A DNA stretch of 44,140 bases from a virus. Location of the stretch: positions 1 to 44,140 of IMG/VR virus record IMGVR_UViG_3300044633_000251. The stretch is one strand, 5' to 3'. Shown here in pieces: positions 1-44,140 of the stretch. The position numbers and the translations under genes were made by a program. The number at the start of each line of letters is the position of its first letter. Position 1 is the stretch's first letter. Under the pieces are notes generated by a model. That model was not told where the DNA came from. It worked only from the letters and a program-made list of their open reading frames with translations, and ran no database searches.

Positions 1-898
1 CTCCACCAGTTCCATCTGGCGCTATTGGAAAAGTATTTACTGGTGGTATAGCTGGTGCTGGTGTAGGTGCTATTGGAAAAGTATTTACTGGTGGTATAGC
101 TGGTGCTGGTGTAGGTGCTATTGGAATAGTATTTACTGGTGGTATAGCTGGTGCTGGTGTAGGTGCTATTGGAATAGTATTTACTGGTGGTGCAACTGGT
201 GCTATAGGTAAAACTCCACCAATTTCTGGAGGGGTAGCTGGTTTTGGTGGTTGTAAAACCGGAGGCTTCAAATCTGCATTAGCTTTGGCTTTTTTACTAA
301 GAGACTCTACCAACTGGTTTCTCTGTTGTTCCTGACTCAATTCTCCAGAAGCAGAACCTGCGGGAAATACTTTAAAATATCTATATGCAATGACCACATT
401 TAATCTATTGTAATCATTCATTTGCGCCCAACTTAATGGAATTGAATATACTTCTGCAGGAAAAGCATCTACCAAATATACAGTATAAGATTCTTTTCCA
501 TCCAAAGACATTTGAGTTATTTTTATATCTGTACAATAATTGACTTTATATTCAAAATCAAACTTTACTCCATTGTGCTGTTTTCCGGATATAATTTCCA
601 TCCACGCATCAAAGAATGTTTTCTCTTTCATATCATCGCCGCAAATGAATGTCATTGCGGATTTGTTATAAGTATTTTGAACAGGATAGTGTTCAACAGG
701 ACCATATGTTTTTTGGTCAATAAGAACAAATGCTCTGGCTGGTAATTCTGCCTGTTCGCATCTAAATTTTGATATAGAACCCCCACCAACTGCTCCTGCC
801 AATTTTGCTGGAGGGATTATCTCAACCTCAAAGTTACAAGGACGAGATAATTCCGTCTTAAAGGACGAAATGAATTCATTTATATTTGCGACTGCCAT
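1..898 (-). CDS. Tail tube / tube-initiator family protein (gp19/gp54-like), 3' end missing
   Basis: Reading the minus strand from the ATG at 898 gives an open frame of at least 299 codons that leaves the window at base 1. It begins MAVANINEFISSFKTELSRP and continues through a roughly 190-residue globular part resembling the T4 tail-tube fold family (gp19, or the tube initiator gp54). After about residue 195 it becomes Pro/Ala-rich and holds a 16-residue tandem repeat (APTPAPAIPPVNTIPI), an unusual tail for a tube-type protein. It lies 10 nt after the gp2-like gene as the third gene of the minus-strand group. Nearness to a gp48-like tube cap favours the initiator role (gp54), but the main tube subunit is not excluded. 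The family call rests on overall pattern, so I hold it moderately; the frame itself is clear. Confidence 0.62.
   Translation of the reverse strand, partial: MAVANINEFISSFKTELSRPCNFEVEIIPPAKLAGAVGGGSISKFRCEQAELPARAFVLIDQKTYGPVEHYPVQNTYNKSAMTFICGDDMKEKTFFDAWMEIISGKQHNGVKFDFEYKVNYCTDIKITQMSLDGKESYTVYLVDAFPAEVYSIPLSWAQMNDYNRLNVVIAYRYFKVFPAGSASGELSQEQQRNQLVESLSKKAKANADLKPPVLQPPKPATPPEIGGVLPIAPVAPPVNTIPIAPTPAPAIPPVNTIPIAPTPAPAIPPVNTFPIAPTPAPAIPPVNTFPIAPDGTGG
21..191. repeat. 48-bp in-frame tandem repeat, three full copies plus 27 nt
   Basis: Units begin at 21, 69 and 117, with a partial fourth at 165-191. Each unit encodes 16 Pro/Ala-rich residues on the minus strand. Copies differ by a single base (an A/T change turning Phe into Ile), so the array looks recently expanded. 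It is the C-terminal tail of the tube-family protein. Confidence 0.95.
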
Positions 899-908
899 TT
901 ATTTGTTC

Positions 909-1661
909 CTATTTTTTGGATTTGTTCTCTTTGTTCTCAATAAATTCTTCCAAAGGCAGAAATATAGAAAATCCCCATTCGTGTGGTTTGATTTCCAATG
1001 CTCGACCAACTACATGACTAGTTAGATATCTTTTTATACATTTTTTAAAATTCGGATATGATTTAATACCAGAGACTAATTTTTGGTAATTTATACCAAC
1101 TCTCATCTTATCCGAACTGGGATCATACAATCTATTATTCAATAGTGATAATAATAAATTCGTTCTATCATTTCCGGATACATAATGCAAATTCAGTCCA
1201 AGAAAACCATCTGAATAATGTTCTAATACTATTGTCAAAGGGTATTTATCCCAAATAGGAAGCGTTGCTTTAGTTTTGGGATCATATTCGTAATGGTACA
1301 TCCCGCCCAAAAAATTTGATATACTGCCTCCAGAAAATGAATCTGGAATTTTAGAAGCACCAATTCTTATTAATTGTGTTTTTGCTTGTAACCATTCTAC
1401 AGAAGTTCTTTTCAATCTCTCTAACTGTTCTGCCGATTCTGCTGATGCAAATCTATCTGCCATAGTAGGTAGATCTTCATAACCAAAAGCCAATTTATTT
1501 AATATTCTTTGTATTGTTTTTGGCGCTGGAACAGGACTTGCTCTTCCAGAAGCGAGTTTTTGTAACCACATACCCATCCCCAAATAGAAAGGATCGAAGA
1601 GATACATCTTTCCTTCGTACTCCAATTCTTGCATTTCTGTATAATCTAAACGATCTTTCAT
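909..1661 (-). CDS. DNA end protector candidate (gp2-like), 250 aa
   Basis: In T4, gp2 caps packaged DNA ends and protects them from host exonuclease; gp2-type genes of T4-like marine phages usually sit beside gp4. Here the ATG at 1661 overlaps the stop of the gp4-like gene by one base (TAATG), indicating translational coupling. The protein has a middle segment with MYHYEYDPK, then LPIWDKYPLTIVLEHYSDGF and GLNLHYVSGNDR, and a C-terminal part with the string EIKPHEWGFSIFLPLEEF before a Lys/Glu-rich end. I recall this arrangement from proteins labelled gp2 in cyanophages. Residues about 45-100 form an Ala/Glu/Leu-rich helical stretch. It could instead be another neck or head-completion factor, since the name rests on family memory and gene order. 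Confidence 0.55.
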   Translation of the reverse strand: MKDRLDYTEMQELEYEGKMYLFDPFYLGMGMWLQKLASGRASPVPAPKTIQRILNKLAFGYEDLPTMADRFASAESAEQLERLKRTSVEWLQAKTQLIRIGASKIPDSFSGGSISNFLGGMYHYEYDPKTKATLPIWDKYPLTIVLEHYSDGFLGLNLHYVSGNDRTNLLLSLLNNRLYDPSSDKMRVGINYQKLVSGIKSYPNFKKCIKRYLTSHVVGRALEIKPHEWGFSIFLPLEEFIENKENKSKK

Positions 1662-2119
1662 TATTTTAATCCAAATATTTCTTTTTCGGTCATCAATTTA
1701 AAAACCCATTTTCTTTCTTTACAATATCTATCGGCGGCTTTCCATTTCGAAGAATTAATTCCCCAAGTATAAACTTCGTTAATATATTTCTTTGTTATTC
1801 TATTTTTAACTTCTGGTTCTATGGTTTGATGTAAAGGTTTTATTTCTATTAAGTATTCTATTATTTGTCCTTGAGAATTTTTTATTTTTGCATAAACATC
1901 GGGAAAATACCTGTGATATTTTCCATCAATGGGAGAAAGATATGGTATAACTATCTCTTCTGATGAATATTCAATAACATTTGGATTTGTATCCATCCAA
2001 TTTAAAACTTTTCTCTCCCAAGAAGAACGAACCCAAATATTATTAAAATCTCCTCTATATTTGGCGAAGTTTTTAGGTCGCCAAAGCTGTGGTTTAGGAT
2101 AACTTTTATTACTTGCCAT
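1661..2119 (-). CDS. 4: Head completion nuclease (gp4-like), 152 aa
   Basis: The length matches T4 gp4 (about 150 aa), a head-completion protein with a VSR/PD-(D/E)xK-like nuclease fold needed to finish DNA-filled heads before tail joining. Diagnostic strings are KNFAKYRGDFNNIWVRSSWE near residues 16-35, NPNVIEYSSEEIVIPY near 46-61, and YHRYFPDVY followed by YLIEIKP. The Glu of SSEE, the Asp of FPDV and the E-x-K of IEIKP fit a PD-(D/E)xK active site. It is the first gene of the minus-strand group; its ATG lies about 19 nt downstream of a minus-strand late promoter. No clear Shine-Dalgarno sequence precedes it. Confidence 0.88.
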   Translation of the reverse strand: MASNKSYPKPQLWRPKNFAKYRGDFNNIWVRSSWERKVLNWMDTNPNVIEYSSEEIVIPYLSPIDGKYHRYFPDVYAKIKNSQGQIIEYLIEIKPLHQTIEPEVKNRITKKYINEVYTWGINSSKWKAADRYCKERKWVFKLMTEKEIFGLK

Positions 2120-2137
2120 GATCTATTTCAAATATAG

Positions 2138-2145
2138 TATTTATA
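2138..2145 (-). promoter_or_regulatory. Late promoter TATAAATA (minus strand)
   Basis: The plus strand reads TATTTATA, giving an exact T4-type late motif on the minus strand. By the T4 rule (start about 6 nt past the motif) initiation would fall near 2132, leaving a leader of about 12 nt before the gp4-like ATG at 2119. Confidence 0.75.
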
Positions 2146-2152
2146 TTTTTTG

Positions 2153-2160
2153 TATAAATA
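2153..2160 (+). promoter_or_regulatory. Late promoter TATAAATA for the baseplate gene run
   Basis: Exact T4 late consensus 30 nt before the gp48-like ATG. It lies 7 bp from the oppositely oriented motif at 2138-2145, so the two form a divergent pair. Predicted initiation is near 2166. Confidence 0.8.
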
Positions 2161-2190
2161 ATTATTATTTAACAAAGTCTTGGGAAAAAT

Positions 2191-3252
2191 ATGCCCGTCT
2201 ATAACGCAAAAAATCCATTAGAAAGTTTAAACGGATCTCCTTATACTTTTAGTAGTTTAACGTATCCACTAGAATTTGACGATATAGCAAATTTCGGACA
2301 TTACATGAATTTCTATATTAATGTTAATAAATCCACAAAATTCATGTCTGGGGGGACGTATAATGTCGCCTCAACTGGCTCGACGGCTGTAGATTATTCC
2401 AAAGTATATACTCCAGCATACAATTCTAGACTTCCGGGTGGCGGATATCAACAAACCGAAGCGACTACTCTTGGTGGTAATGCTGGAGTTCCCGGAGGAA
2501 ATCCTTTTTATGTGGGATTAGCACAAGATGTTTTAGCCGGTCTTGGATTTTCATTTGACCAAGAATCGTTGAACAAAATGTCGCAAACGAGAATAACTCA
2601 AGCAATCTCATTATACATTCCAGACTCTATGAGTTTTTCTTGTAATTACGATTGGCAGGATGCATCATTAACCGAAGCCGGGGGTAAAGCATTAAAATAC
2701 GGTCAAGTAGCTGGTGGTGCGCTTCAAGCTGGACGAGATTATCTAAAGAATAAAGCTTCGGAAGGACTACGACATCTTGGTGCTGCTGCGATGTCCGATA
2801 TATTAATGGGAGGAGGACAAGGTGGAATAGGTGATATCGCAATGGGTATGGCTGGATTTGCCGTCAATCCACAGATTTTTGTTTTGTTTAGAGGTGTCGA
2901 TTTGAGAACTTTTCAATTCGATTTCATCTTCACACCAAAAAGTCCAGAAGAAGCAGCAAATGTTAGAAATATTATTAAAGCATTTAGATTTCATGCCGCA
3001 CCAGAAATTGACAAAAGTGTTGGTAGATATATGATTGCCCCATCTACTTTCAATATTGAATATATGTACAAAACTAGTCGCAACGAAAATATATTCCAAA
3101 TGTCAACTTGTGTATTACAAAAACTTTCTGTCGATTATGCTCCTTATGGCTGGGCAACATATAATGATGGTATGCCTGTACAAACACACTTATCTATGGT
3201 ATTCAAGGAGACAGAGATATTAACAAAAGAAAAAGTGAATCAAGGATATTAA
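2191..3252 (+). CDS. 48: Baseplate tail-tube cap (gp48-like), 353 aa
   Basis: Length is close to T4 gp48 (364 aa), which caps the hub and starts tube polymerisation. The conserved C-terminal half reads NPQIFVLFRGVDLRTFQFDF, then FTPKSPEEAANVRNIIKAFR, then KLSVDYAPYG and a closing THLSMVFKETEILT strand; these are typical of the gp48/gp54 tube-like fold. Residues about 165-225 are a Gly/Ala/Met-rich helical stretch (GGALQAGRDYLKNKASEGLR, then many glycines). A less conserved Gly/Ser-rich loop occupies about 52-105. The start ATG follows TTGGGAAAAAT, a weak ribosome site. It opens the plus-strand baseplate run. Confidence 0.82.
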   Translation: MPVYNAKNPLESLNGSPYTFSSLTYPLEFDDIANFGHYMNFYINVNKSTKFMSGGTYNVASTGSTAVDYSKVYTPAYNSRLPGGGYQQTEATTLGGNAGVPGGNPFYVGLAQDVLAGLGFSFDQESLNKMSQTRITQAISLYIPDSMSFSCNYDWQDASLTEAGGKALKYGQVAGGALQAGRDYLKNKASEGLRHLGAAAMSDILMGGGQGGIGDIAMGMAGFAVNPQIFVLFRGVDLRTFQFDFIFTPKSPEEAANVRNIIKAFRFHAAPEIDKSVGRYMIAPSTFNIEYMYKTSRNENIFQMSTCVLQKLSVDYAPYGWATYNDGMPVQTHLSMVFKETEILTKEKVNQGY

Positions 3253-3283
3253 AAGTAAAAGGGACGTTTTTGTTGTATTTCTT

Positions 3284-3291
3284 TATAAATA
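3284..3291 (+). promoter_or_regulatory. Late promoter TATAAATA before the GIY-YIG remnant and gp53
   Basis: Exact consensus in the 180-nt gap after the gp48-like gene. Predicted initiation near 3297 would give a transcript carrying the short GIY-YIG remnant (ATG 3319) and then gp53 (ATG 3433). Confidence 0.75.
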
Positions 3292-3318
3292 TGATATAAT
3301 ATTTTATCCGAGAATAAT

Positions 3319-3429
3319 ATGTTTTGTGTATATAAAGCTGTAAATATAATTAACAAGAAAGTTTATGTTGGTTTTGCAGAAGATTTTAAGACTAGAAAAA
3401 GAAGACTCATATCTAAACATAAAGGTTAA
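3319..3429 (+). pseudogene. GIY-YIG homing endonuclease remnant, 36 codons
   Basis: A short frame from ATG 3319 to TAA 3427-3429 encodes MFCVYKAVNIINKKVYVGFA followed by EDFKTRKRRLISKHKG. It lines up by eye with the first 35 or so residues of the intact GIY-YIG enzyme at 42419: both have YKA-x-N-x-IN-x-KVY-x-GF, then a Phe and a basic segment holding the position of the catalytic arginine. Everything after that (catalytic Glu, GYN/GG strand, NUMOD3 repeats) is missing, so it cannot be a working nuclease. Its last codons (AAA GGT TAA) supply the AAAGG ribosome site of gp53. It may still be translated as a short leader peptide. Confidence 0.8.
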
Positions 3430-3432
3430 TTA

Positions 3433-4344
3433 ATGCCACAATATTTTTTCAAGTATCCGAAGCGTCTAGTTAATGGTATTCTATTAACGGATTTGATAGC
3501 AAGAGTAAAAATTGCCGACAAATACATTGACGAAGATTCTTTATATTATCAGTATGAATTCAAAGATTCTGATACAGCAGAATCTATTGCTCACAAGTAT
3601 TATAAAAATCCAGAATTACATTGGATAATTTTAATAACTAATCAAATATTTGATGCCAATTTCGATTTTCCAATGTCATATGATGTATTTAAAAATTATA
3701 TACTAGACAAATACAAAGATGCCAAAGCAGTAAGTTCTTTGAAAATAGAAAATCAAGGTTCCGGATATGTTGATGGATATTATGATAATGTTTATTTGAC
3801 TATAAAAAACGAAGAAACATTAGATATCGTTGGAAGTGGAGTAATTGCAGATTTAACTGTAGGGTCCGGAAAAATAACAAATGTTTCTGTATATCGTGGA
3901 GGATCGAATTATGATGCCAACACAATATTTACCATTAACAATTCAAATTTGGGGGGAACCGGAAGTGGGTTAGAACTATCAATTTTAACGTTTATGGATG
4001 GTATAGAGTATTCAACCACAACAATTCATCCGGAGTTTGGTTATCAGAAGACAGTAAAAGTGACCGATACTAGAACTGGAGAAATTCTATCCCAACAATA
4101 TTATAGTGTCGATGAAAATACATATTATAATTTATATGAAGGGACTGACCCATTTAAGAAAATAGTTCAATTGAATGATGGCACAGAAATTAAATATGAA
4201 ACTATTAGATCTACGTTAGTTACAGTATACGATTATGAAGATTATGTAAATGAAAAGAAGAGAAATATAAAAATATTAAAACAAGAATATTTTGCACAAG
4301 CAGTAGAAGAATTTGTTAAACTAATGAGTATGTTGTATGTCTGA
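3433..4344 (+). CDS. 53: Baseplate wedge protein gp53 with inserted GxGY module, 303 aa
   Basis: The N-terminal 100 residues match the gp53 pattern: a short strand, then DTAESIAHKYYKNPELHWII and a PMSYDVFKNYIL helix, the LysM-like region linking wedge to hub. The C-terminal part (VYDYEDYVNEKKRNIKILKQ and EEFVKLMSMLYV) also fits gp53. T4 gp53 is about 196 aa; the extra length is largely residues 103-186, two copies of a Gly-rich beta repeat (ENQGSGYVDGYY, then YRGGSNYDANTIF) shared with gp6, gp7, gp8 and the 2211-aa protein. The AAAGG at 3421-3425 lies 7 nt before the ATG. The stop overlaps the next gene by 8 nt. Confidence 0.88.
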   Translation: MPQYFFKYPKRLVNGILLTDLIARVKIADKYIDEDSLYYQYEFKDSDTAESIAHKYYKNPELHWIILITNQIFDANFDFPMSYDVFKNYILDKYKDAKAVSSLKIENQGSGYVDGYYDNVYLTIKNEETLDIVGSGVIADLTVGSGKITNVSVYRGGSNYDANTIFTINNSNLGGTGSGLELSILTFMDGIEYSTTTIHPEFGYQKTVKVTDTRTGEILSQQYYSVDENTYYNLYEGTDPFKKIVQLNDGTEIKYETIRSTLVTVYDYEDYVNEKKRNIKILKQEYFAQAVEEFVKLMSMLYV

Positions 4345-5746
4345 TTTAGTAGACGCTATTACAGATTTCTTGGGGCTAACGAGTCCCACAGATTTCCTAT
4401 TAAAGAAATGTAGAATTATTTCTGCCGATGGTAAACCTATGGAAATGCGTCTTACCAATGCGGAATTGAATTATTATGAGGATATATTTGGAAATGCTTG
4501 TTCCGGGAGTTTAATTCTTTCGGACTCTTCGAATCAGCAAAACGAAAAATCATTTTGTGGAGATGAGTTTCTACAATTGGAATTATTTAAACCCGGTCAA
4601 GAAGATTCGAAACCATTAAAAAAATATTGTAGAATATACAATATGGAAGATAGAAACCTGACAAAAGACTCCAATGAAAATTATGTATTAAATTTCTCTA
4701 CAGAAGAAATATTTTTATCTGAACAATATAGAGTTTCTAAATCATATAAACAAAAAAGAATAGATGAAATAGTAGATGATATTGCAAAAACATATTTAAA
4801 GATTAAAGATCCTATTGATAGCATTAAAACTTTGGGAAAATATGATATTATTATTCCAAATTTAAAACCTATGGAAGCAATTAATTGGTTATGCACCCAT
4901 GCCATTTGCGAAGATACTAGAATTACCGGAGCTTCTTATTTATTTTATCAAGATAAAGATAAATGGAATTTTAAACCATTTGTTGCTATATATGGAGACT
5001 ATGAAAAATATGGAGAATATTATGATAAGTATTGGTATGGAGTAAAAAATGACGGGGAAACAGAAGCTTCAGATCCTTCCGGATGGGAAGTGAAAAATAT
5101 CATTTCATATCAAATTATGAATAATCACGACATGTTAGAAGCCACGCAAGATGGTGTTTTCTCTAATAGGTTATTCTGGAACGATAACTTCAAAAGACTA
5201 CATGAAAAAGAAGAGTTTGATTATGAGAAATATTTCAATGATAAAATGATGCAGTTATCGCTGTATAAGGGGTATCATTCTTACCATTTGATGAGCACTG
5301 CACAAGATAGGTTCAAAAAGAAACATAACGAAGTTCCTGATACAGTAGTAAAAATGGGCTTTAAAACAAAAAATAATAGAATAGATGTTACAATTCCGCA
5401 TAGATATGTGCAAATGAGATTAGCCTCTGCCATAAGATTAAAAGTTGCTGTTCCCGGAGATACGAATCTAACGGTTGGAATGGTTGTTTATATAGATTTA
5501 AGATCTGCTGGTCCTGTACAAGCACCAAATACCGAAGCATCTAAAAAATTAGATAAGTTCTTTTGTGGAAGATATATAGTTACGGCATTACATCACAGAA
5601 TAGACCAAGAACAGAATTTTGAAACCACTATGGAACTTTGTAAGGATGCTTATGATAAAGCAGTCTCAACACAAGATTTCCCAGGATTAAAACCTTTTGC
5701 AGAAAGCGAAGATTTGATTAAAGCAAGATCACAAGGAACCTTTTAA
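4337..5746 (+). CDS. Baseplate hub protein (gp27-like), 469 aa
   Basis: In contractile tails a gp27/gpD-type hub trimer adapts the sixfold tube to the threefold spike and usually lies next to the spike gene, as here. Features are an N-terminal beta domain (CRIISADGKPMEMRLTNAEL, then an IFGNACSGSLILSD strand pair), a middle helical segment with the string YRVSKSYKQKRIDEIVDDIA, and a second beta-barrel portion near residues 340-440 (RLASAIRLKVAVPGDTNL, then FFCGRYIVTALHHRID). It is somewhat longer than T4 gp27 (391 aa). The ATG at 4337 overlaps the gp53 stop, implying coupled translation. The assignment is by family resemblance and position, so gp27 proper is likely but not proven. Confidence 0.68.
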   Translation: MSDLVDAITDFLGLTSPTDFLLKKCRIISADGKPMEMRLTNAELNYYEDIFGNACSGSLILSDSSNQQNEKSFCGDEFLQLELFKPGQEDSKPLKKYCRIYNMEDRNLTKDSNENYVLNFSTEEIFLSEQYRVSKSYKQKRIDEIVDDIAKTYLKIKDPIDSIKTLGKYDIIIPNLKPMEAINWLCTHAICEDTRITGASYLFYQDKDKWNFKPFVAIYGDYEKYGEYYDKYWYGVKNDGETEASDPSGWEVKNIISYQIMNNHDMLEATQDGVFSNRLFWNDNFKRLHEKEEFDYEKYFNDKMMQLSLYKGYHSYHLMSTAQDRFKKKHNEVPDTVVKMGFKTKNNRIDVTIPHRYVQMRLASAIRLKVAVPGDTNLTVGMVVYIDLRSAGPVQAPNTEASKKLDKFFCGRYIVTALHHRIDQEQNFETTMELCKDAYDKAVSTQDFPGLKPFAESEDLIKARSQGTF

Positions 5747-5748
5747 TT

Positions 5749-7290
5749 ATGATTAATGATACTAATGTACCCGGATTGGATGGATTTGTTTGGTGGACAG
5801 GTATTGTCGAAGGAAGAAAAGATCCAGAAAAACTATCTAGGATTCAAGTAAGAATGTTTGTTCATCACACTGATGATAAAAAACTAATACCATCACAAGA
5901 TTTAATTTGGGCAATTCCTGTATTTCCTTCCAATGTATCTAACAATACTTACGGCGTTAAAGAAGGAGATGCGGTATTTGGTTTTTATATAGATGGGAAA
6001 GATGCTCAACAGCCATATATTTTTGGAAGGTTTCCTGATAAACCAACTAAGCTGTATCCGGCTAGTAAAGGATTTTCTGATCCTGCTAGAGAATTGGGTG
6101 AACGTCCGACAGAAGTTGCATCTAGAACAATGATCGATAGCGAAGGATTGAAATATACTGATAAAGGACCAAGAAGATATCCAAATCCACTAAATGAGCA
6201 AACAAATAGTAGGATGGCTAGGAATGAGAAAATTGAACAAACTCCACTTCCTTTCATTAAAAGTAATATAAAAAAAGGGATAGAACTTCCGGGAAATTTA
6301 ACTTGGGACGAAGTTGCTCCAGATTATGGTGCGGTGTACCCGTATAATGATTCAAAGCAATCAGAATCCGGACATTATTTTGATGTTGACGATACCCAAA
6401 GAAAGGAACGTATTTGTTTGATGCATAGGACAGGAACTATGCAAGAAATGCGTCATACAGGAACTATTCACAGAAAAGACTTGAAACATGCTGTTAGATT
6501 GGTTCATGGTAGTGATTTAACTAATATTAGAGGAAATCACTACCATACAACCGAAAGATGGACAAGATTAAAATCTAAAGGAAGAACATTTGTTGATATT
6601 AATGCCGATGCAAAATTAAATATTGCCGGGACTTTAAATTTAAATATCGGGGGGGATTTAGTAATAAAAGTTGCTGGAAAAATATATATGGGAGCACAAG
6701 GAGCGGGAGAAGATTTGGGTAGCGCCGAGGGAGCGTGTCCTTCTCCAATAGAAAAAAGCTCTGGTAGTGGGATTATCGAAATAGATTCGCCAAAAACAGT
6801 ATTAACTGGTGTGGAATGTGCTCCACATACACATTTATATTTTCCCGGAGAATACGGACAGGCTCCAACATCTGGTCCAATTGGAACAGGATATACTTCT
6901 CCAAATTTTGCGGTTTGTGGTGGATCTGGACAGACCCCAGAACTAATTCCTATGCTAGACCCGAAGGAAGCATATATTGACAAAGAAATTAATGTTTCTT
7001 GTAAAGCTGGTAGCGAAGATCCTGCTAAAAAGAAAAGTTTGGAGCAATGGCTTGCTGATCTTCTCGATGCAATTACTGCTCCTGGTGCTGGTGGTGCTGG
7101 AGCAAAATGGTGTTTCCAGTATCCCGATGGAACAGAAAAATGCGTAGACACGCATCATGCTACTCCAGATTCTGATATTCTAATGTATGCTTGGTGTTCC
7201 GGAGCCACAGGAGCTACTGGTAGGGAAAATGCAACAATGATAACAACCCCATATACTCCACCAGAAGGATATGTTTGTCCGGGACCATAA
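5749..7290 (+). CDS. 5: Baseplate central spike gp5, lysozyme-free, with extended C-terminus, 513 aa
   Basis: The spike at the tail tip pierces the outer envelope. An OB-fold lies at about residues 13-100 (FVWWTGIVEGRKDPEKLSRI, then a GDAVFGFYIDG strand), followed by GFSDPARELGERP as in T4 gp5. The T4 lysozyme domain is absent; a linker leads to ESGHYFDVDDTQRKERICLM (206-225), matching the ESGH strand of gp5C, then beta-helix strands to about 315. A His-x-His motif (HTH, 360-362) resembles the iron-binding apex of contractile-tail spikes. About 150 residues follow it, including several Cys and the Gly-rich string GATGATGREN. An AAGGA ribosome site lies about 11 nt upstream of the start. Confidence 0.85.
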   Translation: MINDTNVPGLDGFVWWTGIVEGRKDPEKLSRIQVRMFVHHTDDKKLIPSQDLIWAIPVFPSNVSNNTYGVKEGDAVFGFYIDGKDAQQPYIFGRFPDKPTKLYPASKGFSDPARELGERPTEVASRTMIDSEGLKYTDKGPRRYPNPLNEQTNSRMARNEKIEQTPLPFIKSNIKKGIELPGNLTWDEVAPDYGAVYPYNDSKQSESGHYFDVDDTQRKERICLMHRTGTMQEMRHTGTIHRKDLKHAVRLVHGSDLTNIRGNHYHTTERWTRLKSKGRTFVDINADAKLNIAGTLNLNIGGDLVIKVAGKIYMGAQGAGEDLGSAEGACPSPIEKSSGSGIIEIDSPKTVLTGVECAPHTHLYFPGEYGQAPTSGPIGTGYTSPNFAVCGGSGQTPELIPMLDPKEAYIDKEINVSCKAGSEDPAKKKSLEQWLADLLDAITAPGAGGAGAKWCFQYPDGTEKCVDTHHATPDSDILMYAWCSGATGATGRENATMITTPYTPPEGYVCPGP

Positions 7291-7298
7291 ATTAATAT

Positions 7299-7306
7299 TA
7301 TAAATA
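7299..7306 (+). promoter_or_regulatory. Late promoter TATAAATA abutting the gp25 start codon
   Basis: Exact late consensus only 4 nt before the gp25 ATG (7311). The T4 rule places initiation at about 7312, at or just inside the start codon. Either the motif yields leaderless or 5'-truncated mRNA, or it is not used. Confidence 0.5.
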
Positions 7307-7310
7307 ATAG

Positions 7311-7724
7311 ATGGAATTACAAAATTATATTAAACCAGTAGAAAAAATTGTTTTCGCGGATTTAGATCTGGCGTTTAACATTCATCCTGTCAAAAAAGAT
7401 CTGGTTTTAAGTACAAATACTACCGCTGTAAAACGAGCGTTAAAATCGCTCGTTTTAACTAATCATTATGAAAGACCATTTCATCCGGAAATTGGTTCAA
7501 ATGTATTAAAATTATTATTCGAACCAATGACTCCATTGGTTGCTAATTATCTGGAAACGGAAATTTATAACACAATAGTAAATTTTGAACCTAGAGTAAG
7601 ATTACAAAGCATCGAAGTTGAAGGAGACGAAGATAGAAATGGTTATGTCATAACAGTAACATATTATGAAGCTAATTCAACAACTCCTATAACAATAGAC
7701 TTTTTATTAGAAAGATCAAGATAA
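7311..7724 (+). CDS. 25: Baseplate wedge protein gp25, 137 aa
   Basis: gp25 is the small wedge protein that starts sheath assembly and is conserved in almost all contractile injection systems. Length agrees with T4 gp25 (132 aa). Recognisable stretches are FNIHPVKKDLVLSTNTTAVK, then RPFHPEIGSNVLKLLFEPMT, in which the RPF-x-PE-x-G-x-x-L motif and the EPMTPL segment are the family hallmark, and FEPRVRLQSIEV. The preceding in-frame codon is a stop (TAG 7308-7310), so ATG 7311 is the only plausible start, yet there is no Shine-Dalgarno sequence and a late-promoter motif occupies that space. Nearby upstream is gp5, downstream gp6. Confidence 0.93.
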   Translation: MELQNYIKPVEKIVFADLDLAFNIHPVKKDLVLSTNTTAVKRALKSLVLTNHYERPFHPEIGSNVLKLLFEPMTPLVANYLETEIYNTIVNFEPRVRLQSIEVEGDEDRNGYVITVTYYEANSTTPITIDFLLERSR

Positions 7725-7738
7725 GGATACAATAAATT

Positions 7739-9808
7739 ATGCCAGGAGTAAATAATAATATTCAACTTACAGGATTAGATTTTGATGAAATTAAATCTAA
7801 TTTTAAGACATTTTTGCGTGAACAAAATGTCTTAAAGGATGCTAATTATGAAGGTAGTGCTTTGTCTATTCTACTAGACATTTTAGCATATAATACTCAT
7901 TATAATGCACACTATTTGAATATGGTTGCAAATGAAATGTTCCTAGATACCGCAGTAAAAAGAAGTTCTGTTATATCTCATGCGAAAGTTCTTGGATATC
8001 TTCCCGGATCAATCACTGCACCAACAGCAACTGTTAATGTATATTTTGAAGGCGTAACATCCTCGCAAATAGTATTACCCAGACATACAAAATTCATAAC
8101 AGAAACTATTGATAATACAAATTATCCTTATGTTACTCTAGAAGAAATAGTAATTACAAGAGATCAATATAATAATACAGCAAATGCTATAAATTTACAA
8201 ATAAAACAGGGAGAACCATTAACATATTCTTTCTTATATAACGTAAAACAAAATCCGAAAGCAATATTCAGAATTCCCGAATCAAATATAGACTTGTCTA
8301 CATTGAGGGTTATTATACAAAAATCTACTATTGATATTAATAATACTATTTATAATTATCCTGATGATATCTTAGCTTTGGATGGCGATTCTGAAGTATA
8401 TTTTATTCAAGAAACTTTTGATGGATATTACGAATTATATTTTGGTGATGGGGTTATTGGTAAAAAGTTACAAGATGGAAATATAGTAATTATTAACTAT
8501 CTTGCGGTATCAGAAACAATAATTCAAAATGTATCAGAATTTACATTAGTTTCAGATTCAATTGGTAATTACGGAGATGTTATTGTAACAACAACCATTC
8601 CCGGCAATGGCGGGAAAGGAAAAGAAACATTAGAAACCATAAAATATATGGCCCCAAAAGCATATGCTGCACAAGAAAGGGCTGTGACAGTGAACGACTA
8701 TATTACGCTAATACAAAAAAATTCTGGGCAATTCCCAATCGATTCTGTTAATGTTTGGGCAGGAGATAAGAACGATCCTCCAATTTATGGCAAAGTGTTT
8801 GTTGCTGTAAAACCACGAGGAGGTTATTCTTTAACACTAGCACAAAAGAATAAACTTAGAAATAATATAATCAAACCTATTAGTGTACTAACTGCCGATC
8901 CTGTGATTGTTGATGCGGATTACATTTATGTAAAAATAAATGCAGATGTATTATACAATCCTGCTAAAGCAATGATATCATATGAAGAATTACGTTCCTA
9001 TATTAAATATGTAATATCACAACAATCTAAGATAACTTTAAATACTTTCAATTCTACACTAGTACTACCAGATATAATAAATGTTGTTAGAAATGCTAAT
9101 CCATCAATTATAACTAATGAATGTAAAATAACATTACAAAAGAGAATTTTGCCCGATTTAAATAGATCGGAAAATTATTATGTGAAGTTTGGCACAAAAA
9201 TAAAAAGAGATATTTTAAGAAAATCGGTTTCTATATCTCCATCTATAAAATCAATTGATAATAGTATTGGAGCATTAATATTAAGATCAGAGGTATTTTT
9301 CGAGGAAGTTCCTTCGTCGGCATCTTCTATCCAATCAATTAAAATCATAGGAGCAGGATTAAATTATACTTCAACTCCAACAATAATTATATCCGGCGAT
9401 GGTTCTGGAGCAAAAGCACATGCTATTGTTAAAAGTGGAAAAATTTCCGATATAGTTGTTGATAATCCGGGTTCCGGCTATACACAAGCAACCGTAGAAA
9501 TTAGCGGTGGTGGTGGAATATTAGCTTCCGCTCAACCAATCTTAGATTCTCAATTTGGATATCTAAGAACCTACTACTTTAATAATGGATTAAAGATTAT
9601 ATTAAATTCTTCTGCTGGTACTGTTGACTATGAAAATGGGATAGTAACATTAACTAATTTCAAACCACAAGCGATAAATAATGAATTACAACAGTTAAGT
9701 ATAAATGTTGTTCCGGACAATACAATACTATCTTCAAACATGGATAGAATTTTAACGTTAGATGATACGGACCCAGATGCAATCACTGTCAATTTAACAG
9801 CAAAATGA
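7739..9808 (+). CDS. 6: Baseplate wedge protein gp6, 689 aa
   Basis: gp6 forms the wedge ring that ties the six baseplate sectors together and drives the sheath trigger. The N-terminus carries the conserved DFDEIKSNFKTFLREQNVLK, YEGSALSILLDILAYNTHYN and MFLDTAVKRSSVISHAKVLG segments found in gp6/gpJ family proteins, and a gpJ-like middle (YMAPKAYAAQERAVTVNDYI). Length is near T4 gp6 (660 aa). Residues about 532-602 hold a two-copy GxGY module (GAGLNYTSTPTIIISGDGSG, then NPGSGYTQATVEI) not expected in T4 gp6. AAGGA at 7723-7727 precedes the ATG by 11 nt. The TGA overlaps the next start as ATGA. Confidence 0.92.
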   Translation: MPGVNNNIQLTGLDFDEIKSNFKTFLREQNVLKDANYEGSALSILLDILAYNTHYNAHYLNMVANEMFLDTAVKRSSVISHAKVLGYLPGSITAPTATVNVYFEGVTSSQIVLPRHTKFITETIDNTNYPYVTLEEIVITRDQYNNTANAINLQIKQGEPLTYSFLYNVKQNPKAIFRIPESNIDLSTLRVIIQKSTIDINNTIYNYPDDILALDGDSEVYFIQETFDGYYELYFGDGVIGKKLQDGNIVIINYLAVSETIIQNVSEFTLVSDSIGNYGDVIVTTTIPGNGGKGKETLETIKYMAPKAYAAQERAVTVNDYITLIQKNSGQFPIDSVNVWAGDKNDPPIYGKVFVAVKPRGGYSLTLAQKNKLRNNIIKPISVLTADPVIVDADYIYVKINADVLYNPAKAMISYEELRSYIKYVISQQSKITLNTFNSTLVLPDIINVVRNANPSIITNECKITLQKRILPDLNRSENYYVKFGTKIKRDILRKSVSISPSIKSIDNSIGALILRSEVFFEEVPSSASSIQSIKIIGAGLNYTSTPTIIISGDGSGAKAHAIVKSGKISDIVVDNPGSGYTQATVEISGGGGILASAQPILDSQFGYLRTYYFNNGLKIILNSSAGTVDYENGIVTLTNFKPQAINNELQQLSINVVPDNTILSSNMDRILTLDDTDPDAITVNLTAK

Positions 9809-12800
9809 TACCAGAAAATTATAGAAATTTTTTAGCGATAGCTAAACAGCTTCCCCAATTTATTAGGGATGAAGAATCATACGAAACGTTTATCTATTTT
9901 TTACAATCTTATTACGAATGGTTAGCACAACCACTTAATATAGAAGATCGAGCAAAAAATATCTTAAATTATAAAGATATTGATAATACACTAGACGAAT
10001 TTGAACAATTCTTTTTTAACGAGTTCTTACAATATTTTCCAGAAGATACTCTAATTGACAAAAGAAAATTGGTAAAATTTTCTAAAGAAATATATAGAAG
10101 AAAATCAACCCCCGCATCATTTAAATTTTTATTTAGATCTATCTATGGTTCTGATTGTGAAACTACGGAAACTGAACAATTTGTATTAAAAGCTTCTGAT
10201 GGAAAATGGGCTGCTTCTAGAACAGTAAAACTGGACACATTAGATTCTAGATTTTTGCAAATCGACAACTACTTGATTTTTGGCGAAACATCAAAAGCGG
10301 TCGGAAAAATAGAAAAATCCCAAGTATCTTCTAAAAAAATAGAAATATTTCTGAGTGATATTAATAGAAGTTTTATATCCGGAGAAACAGTAAGAATAGT
10401 AGATTCTACCTTAAATGATGTTATTATAGACGGATCTAATTTAGTTTCTAAAATAGTAGGTTTGGTCAGATCCATTATACCAAACTCAAGATTCAAGGGC
10501 TTAAATTATAATGTAGGAGATCCTGTAATCCTTTTTGGTGGTCTAAATGAAAATATAGATAATCCTATAGGAGCAACAGCCCTAGTTTCTGAAGTCAATC
10601 CCGGAAGTGTTGGTAATATAACTCTAACATACGGATCGCAGGGATTTCGACCATATCCAGAAAGTGAAATTGTTTTTATTGGAGGAGGCACACAAGTAAC
10701 TTCCGCAACAGCGGCAGTTACTGGTATTGATATAACTCGACCAAGAGAAGTTGATCTGATTATGCAGGATGTAATATATCCTTTTAGAAGTGTGTTTTTA
10801 AATGAAGCTTCTTATGAGTTTGCTACAATGCCAACAGCAAACGCAAATACTAGACTAATAGATGCATTGCACGAAACTTCTTTTACAACATATCCAATAG
10901 CGAATGTTGCTCTTTTTACTGGCGGTGCTGGCTATGTTTCAGTACCACAAGTAAATGTTTTATCAAAATATAATGTCGTATCAAATAGTGCAACAATAAT
11001 AGGAACTTCTAGTTTAGATAAACTGAATATTTTGGGAGACATAGAAGTTGTTTCTGGAGGAACTAATTATCTTGTTAATAATACTATTAATTTCATTGGG
11101 GGTTCTGGTGTCGGAGCTTATGCCAATGTTACCCAAGTGGCAGCTAACGGAGCAATAGAAAAGGTTGAATATGTAAGAGCACCAACTGGTGCTGGTAGTT
11201 ATCCGTTAGGTGGAATGGGTTATTCTATATTACCAAGATTAACTGTCAATTCTATTTCTGGAAATAACGCGGTTTTGCGAATAGCTGCTGTTCTCGGAGA
11301 TGGAGAATCTGTAAAAGCATCTACAGATGACATAGGAAAAGTGGAAAAAATAGATGTTATACAAGAGGGCGAAGATTACGTTTCTGTTCCAACGGTATCA
11401 TTGAGAATTGTAGATATTATTTTAACTGGAGTTTCTAGAACAGATACACCAGAAATAAACGAAATAATATATCAAGGATCTATAGGAGCACCAAGTTTCA
11501 GAGCAAATACTTATTCGTTTGAAGTAATTGATGAAGAAAATGATTATTATTTGGGGAGATTTTATAACTATACCGGAACATTAAACTCTTCTTCACCAAT
11601 AAAAGCGGATAAGAATATTTCCGGAGATGAATTTTATCAATATAATGTATTAACATCATATAATACAGATGTTTTCGAGAATGGCGTTAACTTCTTTGGT
11701 AACGGTAGAGCTAGAGCAAATGCATTTCTATTGACAGGAACAACAGCATATGATGGAAAGTATTTAAATTCCGACGGACATTTGAGTTCATATTGCAGAT
11801 TACAAAATGAAGTATATAATAATTATACATATTTTATCGATGTAGAAAAATCTTTCTCATCTTATAAAGAATTGGTAGAAAATTTATTGAATCCTGCTGG
11901 AAGCCAATTCTTAGGAAAACATATAATAAAAGATAAAGAAGAAATAAACGTAGAACTGGAGTATAATTCCGGATATAAATTAGCAAATTTGACAAGTTAT
12001 GCAAATTCTTCCGTGAATGCTGTAATATTATCGACGGAAACAAATGGAGGTGATTTAGTTAGATTTAGTAAAATAACTCCTTACATTGGGGTTAGTAATC
12101 TATCTAGTATAATTTCCCCTAATACCAAAGTTTCTATCAAAAATAACTCATATTCTGTTTATATTTACGAAATAGTGGTAAAGAAACCATATTTTATTAC
12201 CAATTTCCCTAGTTATGGGTCGATTGTATATCAAGGAAATGGAACTAATCCTAGTTTCTATGGCAAATTTGATTCGGCAACACTCATTAATGCTAGAGAG
12301 AGTATTTACTCAATTAAATTGTTTGATTGTTATGGAATAATATATCAACAAACATCCTCTCAAATATACTCCGATGTAGAAACAATTAATGATAAATTTT
12401 ATTATTATGATGTCCAAACTACATATGATACAACTCCATATAATAATGGATACTATACATATAACAATAGAGAAATATACTATTCATCAGTTTCTACAGT
12501 GTATGATGCAAACACCACAATAAAACTAAACGATTATTATCTATTGAGATACAATAATGTAGTTTACGGATACACGAGTTCTAATACTTTTGTCATAACA
12601 GAATTAACTGGTAATTTTGACAAAATAAATAATGGTGAATATTCTTCAACAAGAAAACTAAATGATATAATATTTTCTACAGATATATTGTATATTCAAA
12701 ATAATTCCAATGTTATTGTTAATTCTATAAATTACCAAGATGGAATAATTTATTGCAATAAAGTTTTGACTAGCGCGGGTAATTCAACATCTCCAGTGCT

Positions 12801-12852
12801 ATTAAGCGTAGAAAGAAACTTCAACTCTAACGAAATTTTTATAGAACATTAA
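9805..12852 (+). CDS. 7: Baseplate wedge protein (gp7-like), 1015 aa
   Basis: The position between gp6 and gp8 and the length (T4 gp7 is 1032 aa) point to the wedge initiator gp7. The N-terminal 120 residues are a helical domain with FIYFLQSYYEWL, then YKDIDNTLDEFEQFFFNEFL and STPASFKFLFRSIYG, a pattern I know from large wedge proteins of T4-like marine phages. The rest is beta-rich with at least four GxGY-type repeats between about residues 270 and 535 (for example GGAGYVSVPQVNV and EGEDYVSVPTVSL), then a Tyr/Asn/Ser-rich C-terminal half. Its ATG lies in the ATGA overlap with gp6. The fit to gp7 rests mainly on order and size; the C-terminal half is unlike anything I recognise. Confidence 0.72.
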   Translation: MIPENYRNFLAIAKQLPQFIRDEESYETFIYFLQSYYEWLAQPLNIEDRAKNILNYKDIDNTLDEFEQFFFNEFLQYFPEDTLIDKRKLVKFSKEIYRRKSTPASFKFLFRSIYGSDCETTETEQFVLKASDGKWAASRTVKLDTLDSRFLQIDNYLIFGETSKAVGKIEKSQVSSKKIEIFLSDINRSFISGETVRIVDSTLNDVIIDGSNLVSKIVGLVRSIIPNSRFKGLNYNVGDPVILFGGLNENIDNPIGATALVSEVNPGSVGNITLTYGSQGFRPYPESEIVFIGGGTQVTSATAAVTGIDITRPREVDLIMQDVIYPFRSVFLNEASYEFATMPTANANTRLIDALHETSFTTYPIANVALFTGGAGYVSVPQVNVLSKYNVVSNSATIIGTSSLDKLNILGDIEVVSGGTNYLVNNTINFIGGSGVGAYANVTQVAANGAIEKVEYVRAPTGAGSYPLGGMGYSILPRLTVNSISGNNAVLRIAAVLGDGESVKASTDDIGKVEKIDVIQEGEDYVSVPTVSLRIVDIILTGVSRTDTPEINEIIYQGSIGAPSFRANTYSFEVIDEENDYYLGRFYNYTGTLNSSSPIKADKNISGDEFYQYNVLTSYNTDVFENGVNFFGNGRARANAFLLTGTTAYDGKYLNSDGHLSSYCRLQNEVYNNYTYFIDVEKSFSSYKELVENLLNPAGSQFLGKHIIKDKEEINVELEYNSGYKLANLTSYANSSVNAVILSTETNGGDLVRFSKITPYIGVSNLSSIISPNTKVSIKNNSYSVYIYEIVVKKPYFITNFPSYGSIVYQGNGTNPSFYGKFDSATLINARESIYSIKLFDCYGIIYQQTSSQIYSDVETINDKFYYYDVQTTYDTTPYNNGYYTYNNREIYYSSVSTVYDANTTIKLNDYYLLRYNNVVYGYTSSNTFVITELTGNFDKINNGEYSSTRKLNDIIFSTDILYIQNNSNVIVNSINYQDGIIYCNKVLTSAGNSTSPVLLSVERNFNSNEIFIEH

Positions 12853-12854
12853 AT

Positions 12855-14492
12855 ATGGCAATTATAGCAAATAATGGTGGTTTATTAACAACATCATTCA
12901 AAACACATGATATAGAAAAATTTTATTATTCTCCAATATCTTTATTAAGCGATACAAATGATTTGATAACAAATTTATATTGTTTTATAGGGTATAGAAA
13001 TCCAAATACCGCCAACTCTTTACAGATCCCTGTAAATTCAAATGCGTATCTAAAAAGCGTTTATAAAAGCATGTTTGCTGCTAAAAGAATAACAAATAAC
13101 GAATTATCTCCAGTAATAGAAAAAATAAAATGGTCGGCTAACACTTTTTACGATATATATACAGATAAAGAAGATATGTTCGAAAAGGACATTAACGGAA
13201 AATTGATGAAGAAGTTTTATGTTGTTAATAGATTTGATCAAGTATTTAAATGTTTATGGAACGGAAAAAATCGTAGTAATACTTACAGCGTTTCGTCAAT
13301 AACCAGGTCCAATACCATAGTTTCTATCGAATATTCTGGATTAAATTCATATTCTATTGGAGAGTATATAACATTACAAAACTGCAATCCCGCAGACTAT
13401 AATGGCACATATAGAGTAGTTTCGTCTACAAATGGAAAAGCAAACGTTGCATATGGTTTAAGCGAGTCTTATAAATTAGGAATTGCTAATACATATATTT
13501 CTGGTGGAAGAATTAATAAAACAAAATTATCTACAGTAGAGCCATATTTAGATGCTGGTACATTTGATACTTCGCTTTTGCAAATTACTTCTGACGGATA
13601 TAAATGGAAATATATCTATACAATAGATAAAGGAAGAAAAGAGAAATTCTATGATAATGATTACATTCCAGTTCCTATAAAAGAAGACGAACCGCCGAAT
13701 ATAGGCGAAACATCATCTAAAGCGGGAAGTATAGATATTATTGGTCTTCTGGAAGGAGGTTCTGGCTATTCGGAAGGAACAGATACCGTTGATATCAAAA
13801 TAACCGGAGATGGATACAACGCCAATGCTATAGCATATATTACTTCTAATAGTATTGTTGATATTCTAGTAACATCCCCAGGATATGGATACACCTATGC
13901 TGATTTATCTATTACTCCTTCGGGAGTTTTATCTGGCAATGGGGCAAATGCAGAAATTTATATTTCCCCAATTGGAGGACATGGTTTCGATCCAATAGAA
14001 GAATTTGGTTGCGATACAATCATGATATCGTGTGAATTTCAAGGAAATGAATCTGGAAAAATACCAACAAATTTAGTATTTAACCAATTGGGATTATTAG
14101 TGAATCCATATGAATTGGAGTCTGATATACTACATGCGAACGGAAGTATTTATACCCTATCAACAGCAATATTAACAACTCCATCGATAACACCGTTTCG
14201 ACAAGGTGAAGTAATTTATCAAGGAACGAGCATAACAGATTATACATTTATTGGAGAATGTTTGTCATTCGATCCCACTACCAATGCTTTATATGTTATA
14301 AATAGTGTAGGTGTTCCTCGTCAGAACTATGCTGTAATAGGTGCTTCTTCTGGCGGGTATGCTATTATATCGGGTACATCCGAACCAACAATGGCAAAAT
14401 ATACTGGAAATATTGTGTATGTAGAAAACATTGAAACCACACAAAGAGATTCTTCGGATACAGAACAATTTAGGCTTATAGTAAAATATTAA
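12855..14492 (+). CDS. 8: Baseplate wedge protein gp8, enlarged, 545 aa
   Basis: Several T4 gp8 landmarks are visible: an N-terminal TSFKTHDIEKFYYSPISLL segment, a FYVVNRFDQVFKCLWNGKN segment (cargo strand before the conserved Tyr/Trp), GYKWKYIYTIDKGRKEKFYD followed by NDYIPVP, and the C-terminal TGNIVYVENIETTQRD with a final EQFRLIVKY strand, equivalent to the MIYMEN and ILF end of T4 gp8. T4 gp8 is 334 aa; the excess is explained by an inserted beta domain near residues 135-190 and a GxGY module at about 289-374 (GGSGYSEGTDTVDI, SPGYGYTYADLSI). gp8 is a dimeric outer wedge subunit. The start is 2 nt after the preceding stop without an evident ribosome site. Confidence 0.85.
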   Translation: MAIIANNGGLLTTSFKTHDIEKFYYSPISLLSDTNDLITNLYCFIGYRNPNTANSLQIPVNSNAYLKSVYKSMFAAKRITNNELSPVIEKIKWSANTFYDIYTDKEDMFEKDINGKLMKKFYVVNRFDQVFKCLWNGKNRSNTYSVSSITRSNTIVSIEYSGLNSYSIGEYITLQNCNPADYNGTYRVVSSTNGKANVAYGLSESYKLGIANTYISGGRINKTKLSTVEPYLDAGTFDTSLLQITSDGYKWKYIYTIDKGRKEKFYDNDYIPVPIKEDEPPNIGETSSKAGSIDIIGLLEGGSGYSEGTDTVDIKITGDGYNANAIAYITSNSIVDILVTSPGYGYTYADLSITPSGVLSGNGANAEIYISPIGGHGFDPIEEFGCDTIMISCEFQGNESGKIPTNLVFNQLGLLVNPYELESDILHANGSIYTLSTAILTTPSITPFRQGEVIYQGTSITDYTFIGECLSFDPTTNALYVINSVGVPRQNYAVIGASSGGYAIISGTSEPTMAKYTGNIVYVENIETTQRDSSDTEQFRLIVKY

Positions 14493-14504
14493 GGAAAAAC
14501 AAAT

Positions 14505-17500
14505 ATGGCATTAACATTCCAAAATGGTCCATACTGGGACGACTTCGACACGAATAAAAATTTCCACAGAATTCTATTTAAGCCAGGATACGCAGTCCAA
14601 GCTAGGGAATTGACTCAAGCTCAAACAATATTACAAAATCAAATTACTAAATTTGGTAATCATATTTTTAAAAATCATTCTATTGTTTCTGGAGCAGGAA
14701 CTACACTTAATTTCAGTGTATATTTTCTAAAACTAGAACCATTTGATCAATTTGATAATGAAATTGTTGCCGCAGATTTTAGAAATGTAACTGTAACGAA
14801 TTCTGATGGAACGATAGTTGCTAAAGTTGTTCATACCGCAGAAAAATTCGTAGATAATACTGGTGCAGTTATCGATCCTCCTACATTGATATTGTCGTAT
14901 ATTTCCGGAGATCGTTTCAATAATGGAGATACTGTTATAGTTGTCGATACCGACATTTCTGCTGTAGTAATCGATGGAAATTCCATATATCAACCAAGTA
15001 CAGGGAAATCTTCAATTGCATCTGTATCTGATGGTGTTATGTACATCGACGGATATTTCGTTTCAGTACAAGAACAAACAGTTTCTGTAGATGAATATAC
15101 AGATGCTCCTTCTGCGCGAGTTGGACTTTCTATCAGCGAAAATGTTTTCGATTACAATGACGATCCTTCTTTACTCGATCCCGCATTAGGATCTTCAAAT
15201 TTCCAAGCACCCGGAGCAGATAGATATAAAATTCAATTGACTTTAATATCAAAGCCTCTAGCAATTGATGAAGATGACACATTTATAGAGTTATTGAGAA
15301 TTGATGCTGGGAAATTATTAAAATCAGTGCGATTTACAGAATATTCTATTATTGATGATTATTTTGCAAGAAGAACGTTTGATACTAATGGAGATTTTAT
15401 TTCCGAAAAATTCAAGTTGACTACAGAATCTATACCATCTTCAAGTAATACATTTTTGGTTAAAGTTGGTCCGGGAAAGGCATTTGTTAGAGGTTATGTA
15501 GTAGAAAACCAGAGCGATGCAAGCTTTACATGCCACAAGGCTAGAGATTATAACACAGTAGAAAACTCTACAATGTTTATGGGGTATGGGAATTATCTAT
15601 ATTGCGATACTGTAACTGGATTAGTAGATCAGAAAGGATACCAAACGGTAGATTTTCATGTTGTAAAAACTCCAGCAAGTTTAAATAATACTTCTTCTCC
15701 AACATACATAGCGACAAAAGCTGGTACTGCAAAAATTAGAGGGATGGATTTCCAATTCGCCCCCAATTCAGCAAACTCCAAATCGTTTATCTATAAAATG
15801 TCTTTTGTTGATATACAAACTACTACATTGAGAGGATATTCAGCAAATACATATGAATCAAACAACTCAATAGCTCTTCCATCAACTTTTTCGGCAACAG
15901 CCAATGCATATAAAGGATTGTATATTACCATCGATTCTGGTGTTAACGCCGGGGATCTATTACAAATAGTTTCTTATGATGGTGTTGGAAAAGTAGCTCA
16001 ACTGAACAAAACCTTCAGAAGAACAGTGGAGGCTAACGTCGAATTCACCATTCTTTTTACTTCCAAAGATTTCGAATCTTTTTACGCCCAATCGAATACT
16101 GTCACGAAAGGCATAATTAACAATTCTAGTAAAACTAATGGTGTAGATTCGGGCGATGTTGTTTTTGCAAATGTTGGAGAACAAGAATTAATATATCCAT
16201 TTGAAAATTCCTTTGTTAAACAAAATTCTGTAAATAATTCAAATTATCATTCATGGATAAGGTTCACCAACAAGCCCATAAATGGTTCCATTCAAGTTCC
16301 CGGAACAGGTGTTATGGAATTTGAAGTTGGAACAGATGGTGTCCTTGATGTATCGCAGATAAATGAAAACTTTATTTGTGTAATAAGAAGTCCGGGAACC
16401 TCTGGATTAGCTTATGGAGATATAGTTACTTTTGGAGGAACATCAACCGATGGTATTACAATAAGTTCTTCTTCATCGACGGCAACAATTAATAAAAGTA
16501 CTTGGACTTCGACAACATTAGACATTTATGCAAAAGTATGGATTGTAAATGGCAATGACCAAACATACGTCAAAAAAACAAAGACTGTTGTAAGTGCTAA
16601 TGTTTCGAGTGTAAACTATACCGGAACGCAAGTAACAACTAATGTTCATGTCGATTTAGTTAATGCACAAGTATATTATAAGAAGGGGACATTTAATACC
16701 ACAAAACAATCATTATATATTGCTGATGCTAGAAGAATAATTAAAATTATTGATACACAATTAGCAAATACCGTTCCAACTACGGATATGTTATCAAATC
16801 CTCTATATGATGTCACTAGATATTATTCTTTTGATGATGGACAAAGAGATAATTATTACGATCATGCTTCTTTAGCTCTCATTAATGGTTCTCCAGCACC
16901 AAAAGGAAATTTATTAGTCCTTCTTTCATATTTTAGTCATAGTGGAGGAGATGGCTTTTTTATCGGAGATTCGTATATAAATGTACCGTATGAAAATATA
17001 CCTAGATATATTTCCAAAACCGGAAAAACTTATAATTTAAGGGATTCTATAGATTTTAGACCAAAAGTTAAGAATGCCAACGCAACATTCGCATTCGAAG
17101 ACTCTGTTTCCAGTTCTCCTATTGGTATTCCTGTTGATGGAACGAATTTTATAACCGACTACTCATATTATATCGGAAGAAAAGATATCATAGTAATTTC
17201 TAAAGACAAAAATATATCTTTGATAGAAGGCGTTTCTTCTATAAATCCAAAAGAACCTAAAGAACCGGATGGTTCGATCATCATAGGACGATTGACTCAT
17301 GAACCATACACATCATTCATTCCTGGAGATGATACAGTTGGAACTTCGTCTTCCTTAAATTTACAATTTGTCAATCATAAACGTTGGAGAATGGAAGATA
17401 TTACTTCATTAGAAGAAAGAGTTAATAGATTAGAATATTATAGTTCTTTAAGTAATATAGAGCAAAGTGCCAAAAGTTTACAAATACCAGATGAATTTGG

Positions 17501-20500
17501 CAATAACAGATTCAAGAATGGAATACTAACGGACGATTTTAGTTCTTATAAAGTTGCAGATGCTTACAGCCAAGATTTAGCATGTTCTATATCACAAGCA
17601 AAAAGAAAATTATTTGCTCGAACCGATGTTGCAAATTATCCACTATTCTTGAGAGATGCGTTATATAGTAATGGAGTTGTTAGAGACTCTGATGATTTAA
17701 ATTATAAAGTACATTATGATGGAGTAATTTCTTATGCTACTCTTCCATATAGTACAATGCCCCTAGCAACTCAACCATATGCTACTGGTACAGTAAATCT
17801 TAATCCGTTCATGTTTATTGGTATTGAAGGAGTTTGTTATATAAGTCCTTCAATAGATAATTGGATTTCTACATCAAGACTTCCTGATATTTTGATTTCG
17901 TCCACAGATCCAGGATTTAAAGTTTCTGTTGAATCTAATACAAATAATGTATTTGCGGATTATCAAACAATCACTTCTACGGAAAGACCTCCTGTAACTA
18001 CCACCAGCGAAATTCAATTTAAAACGAATACAACTGAGTATAATGATCCTACCAGAAATTTTCCATCACGAATGACAGAAGATGAGGTATTGGATTTTTA
18101 TACATTATATGGTTCTGAAGCATATTCCGGAGGAAAACCTTTATTTACCACAGCCATACTAGGTTTGGTTCCACCATTAAAAACCAAACCAATACCTAAT
18201 GGAGTTACTATAACTAATTGGGGTAGTGGTGGATATTTGGGGCATCTACAATTTTCTGTTGCTATGTTCCTATGGGAAAAACATAGTAAAACTGGACTTT
18301 GGTCTGGTATTGGAACCACATCGTTAACATCAGTTTCTACATCTACTGTTACGCAAACTACCGATGTTAAGATCTGGGGTAATTGGCAAAATGTGACCGA
18401 TACTTTTGAACAAAATAATGGATTTGTTACTGACGTTTCTATGAATCCTTACATAAGATCCCAACAAATCCAATTTGTTGCGAAAGATTTATTGGTTAAT
18501 AGTCCGATGAGTTGTTTTTTCGATGGTGTTGATGTTAGCAATAGAATTAGACAATCTAATATTATAGAAGTTAATAACACCATTTTATATTCTAATATAA
18601 GATCTAGATTAATTTCTCCTACACAAGCGTTCCAAACAGGAGATGTTTTGGCATATTATGATACAGCCACGGCTTCATATAAGAAATTCGCTATAGTAGT
18701 TAATGTTCATACAAATAATTCCACAGAAATTTATAATAGTGCAAATGTTAATATTGGCGTTATATTAAGACAGAAATTAGATCTGGGTTCTGATGTAGAT
18801 TCAACCATTTATTTTAAAAATACAAATCTAAATTCCAATGTTTTTGCATTAATAATTAATGGAAGCGGTGCAACTACTGGTATCAAAGCCAAAGCAAATC
18901 TCGCTTCAATTTATAAAGTTTCTGGTAAAATTAAAAAACAATATGGGAGTAATCAAATCGTTATCCCAAGAACATATTCTGGCGAATTTACTAACAATCA
19001 ATCAAAGTATGTTGGTAGAGATTTGTTTGTAATTTATCCAGATATGGAAATTAGTTATAGAATAGCTTCTGGAAGAGAAGATAATACAAATAATGAAATT
19101 GTGTTAATGACTGATAATACTTCTATTATTACTGCGAATTCCATTGCTAATGCTATATTCGACATAAAACCAGTAAATCCTTCTGGAAGATTGAGAAGTG
19201 ATAAAGTCGGTGCTATTTCGGGGACATTATATTTACCAGGAAATCAGTTCAAAACTGGAGAAAAAATATTTAGGGTAGATAATAGAACTGGAGGAAATTC
19301 TGGAACAGAAACAACATTTGCACAGACTAAGTTCTTTGCATCATCATTGAATGTCCAGAAACAAAATTTAAACTTTTCTTCAGACCCAAGTAAAATTTCT
19401 GGTAGCAAAACTACGAGCACAAGTTCTAATACTGTAAATACAGTAAAACAAACATATGCTTCTACCAAAATTGTTAACTATGTCGATCCTGTGTGTCAAT
19501 CGTTTATTGTTTATTCCAACGAAGCGCCAAACGGAGCATTTGTCAAATCGGCTAAATTGTTCTTTAAAACAAAACCGACTACTCATAATTCACCAGTAAC
19601 CGTATCAATATTAGAAACTATCAATGGATATCCTTCTGGTGATTTCTTACCGCACTCCACGGTTGTATTGAATACTGACGAAATTAAAGTTTCAGAATCG
19701 CCTAATATGGAAGACGAATCAACATGGACAGAGTTTACATTCCCGGTTCCTGTTTATATTCGTCCAGAAACAATGTATGCTTTGTTAGTAAGAACAAATT
19801 CCAATGAATATTTTATATGGACGGCAGAACTTGGAGAATTTGCTCTGTCCAGTACTGCTGGAGGTTTTGCAAATTATAAAATTGCTCAAACACCATACAT
19901 AGGCGAACTATTTTTGTCCCAAAATACAATAACTTGGGCAGCAGATCAAAATAAGGATTTAATGTTCCAATTAACTCGTTGCGATTTTGATATTACAAAA
20001 AATCCTTCTATTGATTTTGTGGTTCCTACAAAACTGCCACAAAGACATTTAGTAGACAATTCACTTTCATATTCCGATGACGCGAATACTAGTTCCGATT
20101 TCGGAGTTTCGTATACAACAAATCAGAACAGAGAAATTAGTGCATTTAATGTTACTGCTTCAGATTTGACATTTGATGTTGCTCCTATAACATATACTTA
20201 CAAGGCAACTATTAAATCTCCAAGAGAAACCGAAGTATTCCCACATTCGATAACTCCGGGAAAATACGGAACAGCAACATATGATGATATCTATTTAGAT
20301 GATGGTAAGGGAGAAAGAATTTTAATTGCTAATTCTGCAAATTCCTTTGTTTTAACTGCAACATTAAGTTCCAGAGATTCTTTGATAAGTCCTGTAATTT
20401 CAGAATCTGGAACAACTTTATATGGTGTAAAATGGGCTATCAACGATTTGGGATTGGCAAATAATAATTTTATTGTTATTGATGGAGGAACTGGATACTC

Positions 20501-21140
20501 AAATTCTTCTGTAATTACTATTACAAGAACTTCCAATACAACAGGAGAAAATGCGATTGTAAATCCTGTAGTAAAGGCAAATGGGGTAATAGATAGAATT
20601 GATGTAATTTATGCTGGATCTGGATACGCATCAACTCCAACAATAACTATAGATGATCCATATAGAAGTGGAAATTCGAATGCTGAAATTATAATAGTTG
20701 GGGAAACTTCCTATAGAGGAGGAAATGCCTTATTACGATATGTTACAAAACCAGTCACGCTTGCTGCAGGATTTGACGCTGGTGATATAAGAGTATATTT
20801 CACGGCTTATAGACCTGTTAATTCCGATATATATGTATACTATAAAATATTAGATAGAAACGATATTCAGCAGTTTGGTGATAGCGATTGGCAATTAATG
20901 ACTATGATATCTGGCGATTCTTTATATTCTTCGTCAAGAAACGATTTGAGAGAATTCGTTGCTGCTCCTGGTAGAGATCTAGTTGCTGATAATAAAGTTT
21001 CGTATGTGAGTAAATCTTCTGGGGAAACTTTTGTGAACTTCTATCAATTTGCTATTAAAATTGTATTATCCTCGCCAGATTCTACAAGAGTTCCGTACTT
21101 GATAGATCTAAGAGCTATTGCATTACCAGAGGCCATATAA
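14505..21140 (+). CDS. Giant baseplate-associated structural protein with DUF4815-type N-terminus, 2211 aa
   Basis: The N-terminus (GPYWDDFDTNKNFHRILFKP, then GYAVQARELTQAQTILQNQI and FGNHIFKNHSIVSG) matches the DUF4815 pattern of large virion proteins in T4-like marine phages. Further along lie KRWRMEDITSLEERVNRLEY (near residue 965, a short helix), FDGVDVSNRIRQ, and SNEAPNGAFVKSAKLFFKTK with a following jelly-roll-like stretch near 1667-1800. A GxGY pair is at about 1988-2065 (DGGTGYSNSSVITI, YAGSGYASTPTITI). Position after gp8 suggests it takes the place of T4 gp10 and neighbours, linking wedges to fibres; that is inference. A strong AAGGAAAA site precedes the ATG. This is the longest gene in the window. 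Confidence 0.72.
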   Translation: MALTFQNGPYWDDFDTNKNFHRILFKPGYAVQARELTQAQTILQNQITKFGNHIFKNHSIVSGAGTTLNFSVYFLKLEPFDQFDNEIVAADFRNVTVTNSDGTIVAKVVHTAEKFVDNTGAVIDPPTLILSYISGDRFNNGDTVIVVDTDISAVVIDGNSIYQPSTGKSSIASVSDGVMYIDGYFVSVQEQTVSVDEYTDAPSARVGLSISENVFDYNDDPSLLDPALGSSNFQAPGADRYKIQLTLISKPLAIDEDDTFIELLRIDAGKLLKSVRFTEYSIIDDYFARRTFDTNGDFISEKFKLTTESIPSSSNTFLVKVGPGKAFVRGYVVENQSDASFTCHKARDYNTVENSTMFMGYGNYLYCDTVTGLVDQKGYQTVDFHVVKTPASLNNTSSPTYIATKAGTAKIRGMDFQFAPNSANSKSFIYKMSFVDIQTTTLRGYSANTYESNNSIALPSTFSATANAYKGLYITIDSGVNAGDLLQIVSYDGVGKVAQLNKTFRRTVEANVEFTILFTSKDFESFYAQSNTVTKGIINNSSKTNGVDSGDVVFANVGEQELIYPFENSFVKQNSVNNSNYHSWIRFTNKPINGSIQVPGTGVMEFEVGTDGVLDVSQINENFICVIRSPGTSGLAYGDIVTFGGTSTDGITISSSSSTATINKSTWTSTTLDIYAKVWIVNGNDQTYVKKTKTVVSANVSSVNYTGTQVTTNVHVDLVNAQVYYKKGTFNTTKQSLYIADARRIIKIIDTQLANTVPTTDMLSNPLYDVTRYYSFDDGQRDNYYDHASLALINGSPAPKGNLLVLLSYFSHSGGDGFFIGDSYINVPYENIPRYISKTGKTYNLRDSIDFRPKVKNANATFAFEDSVSSSPIGIPVDGTNFITDYSYYIGRKDIIVISKDKNISLIEGVSSINPKEPKEPDGSIIIGRLTHEPYTSFIPGDDTVGTSSSLNLQFVNHKRWRMEDITSLEERVNRLEYYSSLSNIEQSAKSLQIPDEFGNNRFKNGILTDDFSSYKVADAYSQDLACSISQAKRKLFARTDVANYPLFLRDALYSNGVVRDSDDLNYKVHYDGVISYATLPYSTMPLATQPYATGTVNLNPFMFIGIEGVCYISPSIDNWISTSRLPDILISSTDPGFKVSVESNTNNVFADYQTITSTERPPVTTTSEIQFKTNTTEYNDPTRNFPSRMTEDEVLDFYTLYGSEAYSGGKPLFTTAILGLVPPLKTKPIPNGVTITNWGSGGYLGHLQFSVAMFLWEKHSKTGLWSGIGTTSLTSVSTSTVTQTTDVKIWGNWQNVTDTFEQNNGFVTDVSMNPYIRSQQIQFVAKDLLVNSPMSCFFDGVDVSNRIRQSNIIEVNNTILYSNIRSRLISPTQAFQTGDVLAYYDTATASYKKFAIVVNVHTNNSTEIYNSANVNIGVILRQKLDLGSDVDSTIYFKNTNLNSNVFALIINGSGATTGIKAKANLASIYKVSGKIKKQYGSNQIVIPRTYSGEFTNNQSKYVGRDLFVIYPDMEISYRIASGREDNTNNEIVLMTDNTSIITANSIANAIFDIKPVNPSGRLRSDKVGAISGTLYLPGNQFKTGEKIFRVDNRTGGNSGTETTFAQTKFFASSLNVQKQNLNFSSDPSKISGSKTTSTSSNTVNTVKQTYASTKIVNYVDPVCQSFIVYSNEAPNGAFVKSAKLFFKTKPTTHNSPVTVSILETINGYPSGDFLPHSTVVLNTDEIKVSESPNMEDESTWTEFTFPVPVYIRPETMYALLVRTNSNEYFIWTAELGEFALSSTAGGFANYKIAQTPYIGELFLSQNTITWAADQNKDLMFQLTRCDFDITKNPSIDFVVPTKLPQRHLVDNSLSYSDDANTSSDFGVSYTTNQNREISAFNVTASDLTFDVAPITYTYKATIKSPRETEVFPHSITPGKYGTATYDDIYLDDGKGERILIANSANSFVLTATLSSRDSLISPVISESGTTLYGVKWAINDLGLANNNFIVIDGGTGYSNSSVITITRTSNTTGENAIVNPVVKANGVIDRIDVIYAGSGYASTPTITIDDPYRSGNSNAEIIIVGETSYRGGNALLRYVTKPVTLAAGFDAGDIRVYFTAYRPVNSDIYVYYKILDRNDIQQFGDSDWQLMTMISGDSLYSSSRNDLREFVAAPGRDLVADNKVSYVSKSSGETFVNFYQFAIKIVLSSPDSTRVPYLIDLRAIALPEAI

Positions 21141-21141
21141 T

Positions 21142-21357
21142 ATGTTGACTAAGGTCAAAGGAACCGATTTTTTGAGAGATTCTAATAATATGGCTTTAAT
21201 AAATAATAATGCAACCGAATTAGAAGCATATAAAACAAGAAGACAACAAATGATTCGTCAAAAGGAAGAAATCGATTCTATAAAAGAAGAAATTTCTTCC
21301 GTCAAAAGCGACATTTCGGAAATTAAGCAGTTATTATTAAAAGCATTAGACAAATAA
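21142..21357 (+). CDS. Small coiled-coil virion-associated protein, 71 aa
   Basis: I choose the ATG at 21142, just after the preceding stop, over the in-frame ATG at 21118 that overlaps the big gene, because the sequence MLTKVKGTDFLRDSNNMALI begins the conserved part of a small protein family found between the giant structural protein and the fibres in T4-like marine phages. The C-terminal half is a clear coiled coil with hydrophobic heptads (IDSIKEEISSVKSDISEIKQ), consistent with trimerisation or docking to a fibre. Its function is unknown to me. No membrane segment or catalytic motif is seen. A GGATAAATAA stretch follows, where the next gene's ribosome site and a late-promoter-like ATAAATA overlap. 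Confidence 0.8.
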   Translation: MLTKVKGTDFLRDSNNMALINNNATELEAYKTRRQQMIRQKEEIDSIKEEISSVKSDISEIKQLLLKALDK

Positions 21358-21368
21358 AGGATAAATAA

Positions 21369-24300
21369 ATGCCAATAGTACAAATATCGTTAGCAAATAC
21401 ATTCTTCGAATGGCTTGGTACAACAGTAAATCTGGTTTATTATGCCAACTTACTCGAAACAGGAAACTATGAAAAATCTTCTAACACATTTTTCATTAAC
21501 TCTCCCGGAACAGGATTTGTTTGTAATTCTGCTGCAGCATTTAATAATCCAACAAACTTTAATAACCCCGGAACTTCTATTTCGGTTACAAACGATGGTC
21601 AATTTTTATCCAACGTTCATGTATCAAAATTAATAAATCTTCCGGGGTTTGTAATTAGTAATACTGGAATATCTACTAATAATTTTACATTAAGTGTTTC
21701 TACAAACACTGTTTTTGTTTCTAATACTTTAAATGCAAATGCAAATACATTAAATATTACGACAAAAGGAGATTCTAGATTTTTATCTAATACCATTGTA
21801 GTAAATAGTAATACAACAACATCAAATGCAAATACATTAAATATTAGAGCTATTACGGCAAACGTATTATCAAATAATTCTATTTTAACCAGCAATGCTA
21901 TCACATCAACTGCAAATGCAACTAGTATATTAACACTTGGTACAGCTAATATAGATTCTGTTACATTAAATATAGATAGTAATTTAACTGGTATTACTTC
22001 AAATACTACAAATGTTATTTCTAATACCGTTTCCGTATTAGGAAATACTATAGCATTAACAGCTAATACAACAAGAATAACATCAAATGATTATACAGCA
22101 TTTAGTAATAATTTTACATCAACTGCAAATGTAACTAATATATTAACACTTGGTACAGCTAATATAGATTCTGTTACATTAGATATAGATAATAATGTAA
22201 CAAATATAGATTCTAATACTTTTAATATTACTACTTCTGGTATTTCTACAATACTATCTAATAATACAGTTGTTGTTAGTAATAATTTCACATCGAATGC
22301 TAACACAACAAATATCAGATCTATTAGAGATACTAACATATTATCCAATAATACAGTTGTTGTTAGTAACAATTTTACATCAACATCAAACGATTCCATA
22401 GTAATTTCTAATAGAATAGCTATAACAGGAAATACATCAAATTTAATTTCCAACAGTGTTAATATTAGATCTGCTAATTTTGGAATAGTATCCAATACAG
22501 TCAACTCTGTTTCTAATACTACAATAGTAAATAGTACAGGTAATACTTCTGTTATATCTAATAATGTGTATATTTCCACTAATAATATTGTTGATATAGA
22601 ATCCAATATTATTACTCTTGGATATAATAACTATGATAGAATTACTATCGATAGTCAAGGAACAACAATTGCGAATTCTTCGTTTATACAAAATGGAAAT
22701 GCTGCAATATTAAATGTAGTAGCACTAACAACTCCAAATACTACAGTAGTTACAAATTTAAATTCGGATTATTTGGATGGAAGTCATGGAAGTTACTATT
22801 CTAATTTAAGTAATACTGCTCATGAAAAAGCAAATACAGCATTTTCTAGAGCAAATACAGCATATGCTCACGCAAATGGTGCATTCTTACAAGCTAACAA
22901 TGCATATAATACAGGTAATAGTGCATGGGAATCGGCAAATGCCGCACACCAAAAAGCCAATGCAGCTTATAATACAGCAAATAATGCATGGGATGGTGCA
23001 AATGCATCTTACACATATGCATCATCAACAGCAAATAATGCATACATAACAGCAAATAATGCATGGGATGGTGCAAATGCATCTTACACATATGCATCAT
23101 CAACAGCAAATAATGCGTACATAACAGCAAATAATGCATGGGCTGGTGCAAATAATTCATATAGATTCGCATCAAATACAGCAAATAATGCGTACATAAC
23201 AGCAAATAATGCATGGAATACTGCAAATATAGCAAATATAAATGCGGCAAATGCCAGTTACTTAACTAATGGAACTGTCCCAAATGAACGATTGGTGAGT
23301 GTACCAAATTCTTCTTTGGCAAATAATATAATTAAATTTGGAAGTACAACAGTAGCTCTAGGATCTAATAGTAACATTATAACAGGACTATCTTCTTTAG
23401 AATCCACAGTTGGTATTTTTGGTGCATTCACTGCAACTGATGTGACTATTTCGGGTTCTGTAATATACAACAATAGATCAATAAAATTATCAAATAATGT
23501 ACCTACTTGGAATTCTTCCATATACTATACCAAATCTGGTATTAATGTAAATAGAACTTTTGATTTATACGCAAATAATCAAACAAACCAAACATATGCT
23601 AATAATTTCGTTGATGCTGAACTAGGATGGAGCGAATCCGATAAAAGATGGGTTGTGGTCGATGTTGTTTCATCCAACGCTAATACAGAAACTATTGTTT
23701 GGGATAGCATAGGACTAAATAAAGATAATTTATCTTTCTTTTCAACAACCACTTCGTCCGAATTGGCATCAATAATTTCAGATGAAACTGGATCTGGTAA
23801 CTTAGTATTTTCAAATTCTCCAACATTAGTAAATCCAATATTATCATATTCTTCTCCAACTATAGTTGCAAATTTAAGTTCGGATCTTTTAGATGGTCAG
23901 TCTGGAGAATATTTTACCAATTTAACTAATACCGCCAATACTTGGTTACAAGCCAATGATGCTATAACGTTAGCATCGGCTAAAGCAAACGACTACTCTA
24001 CATTGGTAGCTTCTTATGCTAATGACTCGGTAACATTAGCATCGGCTAGAGCAAATGACCACTCTACATTAGTAGCTTCTTATGCCAATGATGCTATAAC
24101 GTTAGAATCGGCTAGAGCAAACGACTACTCTACATTGGTAGCTTCTTATGCTAATGACTCGGTAACACTAGCATCGGCTAGAGCAAATGACCACTCTACA
24201 TTAGTAGCTTCTTATGCTAATGACTCGGTAACATTAGCATCGGCTAAAGCAAACGACTACTCTACATTGGTAGCTTCTTATGCTAATGACTCGGTAACAT

Positions 24301-26270
24301 TAGCATCGGCTAGAGCAAATGACCACTCTACATTAGTAGCTTCTTATGCTAATGACTCGGTAACACTAGCATCGGCCAGAGCAAATGACCACTCTACATT
24401 AGTAGCTTCTTATGCCAATGATGCTATAACATTAGCATCGGCTAGAGCATATACAGACGCAGCAAATTCTTATTTGATATCAAACAAATATGATAAGACT
24501 GGGGGAACGATTTCCGGAAATGTTATTATAACAGGAGATCTCTCTATAAATGGAACCACAACAACAATAAATTCCACAACATTATCCGTAGATGATAAAG
24601 AAATAGAATTGGGATCTGTAGATTCCCCCACAAACACCACTGCAGATGGTGGAGGAATTAGACTAAAAGCCGGGGTTTTCGGAGACAAACTACTAAATTG
24701 GATTTCATCCAGCAATTCATGGACAAGTTCCGTGGATTTCAATTTATCTCCTTCCGGATCGTCATATAGAATTGGGGGAACATCAGTATTATCCACATCT
24801 GTACTGGGTTCTAGTGTTACTACTTCATCTTTAACTTCTGTTGGAACATTGACAAGTGTTACCACTTCGGGTCAAATAGTTTCTACCGATGTTTGGGATG
24901 CTACTACTGGTGGCGGAAATATTAGTTTAAATTCTTCTACAGGAAACAGAATAGACTGGAATACAAATGGAGTAAATCCTCCTTCTACTACAACAAGAAG
25001 TACAGGAACTAAATTAGTATTATATCCATCGGTTTCAGCTTCGGCAGTAGATTATGCTATAGGAATTGAAAATAGTACTTTATGGAATTCTGTTCCTCTA
25101 TCATCAAATGCATTTAAATGGTATGCTAATACCACGGCAGTAATGACTCTTTCTGGTACTGGAGTTCTAACTGCAGATGGTTCCGGACTAACAAACCTAA
25201 ATGCAACAAATTTATCTTCCGGAACAATTCCCGGAGATAGGGGTGTAAGTGCGGGTTCAACATCAGCTTCTTTTGTTGAATATAATGGAACTACAAAAAC
25301 AATAGGTCAATTTGACGGCGGTTCGACTGCACCAACAAATACTACTAGATTAAATTACGATGGTAATTTATATGCCACAACATTCTATGGTGCTGGTACT
25401 GGTTTATCAGGAACTGCATCTAGTTTAACTGCTGGTGCGGTTACTAATGGTGTTTATACATCTAGATCATTAACAATAACAAATGGTACAGGAATTACTG
25501 GAGGATCTGCACAAAACTTAGCTGCTGATAGATCATGGACTATTGGATTAACTGGACAAGCACTAGCATTCCATAATCTAGCATCAAATGGATTGGTTAC
25601 TAGAACTGCTGCTGACACCATTGCGGCAAGAAGTATTGCCGCATCAACAGGAATTAGTGTTACTAATGGTGATGGTGTTGCTGGAAATCCTACAATAACA
25701 AATACTGGGGTTACTTCAATAACTGGAACTGCTAGTCAAATAACTGCCTCTGCTTCCACTGGAGCAGTTACACTTTCTCTTCCACAGAATATAACAACAA
25801 CAGCTACCCCAACATTTGGTGCATTGAATATTAGTAGCACATCTCCAACCATTAATATGGTAGACACAGATAATGTTACTAGATATCTTCACACAAATTC
25901 TAATATAATAGGATTTTTAACTAGTGCTTCTGCTTGGGCATTCCAATGTGATAATTCTGGAAATGTTACTGCAACAGGAAACGTAACAGCATATTCTGAT
26001 GAAAATCTAAAAGAAAATATTGAGACTATTCCAAATGCATTAGATTCCGTAAAACAAATGAGGGGTGTAAATTTCGTCAAGAAAGATACCAAAGAAGCAG
26101 GAACTGGTGTAATTGCACAAGAAATCCAAAAAATCGTTCCAGAAGTAGTACTAGAAGATGCTACAGGAACATTATCCGTTGCTTATGGAAACTTGGTTGG
26201 ATATTTAATCGAAGCAATTAAAGATCAACAAAAACAAATAGACGAATTAAAATCTAAAATAGGAAATTAA
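21369..26270 (+). CDS. Giant tail fibre with S74-type self-cleaving chaperone, 1633 aa
   Basis: Residues about 95-410 follow a 7-residue period built on Ser/Ala-Asn-Thr (SNTxxxV), suggesting a thin beta-solenoid shaft. Residues 540-614 hold three 25-residue Ala/Asn repeats, and 865-1018 seven 22-residue repeats (LASARANDHSTLVASYAND core). A TTTTINSTTLSVDDKEIELG module (near 1060) and an SGTIPGDRG module follow. The end is an S74 intramolecular chaperone: YSDENLKENI places the predicted nucleophile at Ser1543 and the dyad Lys at 1548, with GVIAQEIQKIVPEVV and a final coiled coil. In that family the 91-residue tail folds the trimer and then cuts itself off. A GGA ribosome site lies 7 nt upstream. 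Confidence 0.85.
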   Translation: MPIVQISLANTFFEWLGTTVNLVYYANLLETGNYEKSSNTFFINSPGTGFVCNSAAAFNNPTNFNNPGTSISVTNDGQFLSNVHVSKLINLPGFVISNTGISTNNFTLSVSTNTVFVSNTLNANANTLNITTKGDSRFLSNTIVVNSNTTTSNANTLNIRAITANVLSNNSILTSNAITSTANATSILTLGTANIDSVTLNIDSNLTGITSNTTNVISNTVSVLGNTIALTANTTRITSNDYTAFSNNFTSTANVTNILTLGTANIDSVTLDIDNNVTNIDSNTFNITTSGISTILSNNTVVVSNNFTSNANTTNIRSIRDTNILSNNTVVVSNNFTSTSNDSIVISNRIAITGNTSNLISNSVNIRSANFGIVSNTVNSVSNTTIVNSTGNTSVISNNVYISTNNIVDIESNIITLGYNNYDRITIDSQGTTIANSSFIQNGNAAILNVVALTTPNTTVVTNLNSDYLDGSHGSYYSNLSNTAHEKANTAFSRANTAYAHANGAFLQANNAYNTGNSAWESANAAHQKANAAYNTANNAWDGANASYTYASSTANNAYITANNAWDGANASYTYASSTANNAYITANNAWAGANNSYRFASNTANNAYITANNAWNTANIANINAANASYLTNGTVPNERLVSVPNSSLANNIIKFGSTTVALGSNSNIITGLSSLESTVGIFGAFTATDVTISGSVIYNNRSIKLSNNVPTWNSSIYYTKSGINVNRTFDLYANNQTNQTYANNFVDAELGWSESDKRWVVVDVVSSNANTETIVWDSIGLNKDNLSFFSTTTSSELASIISDETGSGNLVFSNSPTLVNPILSYSSPTIVANLSSDLLDGQSGEYFTNLTNTANTWLQANDAITLASAKANDYSTLVASYANDSVTLASARANDHSTLVASYANDAITLESARANDYSTLVASYANDSVTLASARANDHSTLVASYANDSVTLASAKANDYSTLVASYANDSVTLASARANDHSTLVASYANDSVTLASARANDHSTLVASYANDAITLASARAYTDAANSYLISNKYDKTGGTISGNVIITGDLSINGTTTTINSTTLSVDDKEIELGSVDSPTNTTADGGGIRLKAGVFGDKLLNWISSSNSWTSSVDFNLSPSGSSYRIGGTSVLSTSVLGSSVTTSSLTSVGTLTSVTTSGQIVSTDVWDATTGGGNISLNSSTGNRIDWNTNGVNPPSTTTRSTGTKLVLYPSVSASAVDYAIGIENSTLWNSVPLSSNAFKWYANTTAVMTLSGTGVLTADGSGLTNLNATNLSSGTIPGDRGVSAGSTSASFVEYNGTTKTIGQFDGGSTAPTNTTRLNYDGNLYATTFYGAGTGLSGTASSLTAGAVTNGVYTSRSLTITNGTGITGGSAQNLAADRSWTIGLTGQALAFHNLASNGLVTRTAADTIAARSIAASTGISVTNGDGVAGNPTITNTGVTSITGTASQITASASTGAVTLSLPQNITTTATPTFGALNISSTSPTINMVDTDNVTRYLHTNSNIIGFLTSASAWAFQCDNSGNVTATGNVTAYSDENLKENIETIPNALDSVKQMRGVNFVKKDTKEAGTGVIAQEIQKIVPEVVLEDATGTLSVAYGNLVGYLIEAIKDQQKQIDELKSKIGN
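22986..23210. repeat. 75-bp tandem repeat, three units
   Basis: Units start at 22986, 23061 and 23136; the next would begin at 23211 where the sequence diverges. Each encodes 25 residues around ANASYTYASSTANNAYITAN. The first two are almost identical in DNA. Closely related units occur in the 1883-aa fibre gene. Confidence 0.93.
23961..24422. repeat. 66-bp tandem repeat, seven units
   Basis: Seven in-frame units of 66 bp fill exactly 462 bp, each coding 22 residues (xxTLASAxANDxSTLVASYAND). Two unit types, one with ANDYST and one with ANDHST, recur in a near-alternating pattern with matched silent changes, the mark of unequal exchange or slippage. Confidence 0.95.
25995..26267 (+). other. 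S74 intramolecular chaperone coding segment of the first fibre
   Basis: Codons 1543-1633. Predicted cut is just before Ser1543 (TCT at 25995) in the AY-SDENLKENI context. The mature fibre would then end at residue 1542. Confidence 0.75.
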
Positions 26271-26271
26271 A

Positions 26272-26613
26272 ATGTCGGCAGGATACTTGGAACTTTTCTT
26301 AGAACAGGGAGAAACATTTTCAGCAAATGTTTCTCTAGACCAAATCAACGGATCTGCATATGATTTATCAAATTATACAGCAAAAAGCGACATAAAAAAA
26401 TCATATTGGTCTTCAAATACTTCAGCATCTTTTATCACTTCTATTGATGATACTGATGGAACCATAGGATTATATTTGTCAGCCAATACAACTCAAAGGT
26501 TAACATCTGGTAAATATGTTTATGATATATTTCTAACGGATACTGTAACAAATGCAAGGTCAAAAGTTTTAGAAGGAATTCTTTTTGTTGAACCTAGTGC
26601 AACTAAAATTTAA
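26272..26613 (+). CDS. Small fibre-associated beta protein, 113 aa
   Basis: The pattern LEQGETFSANVSLDQINGSA, then YDLSNYTAKSDIKKSYWSS, a GTIGLYLSANTT strand and LTSGKYVYDIFLTD with LEGILFVEPS is a family of roughly 110-residue immunoglobulin-like virion proteins common beside fibre genes in T4-like marine phages; its exact role is not known to me. It begins 1 nt after the fibre stop (TAGGAAAT upstream can serve as a ribosome site), so it is probably cotranslated with the fibre and could be an accessory or attachment subunit. No signal peptide, Cys or catalytic motif is visible. Confidence 0.72.
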   Translation: MSAGYLELFLEQGETFSANVSLDQINGSAYDLSNYTAKSDIKKSYWSSNTSASFITSIDDTDGTIGLYLSANTTQRLTSGKYVYDIFLTDTVTNARSKVLEGILFVEPSATKI

Positions 26614-26618
26614 AATTA

Positions 26619-26626
26619 CATAAATA
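26619..26626 (+). promoter_or_regulatory. Probable late promoter CATAAATA
   Basis: One base off the T4 consensus but fitting the NATAAATA motif of marine T4-like phages. It is followed by ATATACTAA, also seen after the CATAAATA at 30936. It lies 34 nt before ATG 26653. Confidence 0.55.
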
Positions 26627-26652
26627 AGATATATACTAACAGGGGATTAAAA

Positions 26653-26940
26653 ATGTCTTTAAGAGCAGTATCAGTAAAAATTAATGATATTAGTTCTGCT
26701 AGAATTAGAAATATATCTTATGATTCTAATATCAATGTAAAAGTAGATACACAACAAGATTACAAAGTTAAATCTATTGGTTTTGGGACCAAAAGATTAA
26801 AAAATCTTGAAGATGTTTCGGCATTAAGCCCACAAGACGAAGATGTTTTGATTTATAATGCTGTTTCCGAAAAATACGAATCCAAAAAAATATCCTCTGA
26901 CCAAATAGATTTAGATAATATAGACGCAGGAACATTCTAA
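26653..26940 (+). CDS. Small virion protein with C-terminal D-x-GTF motif, 95 aa
   Basis: It has an N-terminal beta stretch (MSLRAVSVKINDISSARIRN) and a C-terminal segment, LKNLEDVSALSPQDEDVLIY then a KYESKKIS loop and QIDLDNIDAGTF. The latter part (LxDVxxxSPxDxDVLxYN) resembles modules found in fibre proteins, where they form a short shaft or collar, and the end matches a D-x-GxF tail found on neighbouring structural proteins. A strong AGGGGA ribosome site lies 7 nt before the ATG. Function unknown; association with the fibre is inferred from sequence style and position. Confidence 0.7.
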   Translation: MSLRAVSVKINDISSARIRNISYDSNINVKVDTQQDYKVKSIGFGTKRLKNLEDVSALSPQDEDVLIYNAVSEKYESKKISSDQIDLDNIDAGTF

Positions 26941-26941
26941 T

Positions 26942-28456
26942 ATGGCAAATACAATTATTCAAATAAAACGTTCGCAGAGTACCGCGTTACCAACATCCTT
27001 GCAATATGGCGAATTAGCCTATTCATTTCAATCTGGTAAACTTTTTCTAGGAGATATTCTAGGAAATGCTGTTGCTATCGGCGGCAACACATATAATCAG
27101 ATTATAGATGCTGCTACAGCATCAAATATATCTGGAACATTAGTAAAACGCAATTCTTCTGGCGATTTTTCTGCCTCTGCAGTAACTGCAGACTTATATG
27201 GAAATGCAAATACTGCTTCCAAATGGCAAACTTCAAGAACATTTGGTTTAGACGGAGATGTTTCTGGACAATCTACTATAGACGGTTCTGCTAACGCCAA
27301 TACTACAGTAACATTAAAGGATGTAAATTCTAATATAGGAACATGGGGTGGTGTTACAAACATTCCGGTATTTACTGTAAACTCCAAAGGTCTAGTTACT
27401 GCAGCATCGAATGTTGCAGTATCCACAGCATTAAGTATTGCTGGAGATTCTGGTTCGGATAGCGTTTCTCTATTAAACGACACTTTAACTTTTGTCGGTG
27501 GAGATGGCATTACATCGGTAGTGACCGACAATACTGCTTCATTTGCGGTTGATGCAACTGTACTTCGTACAACAGGAGATCAATCAAAAACTGGTAATTT
27601 TACCATAATTGGTAATCTTAATGTTTCTGGTAATACCTCATTTACGGGTAATACATCTTATATCGATATAGAACATTATTCAGTTACAGATCCATTAATT
27701 TATTTGGCTGCTAATAATTACTATTCTGATATTGTTGCTATCGGTTTTGCTGGTAATTATTTTGACGGTACTAACGAGTTACATACTGGTTTATTTAGAG
27801 TACCACAATCAAATACATATTATCTGTTTACCGGAGTTACCGACGAACTTTCGGCAAATAACGAAATAAGTCCATCTTCAAATGGATTTACAACTGCAAC
27901 ATTAGTATCCAATATAGAACAAGGGAGAGTTTCAAATCTCACAGCCGCAATTAGTGTAACCGATGGTGGAACTGGATTGCGTCAAGTTGCTACTGGTGAT
28001 ATTTTATATGCTAACAATACCAACTCACTAACAAGACTAGCCGCAGTATCCCAAGGAAATGTCTTAATTTCTGGTACAACTCCTTCTTATGGAAAAGTTG
28101 GATTAACTACTCATATTGATGGAGTTCTAGGGATTCTAAATGGCGGTACTAATTCCATAGCAACTCCAACTGCTGGTGCTATCGCTTATGGTAATGGAAC
28201 TTCTTATCTATTCAATACCCCAGGAACTTCTGGACAAGCAGTAATTTCTGGAGGATCTTCTGCTCCAACTTTTGGAACATTAGATTTAAGAGGTGGTGGT
28301 TTAGGATTTACCACAGCGAACACTAATTCTGTTACCTATTATTCTGGTAGCGGGAATTTAATGTCTTCTACTAATACTCCATCCGATGGATATGTTTTGC
28401 AATATGCTACAACTGCTGGGGTCCATTTCGGTGGTCTTGACGGCGGAAATTTCTAA
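26942..28456 (+). CDS. Medium tail fibre / structural protein, 504 aa
   Basis: The N-terminus (MANTIIQIKRSQSTALPTSL, then QYGELAYSFQSGKLFLGD) is a known attachment-type module of fibres in T4-like phages; the 334-aa neighbour has a variant of it. The middle contains a module with FTIIGNLNVSGNTSFTGNTS and DPLIYLAANNYYSDIVAIGF plus HTGLFRVPQ, cognate to modules in both giant fibres. The rest is Gly/Thr-rich beta (GTGLRQVATGDILYANNTNS). It ends GGLDGGNF. There is no S74 chaperone. The ATG follows the preceding stop by one base; AGGA upstream is the likely ribosome site. Confidence 0.75.
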   Translation: MANTIIQIKRSQSTALPTSLQYGELAYSFQSGKLFLGDILGNAVAIGGNTYNQIIDAATASNISGTLVKRNSSGDFSASAVTADLYGNANTASKWQTSRTFGLDGDVSGQSTIDGSANANTTVTLKDVNSNIGTWGGVTNIPVFTVNSKGLVTAASNVAVSTALSIAGDSGSDSVSLLNDTLTFVGGDGITSVVTDNTASFAVDATVLRTTGDQSKTGNFTIIGNLNVSGNTSFTGNTSYIDIEHYSVTDPLIYLAANNYYSDIVAIGFAGNYFDGTNELHTGLFRVPQSNTYYLFTGVTDELSANNEISPSSNGFTTATLVSNIEQGRVSNLTAAISVTDGGTGLRQVATGDILYANNTNSLTRLAAVSQGNVLISGTTPSYGKVGLTTHIDGVLGILNGGTNSIATPTAGAIAYGNGTSYLFNTPGTSGQAVISGGSSAPTFGTLDLRGGGLGFTTANTNSVTYYSGSGNLMSSTNTPSDGYVLQYATTAGVHFGGLDGGNF

Positions 28457-28470
28457 TATAATTTAAATGT

Positions 28471-28478
28471 TATAAATA
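28471..28478 (+). promoter_or_regulatory. Late promoter TATAAATA overlapping a terminator
   Basis: Exact consensus, 2 nt before the terminator stem. Predicted initiation near 28484 falls inside the left arm of the hairpin, so transcripts begun here lack the full stem. It would serve the 168-aa gene at 28530. Confidence 0.75.
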
Positions 28479-28480
28479 CA

Positions 28481-28512
28481 AGCGTAGAGGATCTTATTCT
28501 CTACGCTTTTTT
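28481..28512 (+). terminator. Rho-independent terminator
   Basis: A perfect 9-bp stem (AGCGTAGAG 28481-28489 pairing with CTCTACGCT 28499-28507) encloses a 9-nt loop and ends in a run of six T (28507-28512). It ends the transcript of the 504-aa gene. It is the only textbook intrinsic terminator I found in the window. Confidence 0.92.
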
Positions 28513-28529
28513 ATATTTAGGAGTATATA

Positions 28530-29036
28530 ATGAATAATGAAAGATTTTTCAATCACTATGTTGAAATATTAACCTCTACTCTTCACGAAGCATTGGGTAA
28601 AAATATTGTATTTCAAGCACAAGCAAAAGTTTCTGCAGAAGATTTTGAATCTCTACAAAATACAATTACTCATCTGAATGATAAAATAGAAGAATATAAA
28701 AATATAGAAAACAATGTACAAACAAAAGATAGTGCGATCAGAGAAAAAGAAGACGAAATAGGAAGACTGAAGTCAGAAAGAGATTCTGCAAAAAACGAAG
28801 CATCACATATAGAAACTTTCAGAAATGAATTAATTGCTGCAAGAAACGAAATACAAAAAAGAGATATAGAAATTAATAATATTAAAACAGGATACGAAAA
28901 TAAACTAAAAGATTTGGAAGAAACTATAAAATACTTGCAAATGACTCCAGCACAAAAAAGAAAATTTGATTCGACAAAGACAAAAGTCATCCAGACTAAT
29001 ATAGTATCCGATAATAACGATGGCGGTAGTTTTTAA
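28530..29036 (+). CDS. Coiled-coil structural protein ending DGGSF, 168 aa
   Basis: A short N-terminal region (NNERFFNHYVEILTSTLHEA, then LGKNIVFQAQAKVS) is followed by a long charged coiled coil from about residue 36 to 135 (for example KDSAIREKEDEIGRLKSERD) and the tail MTPAQKRKF, closing with NNDGGSF. I recall proteins of this layout beside fibre genes in T4-like marine phages; the role is unassigned, perhaps a fibre trimerisation or docking rod. It has its own late promoter and follows a terminator, so it is expressed separately from the upstream genes. TTAGGAGTATATA gives an AGGAG ribosome site 8 nt before the ATG. Confidence 0.75.
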   Translation: MNNERFFNHYVEILTSTLHEALGKNIVFQAQAKVSAEDFESLQNTITHLNDKIEEYKNIENNVQTKDSAIREKEDEIGRLKSERDSAKNEASHIETFRNELIAARNEIQKRDIEINNIKTGYENKLKDLEETIKYLQMTPAQKRKFDSTKTKVIQTNIVSDNNDGGSF

Positions 29037-29049
29037 TTAGAGACATCTA

Positions 29050-30054
29050 GTGGCAAACACATCAATTCAATTAAAGAAATCTATAATATCGGGAAATATT
29101 CCATCTTCTCTATTGCCAGGAGAATTGGCTATAAACACCGCAGACGGAATTCTTTTTTATAAAGATTCTAGTGATGTTATACGACAAATCAAAACAGGGA
29201 CTTCCGGAAATACATTTTCAACTCTAAATGTAAATTCAAGTTTATTAATTGCAGCATCAAATAATGATATATTAACTATCGATAGTAGTAACTCTATAAC
29301 AATATCAACTGATGTATTTTATAACAAAATAACTATTGGTGTTAGAGAATCATCTACTTCGCAACGAGGAACTGTTCAATTATATGATAATATCGACTCC
29401 CCATCATCGACACTAGCCGCAACAGCAAATGCTGTATATACTGCATATAATTTAGCAAATTTAGCATTTAATAGTTCCGGATCTGGACCGACAACAACCA
29501 ATTTAACATACCAAGAATTTACATCTTCTAATAATCAAACAATATTCTCTATTACAAATGGTTATAGCATTGGAAAAATTAAAGTATTTGTAAATGGAGT
29601 ATTATTAAGTTCTTCGGATTATACAGCAACTAATGGAACCTCAATAATATTATCTGTCCCGGCATGGTTAAATGATCAGGTAGTTGTTGAAAAGTGGTAT
29701 AATGACGTTGGATTATCCAACACATATAATTTATTTTACGGGTCTTTAGATTCTAATAATATAACAACAAGCACAAATTCTGCAAATCAAGTTTTAGATT
29801 TATTTTCTACAGATTTATATAGATCAGTAAAGTATCAAATACAAGTTACAAGTTCAACAGATTATCAAGTTAGTGAAATATTGGTAATACATAATGGCAC
29901 TACTTCATATTTAACTGAATACGGCTTAATTACAACTAATGGCCTATTGATGAACTATGATACTGACGTAAATTCCGGTTCTGTTAGACTATTAATGAGT
30001 CCTATTAATAATATAAACACTGTCAAATTATTAAAAACTTCAATAGTGGTATAA
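29050..30054 (+). CDS. Tail fibre-like structural protein, GTG start, 334 aa
   Basis: The GTG at 29050 gives MANTSIQLKKSIISGNIPSS then LLPGELAINTADGILFYKD, the same attachment module as the 504-aa protein (LPGELA and LFYKDS equal to QYGELA and LFLGDI), which decides the start. The middle has SQRGTVQLYDNIDSPSSTLA and TANAVYTAYNLANLA, a fibre motif. Then come FVNGVLLSSSDYTATNGTSI and a C-terminal beta domain (SVKYQIQVTSSTDYQVSEIL) resembling receptor-binding or knob domains of short fibres. No chaperone end. The ribosome site is weak (AGAGA, 10 nt upstream). Likely a small fibre subunit; the ligand is not predictable. Confidence 0.7.
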   Translation: MANTSIQLKKSIISGNIPSSLLPGELAINTADGILFYKDSSDVIRQIKTGTSGNTFSTLNVNSSLLIAASNNDILTIDSSNSITISTDVFYNKITIGVRESSTSQRGTVQLYDNIDSPSSTLAATANAVYTAYNLANLAFNSSGSGPTTTNLTYQEFTSSNNQTIFSITNGYSIGKIKVFVNGVLLSSSDYTATNGTSIILSVPAWLNDQVVVEKWYNDVGLSNTYNLFYGSLDSNNITTSTNSANQVLDLFSTDLYRSVKYQIQVTSSTDYQVSEILVIHNGTTSYLTEYGLITTNGLLMNYDTDVNSGSVRLLMSPINNINTVKLLKTSIVV

Positions 30055-30058
30055 CTAA

Positions 30059-30892
30059 ATGTCTAAGTCTAGAACACTTGCAAATTCAGCATCACTTTTA
30101 ACTGCTTCTGGTGGTGCAAATTTTTCATCGAATGTTTCAGTATCGGGACAACTTAATGTATCTTATACTCCAACATCACCAACGGGATCTGCAATAAATG
30201 TTATCGCCAAAGATACTTTTGGCGGTACAGGTTACGCAGATTTCTTAAAAGTTACTAATACAACCAGTGGTGCTACCAATCCAAACAAAACATTTCGCCT
30301 AAACAGCACAGGCATTATAGAGATTATCAATAGTGATTATACCAACGTTATCACTTCGTTATCAAATGATGGTAATTTAATCACTACTGGTACAATTATT
30401 CCTGGCGCATACTCTGCAGGACAAGTTATTAAGGAGGTTGTTTTGGGAAATGGAGATTTAACTCAGATACAACAAGGCGGTCTTAACAGGTTTTGCACAG
30501 ATAGTTATAATAGAGATTTTGTTACTTACAGCTACACTCCAATAAGCAGTTCAAGTTATCTTGTCGTACAGTTCCATTTAAGTAAATATCTTTGTACCGG
30601 AGGTACTGGCAACGACAGTTTCTATTCACAAATAAAAGTAAATGCTACTAGTTCTTATAGTAGAAACGGGAATGGAGAAGGAAACGGCACTGAAATAGTA
30701 TATAATTTTCATAATACTGTAAATGGATTTCGCACAGGAACATTATTTCCATTAACTGGTAGATATACAAACAGCGATACCAATGCCAAGACAATAGCAA
30801 TTTCGGCTCGTAGAGAATCTGCCGATGATTATTGGGAGTACGATTGGACTTCTACTTCAGTTTGGATGAGAATTACCGAGATTGCTAGATAA
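30059..30892 (+). CDS. Tail fibre-like protein with distal beta domain, 277 aa
   Basis: The N-terminal half (SLLTASGGANFSSNVSVSGQ, NPNKTFRLNSTGIIEIIN, then SNDGNLITTGTIIPGAYSAG) is a fibre-type beta module. The C-terminal half, from VTYSYTPISSSSYLVVQFHL through DSFYSQIKVN to DYWEYDWTSTSVWMRITEI, is a compact domain that I recognise as a recurring tip domain of small fibre proteins in marine T4-like phages. The gene is 4 nt after the 334-aa gene, likely on one transcript. It has two Cys (near 156 and 181). The start ATG has no clear ribosome site, hinting at coupling. Confidence 0.68.
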   Translation: MSKSRTLANSASLLTASGGANFSSNVSVSGQLNVSYTPTSPTGSAINVIAKDTFGGTGYADFLKVTNTTSGATNPNKTFRLNSTGIIEIINSDYTNVITSLSNDGNLITTGTIIPGAYSAGQVIKEVVLGNGDLTQIQQGGLNRFCTDSYNRDFVTYSYTPISSSSYLVVQFHLSKYLCTGGTGNDSFYSQIKVNATSSYSRNGNGEGNGTEIVYNFHNTVNGFRTGTLFPLTGRYTNSDTNAKTIAISARRESADDYWEYDWTSTSVWMRITEIAR

Positions 30893-30935
30893 TATTGTAA
30901 CCAAATAATTTATAAATTCCCCAATATAATTATTT

Positions 30936-30943
30936 CATAAATA
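30936..30943 (+). promoter_or_regulatory. Probable late promoter CATAAATA before the 1883-aa fibre
   Basis: It lies 40 nt before the GTG at 30976 and shares CATAAATA plus a downstream ATATACTAA with the element at 26619. A second, weaker TATAAATT is at 30911. Confidence 0.6.
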
Positions 30944-30975
30944 GTTATATACTAATTTCACGAGGATAGGGAATC

Positions 30976-33900
30976 GTGTCTACAAAAAGATTTATCGCCA
31001 AACATGGTTTGGATAATAATAATCAGACCATAACTAATGTAGCAAATCCAATAAATGGTTCGGATGCAGTAAACAAAAACGTATCGGATGTCATTTATGA
31101 TAGAGCTAATACCGCGTATATTTATGCATCTTCTACAGCTAACAATGCATATAATACAGCTAATAATGCATGGAATCAGGCAAATTCTGCATACAATAAG
31201 GCAAATTCGGTTTATACCGAAACTAGTAAATTAGCCAATAGTGCATATGACCGAGCTAATACAGCATATTCACAAGCTAACGATTCATATATTTTCGCAT
31301 CTTCTACAGCTAATAATGCATACATAACTGCAAACAATGCATGGAATGCTTCGAATACCGCCAATACATGGCTCCAAGCAAACGATGGTATAACATTAAT
31401 TGCTGCTAAAGATTATGCAAATTCTAATGATTCTATAACATTAGCATCGGCAAAAGCTAATGACTATAATACATTAATAGCGGCATATGCTAACGACAGT
31501 TCAACACTAGCATCGGCAAAATTTTATACAGATTCTGCAAATAATTGGCTACAGGCCAACGATGTTATAACATTAGCTATCGCAAAAAATTATGCTAATT
31601 TAATATATAGCTATACATCATCTATAGCTAATGATGCATATAATACTGCAAACTCCGCATGGGCTGATGCTAATGTTGGAATTTCCATTGCACAAGCTGC
31701 TTATGATGCTGCTAATAATGTTGCACCGCAAATTGCTCCAGCACACCAAAAAGCAAATGCTGCATATGCAACTGCTAATAATGCATGGGCTGGAGCCAAT
31801 GCTTCGTATACCTTTGCATCATCTACAGCAAATAATGCTTATATAACAGCAAATAATGCTTGGGCAGGTGCTAATGTGTCTCATCAAAAAGCTAATGCGG
31901 CATATAGTACTGCGAACTCTGCATGGGCTGGAGCCAATGCTTCGTATACCTTTGCATCATCTACAGCAAATAACGCATATAATACAGCAAATAATGCATA
32001 TAATACAGCAAATAATGCATGGGCTGGTGCTAATGCTTCGTATACATTCGCATCAAGCACAGCGAACAATGCCTATATAACAGCTAATAATGCTTGGTTT
32101 GCGGCAAATGCGTCTCATCAAAAAGCTAATGCAGCATATAGTACTGCAAACTCTGCATGGGCAACTGCTAATGCTTCGTATACATTCGCATCGTCAACTG
32201 CTAATAATGCTTATATAACAGCTAATAATGCATGGGCTGGAGCCAATAATTCGTATACCTTCGCATCAAGTACTGCAAATAACGCATATAATACAGCAAA
32301 TAATGCTTGGGCAACTGCAAATTCCAAATTAAATTCTTCCGGAGGAATAATATCAGGTAGTTTATCTGTTACCGGAAATGTACAAATAGATGGAACTTTG
32401 TCTGTCTCTGGTAATGTATTTTCGATACAGGCGAATAACTTATCTATTACAGATAATATGATTTATCTTAATAGAGGAGCAAATACAGCTAATCCGGATA
32501 TTGGTATTACTGCTGGTTATAATGATGGAATATATCATCATACTGGATTTTTCAGAGACGCTACCGATGGTATATGGAAAGTATTCGACAATTATGCACC
32601 AGAACCGGACGAATCAGTATATATTGATACAAGTAATAATACATTCAGAATAGCAAGTTTCCAAGCCAACACCATTTATGGTAACACGTTCATAACTTCG
32701 GCTATTAATGGAATTGCACCATTTGTAGTATCATCGACAACACTAGTTTCAAATTTAAATGTAGATTATCTAGATAATAATCATGGGAGTTATTATTCTG
32801 GATTGAGCAACACCGCCTTTGATCGAGCAAATACTGCATATTCACAAGCTAACGCTTCGTATACATTTGCATCAAGTACTGCTAATAATGCTTATAATAC
32901 TGCGAACTCTGCTTGGGCAGGAGCTAATGCGTCTCATCAAAAAGCTAATGCGGCATATAGTACTGCGAACTCTGCTTGGGCTGGAGCTAATGCTTCATAT
33001 ACATTTGCATCAAGTACTGCTAATAATGCATACAATACTGCAAACTCTGCATGGGCTGGAGCTAATGCTTCATATACATTTGCATCAAGTACTGCTAATA
33101 ATGCTTATATAACAGCTAATAATGCTTGGGCAGGTGCTAATGCGTCTCATCAAAAAGCTAATGCGGCATATAGTACTGCGAACTCTGCTTGGGCTGGAGC
33201 TAATGCTTCATATACATTTGCATCAAGTACTGCTAATAATGCTTATATAACAGCAAATAATGCATGGGCTGCTGCAAACACAGCAAATACCTACAGAGGA
33301 AATGCCACAAATTTATCTTCTGGTACAATTCCGGGCGATAGAGGTGTTACCGCTGGTTCCACAACTCCATCGTTTATTGAATATAATGGAACTACGAAAA
33401 CTGCTGGTCAGTTTGATGGTGGTTCGACTGCACCAACAAATACTAATAGATTAAATTACGATGGTAATTTATATGCCACGACATTCTTTGGAGCAGGAAC
33501 CGGATTAACTGGAACTGCGTCAAATTTAACTGCCAATGTTGCAACATACGAAGTAATAAACAATACTACTTCTGGAATATACTATCCACAGTTGATTTCT
33601 GATACTAATGGAAATCTTGCTGGATTTGCTAACAACGCACTTGCTTTTGACGCTGGAACTGGGAGTCTTGGGATTGGAATGGTCCCACTCAGCGGTCCTC
33701 TTTCTGGAGGGGCATTACAGGTTTATGCATCTTCGACTAAAAATTATGGCACTTTTGATTGCGAAACTGCCGGGTTAGGGTATCTAACTTTTAGTTCAGG
33801 CAGCAATATTTACGGATACATCGGACCAGACGTTAATAGTATTGGAGAAATGGGAGTTGCTTCGATAGGCGATTTGATTTTCGCAACAGATTCTGTAGAA

Positions 33901-36627
33901 CGTCTTCGGATCAACTCATCGGGTAATGTGGGAATTGGGACCACTCCGAGTGCTTGGAATTCATCATATAAAGCGGTCGAAATCGGAAATGGTTCTATAG
34001 ACGCAAGTATTTCCGGTTCTCTTGTTCGAGTAGCCTCTAATGCGTATTTAAACGATAGTGGTCAATTTATCTATAGAACGACAGGAACGGCGTCTGCATA
34101 TACACAAAACTTTGGGAGTCACCAATTTTTTACCGTAGTATCTGGTACTGCTGGTGCGGTGATTTCTCCTACACTAGCAATGACGCTGACATTGGCTGGG
34201 AATTTGGGGATTGGAGTTAGCTCCCCATCTTACAAACTAGACGTTAACGGAACCGCCAAAGCAAATACATTAGCACTAACTGCAAATACCGCTTCTACTA
34301 ATACTACAACAGGAACATTAATTGTAACTGGTGGCGCTGGAGTTTCTGGCAATGTTTATGCCACAACATTTTTTGGAGCAGGAACCGGATTAACCGGAAC
34401 AGCATCAAGTTTGTCTATCGGAGGAAGCTCTGGATCGGTTGGAAATGCAGTAACGTTTAACAACGGCGGATCTGGTGCAGCTTCTGGAACAACCTTTAAC
34501 GGTTCTACTGCCGTGACTATTTCGCATAATAGCATAGGAGCACTTGCATTAGCGGGTGGGACATTAACTGGACAACTAACATCTACCCTTGCATGGAATG
34601 CTGCTACGGGCAGTGGTCAAATTTATATAAATGGTGCAACGGGCAATAGAATTGATTTTAATACCAACGGAGTTGGTGCTCCAGCATTTACTACTAGAAG
34701 TGCAGGTACGAAAATCGTTTTATATCCCAACGTAGGAGCATCATCAGTAGATTTTGCATTAGGTATCGAAAATAATAATTTGTGGTTTAGTACCGTAGAT
34801 AATACAAATGGTGGATTCAAGTGGTATCACGGCACAACTAACACCATGAGTCTCCTTGCAACTGGTATACTTAGTGTTGTAACAGGATTTCGTATCAACA
34901 ATGCAGCAACGTCTGGTCAATATCTCCGAGGTAATGGTACTAATTTCGTTTCTTCTGCAATTCAAGCAGCAGATGTACCAACTCTGAATCAGAATACTAC
35001 GGGAAGTGCGGGTTCTGTCGCGTGGTCTGGCATTACCAGTAAACCAACCACAGTATCCGGGTATGGTATTACAAACGCCTTAGTCCGTGGTGGGGCTATT
35101 GGCAATATAGATTTTAACGCCCAGCGAACGCTTGCCTCTGGCATTTACAGTGTAAATGATGCACCTACTAACGGTCCCCCTGTCAGTGCGTATAGTAACT
35201 TCATCCAGATGTACGAACGAGGGGATACAGCAGCACAGCTTGTTATCGAGTACTCCACTGGCCGGATGTACTCAAGAGGTATCCAGACGGCTATACCTAC
35301 TTACTCTCCTTGGCGAACGCAAATTGATGATGGTAACTACACTTCTTATGCAATGCCAGCAGGGTCTTCTGCAACAAACAGCGTTGATGTAAGAGCGCCA
35401 ATATTCTACGATTATAATGATACCGGATATTATATAAATGCAGCAAGCACATCAAGCACAAATCATATAATAGCAAGCAGAATAAAATTAACTAGAAATT
35501 ATGGGCATAGTGTTTTTGGTGTATACGATTCAACAAGATACCAAGGCGTTTGGTCTATGGGAGAAAGTTGGTACTTGCCGGATGACGGAACAAATACCGG
35601 CAACCTATACGGGTTGGCTTGGTCGCACCCAAACGCTGGAGGAGTTGCAGGAAACTTAAATGATCACGGATTATTAGTTTTGGTTAATGGGGGTTTTAGA
35701 GCGTCTGTTACTGGGAGTATTAGATGCGTTACCGATATGAGATCTCCGTTATTCTATGATTATAATAATACTGCATATTATGTAGATCCAAACGGAACTT
35801 CTCAATGTAGTCGTATAAATTGCGACAATATGTTTTATGGAAACGGAAATTTTTCATATTTTACCGGATTTTATGATACTAATGATACTGCATATTTTGT
35901 AGATCCAAATTCTGTATCACATTTAAATGATTGTAGAGCTAATGTATTCTATTTAAGAGGCGACACAAACAATTATTTTACTCCCAATGCTCTTTTTATA
36001 AGAGGCGCTTCTCCTACTATATATTTCAGAGATACTGATGCCAATTGTGCAATGCTTCATAATAACAGCAACCTTTTGTATATTTTGAGAGGAGGAAATG
36101 ATACAACAACTTGGACTACGGTAGGTAGCGGTTCATGGCCCATGACTCTAAATTTAACTAATAATGATGTAACATGGGGCGGAAATATTTCAGCAATATA
36201 TAACGTTACTGCATATGCTTCGGATAAAAGATTAAAAGAAAACATCAAAGAAATTCCAAATGCTATAGAAAAGATTAAAAAAATAAGAGGTGTTACCTTT
36301 GATTGGAACGATTTAGCAGAGGAAGTTGGATTTACTCCAGAAAACAAATATAACGATATTGGCGTAATTGCACAAGAAATCGAAGAAGTTTTACCACAAG
36401 TAATTACTTTAGCACCATTTGATCGTTGGACGCCGGAACCAGAAAAAGAATATTCAGAAGAAGAATTATCAAGACTAGGAAAATCTAAATCTGGTGAAGA
36501 TTATAAAACAGTTCAATATGATCGAATCGTTCCCTTATTAATACAAGGAATAAAAGAACAACAAAATCAAATTGATAAACAACAAGAAACAATAAATAAA
36601 TTAAAATTATTATTAAATTTGGAGTAA
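30976..36627 (+). CDS. Giant tail fibre with S74 chaperone and pyocin-knob-like segment, GTG start, 1883 aa
   Basis: The GTG is preceded by GAGGATAGGGA. Residues 1-60 are an attachment module (FIAKHGLDNNNQTITNVANP), followed by long Ala/Asn-rich repeats to about 450 and again at about 622-771. Further modules: DGIYHHTGFFRDATDGIWKV, an SGTIPGDRG module shared with the other fibre, NLGIGVSSPSYKLDVNG, a segment near 1385-1455 like pyocin-knob domains (GRMYSRG then YSPWRTQ), and three copies of a YDxNDTxYY motif. The end is an S74 chaperone: ASDKRLKENI with predicted Ser1749 and Lys1754, GVIAQEIEEVLPQV and a terminal coiled coil. It is likely the main host-recognition fibre, trimeric and matured by self-cleavage. 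Confidence 0.85.
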   Translation: MSTKRFIAKHGLDNNNQTITNVANPINGSDAVNKNVSDVIYDRANTAYIYASSTANNAYNTANNAWNQANSAYNKANSVYTETSKLANSAYDRANTAYSQANDSYIFASSTANNAYITANNAWNASNTANTWLQANDGITLIAAKDYANSNDSITLASAKANDYNTLIAAYANDSSTLASAKFYTDSANNWLQANDVITLAIAKNYANLIYSYTSSIANDAYNTANSAWADANVGISIAQAAYDAANNVAPQIAPAHQKANAAYATANNAWAGANASYTFASSTANNAYITANNAWAGANVSHQKANAAYSTANSAWAGANASYTFASSTANNAYNTANNAYNTANNAWAGANASYTFASSTANNAYITANNAWFAANASHQKANAAYSTANSAWATANASYTFASSTANNAYITANNAWAGANNSYTFASSTANNAYNTANNAWATANSKLNSSGGIISGSLSVTGNVQIDGTLSVSGNVFSIQANNLSITDNMIYLNRGANTANPDIGITAGYNDGIYHHTGFFRDATDGIWKVFDNYAPEPDESVYIDTSNNTFRIASFQANTIYGNTFITSAINGIAPFVVSSTTLVSNLNVDYLDNNHGSYYSGLSNTAFDRANTAYSQANASYTFASSTANNAYNTANSAWAGANASHQKANAAYSTANSAWAGANASYTFASSTANNAYNTANSAWAGANASYTFASSTANNAYITANNAWAGANASHQKANAAYSTANSAWAGANASYTFASSTANNAYITANNAWAAANTANTYRGNATNLSSGTIPGDRGVTAGSTTPSFIEYNGTTKTAGQFDGGSTAPTNTNRLNYDGNLYATTFFGAGTGLTGTASNLTANVATYEVINNTTSGIYYPQLISDTNGNLAGFANNALAFDAGTGSLGIGMVPLSGPLSGGALQVYASSTKNYGTFDCETAGLGYLTFSSGSNIYGYIGPDVNSIGEMGVASIGDLIFATDSVERLRINSSGNVGIGTTPSAWNSSYKAVEIGNGSIDASISGSLVRVASNAYLNDSGQFIYRTTGTASAYTQNFGSHQFFTVVSGTAGAVISPTLAMTLTLAGNLGIGVSSPSYKLDVNGTAKANTLALTANTASTNTTTGTLIVTGGAGVSGNVYATTFFGAGTGLTGTASSLSIGGSSGSVGNAVTFNNGGSGAASGTTFNGSTAVTISHNSIGALALAGGTLTGQLTSTLAWNAATGSGQIYINGATGNRIDFNTNGVGAPAFTTRSAGTKIVLYPNVGASSVDFALGIENNNLWFSTVDNTNGGFKWYHGTTNTMSLLATGILSVVTGFRINNAATSGQYLRGNGTNFVSSAIQAADVPTLNQNTTGSAGSVAWSGITSKPTTVSGYGITNALVRGGAIGNIDFNAQRTLASGIYSVNDAPTNGPPVSAYSNFIQMYERGDTAAQLVIEYSTGRMYSRGIQTAIPTYSPWRTQIDDGNYTSYAMPAGSSATNSVDVRAPIFYDYNDTGYYINAASTSSTNHIIASRIKLTRNYGHSVFGVYDSTRYQGVWSMGESWYLPDDGTNTGNLYGLAWSHPNAGGVAGNLNDHGLLVLVNGGFRASVTGSIRCVTDMRSPLFYDYNNTAYYVDPNGTSQCSRINCDNMFYGNGNFSYFTGFYDTNDTAYFVDPNSVSHLNDCRANVFYLRGDTNNYFTPNALFIRGASPTIYFRDTDANCAMLHNNSNLLYILRGGNDTTTWTTVGSGSWPMTLNLTNNDVTWGGNISAIYNVTAYASDKRLKENIKEIPNAIEKIKKIRGVTFDWNDLAEEVGFTPENKYNDIGVIAQEIEEVLPQVITLAPFDRWTPEPEKEYSEEELSRLGKSKSGEDYKTVQYDRIVPLLIQGIKEQQNQIDKQQETINKLKLLLNLE
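31743..32323. repeat. Tandem Ala/Asn-coding repeats, block 1 of the second fibre
   Basis: Alternation of a 75-bp unit (25 residues with ANASYTFASSTANNAYITAN) and a 63-bp unit (21 residues with ASHQKANAAYSTANSAWAGA). Copies are nearly identical in protein and differ by silent changes in DNA. Confidence 0.88.
32840..33288. repeat. Tandem Ala/Asn-coding repeats, block 2 of the second fibre
   Basis: The same 75-bp and 63-bp unit types as block 1, but with more uniform DNA (the string CTAATGCTTCATATACATTT recurs unchanged), so this block looks more recently homogenised. Confidence 0.88.
36220..36624 (+). other. S74 intramolecular chaperone coding segment of the second fibre
   Basis: Codons 1749-1883. 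Predicted cut before Ser1749 (TCG at 36220). Compared with the first fibre's chaperone it carries an acidic insert around PEPEKEYSEEELSRLGKSK. Confidence 0.75.
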
Positions 36628-36629
36628 AA

Positions 36630-36986
36630 ATGACAATTACATATACTTGGAAAGTTACCGGATTAAAGGTACAAAATGTTTCTGAAAATAAAGAAAACGC
36701 AGTAGTACAAACATACTGGGAAAAGATTGGCACAGACGAAAACGGAAACGAAGGAAAGTTTTCTGGAGCAACCCCGTTTACTCCAGACCCAACCGATAAT
36801 TCTGGACCGTTTGTTCCATTCGACCAACTTACAGAAGAAAATGTTCTTGATTGGATTAAATCTATTGTTGTTGGCGATTACGAAAGACACGTAAACGAAA
36901 AAATCCAAGAGCAAATAGATTTGAAAATAAACCCAGTAACAGAACCTTCTTTACCTTGGGCAAATACGGAAAATGTTTCGGTATAA
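36630..36986 (+). CDS. Conserved phage protein of YTW-QTYW type, 118 aa
   Basis: It begins MTITYTWKVTGLKVQNVSEN and continues NAVVQTYWEKIGTDENGNEG, KFSGATPFTPDP and LTEENVLDWIKSIVVGDYER. Small proteins of this pattern occur beside fibre genes in many T4-like marine phages; the function is unknown to me (perhaps a minor virion or fibre-assembly protein). The ATG is 2 nt after the fibre stop with GGAG upstream, so it is cotranscribed with the fibre. Its stop codon lies inside a late promoter motif. Confidence 0.75.
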   Translation: MTITYTWKVTGLKVQNVSENKENAVVQTYWEKIGTDENGNEGKFSGATPFTPDPTDNSGPFVPFDQLTEENVLDWIKSIVVGDYERHVNEKIQEQIDLKINPVTEPSLPWANTENVSV

Positions 36987-36989
36987 ATA
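36982..36989 (+). promoter_or_regulatory. Late promoter TATAAATA overlapping a stop codon
   Basis: Exact consensus; the TAA of the 118-aa gene (36984-36986) is part of the motif. Predicted start near 36995 gives a leader with GGAG (37002-37005) before ATG 37014. Confidence 0.75.
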
Positions 36990-37013
36990 AATATTTAACA
37001 TGGAGAAAACGAA

Positions 37014-37196
37014 ATGAATGAAGAAAAATTATTAACTTTACAATTAAACATTAATGAAATCAACCTTGTTCTTGCTGGACTTGGTAAACTTCCTTTAGAA
37101 TCTTCTTTACAAATGTTTAATAATATTCATAAACAAGTTAACGATCAAATGGAACAAAAACCAGATGGTCCTTTATCCGATAAAGTTGTAAAGTAA
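37014..37196 (+). CDS. Hypothetical small protein, 60 aa
   Basis: It reads MNEEKLLTLQLNINEINLVL then AGLGKLPLESSLQMFNNIHK and a polar tail. It is probably an all-helical amphipathic protein; I do not recognise a function, though short proteins of the type INLVLAGLGKLPLE are frequent in T4-like marine phages. The ribosome site GGAG is 8 nt upstream, and it is the first gene after a late promoter, so it should be well expressed in the adhesin cassette. Confidence 0.72.
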   Translation: MNEEKLLTLQLNINEINLVLAGLGKLPLESSLQMFNNIHKQVNDQMEQKPDGPLSDKVVK

Positions 37197-37200
37197 AATT

Positions 37201-37554
37201 ATGCCAAAATATAACGAAACGTCTGTTACTGGTGAAAGTTGGATCAGATCCAATAAAATTATTTGTACAAACGACTACGGACAACCTCCTAGAATCTATT
37301 ATCAGGAAGAAGAATTATTTAATTTTTCCGACGGGAAAATAGTTAAGTCATTATACACTACATTTAATCCTGTAACGGAAACTTTTATTTCCGATAATGC
37401 CAATACAACTTTTGAATTAATTAATCCAGAGACAGAATTACCAACGGGAAATACTGCAACATATCAAGATTTGTACGTTTTAATACATTCTTTGTATTTT
37501 CATTTAGCTGAAAAGAGAGATTTGGCAGATAAATTTACAGACCCAACACCATAA
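37201..37554 (+). CDS. Adhesin-cassette accessory protein, 117 aa (paralogue of the 161-aa gene)
   Basis: It starts MPKYNETSVTGESWIRSNKI, followed by NDYGQPPRIYYQEEELFNFS and ends in a helix with YQDLYVLIHSLYFHLAEKRD. It is clearly homologous to residues 1-105 of the protein at 39355 (MPNYDKTNVNGETWIRANKI, YFHLAKERD). Both genes stand directly upstream of a gene encoding an adhesin with the same N-terminal module, which suggests a partner, assembly or attachment role for that adhesin. That role is inference; no known domain is evident. Confidence 0.75.
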   Translation: MPKYNETSVTGESWIRSNKIICTNDYGQPPRIYYQEEELFNFSDGKIVKSLYTTFNPVTETFISDNANTTFELINPETELPTGNTATYQDLYVLIHSLYFHLAEKRDLADKFTDPTP

Positions 37555-37557
37555 TAT

Positions 37558-38535
37558 ATGACACTAGCGGCATCTGGAGAAATGTCAATTGGCGGATCTA
37601 CGGCTAATAGATCCATCAATTTAGAAATAACAAGAGCAGCAGGAGCAACGACGAATTTAAATGAAACTGTCGTTAGAACTCTTGCTGGTGTTGCGTCTGG
37701 AGCAATTTCTCTAAGTAATTTTTATGGAAAATCGTATATCCTCCCCCCTTCTTCCGTAGAGTATTACGTTGTTGCTGGTGGTGGTTCTTCTGGGGGAACA
37801 ACTTCCCAAGGACATCCTGGCGCTGGTGGTGGGGGAGGTGTTTTGACAGGTTCTGTAGCAGTTTCTACTGGAGTAGCGTATACAGTAACAGTAGGCGCTG
37901 GTGGAGCAAGCGTGGATGCCGCTGGATCTAGTTCTGTTTTTTCTTCGATAACTGCTACTGGAGGAGGAAAAGGCGCGAGAAATTCCGCTACCGCTTCAAC
38001 AGGAGGTTCCGGAGGTGCTGGTGGATCAACAACCAGTTATACCGCTGGTGCAGCAGGAACTTCTGGACAAGGATTCGCTGGTGGGAATGGTTTACTTGGG
38101 GGTGCGTTGGTAGGAGCCGGAGGAGGAGGAGGAGGAGCAGGTGCTGCCGGAGGAAATTCTACTACCAGAAATCCAGTTGGAAATGGGGGTGCCGGAAAAT
38201 CTACTTTTGGTGGAACCTTTGGTGGCGGCGGCGGCGGTTGTTCAACTATTGACATAGGAGCCGGTGGATCTGGCGGCGGCGGTGCCGGGGGAGTGGGGAC
38301 AAACGGAACTTCTCCACAATCAGCAACAGCAGGGACAGTAAATACTGGAGGAGGCGGCGGTGCTACTGCAGCAGGATCATCTCTTAATAGTGGAACGGGT
38401 GGTTCTGGAATAGTTGGCATAAGATACTCTAATACACTTAAAGATGCTGTATCTACAACAGGATCTCCTACATATTTAAATTCTGGGGGATATAAAATAT
38501 ATACTTTTACTGGATCTGGAACTATTACTTGGTGA
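37558..38535 (+). CDS. Glycine-rich adhesin candidate, 325 aa
   Basis: Residues 1-60 are an attachment module (GEMSIGGSTANRSINLEITR, then RTLAGVASGAISLSNFYGKS), a well-known start in T4-like phage fibre proteins. From about residue 65 to 295 comes a Gly-rich domain with runs of 4-6 Gly separated by Ala/Ser/Thr, resembling the polyglycine-II sandwich of phage distal adhesins (T2/S16 gp38 type) or bacterial Gly-rich surface domains. The end, GGYKIYTFTGSGTITW, is a typical closing strand of such domains. It probably binds the host surface. The long open frame on the opposite strand is a by-product of GGN codons. No ribosome site stands out. Confidence 0.72.
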   Translation: MTLAASGEMSIGGSTANRSINLEITRAAGATTNLNETVVRTLAGVASGAISLSNFYGKSYILPPSSVEYYVVAGGGSSGGTTSQGHPGAGGGGGVLTGSVAVSTGVAYTVTVGAGGASVDAAGSSSVFSSITATGGGKGARNSATASTGGSGGAGGSTTSYTAGAAGTSGQGFAGGNGLLGGALVGAGGGGGGAGAAGGNSTTRNPVGNGGAGKSTFGGTFGGGGGGCSTIDIGAGGSGGGGAGGVGTNGTSPQSATAGTVNTGGGGGATAAGSSLNSGTGGSGIVGIRYSNTLKDAVSTTGSPTYLNSGGYKIYTFTGSGTITW

Positions 38536-38541
38536 GTAAGT

Positions 38542-38907
38542 ATGGCACATTTTGCAAAATTAGACGAGAATAATATTGTTGAAACTGTGATAGTTGTTAA
38601 TAATAATGTTATAAGAGATCTACCCTTTCCGGAGTCTGAACCAATAGGAATAGAATTTTGTAAATTTTTATACGGTAATAACACCACATGGAAGCAAACC
38701 AGTTACAATGGGGCATTCAGAAAACGTGGCGCTGGGATAGGGTTCAAATACGATTCGGAAAAAGATTGCTTTATAGAACCACAACTTTATCCTAGTTGGA
38801 TTTTAAATGAAGAATGTGATTGGGAAGCCCCAGTTCAATATCCCCAAGACGGAAATATATATGACTGGAACGAAGAAACTCTCTCTTGGAATATAGTAGA
38901 ATTATGA
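38542..38907 (+). CDS. Conserved virion-associated protein with PSW tail, 121 aa
   Basis: MAHFAKLDENNIVETVIVVN, then WKQTSYNGAFRKRGAGIGFK and a C-terminal segment LYPSWILNEECDWEAPVQYP plus NIYDWNEETLSWNIVEL. This is a widespread but unnamed family beside fibre genes in T4-like marine phages. The final 40 residues are shared with the end of the 161-aa protein at 39355. The last four bases form an ATGA overlap with the next gene. Role unknown; GGTGAG upstream acts as ribosome site. Confidence 0.78.
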   Translation: MAHFAKLDENNIVETVIVVNNNVIRDLPFPESEPIGIEFCKFLYGNNTTWKQTSYNGAFRKRGAGIGFKYDSEKDCFIEPQLYPSWILNEECDWEAPVQYPQDGNIYDWNEETLSWNIVEL

Positions 38908-39308
38908 TAAAAATTGAAGATATCTATAAATTTGTATTAGAAAACAATCCGCCAATAGAAGAAGTCATACCGGAATACAAAATTACTATAAATTATTACG
39001 ATAGAAGCGAAGAAATCTTAACAAAAGATCTATCAATATTAAAAGATACACCTTGCCCAAACGCTCATATAGATTTTTTGAACGAAAAAGAATATGATAT
39101 ATATCACAAAAAAATCTACGAATTTAAAGATAGAGCCGAATATATTTGGTACTTAATACTAAAACATTCTTGGCTTAACGTAAAAGAAGAAGAGTTTGAA
39201 GAAATATACAAAAATATGTGGGATAAATATTATAAAGAAGGTGGATGGGACTTAGTAGCGCATAATATGGAAGAATATTACAAATTCAACTATTCCCAAT
39301 CCGAATAA
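38904..39308 (+). CDS. Hypothetical protein, 134 aa
   Basis: I choose ATG 38904, in an ATGA overlap with the previous stop, instead of an in-frame ATG at 38886, giving MIKIEDIYKFVLENNPPIEE. The rest is rich in Glu, Lys, Tyr and Trp (EFKDRAEYIWYLILKHSWLN, then KNMWDKYYKEGGWDLVAHNM). I recognise no family. It is probably a soluble alpha-helical protein, the last gene of the first adhesin cassette. Its stop lies within an AATAAATA stretch that may be a promoter. Confidence 0.68.
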   Translation: MIKIEDIYKFVLENNPPIEEVIPEYKITINYYDRSEEILTKDLSILKDTPCPNAHIDFLNEKEYDIYHKKIYEFKDRAEYIWYLILKHSWLNVKEEEFEEIYKNMWDKYYKEGGWDLVAHNMEEYYKFNYSQSE

Positions 39309-39311
39309 ATA
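39304..39311 (+). promoter_or_regulatory. Possible late promoter AATAAATA
   Basis: An NATAAATA match that overlaps the stop codon of the 134-aa gene and sits in the 14-bp palindrome AATAAATATTTATT (39304-39317). It lies 44 nt before ATG 39355. AT-richness makes chance occurrence likely enough for caution. Confidence 0.4.
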
Positions 39312-39354
39312 TTTATTTTTATAGATAACAAAAAGATCAATAGAAGGTGAATTA

Positions 39355-39840
39355 ATGCCAAATTACGATAAAACTAATGTAAATGGAGAAACTTGGATAA
39401 GAGCAAATAAAATTGTTCTTTTAAACGACTATGGGGAATCTCCTTCCATCACATATATAGAAGAAGAATTATTTAATTTTACCGATGGTACTTTGCTAAA
39501 AAAACAATACAATCCATTGTGTCCTGTATACAAATCTCTTACACAAGAAAATTCAAATACCGTTTTTGATATTGTAGATTCCGAAACCAAGCAAAATTCT
39601 GGAAAGTCGATGACTTATAAAGAATTATACGATTCTTTATATTCTTTATATTTTCATTTGGCAAAAGAACGCGATAAAGGACCACAACCATATCCAAGTT
39701 GGTCATGGAGCGAAGAAACAAATTCTTGGATGTCACCAATTCCAAAACCAGAAGATGGACAAGACTATTATTGGGACGAATCTTTGCAAACATGGGAAAT
39801 TCAGAATATATCCAAACCACCATATCCAATAAGCGGATAA
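39355..39840 (+). CDS. Fusion-type adhesin accessory protein, 161 aa
   Basis: Residues 1-105 are homologous to the 117-aa protein at 37201. Residues about 108-150 (PYPSWSWSEETNSWMSPIPK, then GQDYYWDESLQTWEI) match the tail of the 121-aa protein at 38542 (LYPSWILNEECDWEAPVQYP). The gene thus joins two modules that are separate genes in the first cassette. It precedes an adhesin gene in the same way. AGAAGGTGA gives an AAGG ribosome site about 8 nt upstream. Function unknown; a link to adhesin assembly or attachment is inferred from the parallel arrangement. Confidence 0.76.
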   Translation: MPNYDKTNVNGETWIRANKIVLLNDYGESPSITYIEEELFNFTDGTLLKKQYNPLCPVYKSLTQENSNTVFDIVDSETKQNSGKSMTYKELYDSLYSLYFHLAKERDKGPQPYPSWSWSEETNSWMSPIPKPEDGQDYYWDESLQTWEIQNISKPPYPISG

Positions 39841-39844
39841 AATA

Positions 39845-40858
39845 ATGCCTTTAAATACTACAGGAACATTATCAATTGGTGGCACGACTGTTGGTCAGTC
39901 TATAAATTTGGAATTGGGCAGGACTGCAACGCAATCTTCCAATCTAAACGAAACACCACTAAGAACTTTGGCTGGAGTGGCTTCTGGACAGATATCTATT
40001 AGTAATTTCTATGGAAAAGCTAATGATATTACAAGTCAATATGGCCTATATCTAGGGTCTGGTTGGGGGGTAGGTCTTATAACTTTTAATAGTCGTAAGT
40101 ATGGGTATTCTACTGGTTTATCCGTCGAAACTACTTCAGTACCTACCGCTAGAACATCTTCGGCCAGAGCCGTTACTAGTACATCCACATTTGCATTTAT
40201 GGGAGGTGGTGTCGAGGGTTACTATATAGCTACCACAACAAGATTCACATTCTCAAATAACTCGTATACAAACTCTACTAACTTAAATAGAGTACATTCG
40301 GCAGGATCTGCTATAGGAAATGCAACACAAGCTGTATTTAGTCATTCACAATTAAGTTCCATAAATTTGTATACTAATACAACCTCCATTTATACTTACT
40401 CCACAAATTCATGTGTTTCTGGTACTAATCTAACAGATACAGATTATTTTTGTACCGGAACAAATAATAGCACTTATGGATATTTCTTTTCCTCATATAC
40501 AGGAACTAACAAACTAGATAGATGGAATCTAACAAACAACACAAAAACTGTCGGATATCTTTATTTTAGTGCATATTTTGCGGCTTCAACCTCTACAACG
40601 ACTGATGCGTATATATCACACTATAATAGTCATGGTAGGTACACATATAGCAATAATGCCTTTGTCAATAGAAATGCTCTTCCTAATTCTCCACAGGGAC
40701 ATTCTGGAGCCGGTAACGGTACTATAGGATGTTATGCTTCTAGTACGAATATTTTACAATATACTTATTCTTCCGATACTTCGATAACGGTTAGTAATGT
40801 TTTTCCATATAATGCCGATGGGACCGGAGCAGCATCAAATCCTCCCGGAAGTTTTTAA
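39845..40858 (+). CDS. Adhesin candidate with shared N-terminal module and repeat-rich distal part, 337 aa
   Basis: Residues 1-60 (GTLSIGGTTVGQSINLELGR, then RTLAGVASGQISISNFYGKA) repeat the module of the Gly-rich protein at 37558. Downstream the sequence is wholly different: Ser/Thr/Asn/Tyr-rich with repeats about 50 residues long, each having a small-residue strand followed by a Tyr or Phe strand (for example STFAFMGGGVEGYYIATTTR, NATQAVFSHSQLSSINLYTN). This suggests a kelch-like beta-propeller or similar repeat fold; I hold that loosely. It ends SNPPGSF. A host-binding protein is likely from its position and composition. Confidence 0.68.
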   Translation: MPLNTTGTLSIGGTTVGQSINLELGRTATQSSNLNETPLRTLAGVASGQISISNFYGKANDITSQYGLYLGSGWGVGLITFNSRKYGYSTGLSVETTSVPTARTSSARAVTSTSTFAFMGGGVEGYYIATTTRFTFSNNSYTNSTNLNRVHSAGSAIGNATQAVFSHSQLSSINLYTNTTSIYTYSTNSCVSGTNLTDTDYFCTGTNNSTYGYFFSSYTGTNKLDRWNLTNNTKTVGYLYFSAYFAASTSTTTDAYISHYNSHGRYTYSNNAFVNRNALPNSPQGHSGAGNGTIGCYASSTNILQYTYSSDTSITVSNVFPYNADGTGAASNPPGSF

Positions 40859-40875
40859 TTTTTTAGGACAATATT

Positions 40876-41535
40876 ATGCATTCTAGTAATAACAGATTAA
40901 ACACAAATTTTCAAATTTTATACTTTTTAGTGGGGTCGTGTCACACGACAGATGGAGCATACTTTATTCTAAAAGATCTAAGAGAAGACAGGTCGAATGC
41001 ACTAAAAATGACGAAAACCACATTATTAAAAAATAAAGCGAAAAAACTATCTGCCTCAAGAGCATTAAATAGCCCCGATGAGGTAGAAATTTTATTAGCA
41101 GAAGCAGATTTGGCGGAATTAGAAGCTGTGGAGGACACATTTAACAACACCGTGAAAGCTGCATCAGAAGAACTGGAATTTATAGAAGAATGTATACGTA
41201 GAATAGAACCTCATAGAAAATATTCTCACGTACCCGACTCAGAAGCCAGCGAAATTTCTCAACGTGAAGAATGGAGATTGGAGTTAATTAATAGGGCGGA
41301 AAATTGTCTTATAACATCCGGAACTATTCCCATAGACGAATTCAATACTATGAGAATGCATCCAGATTTCAAATCAAGTATTCTACCAGAAATAACAAAT
41401 ATAAAACAATGCATAGAAGATGGTAGAGTACAAGATAGGTTATTTCCAGAAAACGTAACTCAAATCAGACAATTAATCGAATCCGAAGAAATTAAGAATT
41501 TGTTAGAAAACAAAACTCTACCATTAATAGAATAG
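40876..41535 (+). CDS. Conserved phage protein next to gp13, 219 aa
   Basis: It starts MHSSNNRLNTNFQILYFLVG and includes SCHTTDGAYFILKDLREDR, a helical middle rich in Glu/Ala (VEILLAEADLAELEAVEDTF), then YSHVPDSEASEISQREEWRL and ITSGTIPIDEFNTMRMHPDF. I recall this family near neck genes in marine T4-like phages, without assigned function. It is predicted mostly alpha-helical and soluble. TTAGGACAATATT gives an AGGA ribosome site. The 53-nt AT-rich gap to gp13 contains AAGGA but no late promoter motif. Confidence 0.76.
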   Translation: MHSSNNRLNTNFQILYFLVGSCHTTDGAYFILKDLREDRSNALKMTKTTLLKNKAKKLSASRALNSPDEVEILLAEADLAELEAVEDTFNNTVKAASEELEFIEECIRRIEPHRKYSHVPDSEASEISQREEWRLELINRAENCLITSGTIPIDEFNTMRMHPDFKSSILPEITNIKQCIEDGRVQDRLFPENVTQIRQLIESEEIKNLLENKTLPLIE

Positions 41536-41588
41536 ATTCTTATTAATGAAAATTAAAATTTAAAATTAACTAAGGAATTTAAACTCAA

Positions 41589-42335
41589 ATGTCAACAGTA
41601 TCATCAAGAGAAGAATTAAAAGATTATTGTCTAAGAAGACTCGGTTTTCCTGTCATAGAAATTAATATTTCCGATGAACAGATTGAAGATCGTATATCTG
41701 ACGCATTTCAATTTTATTCCGATTATCATTACGATGCTGTAATTAAAACATACTTAAAACATACTGTAACATCAACGGATATTGAAAATAGATATATTTC
41801 AGTAGACGATTCTATTACTGGCGTGACAAGAATTCTTCCTCTCAATAATCTTCTTTCTAAATCTTATATGTGGGATATTAGATATCAATTGATTCTTAAT
41901 AATCTTTGGGATCTTTCTTCCACTTCAATGTTGTCATACACAATAGCTATGCAACATATCAGATCTTTGGAATTATTATTTGTCGGAGAAATTCCTATTA
42001 GATTTCAAAGACATCAGAATAGAGTATATGCTGATATGGGTTGGGGAACTTCCCAATGTCCAGAAGGAACAGAATTAGTATTTGAATGTTATAAATTAAT
42101 CGATCCAGAAATTTTTAATGATGTTTATAATGATCGTTGGATAAAAGAATATGCTACTGCATTAATTAAACGTCAATGGGGAGAGAATCTTCGTAAATTC
42201 CAAGGGATAACTCTTCCGGGTGGTATCAATTTAAATGGTGATAATATCTATCAAGATGCTCTTCAACAAATAAAGCAACTTGAAGCAGAAATGCAAGATA
42301 AGTACGAACTCCCGTGCGAGCTAATGATTGGGTAA
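41589..42335 (+). CDS. 13: Neck protein gp13, 248 aa
   Basis: gp13 and gp14 form the neck collar that closes the head portal and joins the tail. The family signature is visible in SSREELKDYCLRRLGFPVIE and IEDRISDAFQFYSDYHYDAV, then VTRILPLNNLLSK, PIRFQRHQNRVYADMGWGTS and FNDVYNDRWIKEYATALIKR, with the C-terminal QWGENLRKFQGITLPGGINL. T4 gp13 is 309 aa, so this is a short version as in cyanophages. AAGGA lies about 14 nt before the ATG, longer than usual. A GIY-YIG gene separates it from gp14. Confidence 0.92.
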   Translation: MSTVSSREELKDYCLRRLGFPVIEINISDEQIEDRISDAFQFYSDYHYDAVIKTYLKHTVTSTDIENRYISVDDSITGVTRILPLNNLLSKSYMWDIRYQLILNNLWDLSSTSMLSYTIAMQHIRSLELLFVGEIPIRFQRHQNRVYADMGWGTSQCPEGTELVFECYKLIDPEIFNDVYNDRWIKEYATALIKRQWGENLRKFQGITLPGGINLNGDNIYQDALQQIKQLEAEMQDKYELPCELMIG

Positions 42336-42353
42336 ATTAATTTTTAAAAAAAT

Positions 42354-42383
42354 GTAGGTCGCGGAACCAGCATTCCCACCTAC
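42354..42383 (+). other. Two-part RNA hairpin before the homing endonuclease gene
   Basis: GTAGGT (42354-42359) pairs with ACCTAC (42378-42383). Inside, GGAA (42363-42366) pairs with TTCC (42373-42376) around a CCAGCA loop, separated by a 3/1 internal bulge. No T run follows, so it is not a standard terminator. It is markedly more GC-rich than the surrounding gap. Confidence 0.6.
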
Positions 42384-42418
42384 TCTAAATCCAAAACTTT
42401 AATATAGGAGATTCAGCT

Positions 42419-43207
42419 ATGAATATTTATACCATATATAAAGCAAAAAATGTAATTAACGGAAAAGTCTACATTGGTTTTACCCAAAACTTTGATAAAA
42501 GGAAAAAAGACCATATAAAAAATGTCACAGAAAAACTAAATAATAAACATTTTTCTGCATTTTATGAAGCAATTAGAAAATATGGAATTAATAATTTTTC
42601 GTGGGAAGTTCTATATCAATCTAAATATAGAGAACATACAAAAAATGTAATGGAAAATTATTTCATCCTCGAATATAAATCATATTGTGGGTTTATAGAT
42701 TGCAAGGGTTACAATTTAACTCTGGGCGGTGAAGGATCACATGGAAGAAAATGTGGGCGCTCGACCAAAAATAAAATAAGAAAAAAAGCTCTCGAAAGAT
42801 TTAAAGATGAAAAATTTAAATCCAAACATTCCGAAATAATGAAACAATGGTACGAAAACCTAACCGAAGAACAGAAAGAAGAAACTTCCAAAAAAATTTC
42901 CGAATCATTAATAGGAAACCAATATGCTTTAGGAATGACTTATTCGCACACAGAAGAAGCAAAAGAAAAAATCTCAAAAAGTAGATTAGGGAAAAAACCT
43001 TCAAAAGAAACTGTGGAAAAACAAAAACAATCCAGAACAGGGAAAGGAATGGGAGAAAGAAATTCTATGGCCGATCCAGAAAATCGAAAAAAAGTTTCCG
43101 AATCCAAAATAGGAAGAAAAAAATACATAAATATTGAATTAAACAAATTTAAATATTGTTTTCCGGGAACAGAGCCGGAAGGATATAAATTAATATCGGA
43201 CATATAA
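42419..43207 (+). CDS. Free-standing GIY-YIG homing endonuclease, 262 aa
   Basis: Its N-terminal GIY-YIG domain has TIY at 5-7 and YIG at 18-20 (YKAKNVINGKVYIGF), an FDKRKKDH segment placing a candidate catalytic Arg at 28, a candidate metal-binding Glu at 79 in NVMENYFILEY, and the GYNLTLGGEG strand at 97-106. The C-terminal part has NUMOD3-like DNA-binding repeats (SHTEEAKEKISKSRLGKKPS, then DPENRKKVSESKIGRK). Such genes (like T4 seg) nick or cut a sister genome near their insertion site and spread by repair. It sits between gp13 and gp14 with its own AGGAGA ribosome site, and no intron boundary is evident. It is accessory to the virion. Confidence 0.92.
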   Translation: MNIYTIYKAKNVINGKVYIGFTQNFDKRKKDHIKNVTEKLNNKHFSAFYEAIRKYGINNFSWEVLYQSKYREHTKNVMENYFILEYKSYCGFIDCKGYNLTLGGEGSHGRKCGRSTKNKIRKKALERFKDEKFKSKHSEIMKQWYENLTEEQKEETSKKISESLIGNQYALGMTYSHTEEAKEKISKSRLGKKPSKETVEKQKQSRTGKGMGERNSMADPENRKKVSESKIGRKKYINIELNKFKYCFPGTEPEGYKLISDI

Positions 43208-43211
43208 AATA

Positions 43212-44090
43212 ATGGCTACTTCAGCATTTTTTAATAATTACAAATCCAAGCCAGAACAAAATCTTGTTGAGGATTTAATTCACGAAGCAGTCAAAATCAT
43301 GGGATTTGATTGTTATTATTTACCAAATTCAAATGACCAAGCAAGGGATTTAGTATTCTCAGATGATCCTCTTAAAAAATTTGAGGCAGCATATCCTCTA
43401 GAAGTCTATCTTTCAAATTCTGTAGATCCTGGAATGTCCGGAGAATTTTTTTCCAAATTTGGCTTAGAAATTAAAAACTCTATAAGAATTCAAATGCCAA
43501 GAAGAGCATTTGCTAAAAGAGTTCCTCAAGATAAATTTCAAAGACCAAGAGAAGGAGATTTAGTTTATATTCCATTTTTATCGGGAACCGGAGAACTTTA
43601 TGAAATTAAATTTGTAAACGATGCTACGGATTTCTTTACTCTGGGTAGATCTTCTCCATATTATTGGGAACTTGAATTAGAACTATTCAAATATTCAAAC
43701 GATGAAATCAATACTGGTATCGAAGATATTGATATCATAAATGAAATGGATGCATATTCTATAGAATATATAGTTTCCTCCGGAACTGGTAATTATACAA
43801 TCAATGAGATTGCTTTTCAAGGAGCTAATGTTTTATCATCCACGGCAAAAGGAACAGTACACGGTTGGAATTATCCAGCAAATACTTTAACGCTTACAAA
43901 TATTTCTGGAGTATTTTCTAATACAGAAACTATTATAGGAAACTCTAGTAATGCTAGATACATATTACAAACATACGATCCTTTGAATTATTCGCAAAAA
44001 GAAAATTCTTGGGATAATAAAGTAATAGAAACTCAGGTAGATAATTTTATTGATACCTCTGAATCTAATCCATTTGGAGGATTATTTTGA
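43212..44090 (+). CDS. 14: Neck protein gp14, 292 aa
   Basis: The start MATSAFFNNYKSKPEQNLVE, then EAVKIMGFDCYYLPN, YPLEVYLSNSVDPGMSGEFF and a beta domain (REGDLVYIPFLSGTGELYEI) and FYTLG-like FFTLGRSSPYYWELELELFK are the gp14 pattern. It partners gp13 in the neck. T4 gp14 is 256 aa; here a longer C-terminal part carries a beta stretch with GTGNYTINEIAFQGANVLSS and ends in SNPFGGLF. The ATG follows the endonuclease stop by 4 nt without a good ribosome site, so it may rely on translational coupling to that gene. Confidence 0.9.
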   Translation: MATSAFFNNYKSKPEQNLVEDLIHEAVKIMGFDCYYLPNSNDQARDLVFSDDPLKKFEAAYPLEVYLSNSVDPGMSGEFFSKFGLEIKNSIRIQMPRRAFAKRVPQDKFQRPREGDLVYIPFLSGTGELYEIKFVNDATDFFTLGRSSPYYWELELELFKYSNDEINTGIEDIDIINEMDAYSIEYIVSSGTGNYTINEIAFQGANVLSSTAKGTVHGWNYPANTLTLTNISGVFSNTETIIGNSSNARYILQTYDPLNYSQKENSWDNKVIETQVDNFIDTSESNPFGGLF

Positions 44091-44140
44091 CAACATTAAG
44101 TAATTATTATAAAACTATTAGAAAAATTAATATTGCATTT
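44087..44140 (+). CDS. gp15-like tail terminator start, TTG start, 3' end missing
   Basis: GGAGG at 44076-44080 is a strong ribosome site 6 nt upstream of TTG 44087, which overlaps the gp14 stop. The 18 visible codons read (M)TTLSNYYKTIRKINIAF, resembling the N-terminus of gp15 in T4-like marine phages (FY-x-x-T-I-R-K). The position after gp14 agrees. The frame leaves the window at its right edge. The use of TTG is inferred because no ATG or GTG lies in the frame before the conserved part. Confidence 0.62.
   Translation, partial: MTTLSNYYKTIRKINIAF

Follow-up and report, generated by a model that had tools for sequence, protein, structure and literature searches.

A GxxY beta module in five proteins of a T4-like tail cluster, apparently a distant relative of T4 gp18 domain I

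The tail cluster and its modules

We analysed a 44-kb virus record (IMGVR_UViG_3300044633_000251) and use the term window for the whole stretch of 44,140 nucleotides. It carries a T4-like tail cluster, with the genes in the order tail tube cap, gp53, tail protein, gp5, gp25, gp6, gp7-like protein, gp8, a DUF4815 protein of 2211 aa and fibre proteins. Five of these proteins contain a module with a GxxY signature, in all cases in the correct reading frame. The host proteins and their family matches are as follows:

3433..4344, plus strand: gp53, 303 aa (PF11246, 3.6e-7; phrog_232, 1.9e-30)
7739..9808, plus strand: gp6, 689 aa (PF21379, 2.1e-18; phrog_219, 1.2e-142)
9805..12852, plus strand: gp7-like protein, 1015 aa (phrog_17744, wedge subunit, 5.6e-32; gene order 25-6-7-8)
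12855..14492, plus strand: gp8, 545 aa (phrog_438, 9.1e-75)
14505..21140, plus strand: DUF4815-containing protein, 2211 aa (PF16075, 2.3e-59; phrog_358)

Membership of the baseplate is clear for gp53, gp6 and gp8. It is likely for the gp7-like protein, whose family (phrog_17744) is also matched by residues 646-758 of T4 gp7 at 3.6e-4. An earlier sequence-only reading had counted five baseplate proteins; of these the 2211-aa protein, with its DUF4815 and phrog_358 assignments, is no more than a candidate.

The GxxY module is a domain of about 80 residues and consists of two half-repeats, each of which runs strand, GxxY, strand, DGxGA-type turn, strand. We located it at the following positions:

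3730..4002, plus strand: module in gp53 (aa 100-190), matched at 3.4e-7 by a profile trained without gp53
3751 and 3895, plus strand: half-repeat motifs GSGY and GSNY of the gp53 module
9320..9556, plus strand: module in gp6 (aa 528-606), in place of a short loop of other gp6 proteins
10486..10848, plus strand: module 1 of the gp7-like protein (aa 228-348; GLNY, GSQGF)
10888..11160, plus strand: module 2 of the gp7-like protein (aa 362-452; GAGY, GTNY), which aligns with gp18 domain I from GTNY onward
11146..11424, plus strand: module 3 of the gp7-like protein (aa 448-540; GMGY, GEDY)
13719..13964, plus strand: module in gp8 (aa 289-370), between the T4-like core and SPIGGHG
20451..20714, plus strand: module in the 2211-aa protein (aa 1983-2070, near the C terminus)

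The Gly and Tyr of GxxY are invariant in the gp6 and gp8 modules and the DGxGA turn is also among the invariant positions. The gp7-like protein has six half-repeats in total (GLNY, GSQGF, GAGY, GTNY, GMGY and GEDY), which amount to about three domains across 10486-11424. A division into four domains was rejected because its four HMM envelopes overlap, and the six half-repeats are the safer count. The sequence-only reading had described one repeat style in gp53, gp6, the gp7-like protein, gp8 and the 2211-aa protein, and we found it in all five at the places it had named. It had further suggested that the module makes up much of the length by which gp53 and gp8 exceed their T4 counterparts. For gp53 this is correct, with about 85% of the excess (303 versus 196 aa), whereas in gp8 the module accounts for only about 40% of it (545 versus 334 aa).

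One family inserted at different times

Family alignments were built from 80 relatives found with gp6; a scan of the genome contigs for related loci with a single protein gave two loci only. The module profiles matched across proteins in both directions. At E<1e-3 a profile made from gp6 modules only recognised gp8 in 35 of 35 ORFs and gp7 in 33; conversely, gp8 modules alone were enough to recognise gp6 in 81 of 81 ORFs. When one family at a time was left out, the iterated profiles recovered gp53 at 3.4e-7 and the 2211-aa protein at 5.1e-7. The profile without gp7 recovered gp7 in 42 ORFs, with just 0.025 for the gp7-like protein of the window itself. Shuffled and reversed ORFs served as controls and gave no match at E<1, which rules out chance similarity among the modules. 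A low-complexity repeat is ruled out as well, as the units give a confident fold with invariant Gly and Tyr. Judged from these profiles, the modules in the different proteins share ancestry. The proposal that several wedge proteins have received one and the same add-on domain is thus borne out, and since the reciprocal and leave-one-out profiles do match, a failure of the profiles of each protein to hit the others can be set aside. The domain carries no Pfam name, and we found no Pfam family that covers it. In a comparison of 89 modules with Pfam (E≤1) the top entry was Cadherin-like with E=0.002, and among the best 25 of the 36 families matched we found neither Gp18_dom_I nor any of the classical phage Ig families (I-set, Big_2, fn3 and others).

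The modules interrupt proteins that are conserved elsewhere along their length, and the insertion sites differ in how widely they are occupied. In gp8 the module lies at one site that is common to the relatives of the window and all six Kyanoviridae isolates aligned (in Mosig, Melnitz-3 and S-PM2 the site is placed by alignment only), and T4 gp8 is without it. The gp7-like modules are kept in 66 of 66 relatives of sufficient length. In gp6 the module is kept in all 81 gp6 ORFs of the clade of the window; the gp6 proteins of T4, S-PM2, P-SSM4, HTVC008M, Mosig, Melnitz-3 and QB2 have no module and show a short loop instead. The gp53 module is absent from 27 of 28 aligned relatives and L063 has a small partial stretch only; elsewhere it occurs in L138 and L139, which are identical contigs, and in L140 and L141, two contigs at 84% identity. 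The partial stretch of L063 (gp53 relative of 232 aa) falls inside the module site and is perhaps a remnant or an effect of the alignment. The module of the 2211-aa protein is also present in five relatives of the C-terminal region, in two of which the second half-repeat has decayed, and most other relatives of this protein end upstream of the module position.

Within the window the modules share a pairwise identity of 24-43%. In a poorly resolved tree they cluster by host protein and not by phage; given this resolution and the overlapping gp7 envelopes, only the grouping by protein is used here. Acquisition looks stepwise, with the gp8 and gp7 modules old, the gp6 module specific to the clade and the gp53 module recent. 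The grouping by protein and the 24-43% identity fit modules that were acquired long ago, step by step, and have since been inherited vertically. The suggestion that the module had spread by duplication finds no support as far as recent copying inside this genome is concerned, in either the identities or the tree.

Fold and relation to the T4 tail sheath

With 89 gp6 and gp8 sequences as input, AlphaFold modelled the gp6 module with six strands (pLDDT 86); the gp7 region, modelled on gp7 sequences alone, reached a pLDDT of 87.5. We compared both models with the PDB using Foldseek, where the matches are to whole gp18 chains with the domain unspecified. For the gp6/gp8 model T4-type gp18 was found with probabilities of 0.57, 0.57 and 0.47 and a weak E-value of 2.1, and the others among the matches listed had at most 0.07. 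For the gp7 model gp18 chains took ranks 1 to 7 with probabilities between 1.00 and 0.98 (1.00 for six of them), again at a weak E-value (0.027), and non-sheath structures had 0.01. The expectation of one fold across the proteins was thus checked for two module sets (gp6/gp8 and gp7), and in both T4-type gp18 is the only credible match.

Profile-profile comparison locates the similarity within gp18. With hhalign the gp7 alignment matched a set of nine diverse gp18 domain I sequences at P 5.9e-6 (prob 85%, 81 columns) and the broad module set matched domain I at P 1.2e-5 (prob 81%); the profile of gp6 and gp8 modules only was weak at P of about 0.003-0.021. As a control, each profile was aligned to 27 target stretches cut from the gp18, gp6 and gp8 families, three of which hold domain I. 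Whichever of the four module profiles is used, these three come out on top, and the remaining 24 all lie at P≥0.03. The HMMER module match on T4 gp18 covers ORF positions 106-160 and so falls on domain I, and with the broad profiles none of 2000 shuffles was as good. The glycine of the GxxY signature is G106 of T4 gp18.

The Pfam model of this domain, Gp18_dom_I (PF22639), never reached its cut-off of 27 bits on the modules; it gave 11-14 bits in three Kyanoviridae, and in HTVC008M its best match below the threshold fell on a gp7 module. Three module profiles were run against the PDB sequences, and none of them brought up gp18. Antibody heavy chains that came up in the PDB sequence search were rejected as local, GxxY-like chance matches, which were gone with module profile A5.

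Like the module, T4 gp18 domain I (PF22639; PDB 3FO8, residues 98-188, and 3FOA) is an inserted, six-stranded domain, and in both GxxY marks the first turn, ahead of a strand of VGD-I-V type and then a G-K-I strand. The two differ between strands 4 and 5, where gp18 domain I has a helix (KIIAxAK segment) and the module has the second GxxY half-repeat. They also differ in location: domain I is inserted in domain II of the sheath protein, whereas the modules of the window lie in wedge and other proteins. Taken together, these comparisons suggest a distant kinship between the module and T4 gp18 domain I.

Domain D3* of the tailspike Dpo31 from Cobetia phage Carin-1 (PDB 28lx, 28mg and 8ck1) is another relative with a solved structure; it is an inserted, protruding, Ig-like domain (PMC13317679). 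Residues of about 446-505 of Dpo31 form two GxGY half-repeats and score 25.5 bits with the broad profile, and none of 5000 shuffles scored as high. Unlike the modules of the window, D3* sits in the trimeric beta-helix depolymerase of a podovirus, and the passages of its description covered here draw no connection to T4-like baseplates (PMC13317679). The view that the module belongs to an undescribed system is therefore correct only in part: it has no Pfam family, but it does have solved relatives in gp18 domain I and D3*. A literature search, with subscription journals mostly outside its reach, found no description of the repeat or of the link to gp18.

Distribution and possible role

The module is not special to the window and recurs across marine T4-like phages. 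Whole-genome profile searches gave 23 module matches in QB2, 18 in P-SSM4 and 11 in S-PM2. In Kyanoviridae, which are isolated marine T4-like phages, its hosts are gp8, giant gp7-like proteins, the neck protein gp14, tail fibres, gp5 and, in some cases, the tail sheath. QB2, P-SSM4 and S-PM2 share the gp8 site and the many copies with the window and differ from it in a gp6 without the module and in gp7-like proteins that reach 6,283-7,312 aa; these giants (6,283 and 7,312 aa) account for about 16-18 module matches. The QB2 protein (6,283 aa, L085:2185-21036) also has a YHYH domain (PF14240, 3.5e-33). PHROG families containing the module stretch include wedge, neck (Hc2), hub/lysozyme, fibre and other structural proteins, and among predicted viral structures we found it in fibres, baseplate, hub and other proteins. 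Some cyanophage sheath proteins hold it internally (L166, 1.3e-7). The module in the S-PM2 sheath (L157:700-1080) has 45% identity over 95 aa to gp12 short tail fibres of other cyanophages. It also occurs in a marine podovirus tailspike and in a few cellular proteins. With neck, hub, fibre and sheath proteins from many phages among its hosts as well, the module does not make up a system confined to the wedge.

In bacteria the module is rare (3 of 299 genomes of one phylum). One bacterial genome (L122, G063:C115) has an open frame of 19,427 aa with a module match of 7.7e-16. A protein of more than 2,000 aa from a Pseudomonadota MAG (L117:4-6177) contains long arrays of GxxY half-repeats and by eye, from an HDHTSAM-type motif, resembles a multicopper oxidase. 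In HTVC008M the gp7-like protein beside gp6 (YP_007517921.1, L089:25436-28486) is annotated as 'head closure Hc2' and matches wedge families too. Its match to the Hc2 family phrog_460 starts no earlier than residue 484 and lies in a region that bears a module, so this annotation was possibly misled by the shared module.

Our preferred explanation is that the module is a mobile beta-barrel of surface type, with about 80 residues and six strands and a distant relation to gp18 domain I; it would form an outward-facing knob and work as domain I does in T4. Such a knob may offer a low-affinity docking surface for fibres, adjacent tail proteins and possibly host glycans. In T4, domain I lies exposed on the outside of the sheath, where it takes no part in contacts from one sheath subunit to another but binds the baseplate and the retracted fibres, and the gp18 mutations G106S, S175F and A178V inhibit fibre retraction (PMC3004832). 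By analogy we infer that the modules would be exposed outward and would dock or adhere. As a whole we regard this explanation as somewhat more probable than its negation, and our confidence is higher for the relation to gp18 domain I than for the docking function. If the T4 copy numbers hold (12 for gp6, 6 for gp7, 12 for gp8 and 6 for gp53; PMC3004832), there would be about 48 knobs per baseplate, the 2211-aa protein excluded. In a bolder version, which we consider rather unlikely, the sheath, wedge, neck and fibre modules would be one interchangeable family of connectors and the docking interface would have moved from the sheath to the baseplate in the clade of the window. In T4-type phages the knob is on the sheath and touches baseplate and fibres. 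The sheaths of three relatives from the clade of the window (L158, L159 and L160) have 562-570 aa, with a stretch of only about 45 residues where T4 gp18 has domain I, and sheaths of this kind would allow such a move.

The main rival to docking knobs is a decoration that weakly binds polysaccharide on the host surface and aids reversible adsorption, as has been proposed for phage Ig-like domains. It is in keeping with the frequent occurrence of the module in tail fibres and short tail fibres, with its presence in a very large bacterial ORF and with the distant DALI similarity of D3* to sugar-binding domains (PMC13317679). We saw no conserved sugar-binding residues, however; what is invariant is the DGxGA turn and, in GxxY, the structural Gly and Tyr, and T4 gp53 and gp6 are located in the upper baseplate dome around the hub, away from the cell surface before contraction (PMC3004832). 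We hold glycan binding to be possible but on the unlikely side.

The modules could also be neutral additions, beta domains that are easily inserted, tolerated in exposed loops and drifting with no dedicated function. The erratic presence in gp53, the widely varying copy numbers and the decay of the second half-repeat in two relatives of the 2211-aa protein are what drift would leave behind. It would leave harder to explain why the modules are kept in 35 of 35 gp8, 81 of 81 gp6 and 66 of 66 gp7 ORFs of sufficient length, why Gly and Tyr are invariant in those of gp6 and gp8 and why the gp8 module persists at one site across Kyanoviridae, and we think this reading distinctly improbable. About as little can be said for a cementing role, the cross-linking of wedges suggested in the sequence-only reading, in which modules of adjacent wedge proteins touch and stabilise the baseplate. 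Conserved modules in three wedge proteins, in every relative of sufficient length, would agree with it, and in phage 812 the extra domains of the sheath have been proposed to stabilise (PMC9230969). Against this, gp53 and gp6 acquire the module independently of gp8, the module is also found in proteins without such partners (a single tailspike, fibres) and gp18 domain I itself lacks contacts between sheath subunits (PMC3004832), which makes cross-linking very doubtful.

In kind, modules of this sort are already known: they are promiscuous surface add-on domains. Promiscuous Ig-like domains of phage structural proteins were described by Fraser et al. 2006 (cited in PMC9230969), and like them the GxxY module is a small beta add-on in many kinds of virion protein; unlike them it has its own signature, GxxY ... 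DGxGA ... GxxY. What appears to be new is its distant relation to T4 gp18 domain I, from which it seems that a known docking part was reused across many parts of virus tails. The module draws unrelated structural proteins into one another's annotation. The link to gp18 domain I provides a solved template for many insertions, so far without an explanation, in proteins of the baseplate, neck, fibres and sheath, together with a tested T4 phenotype, the fibre retraction lost in G106S, S175F and A178V. The role of the extra mass on marine myovirus tails thereby becomes a testable question.
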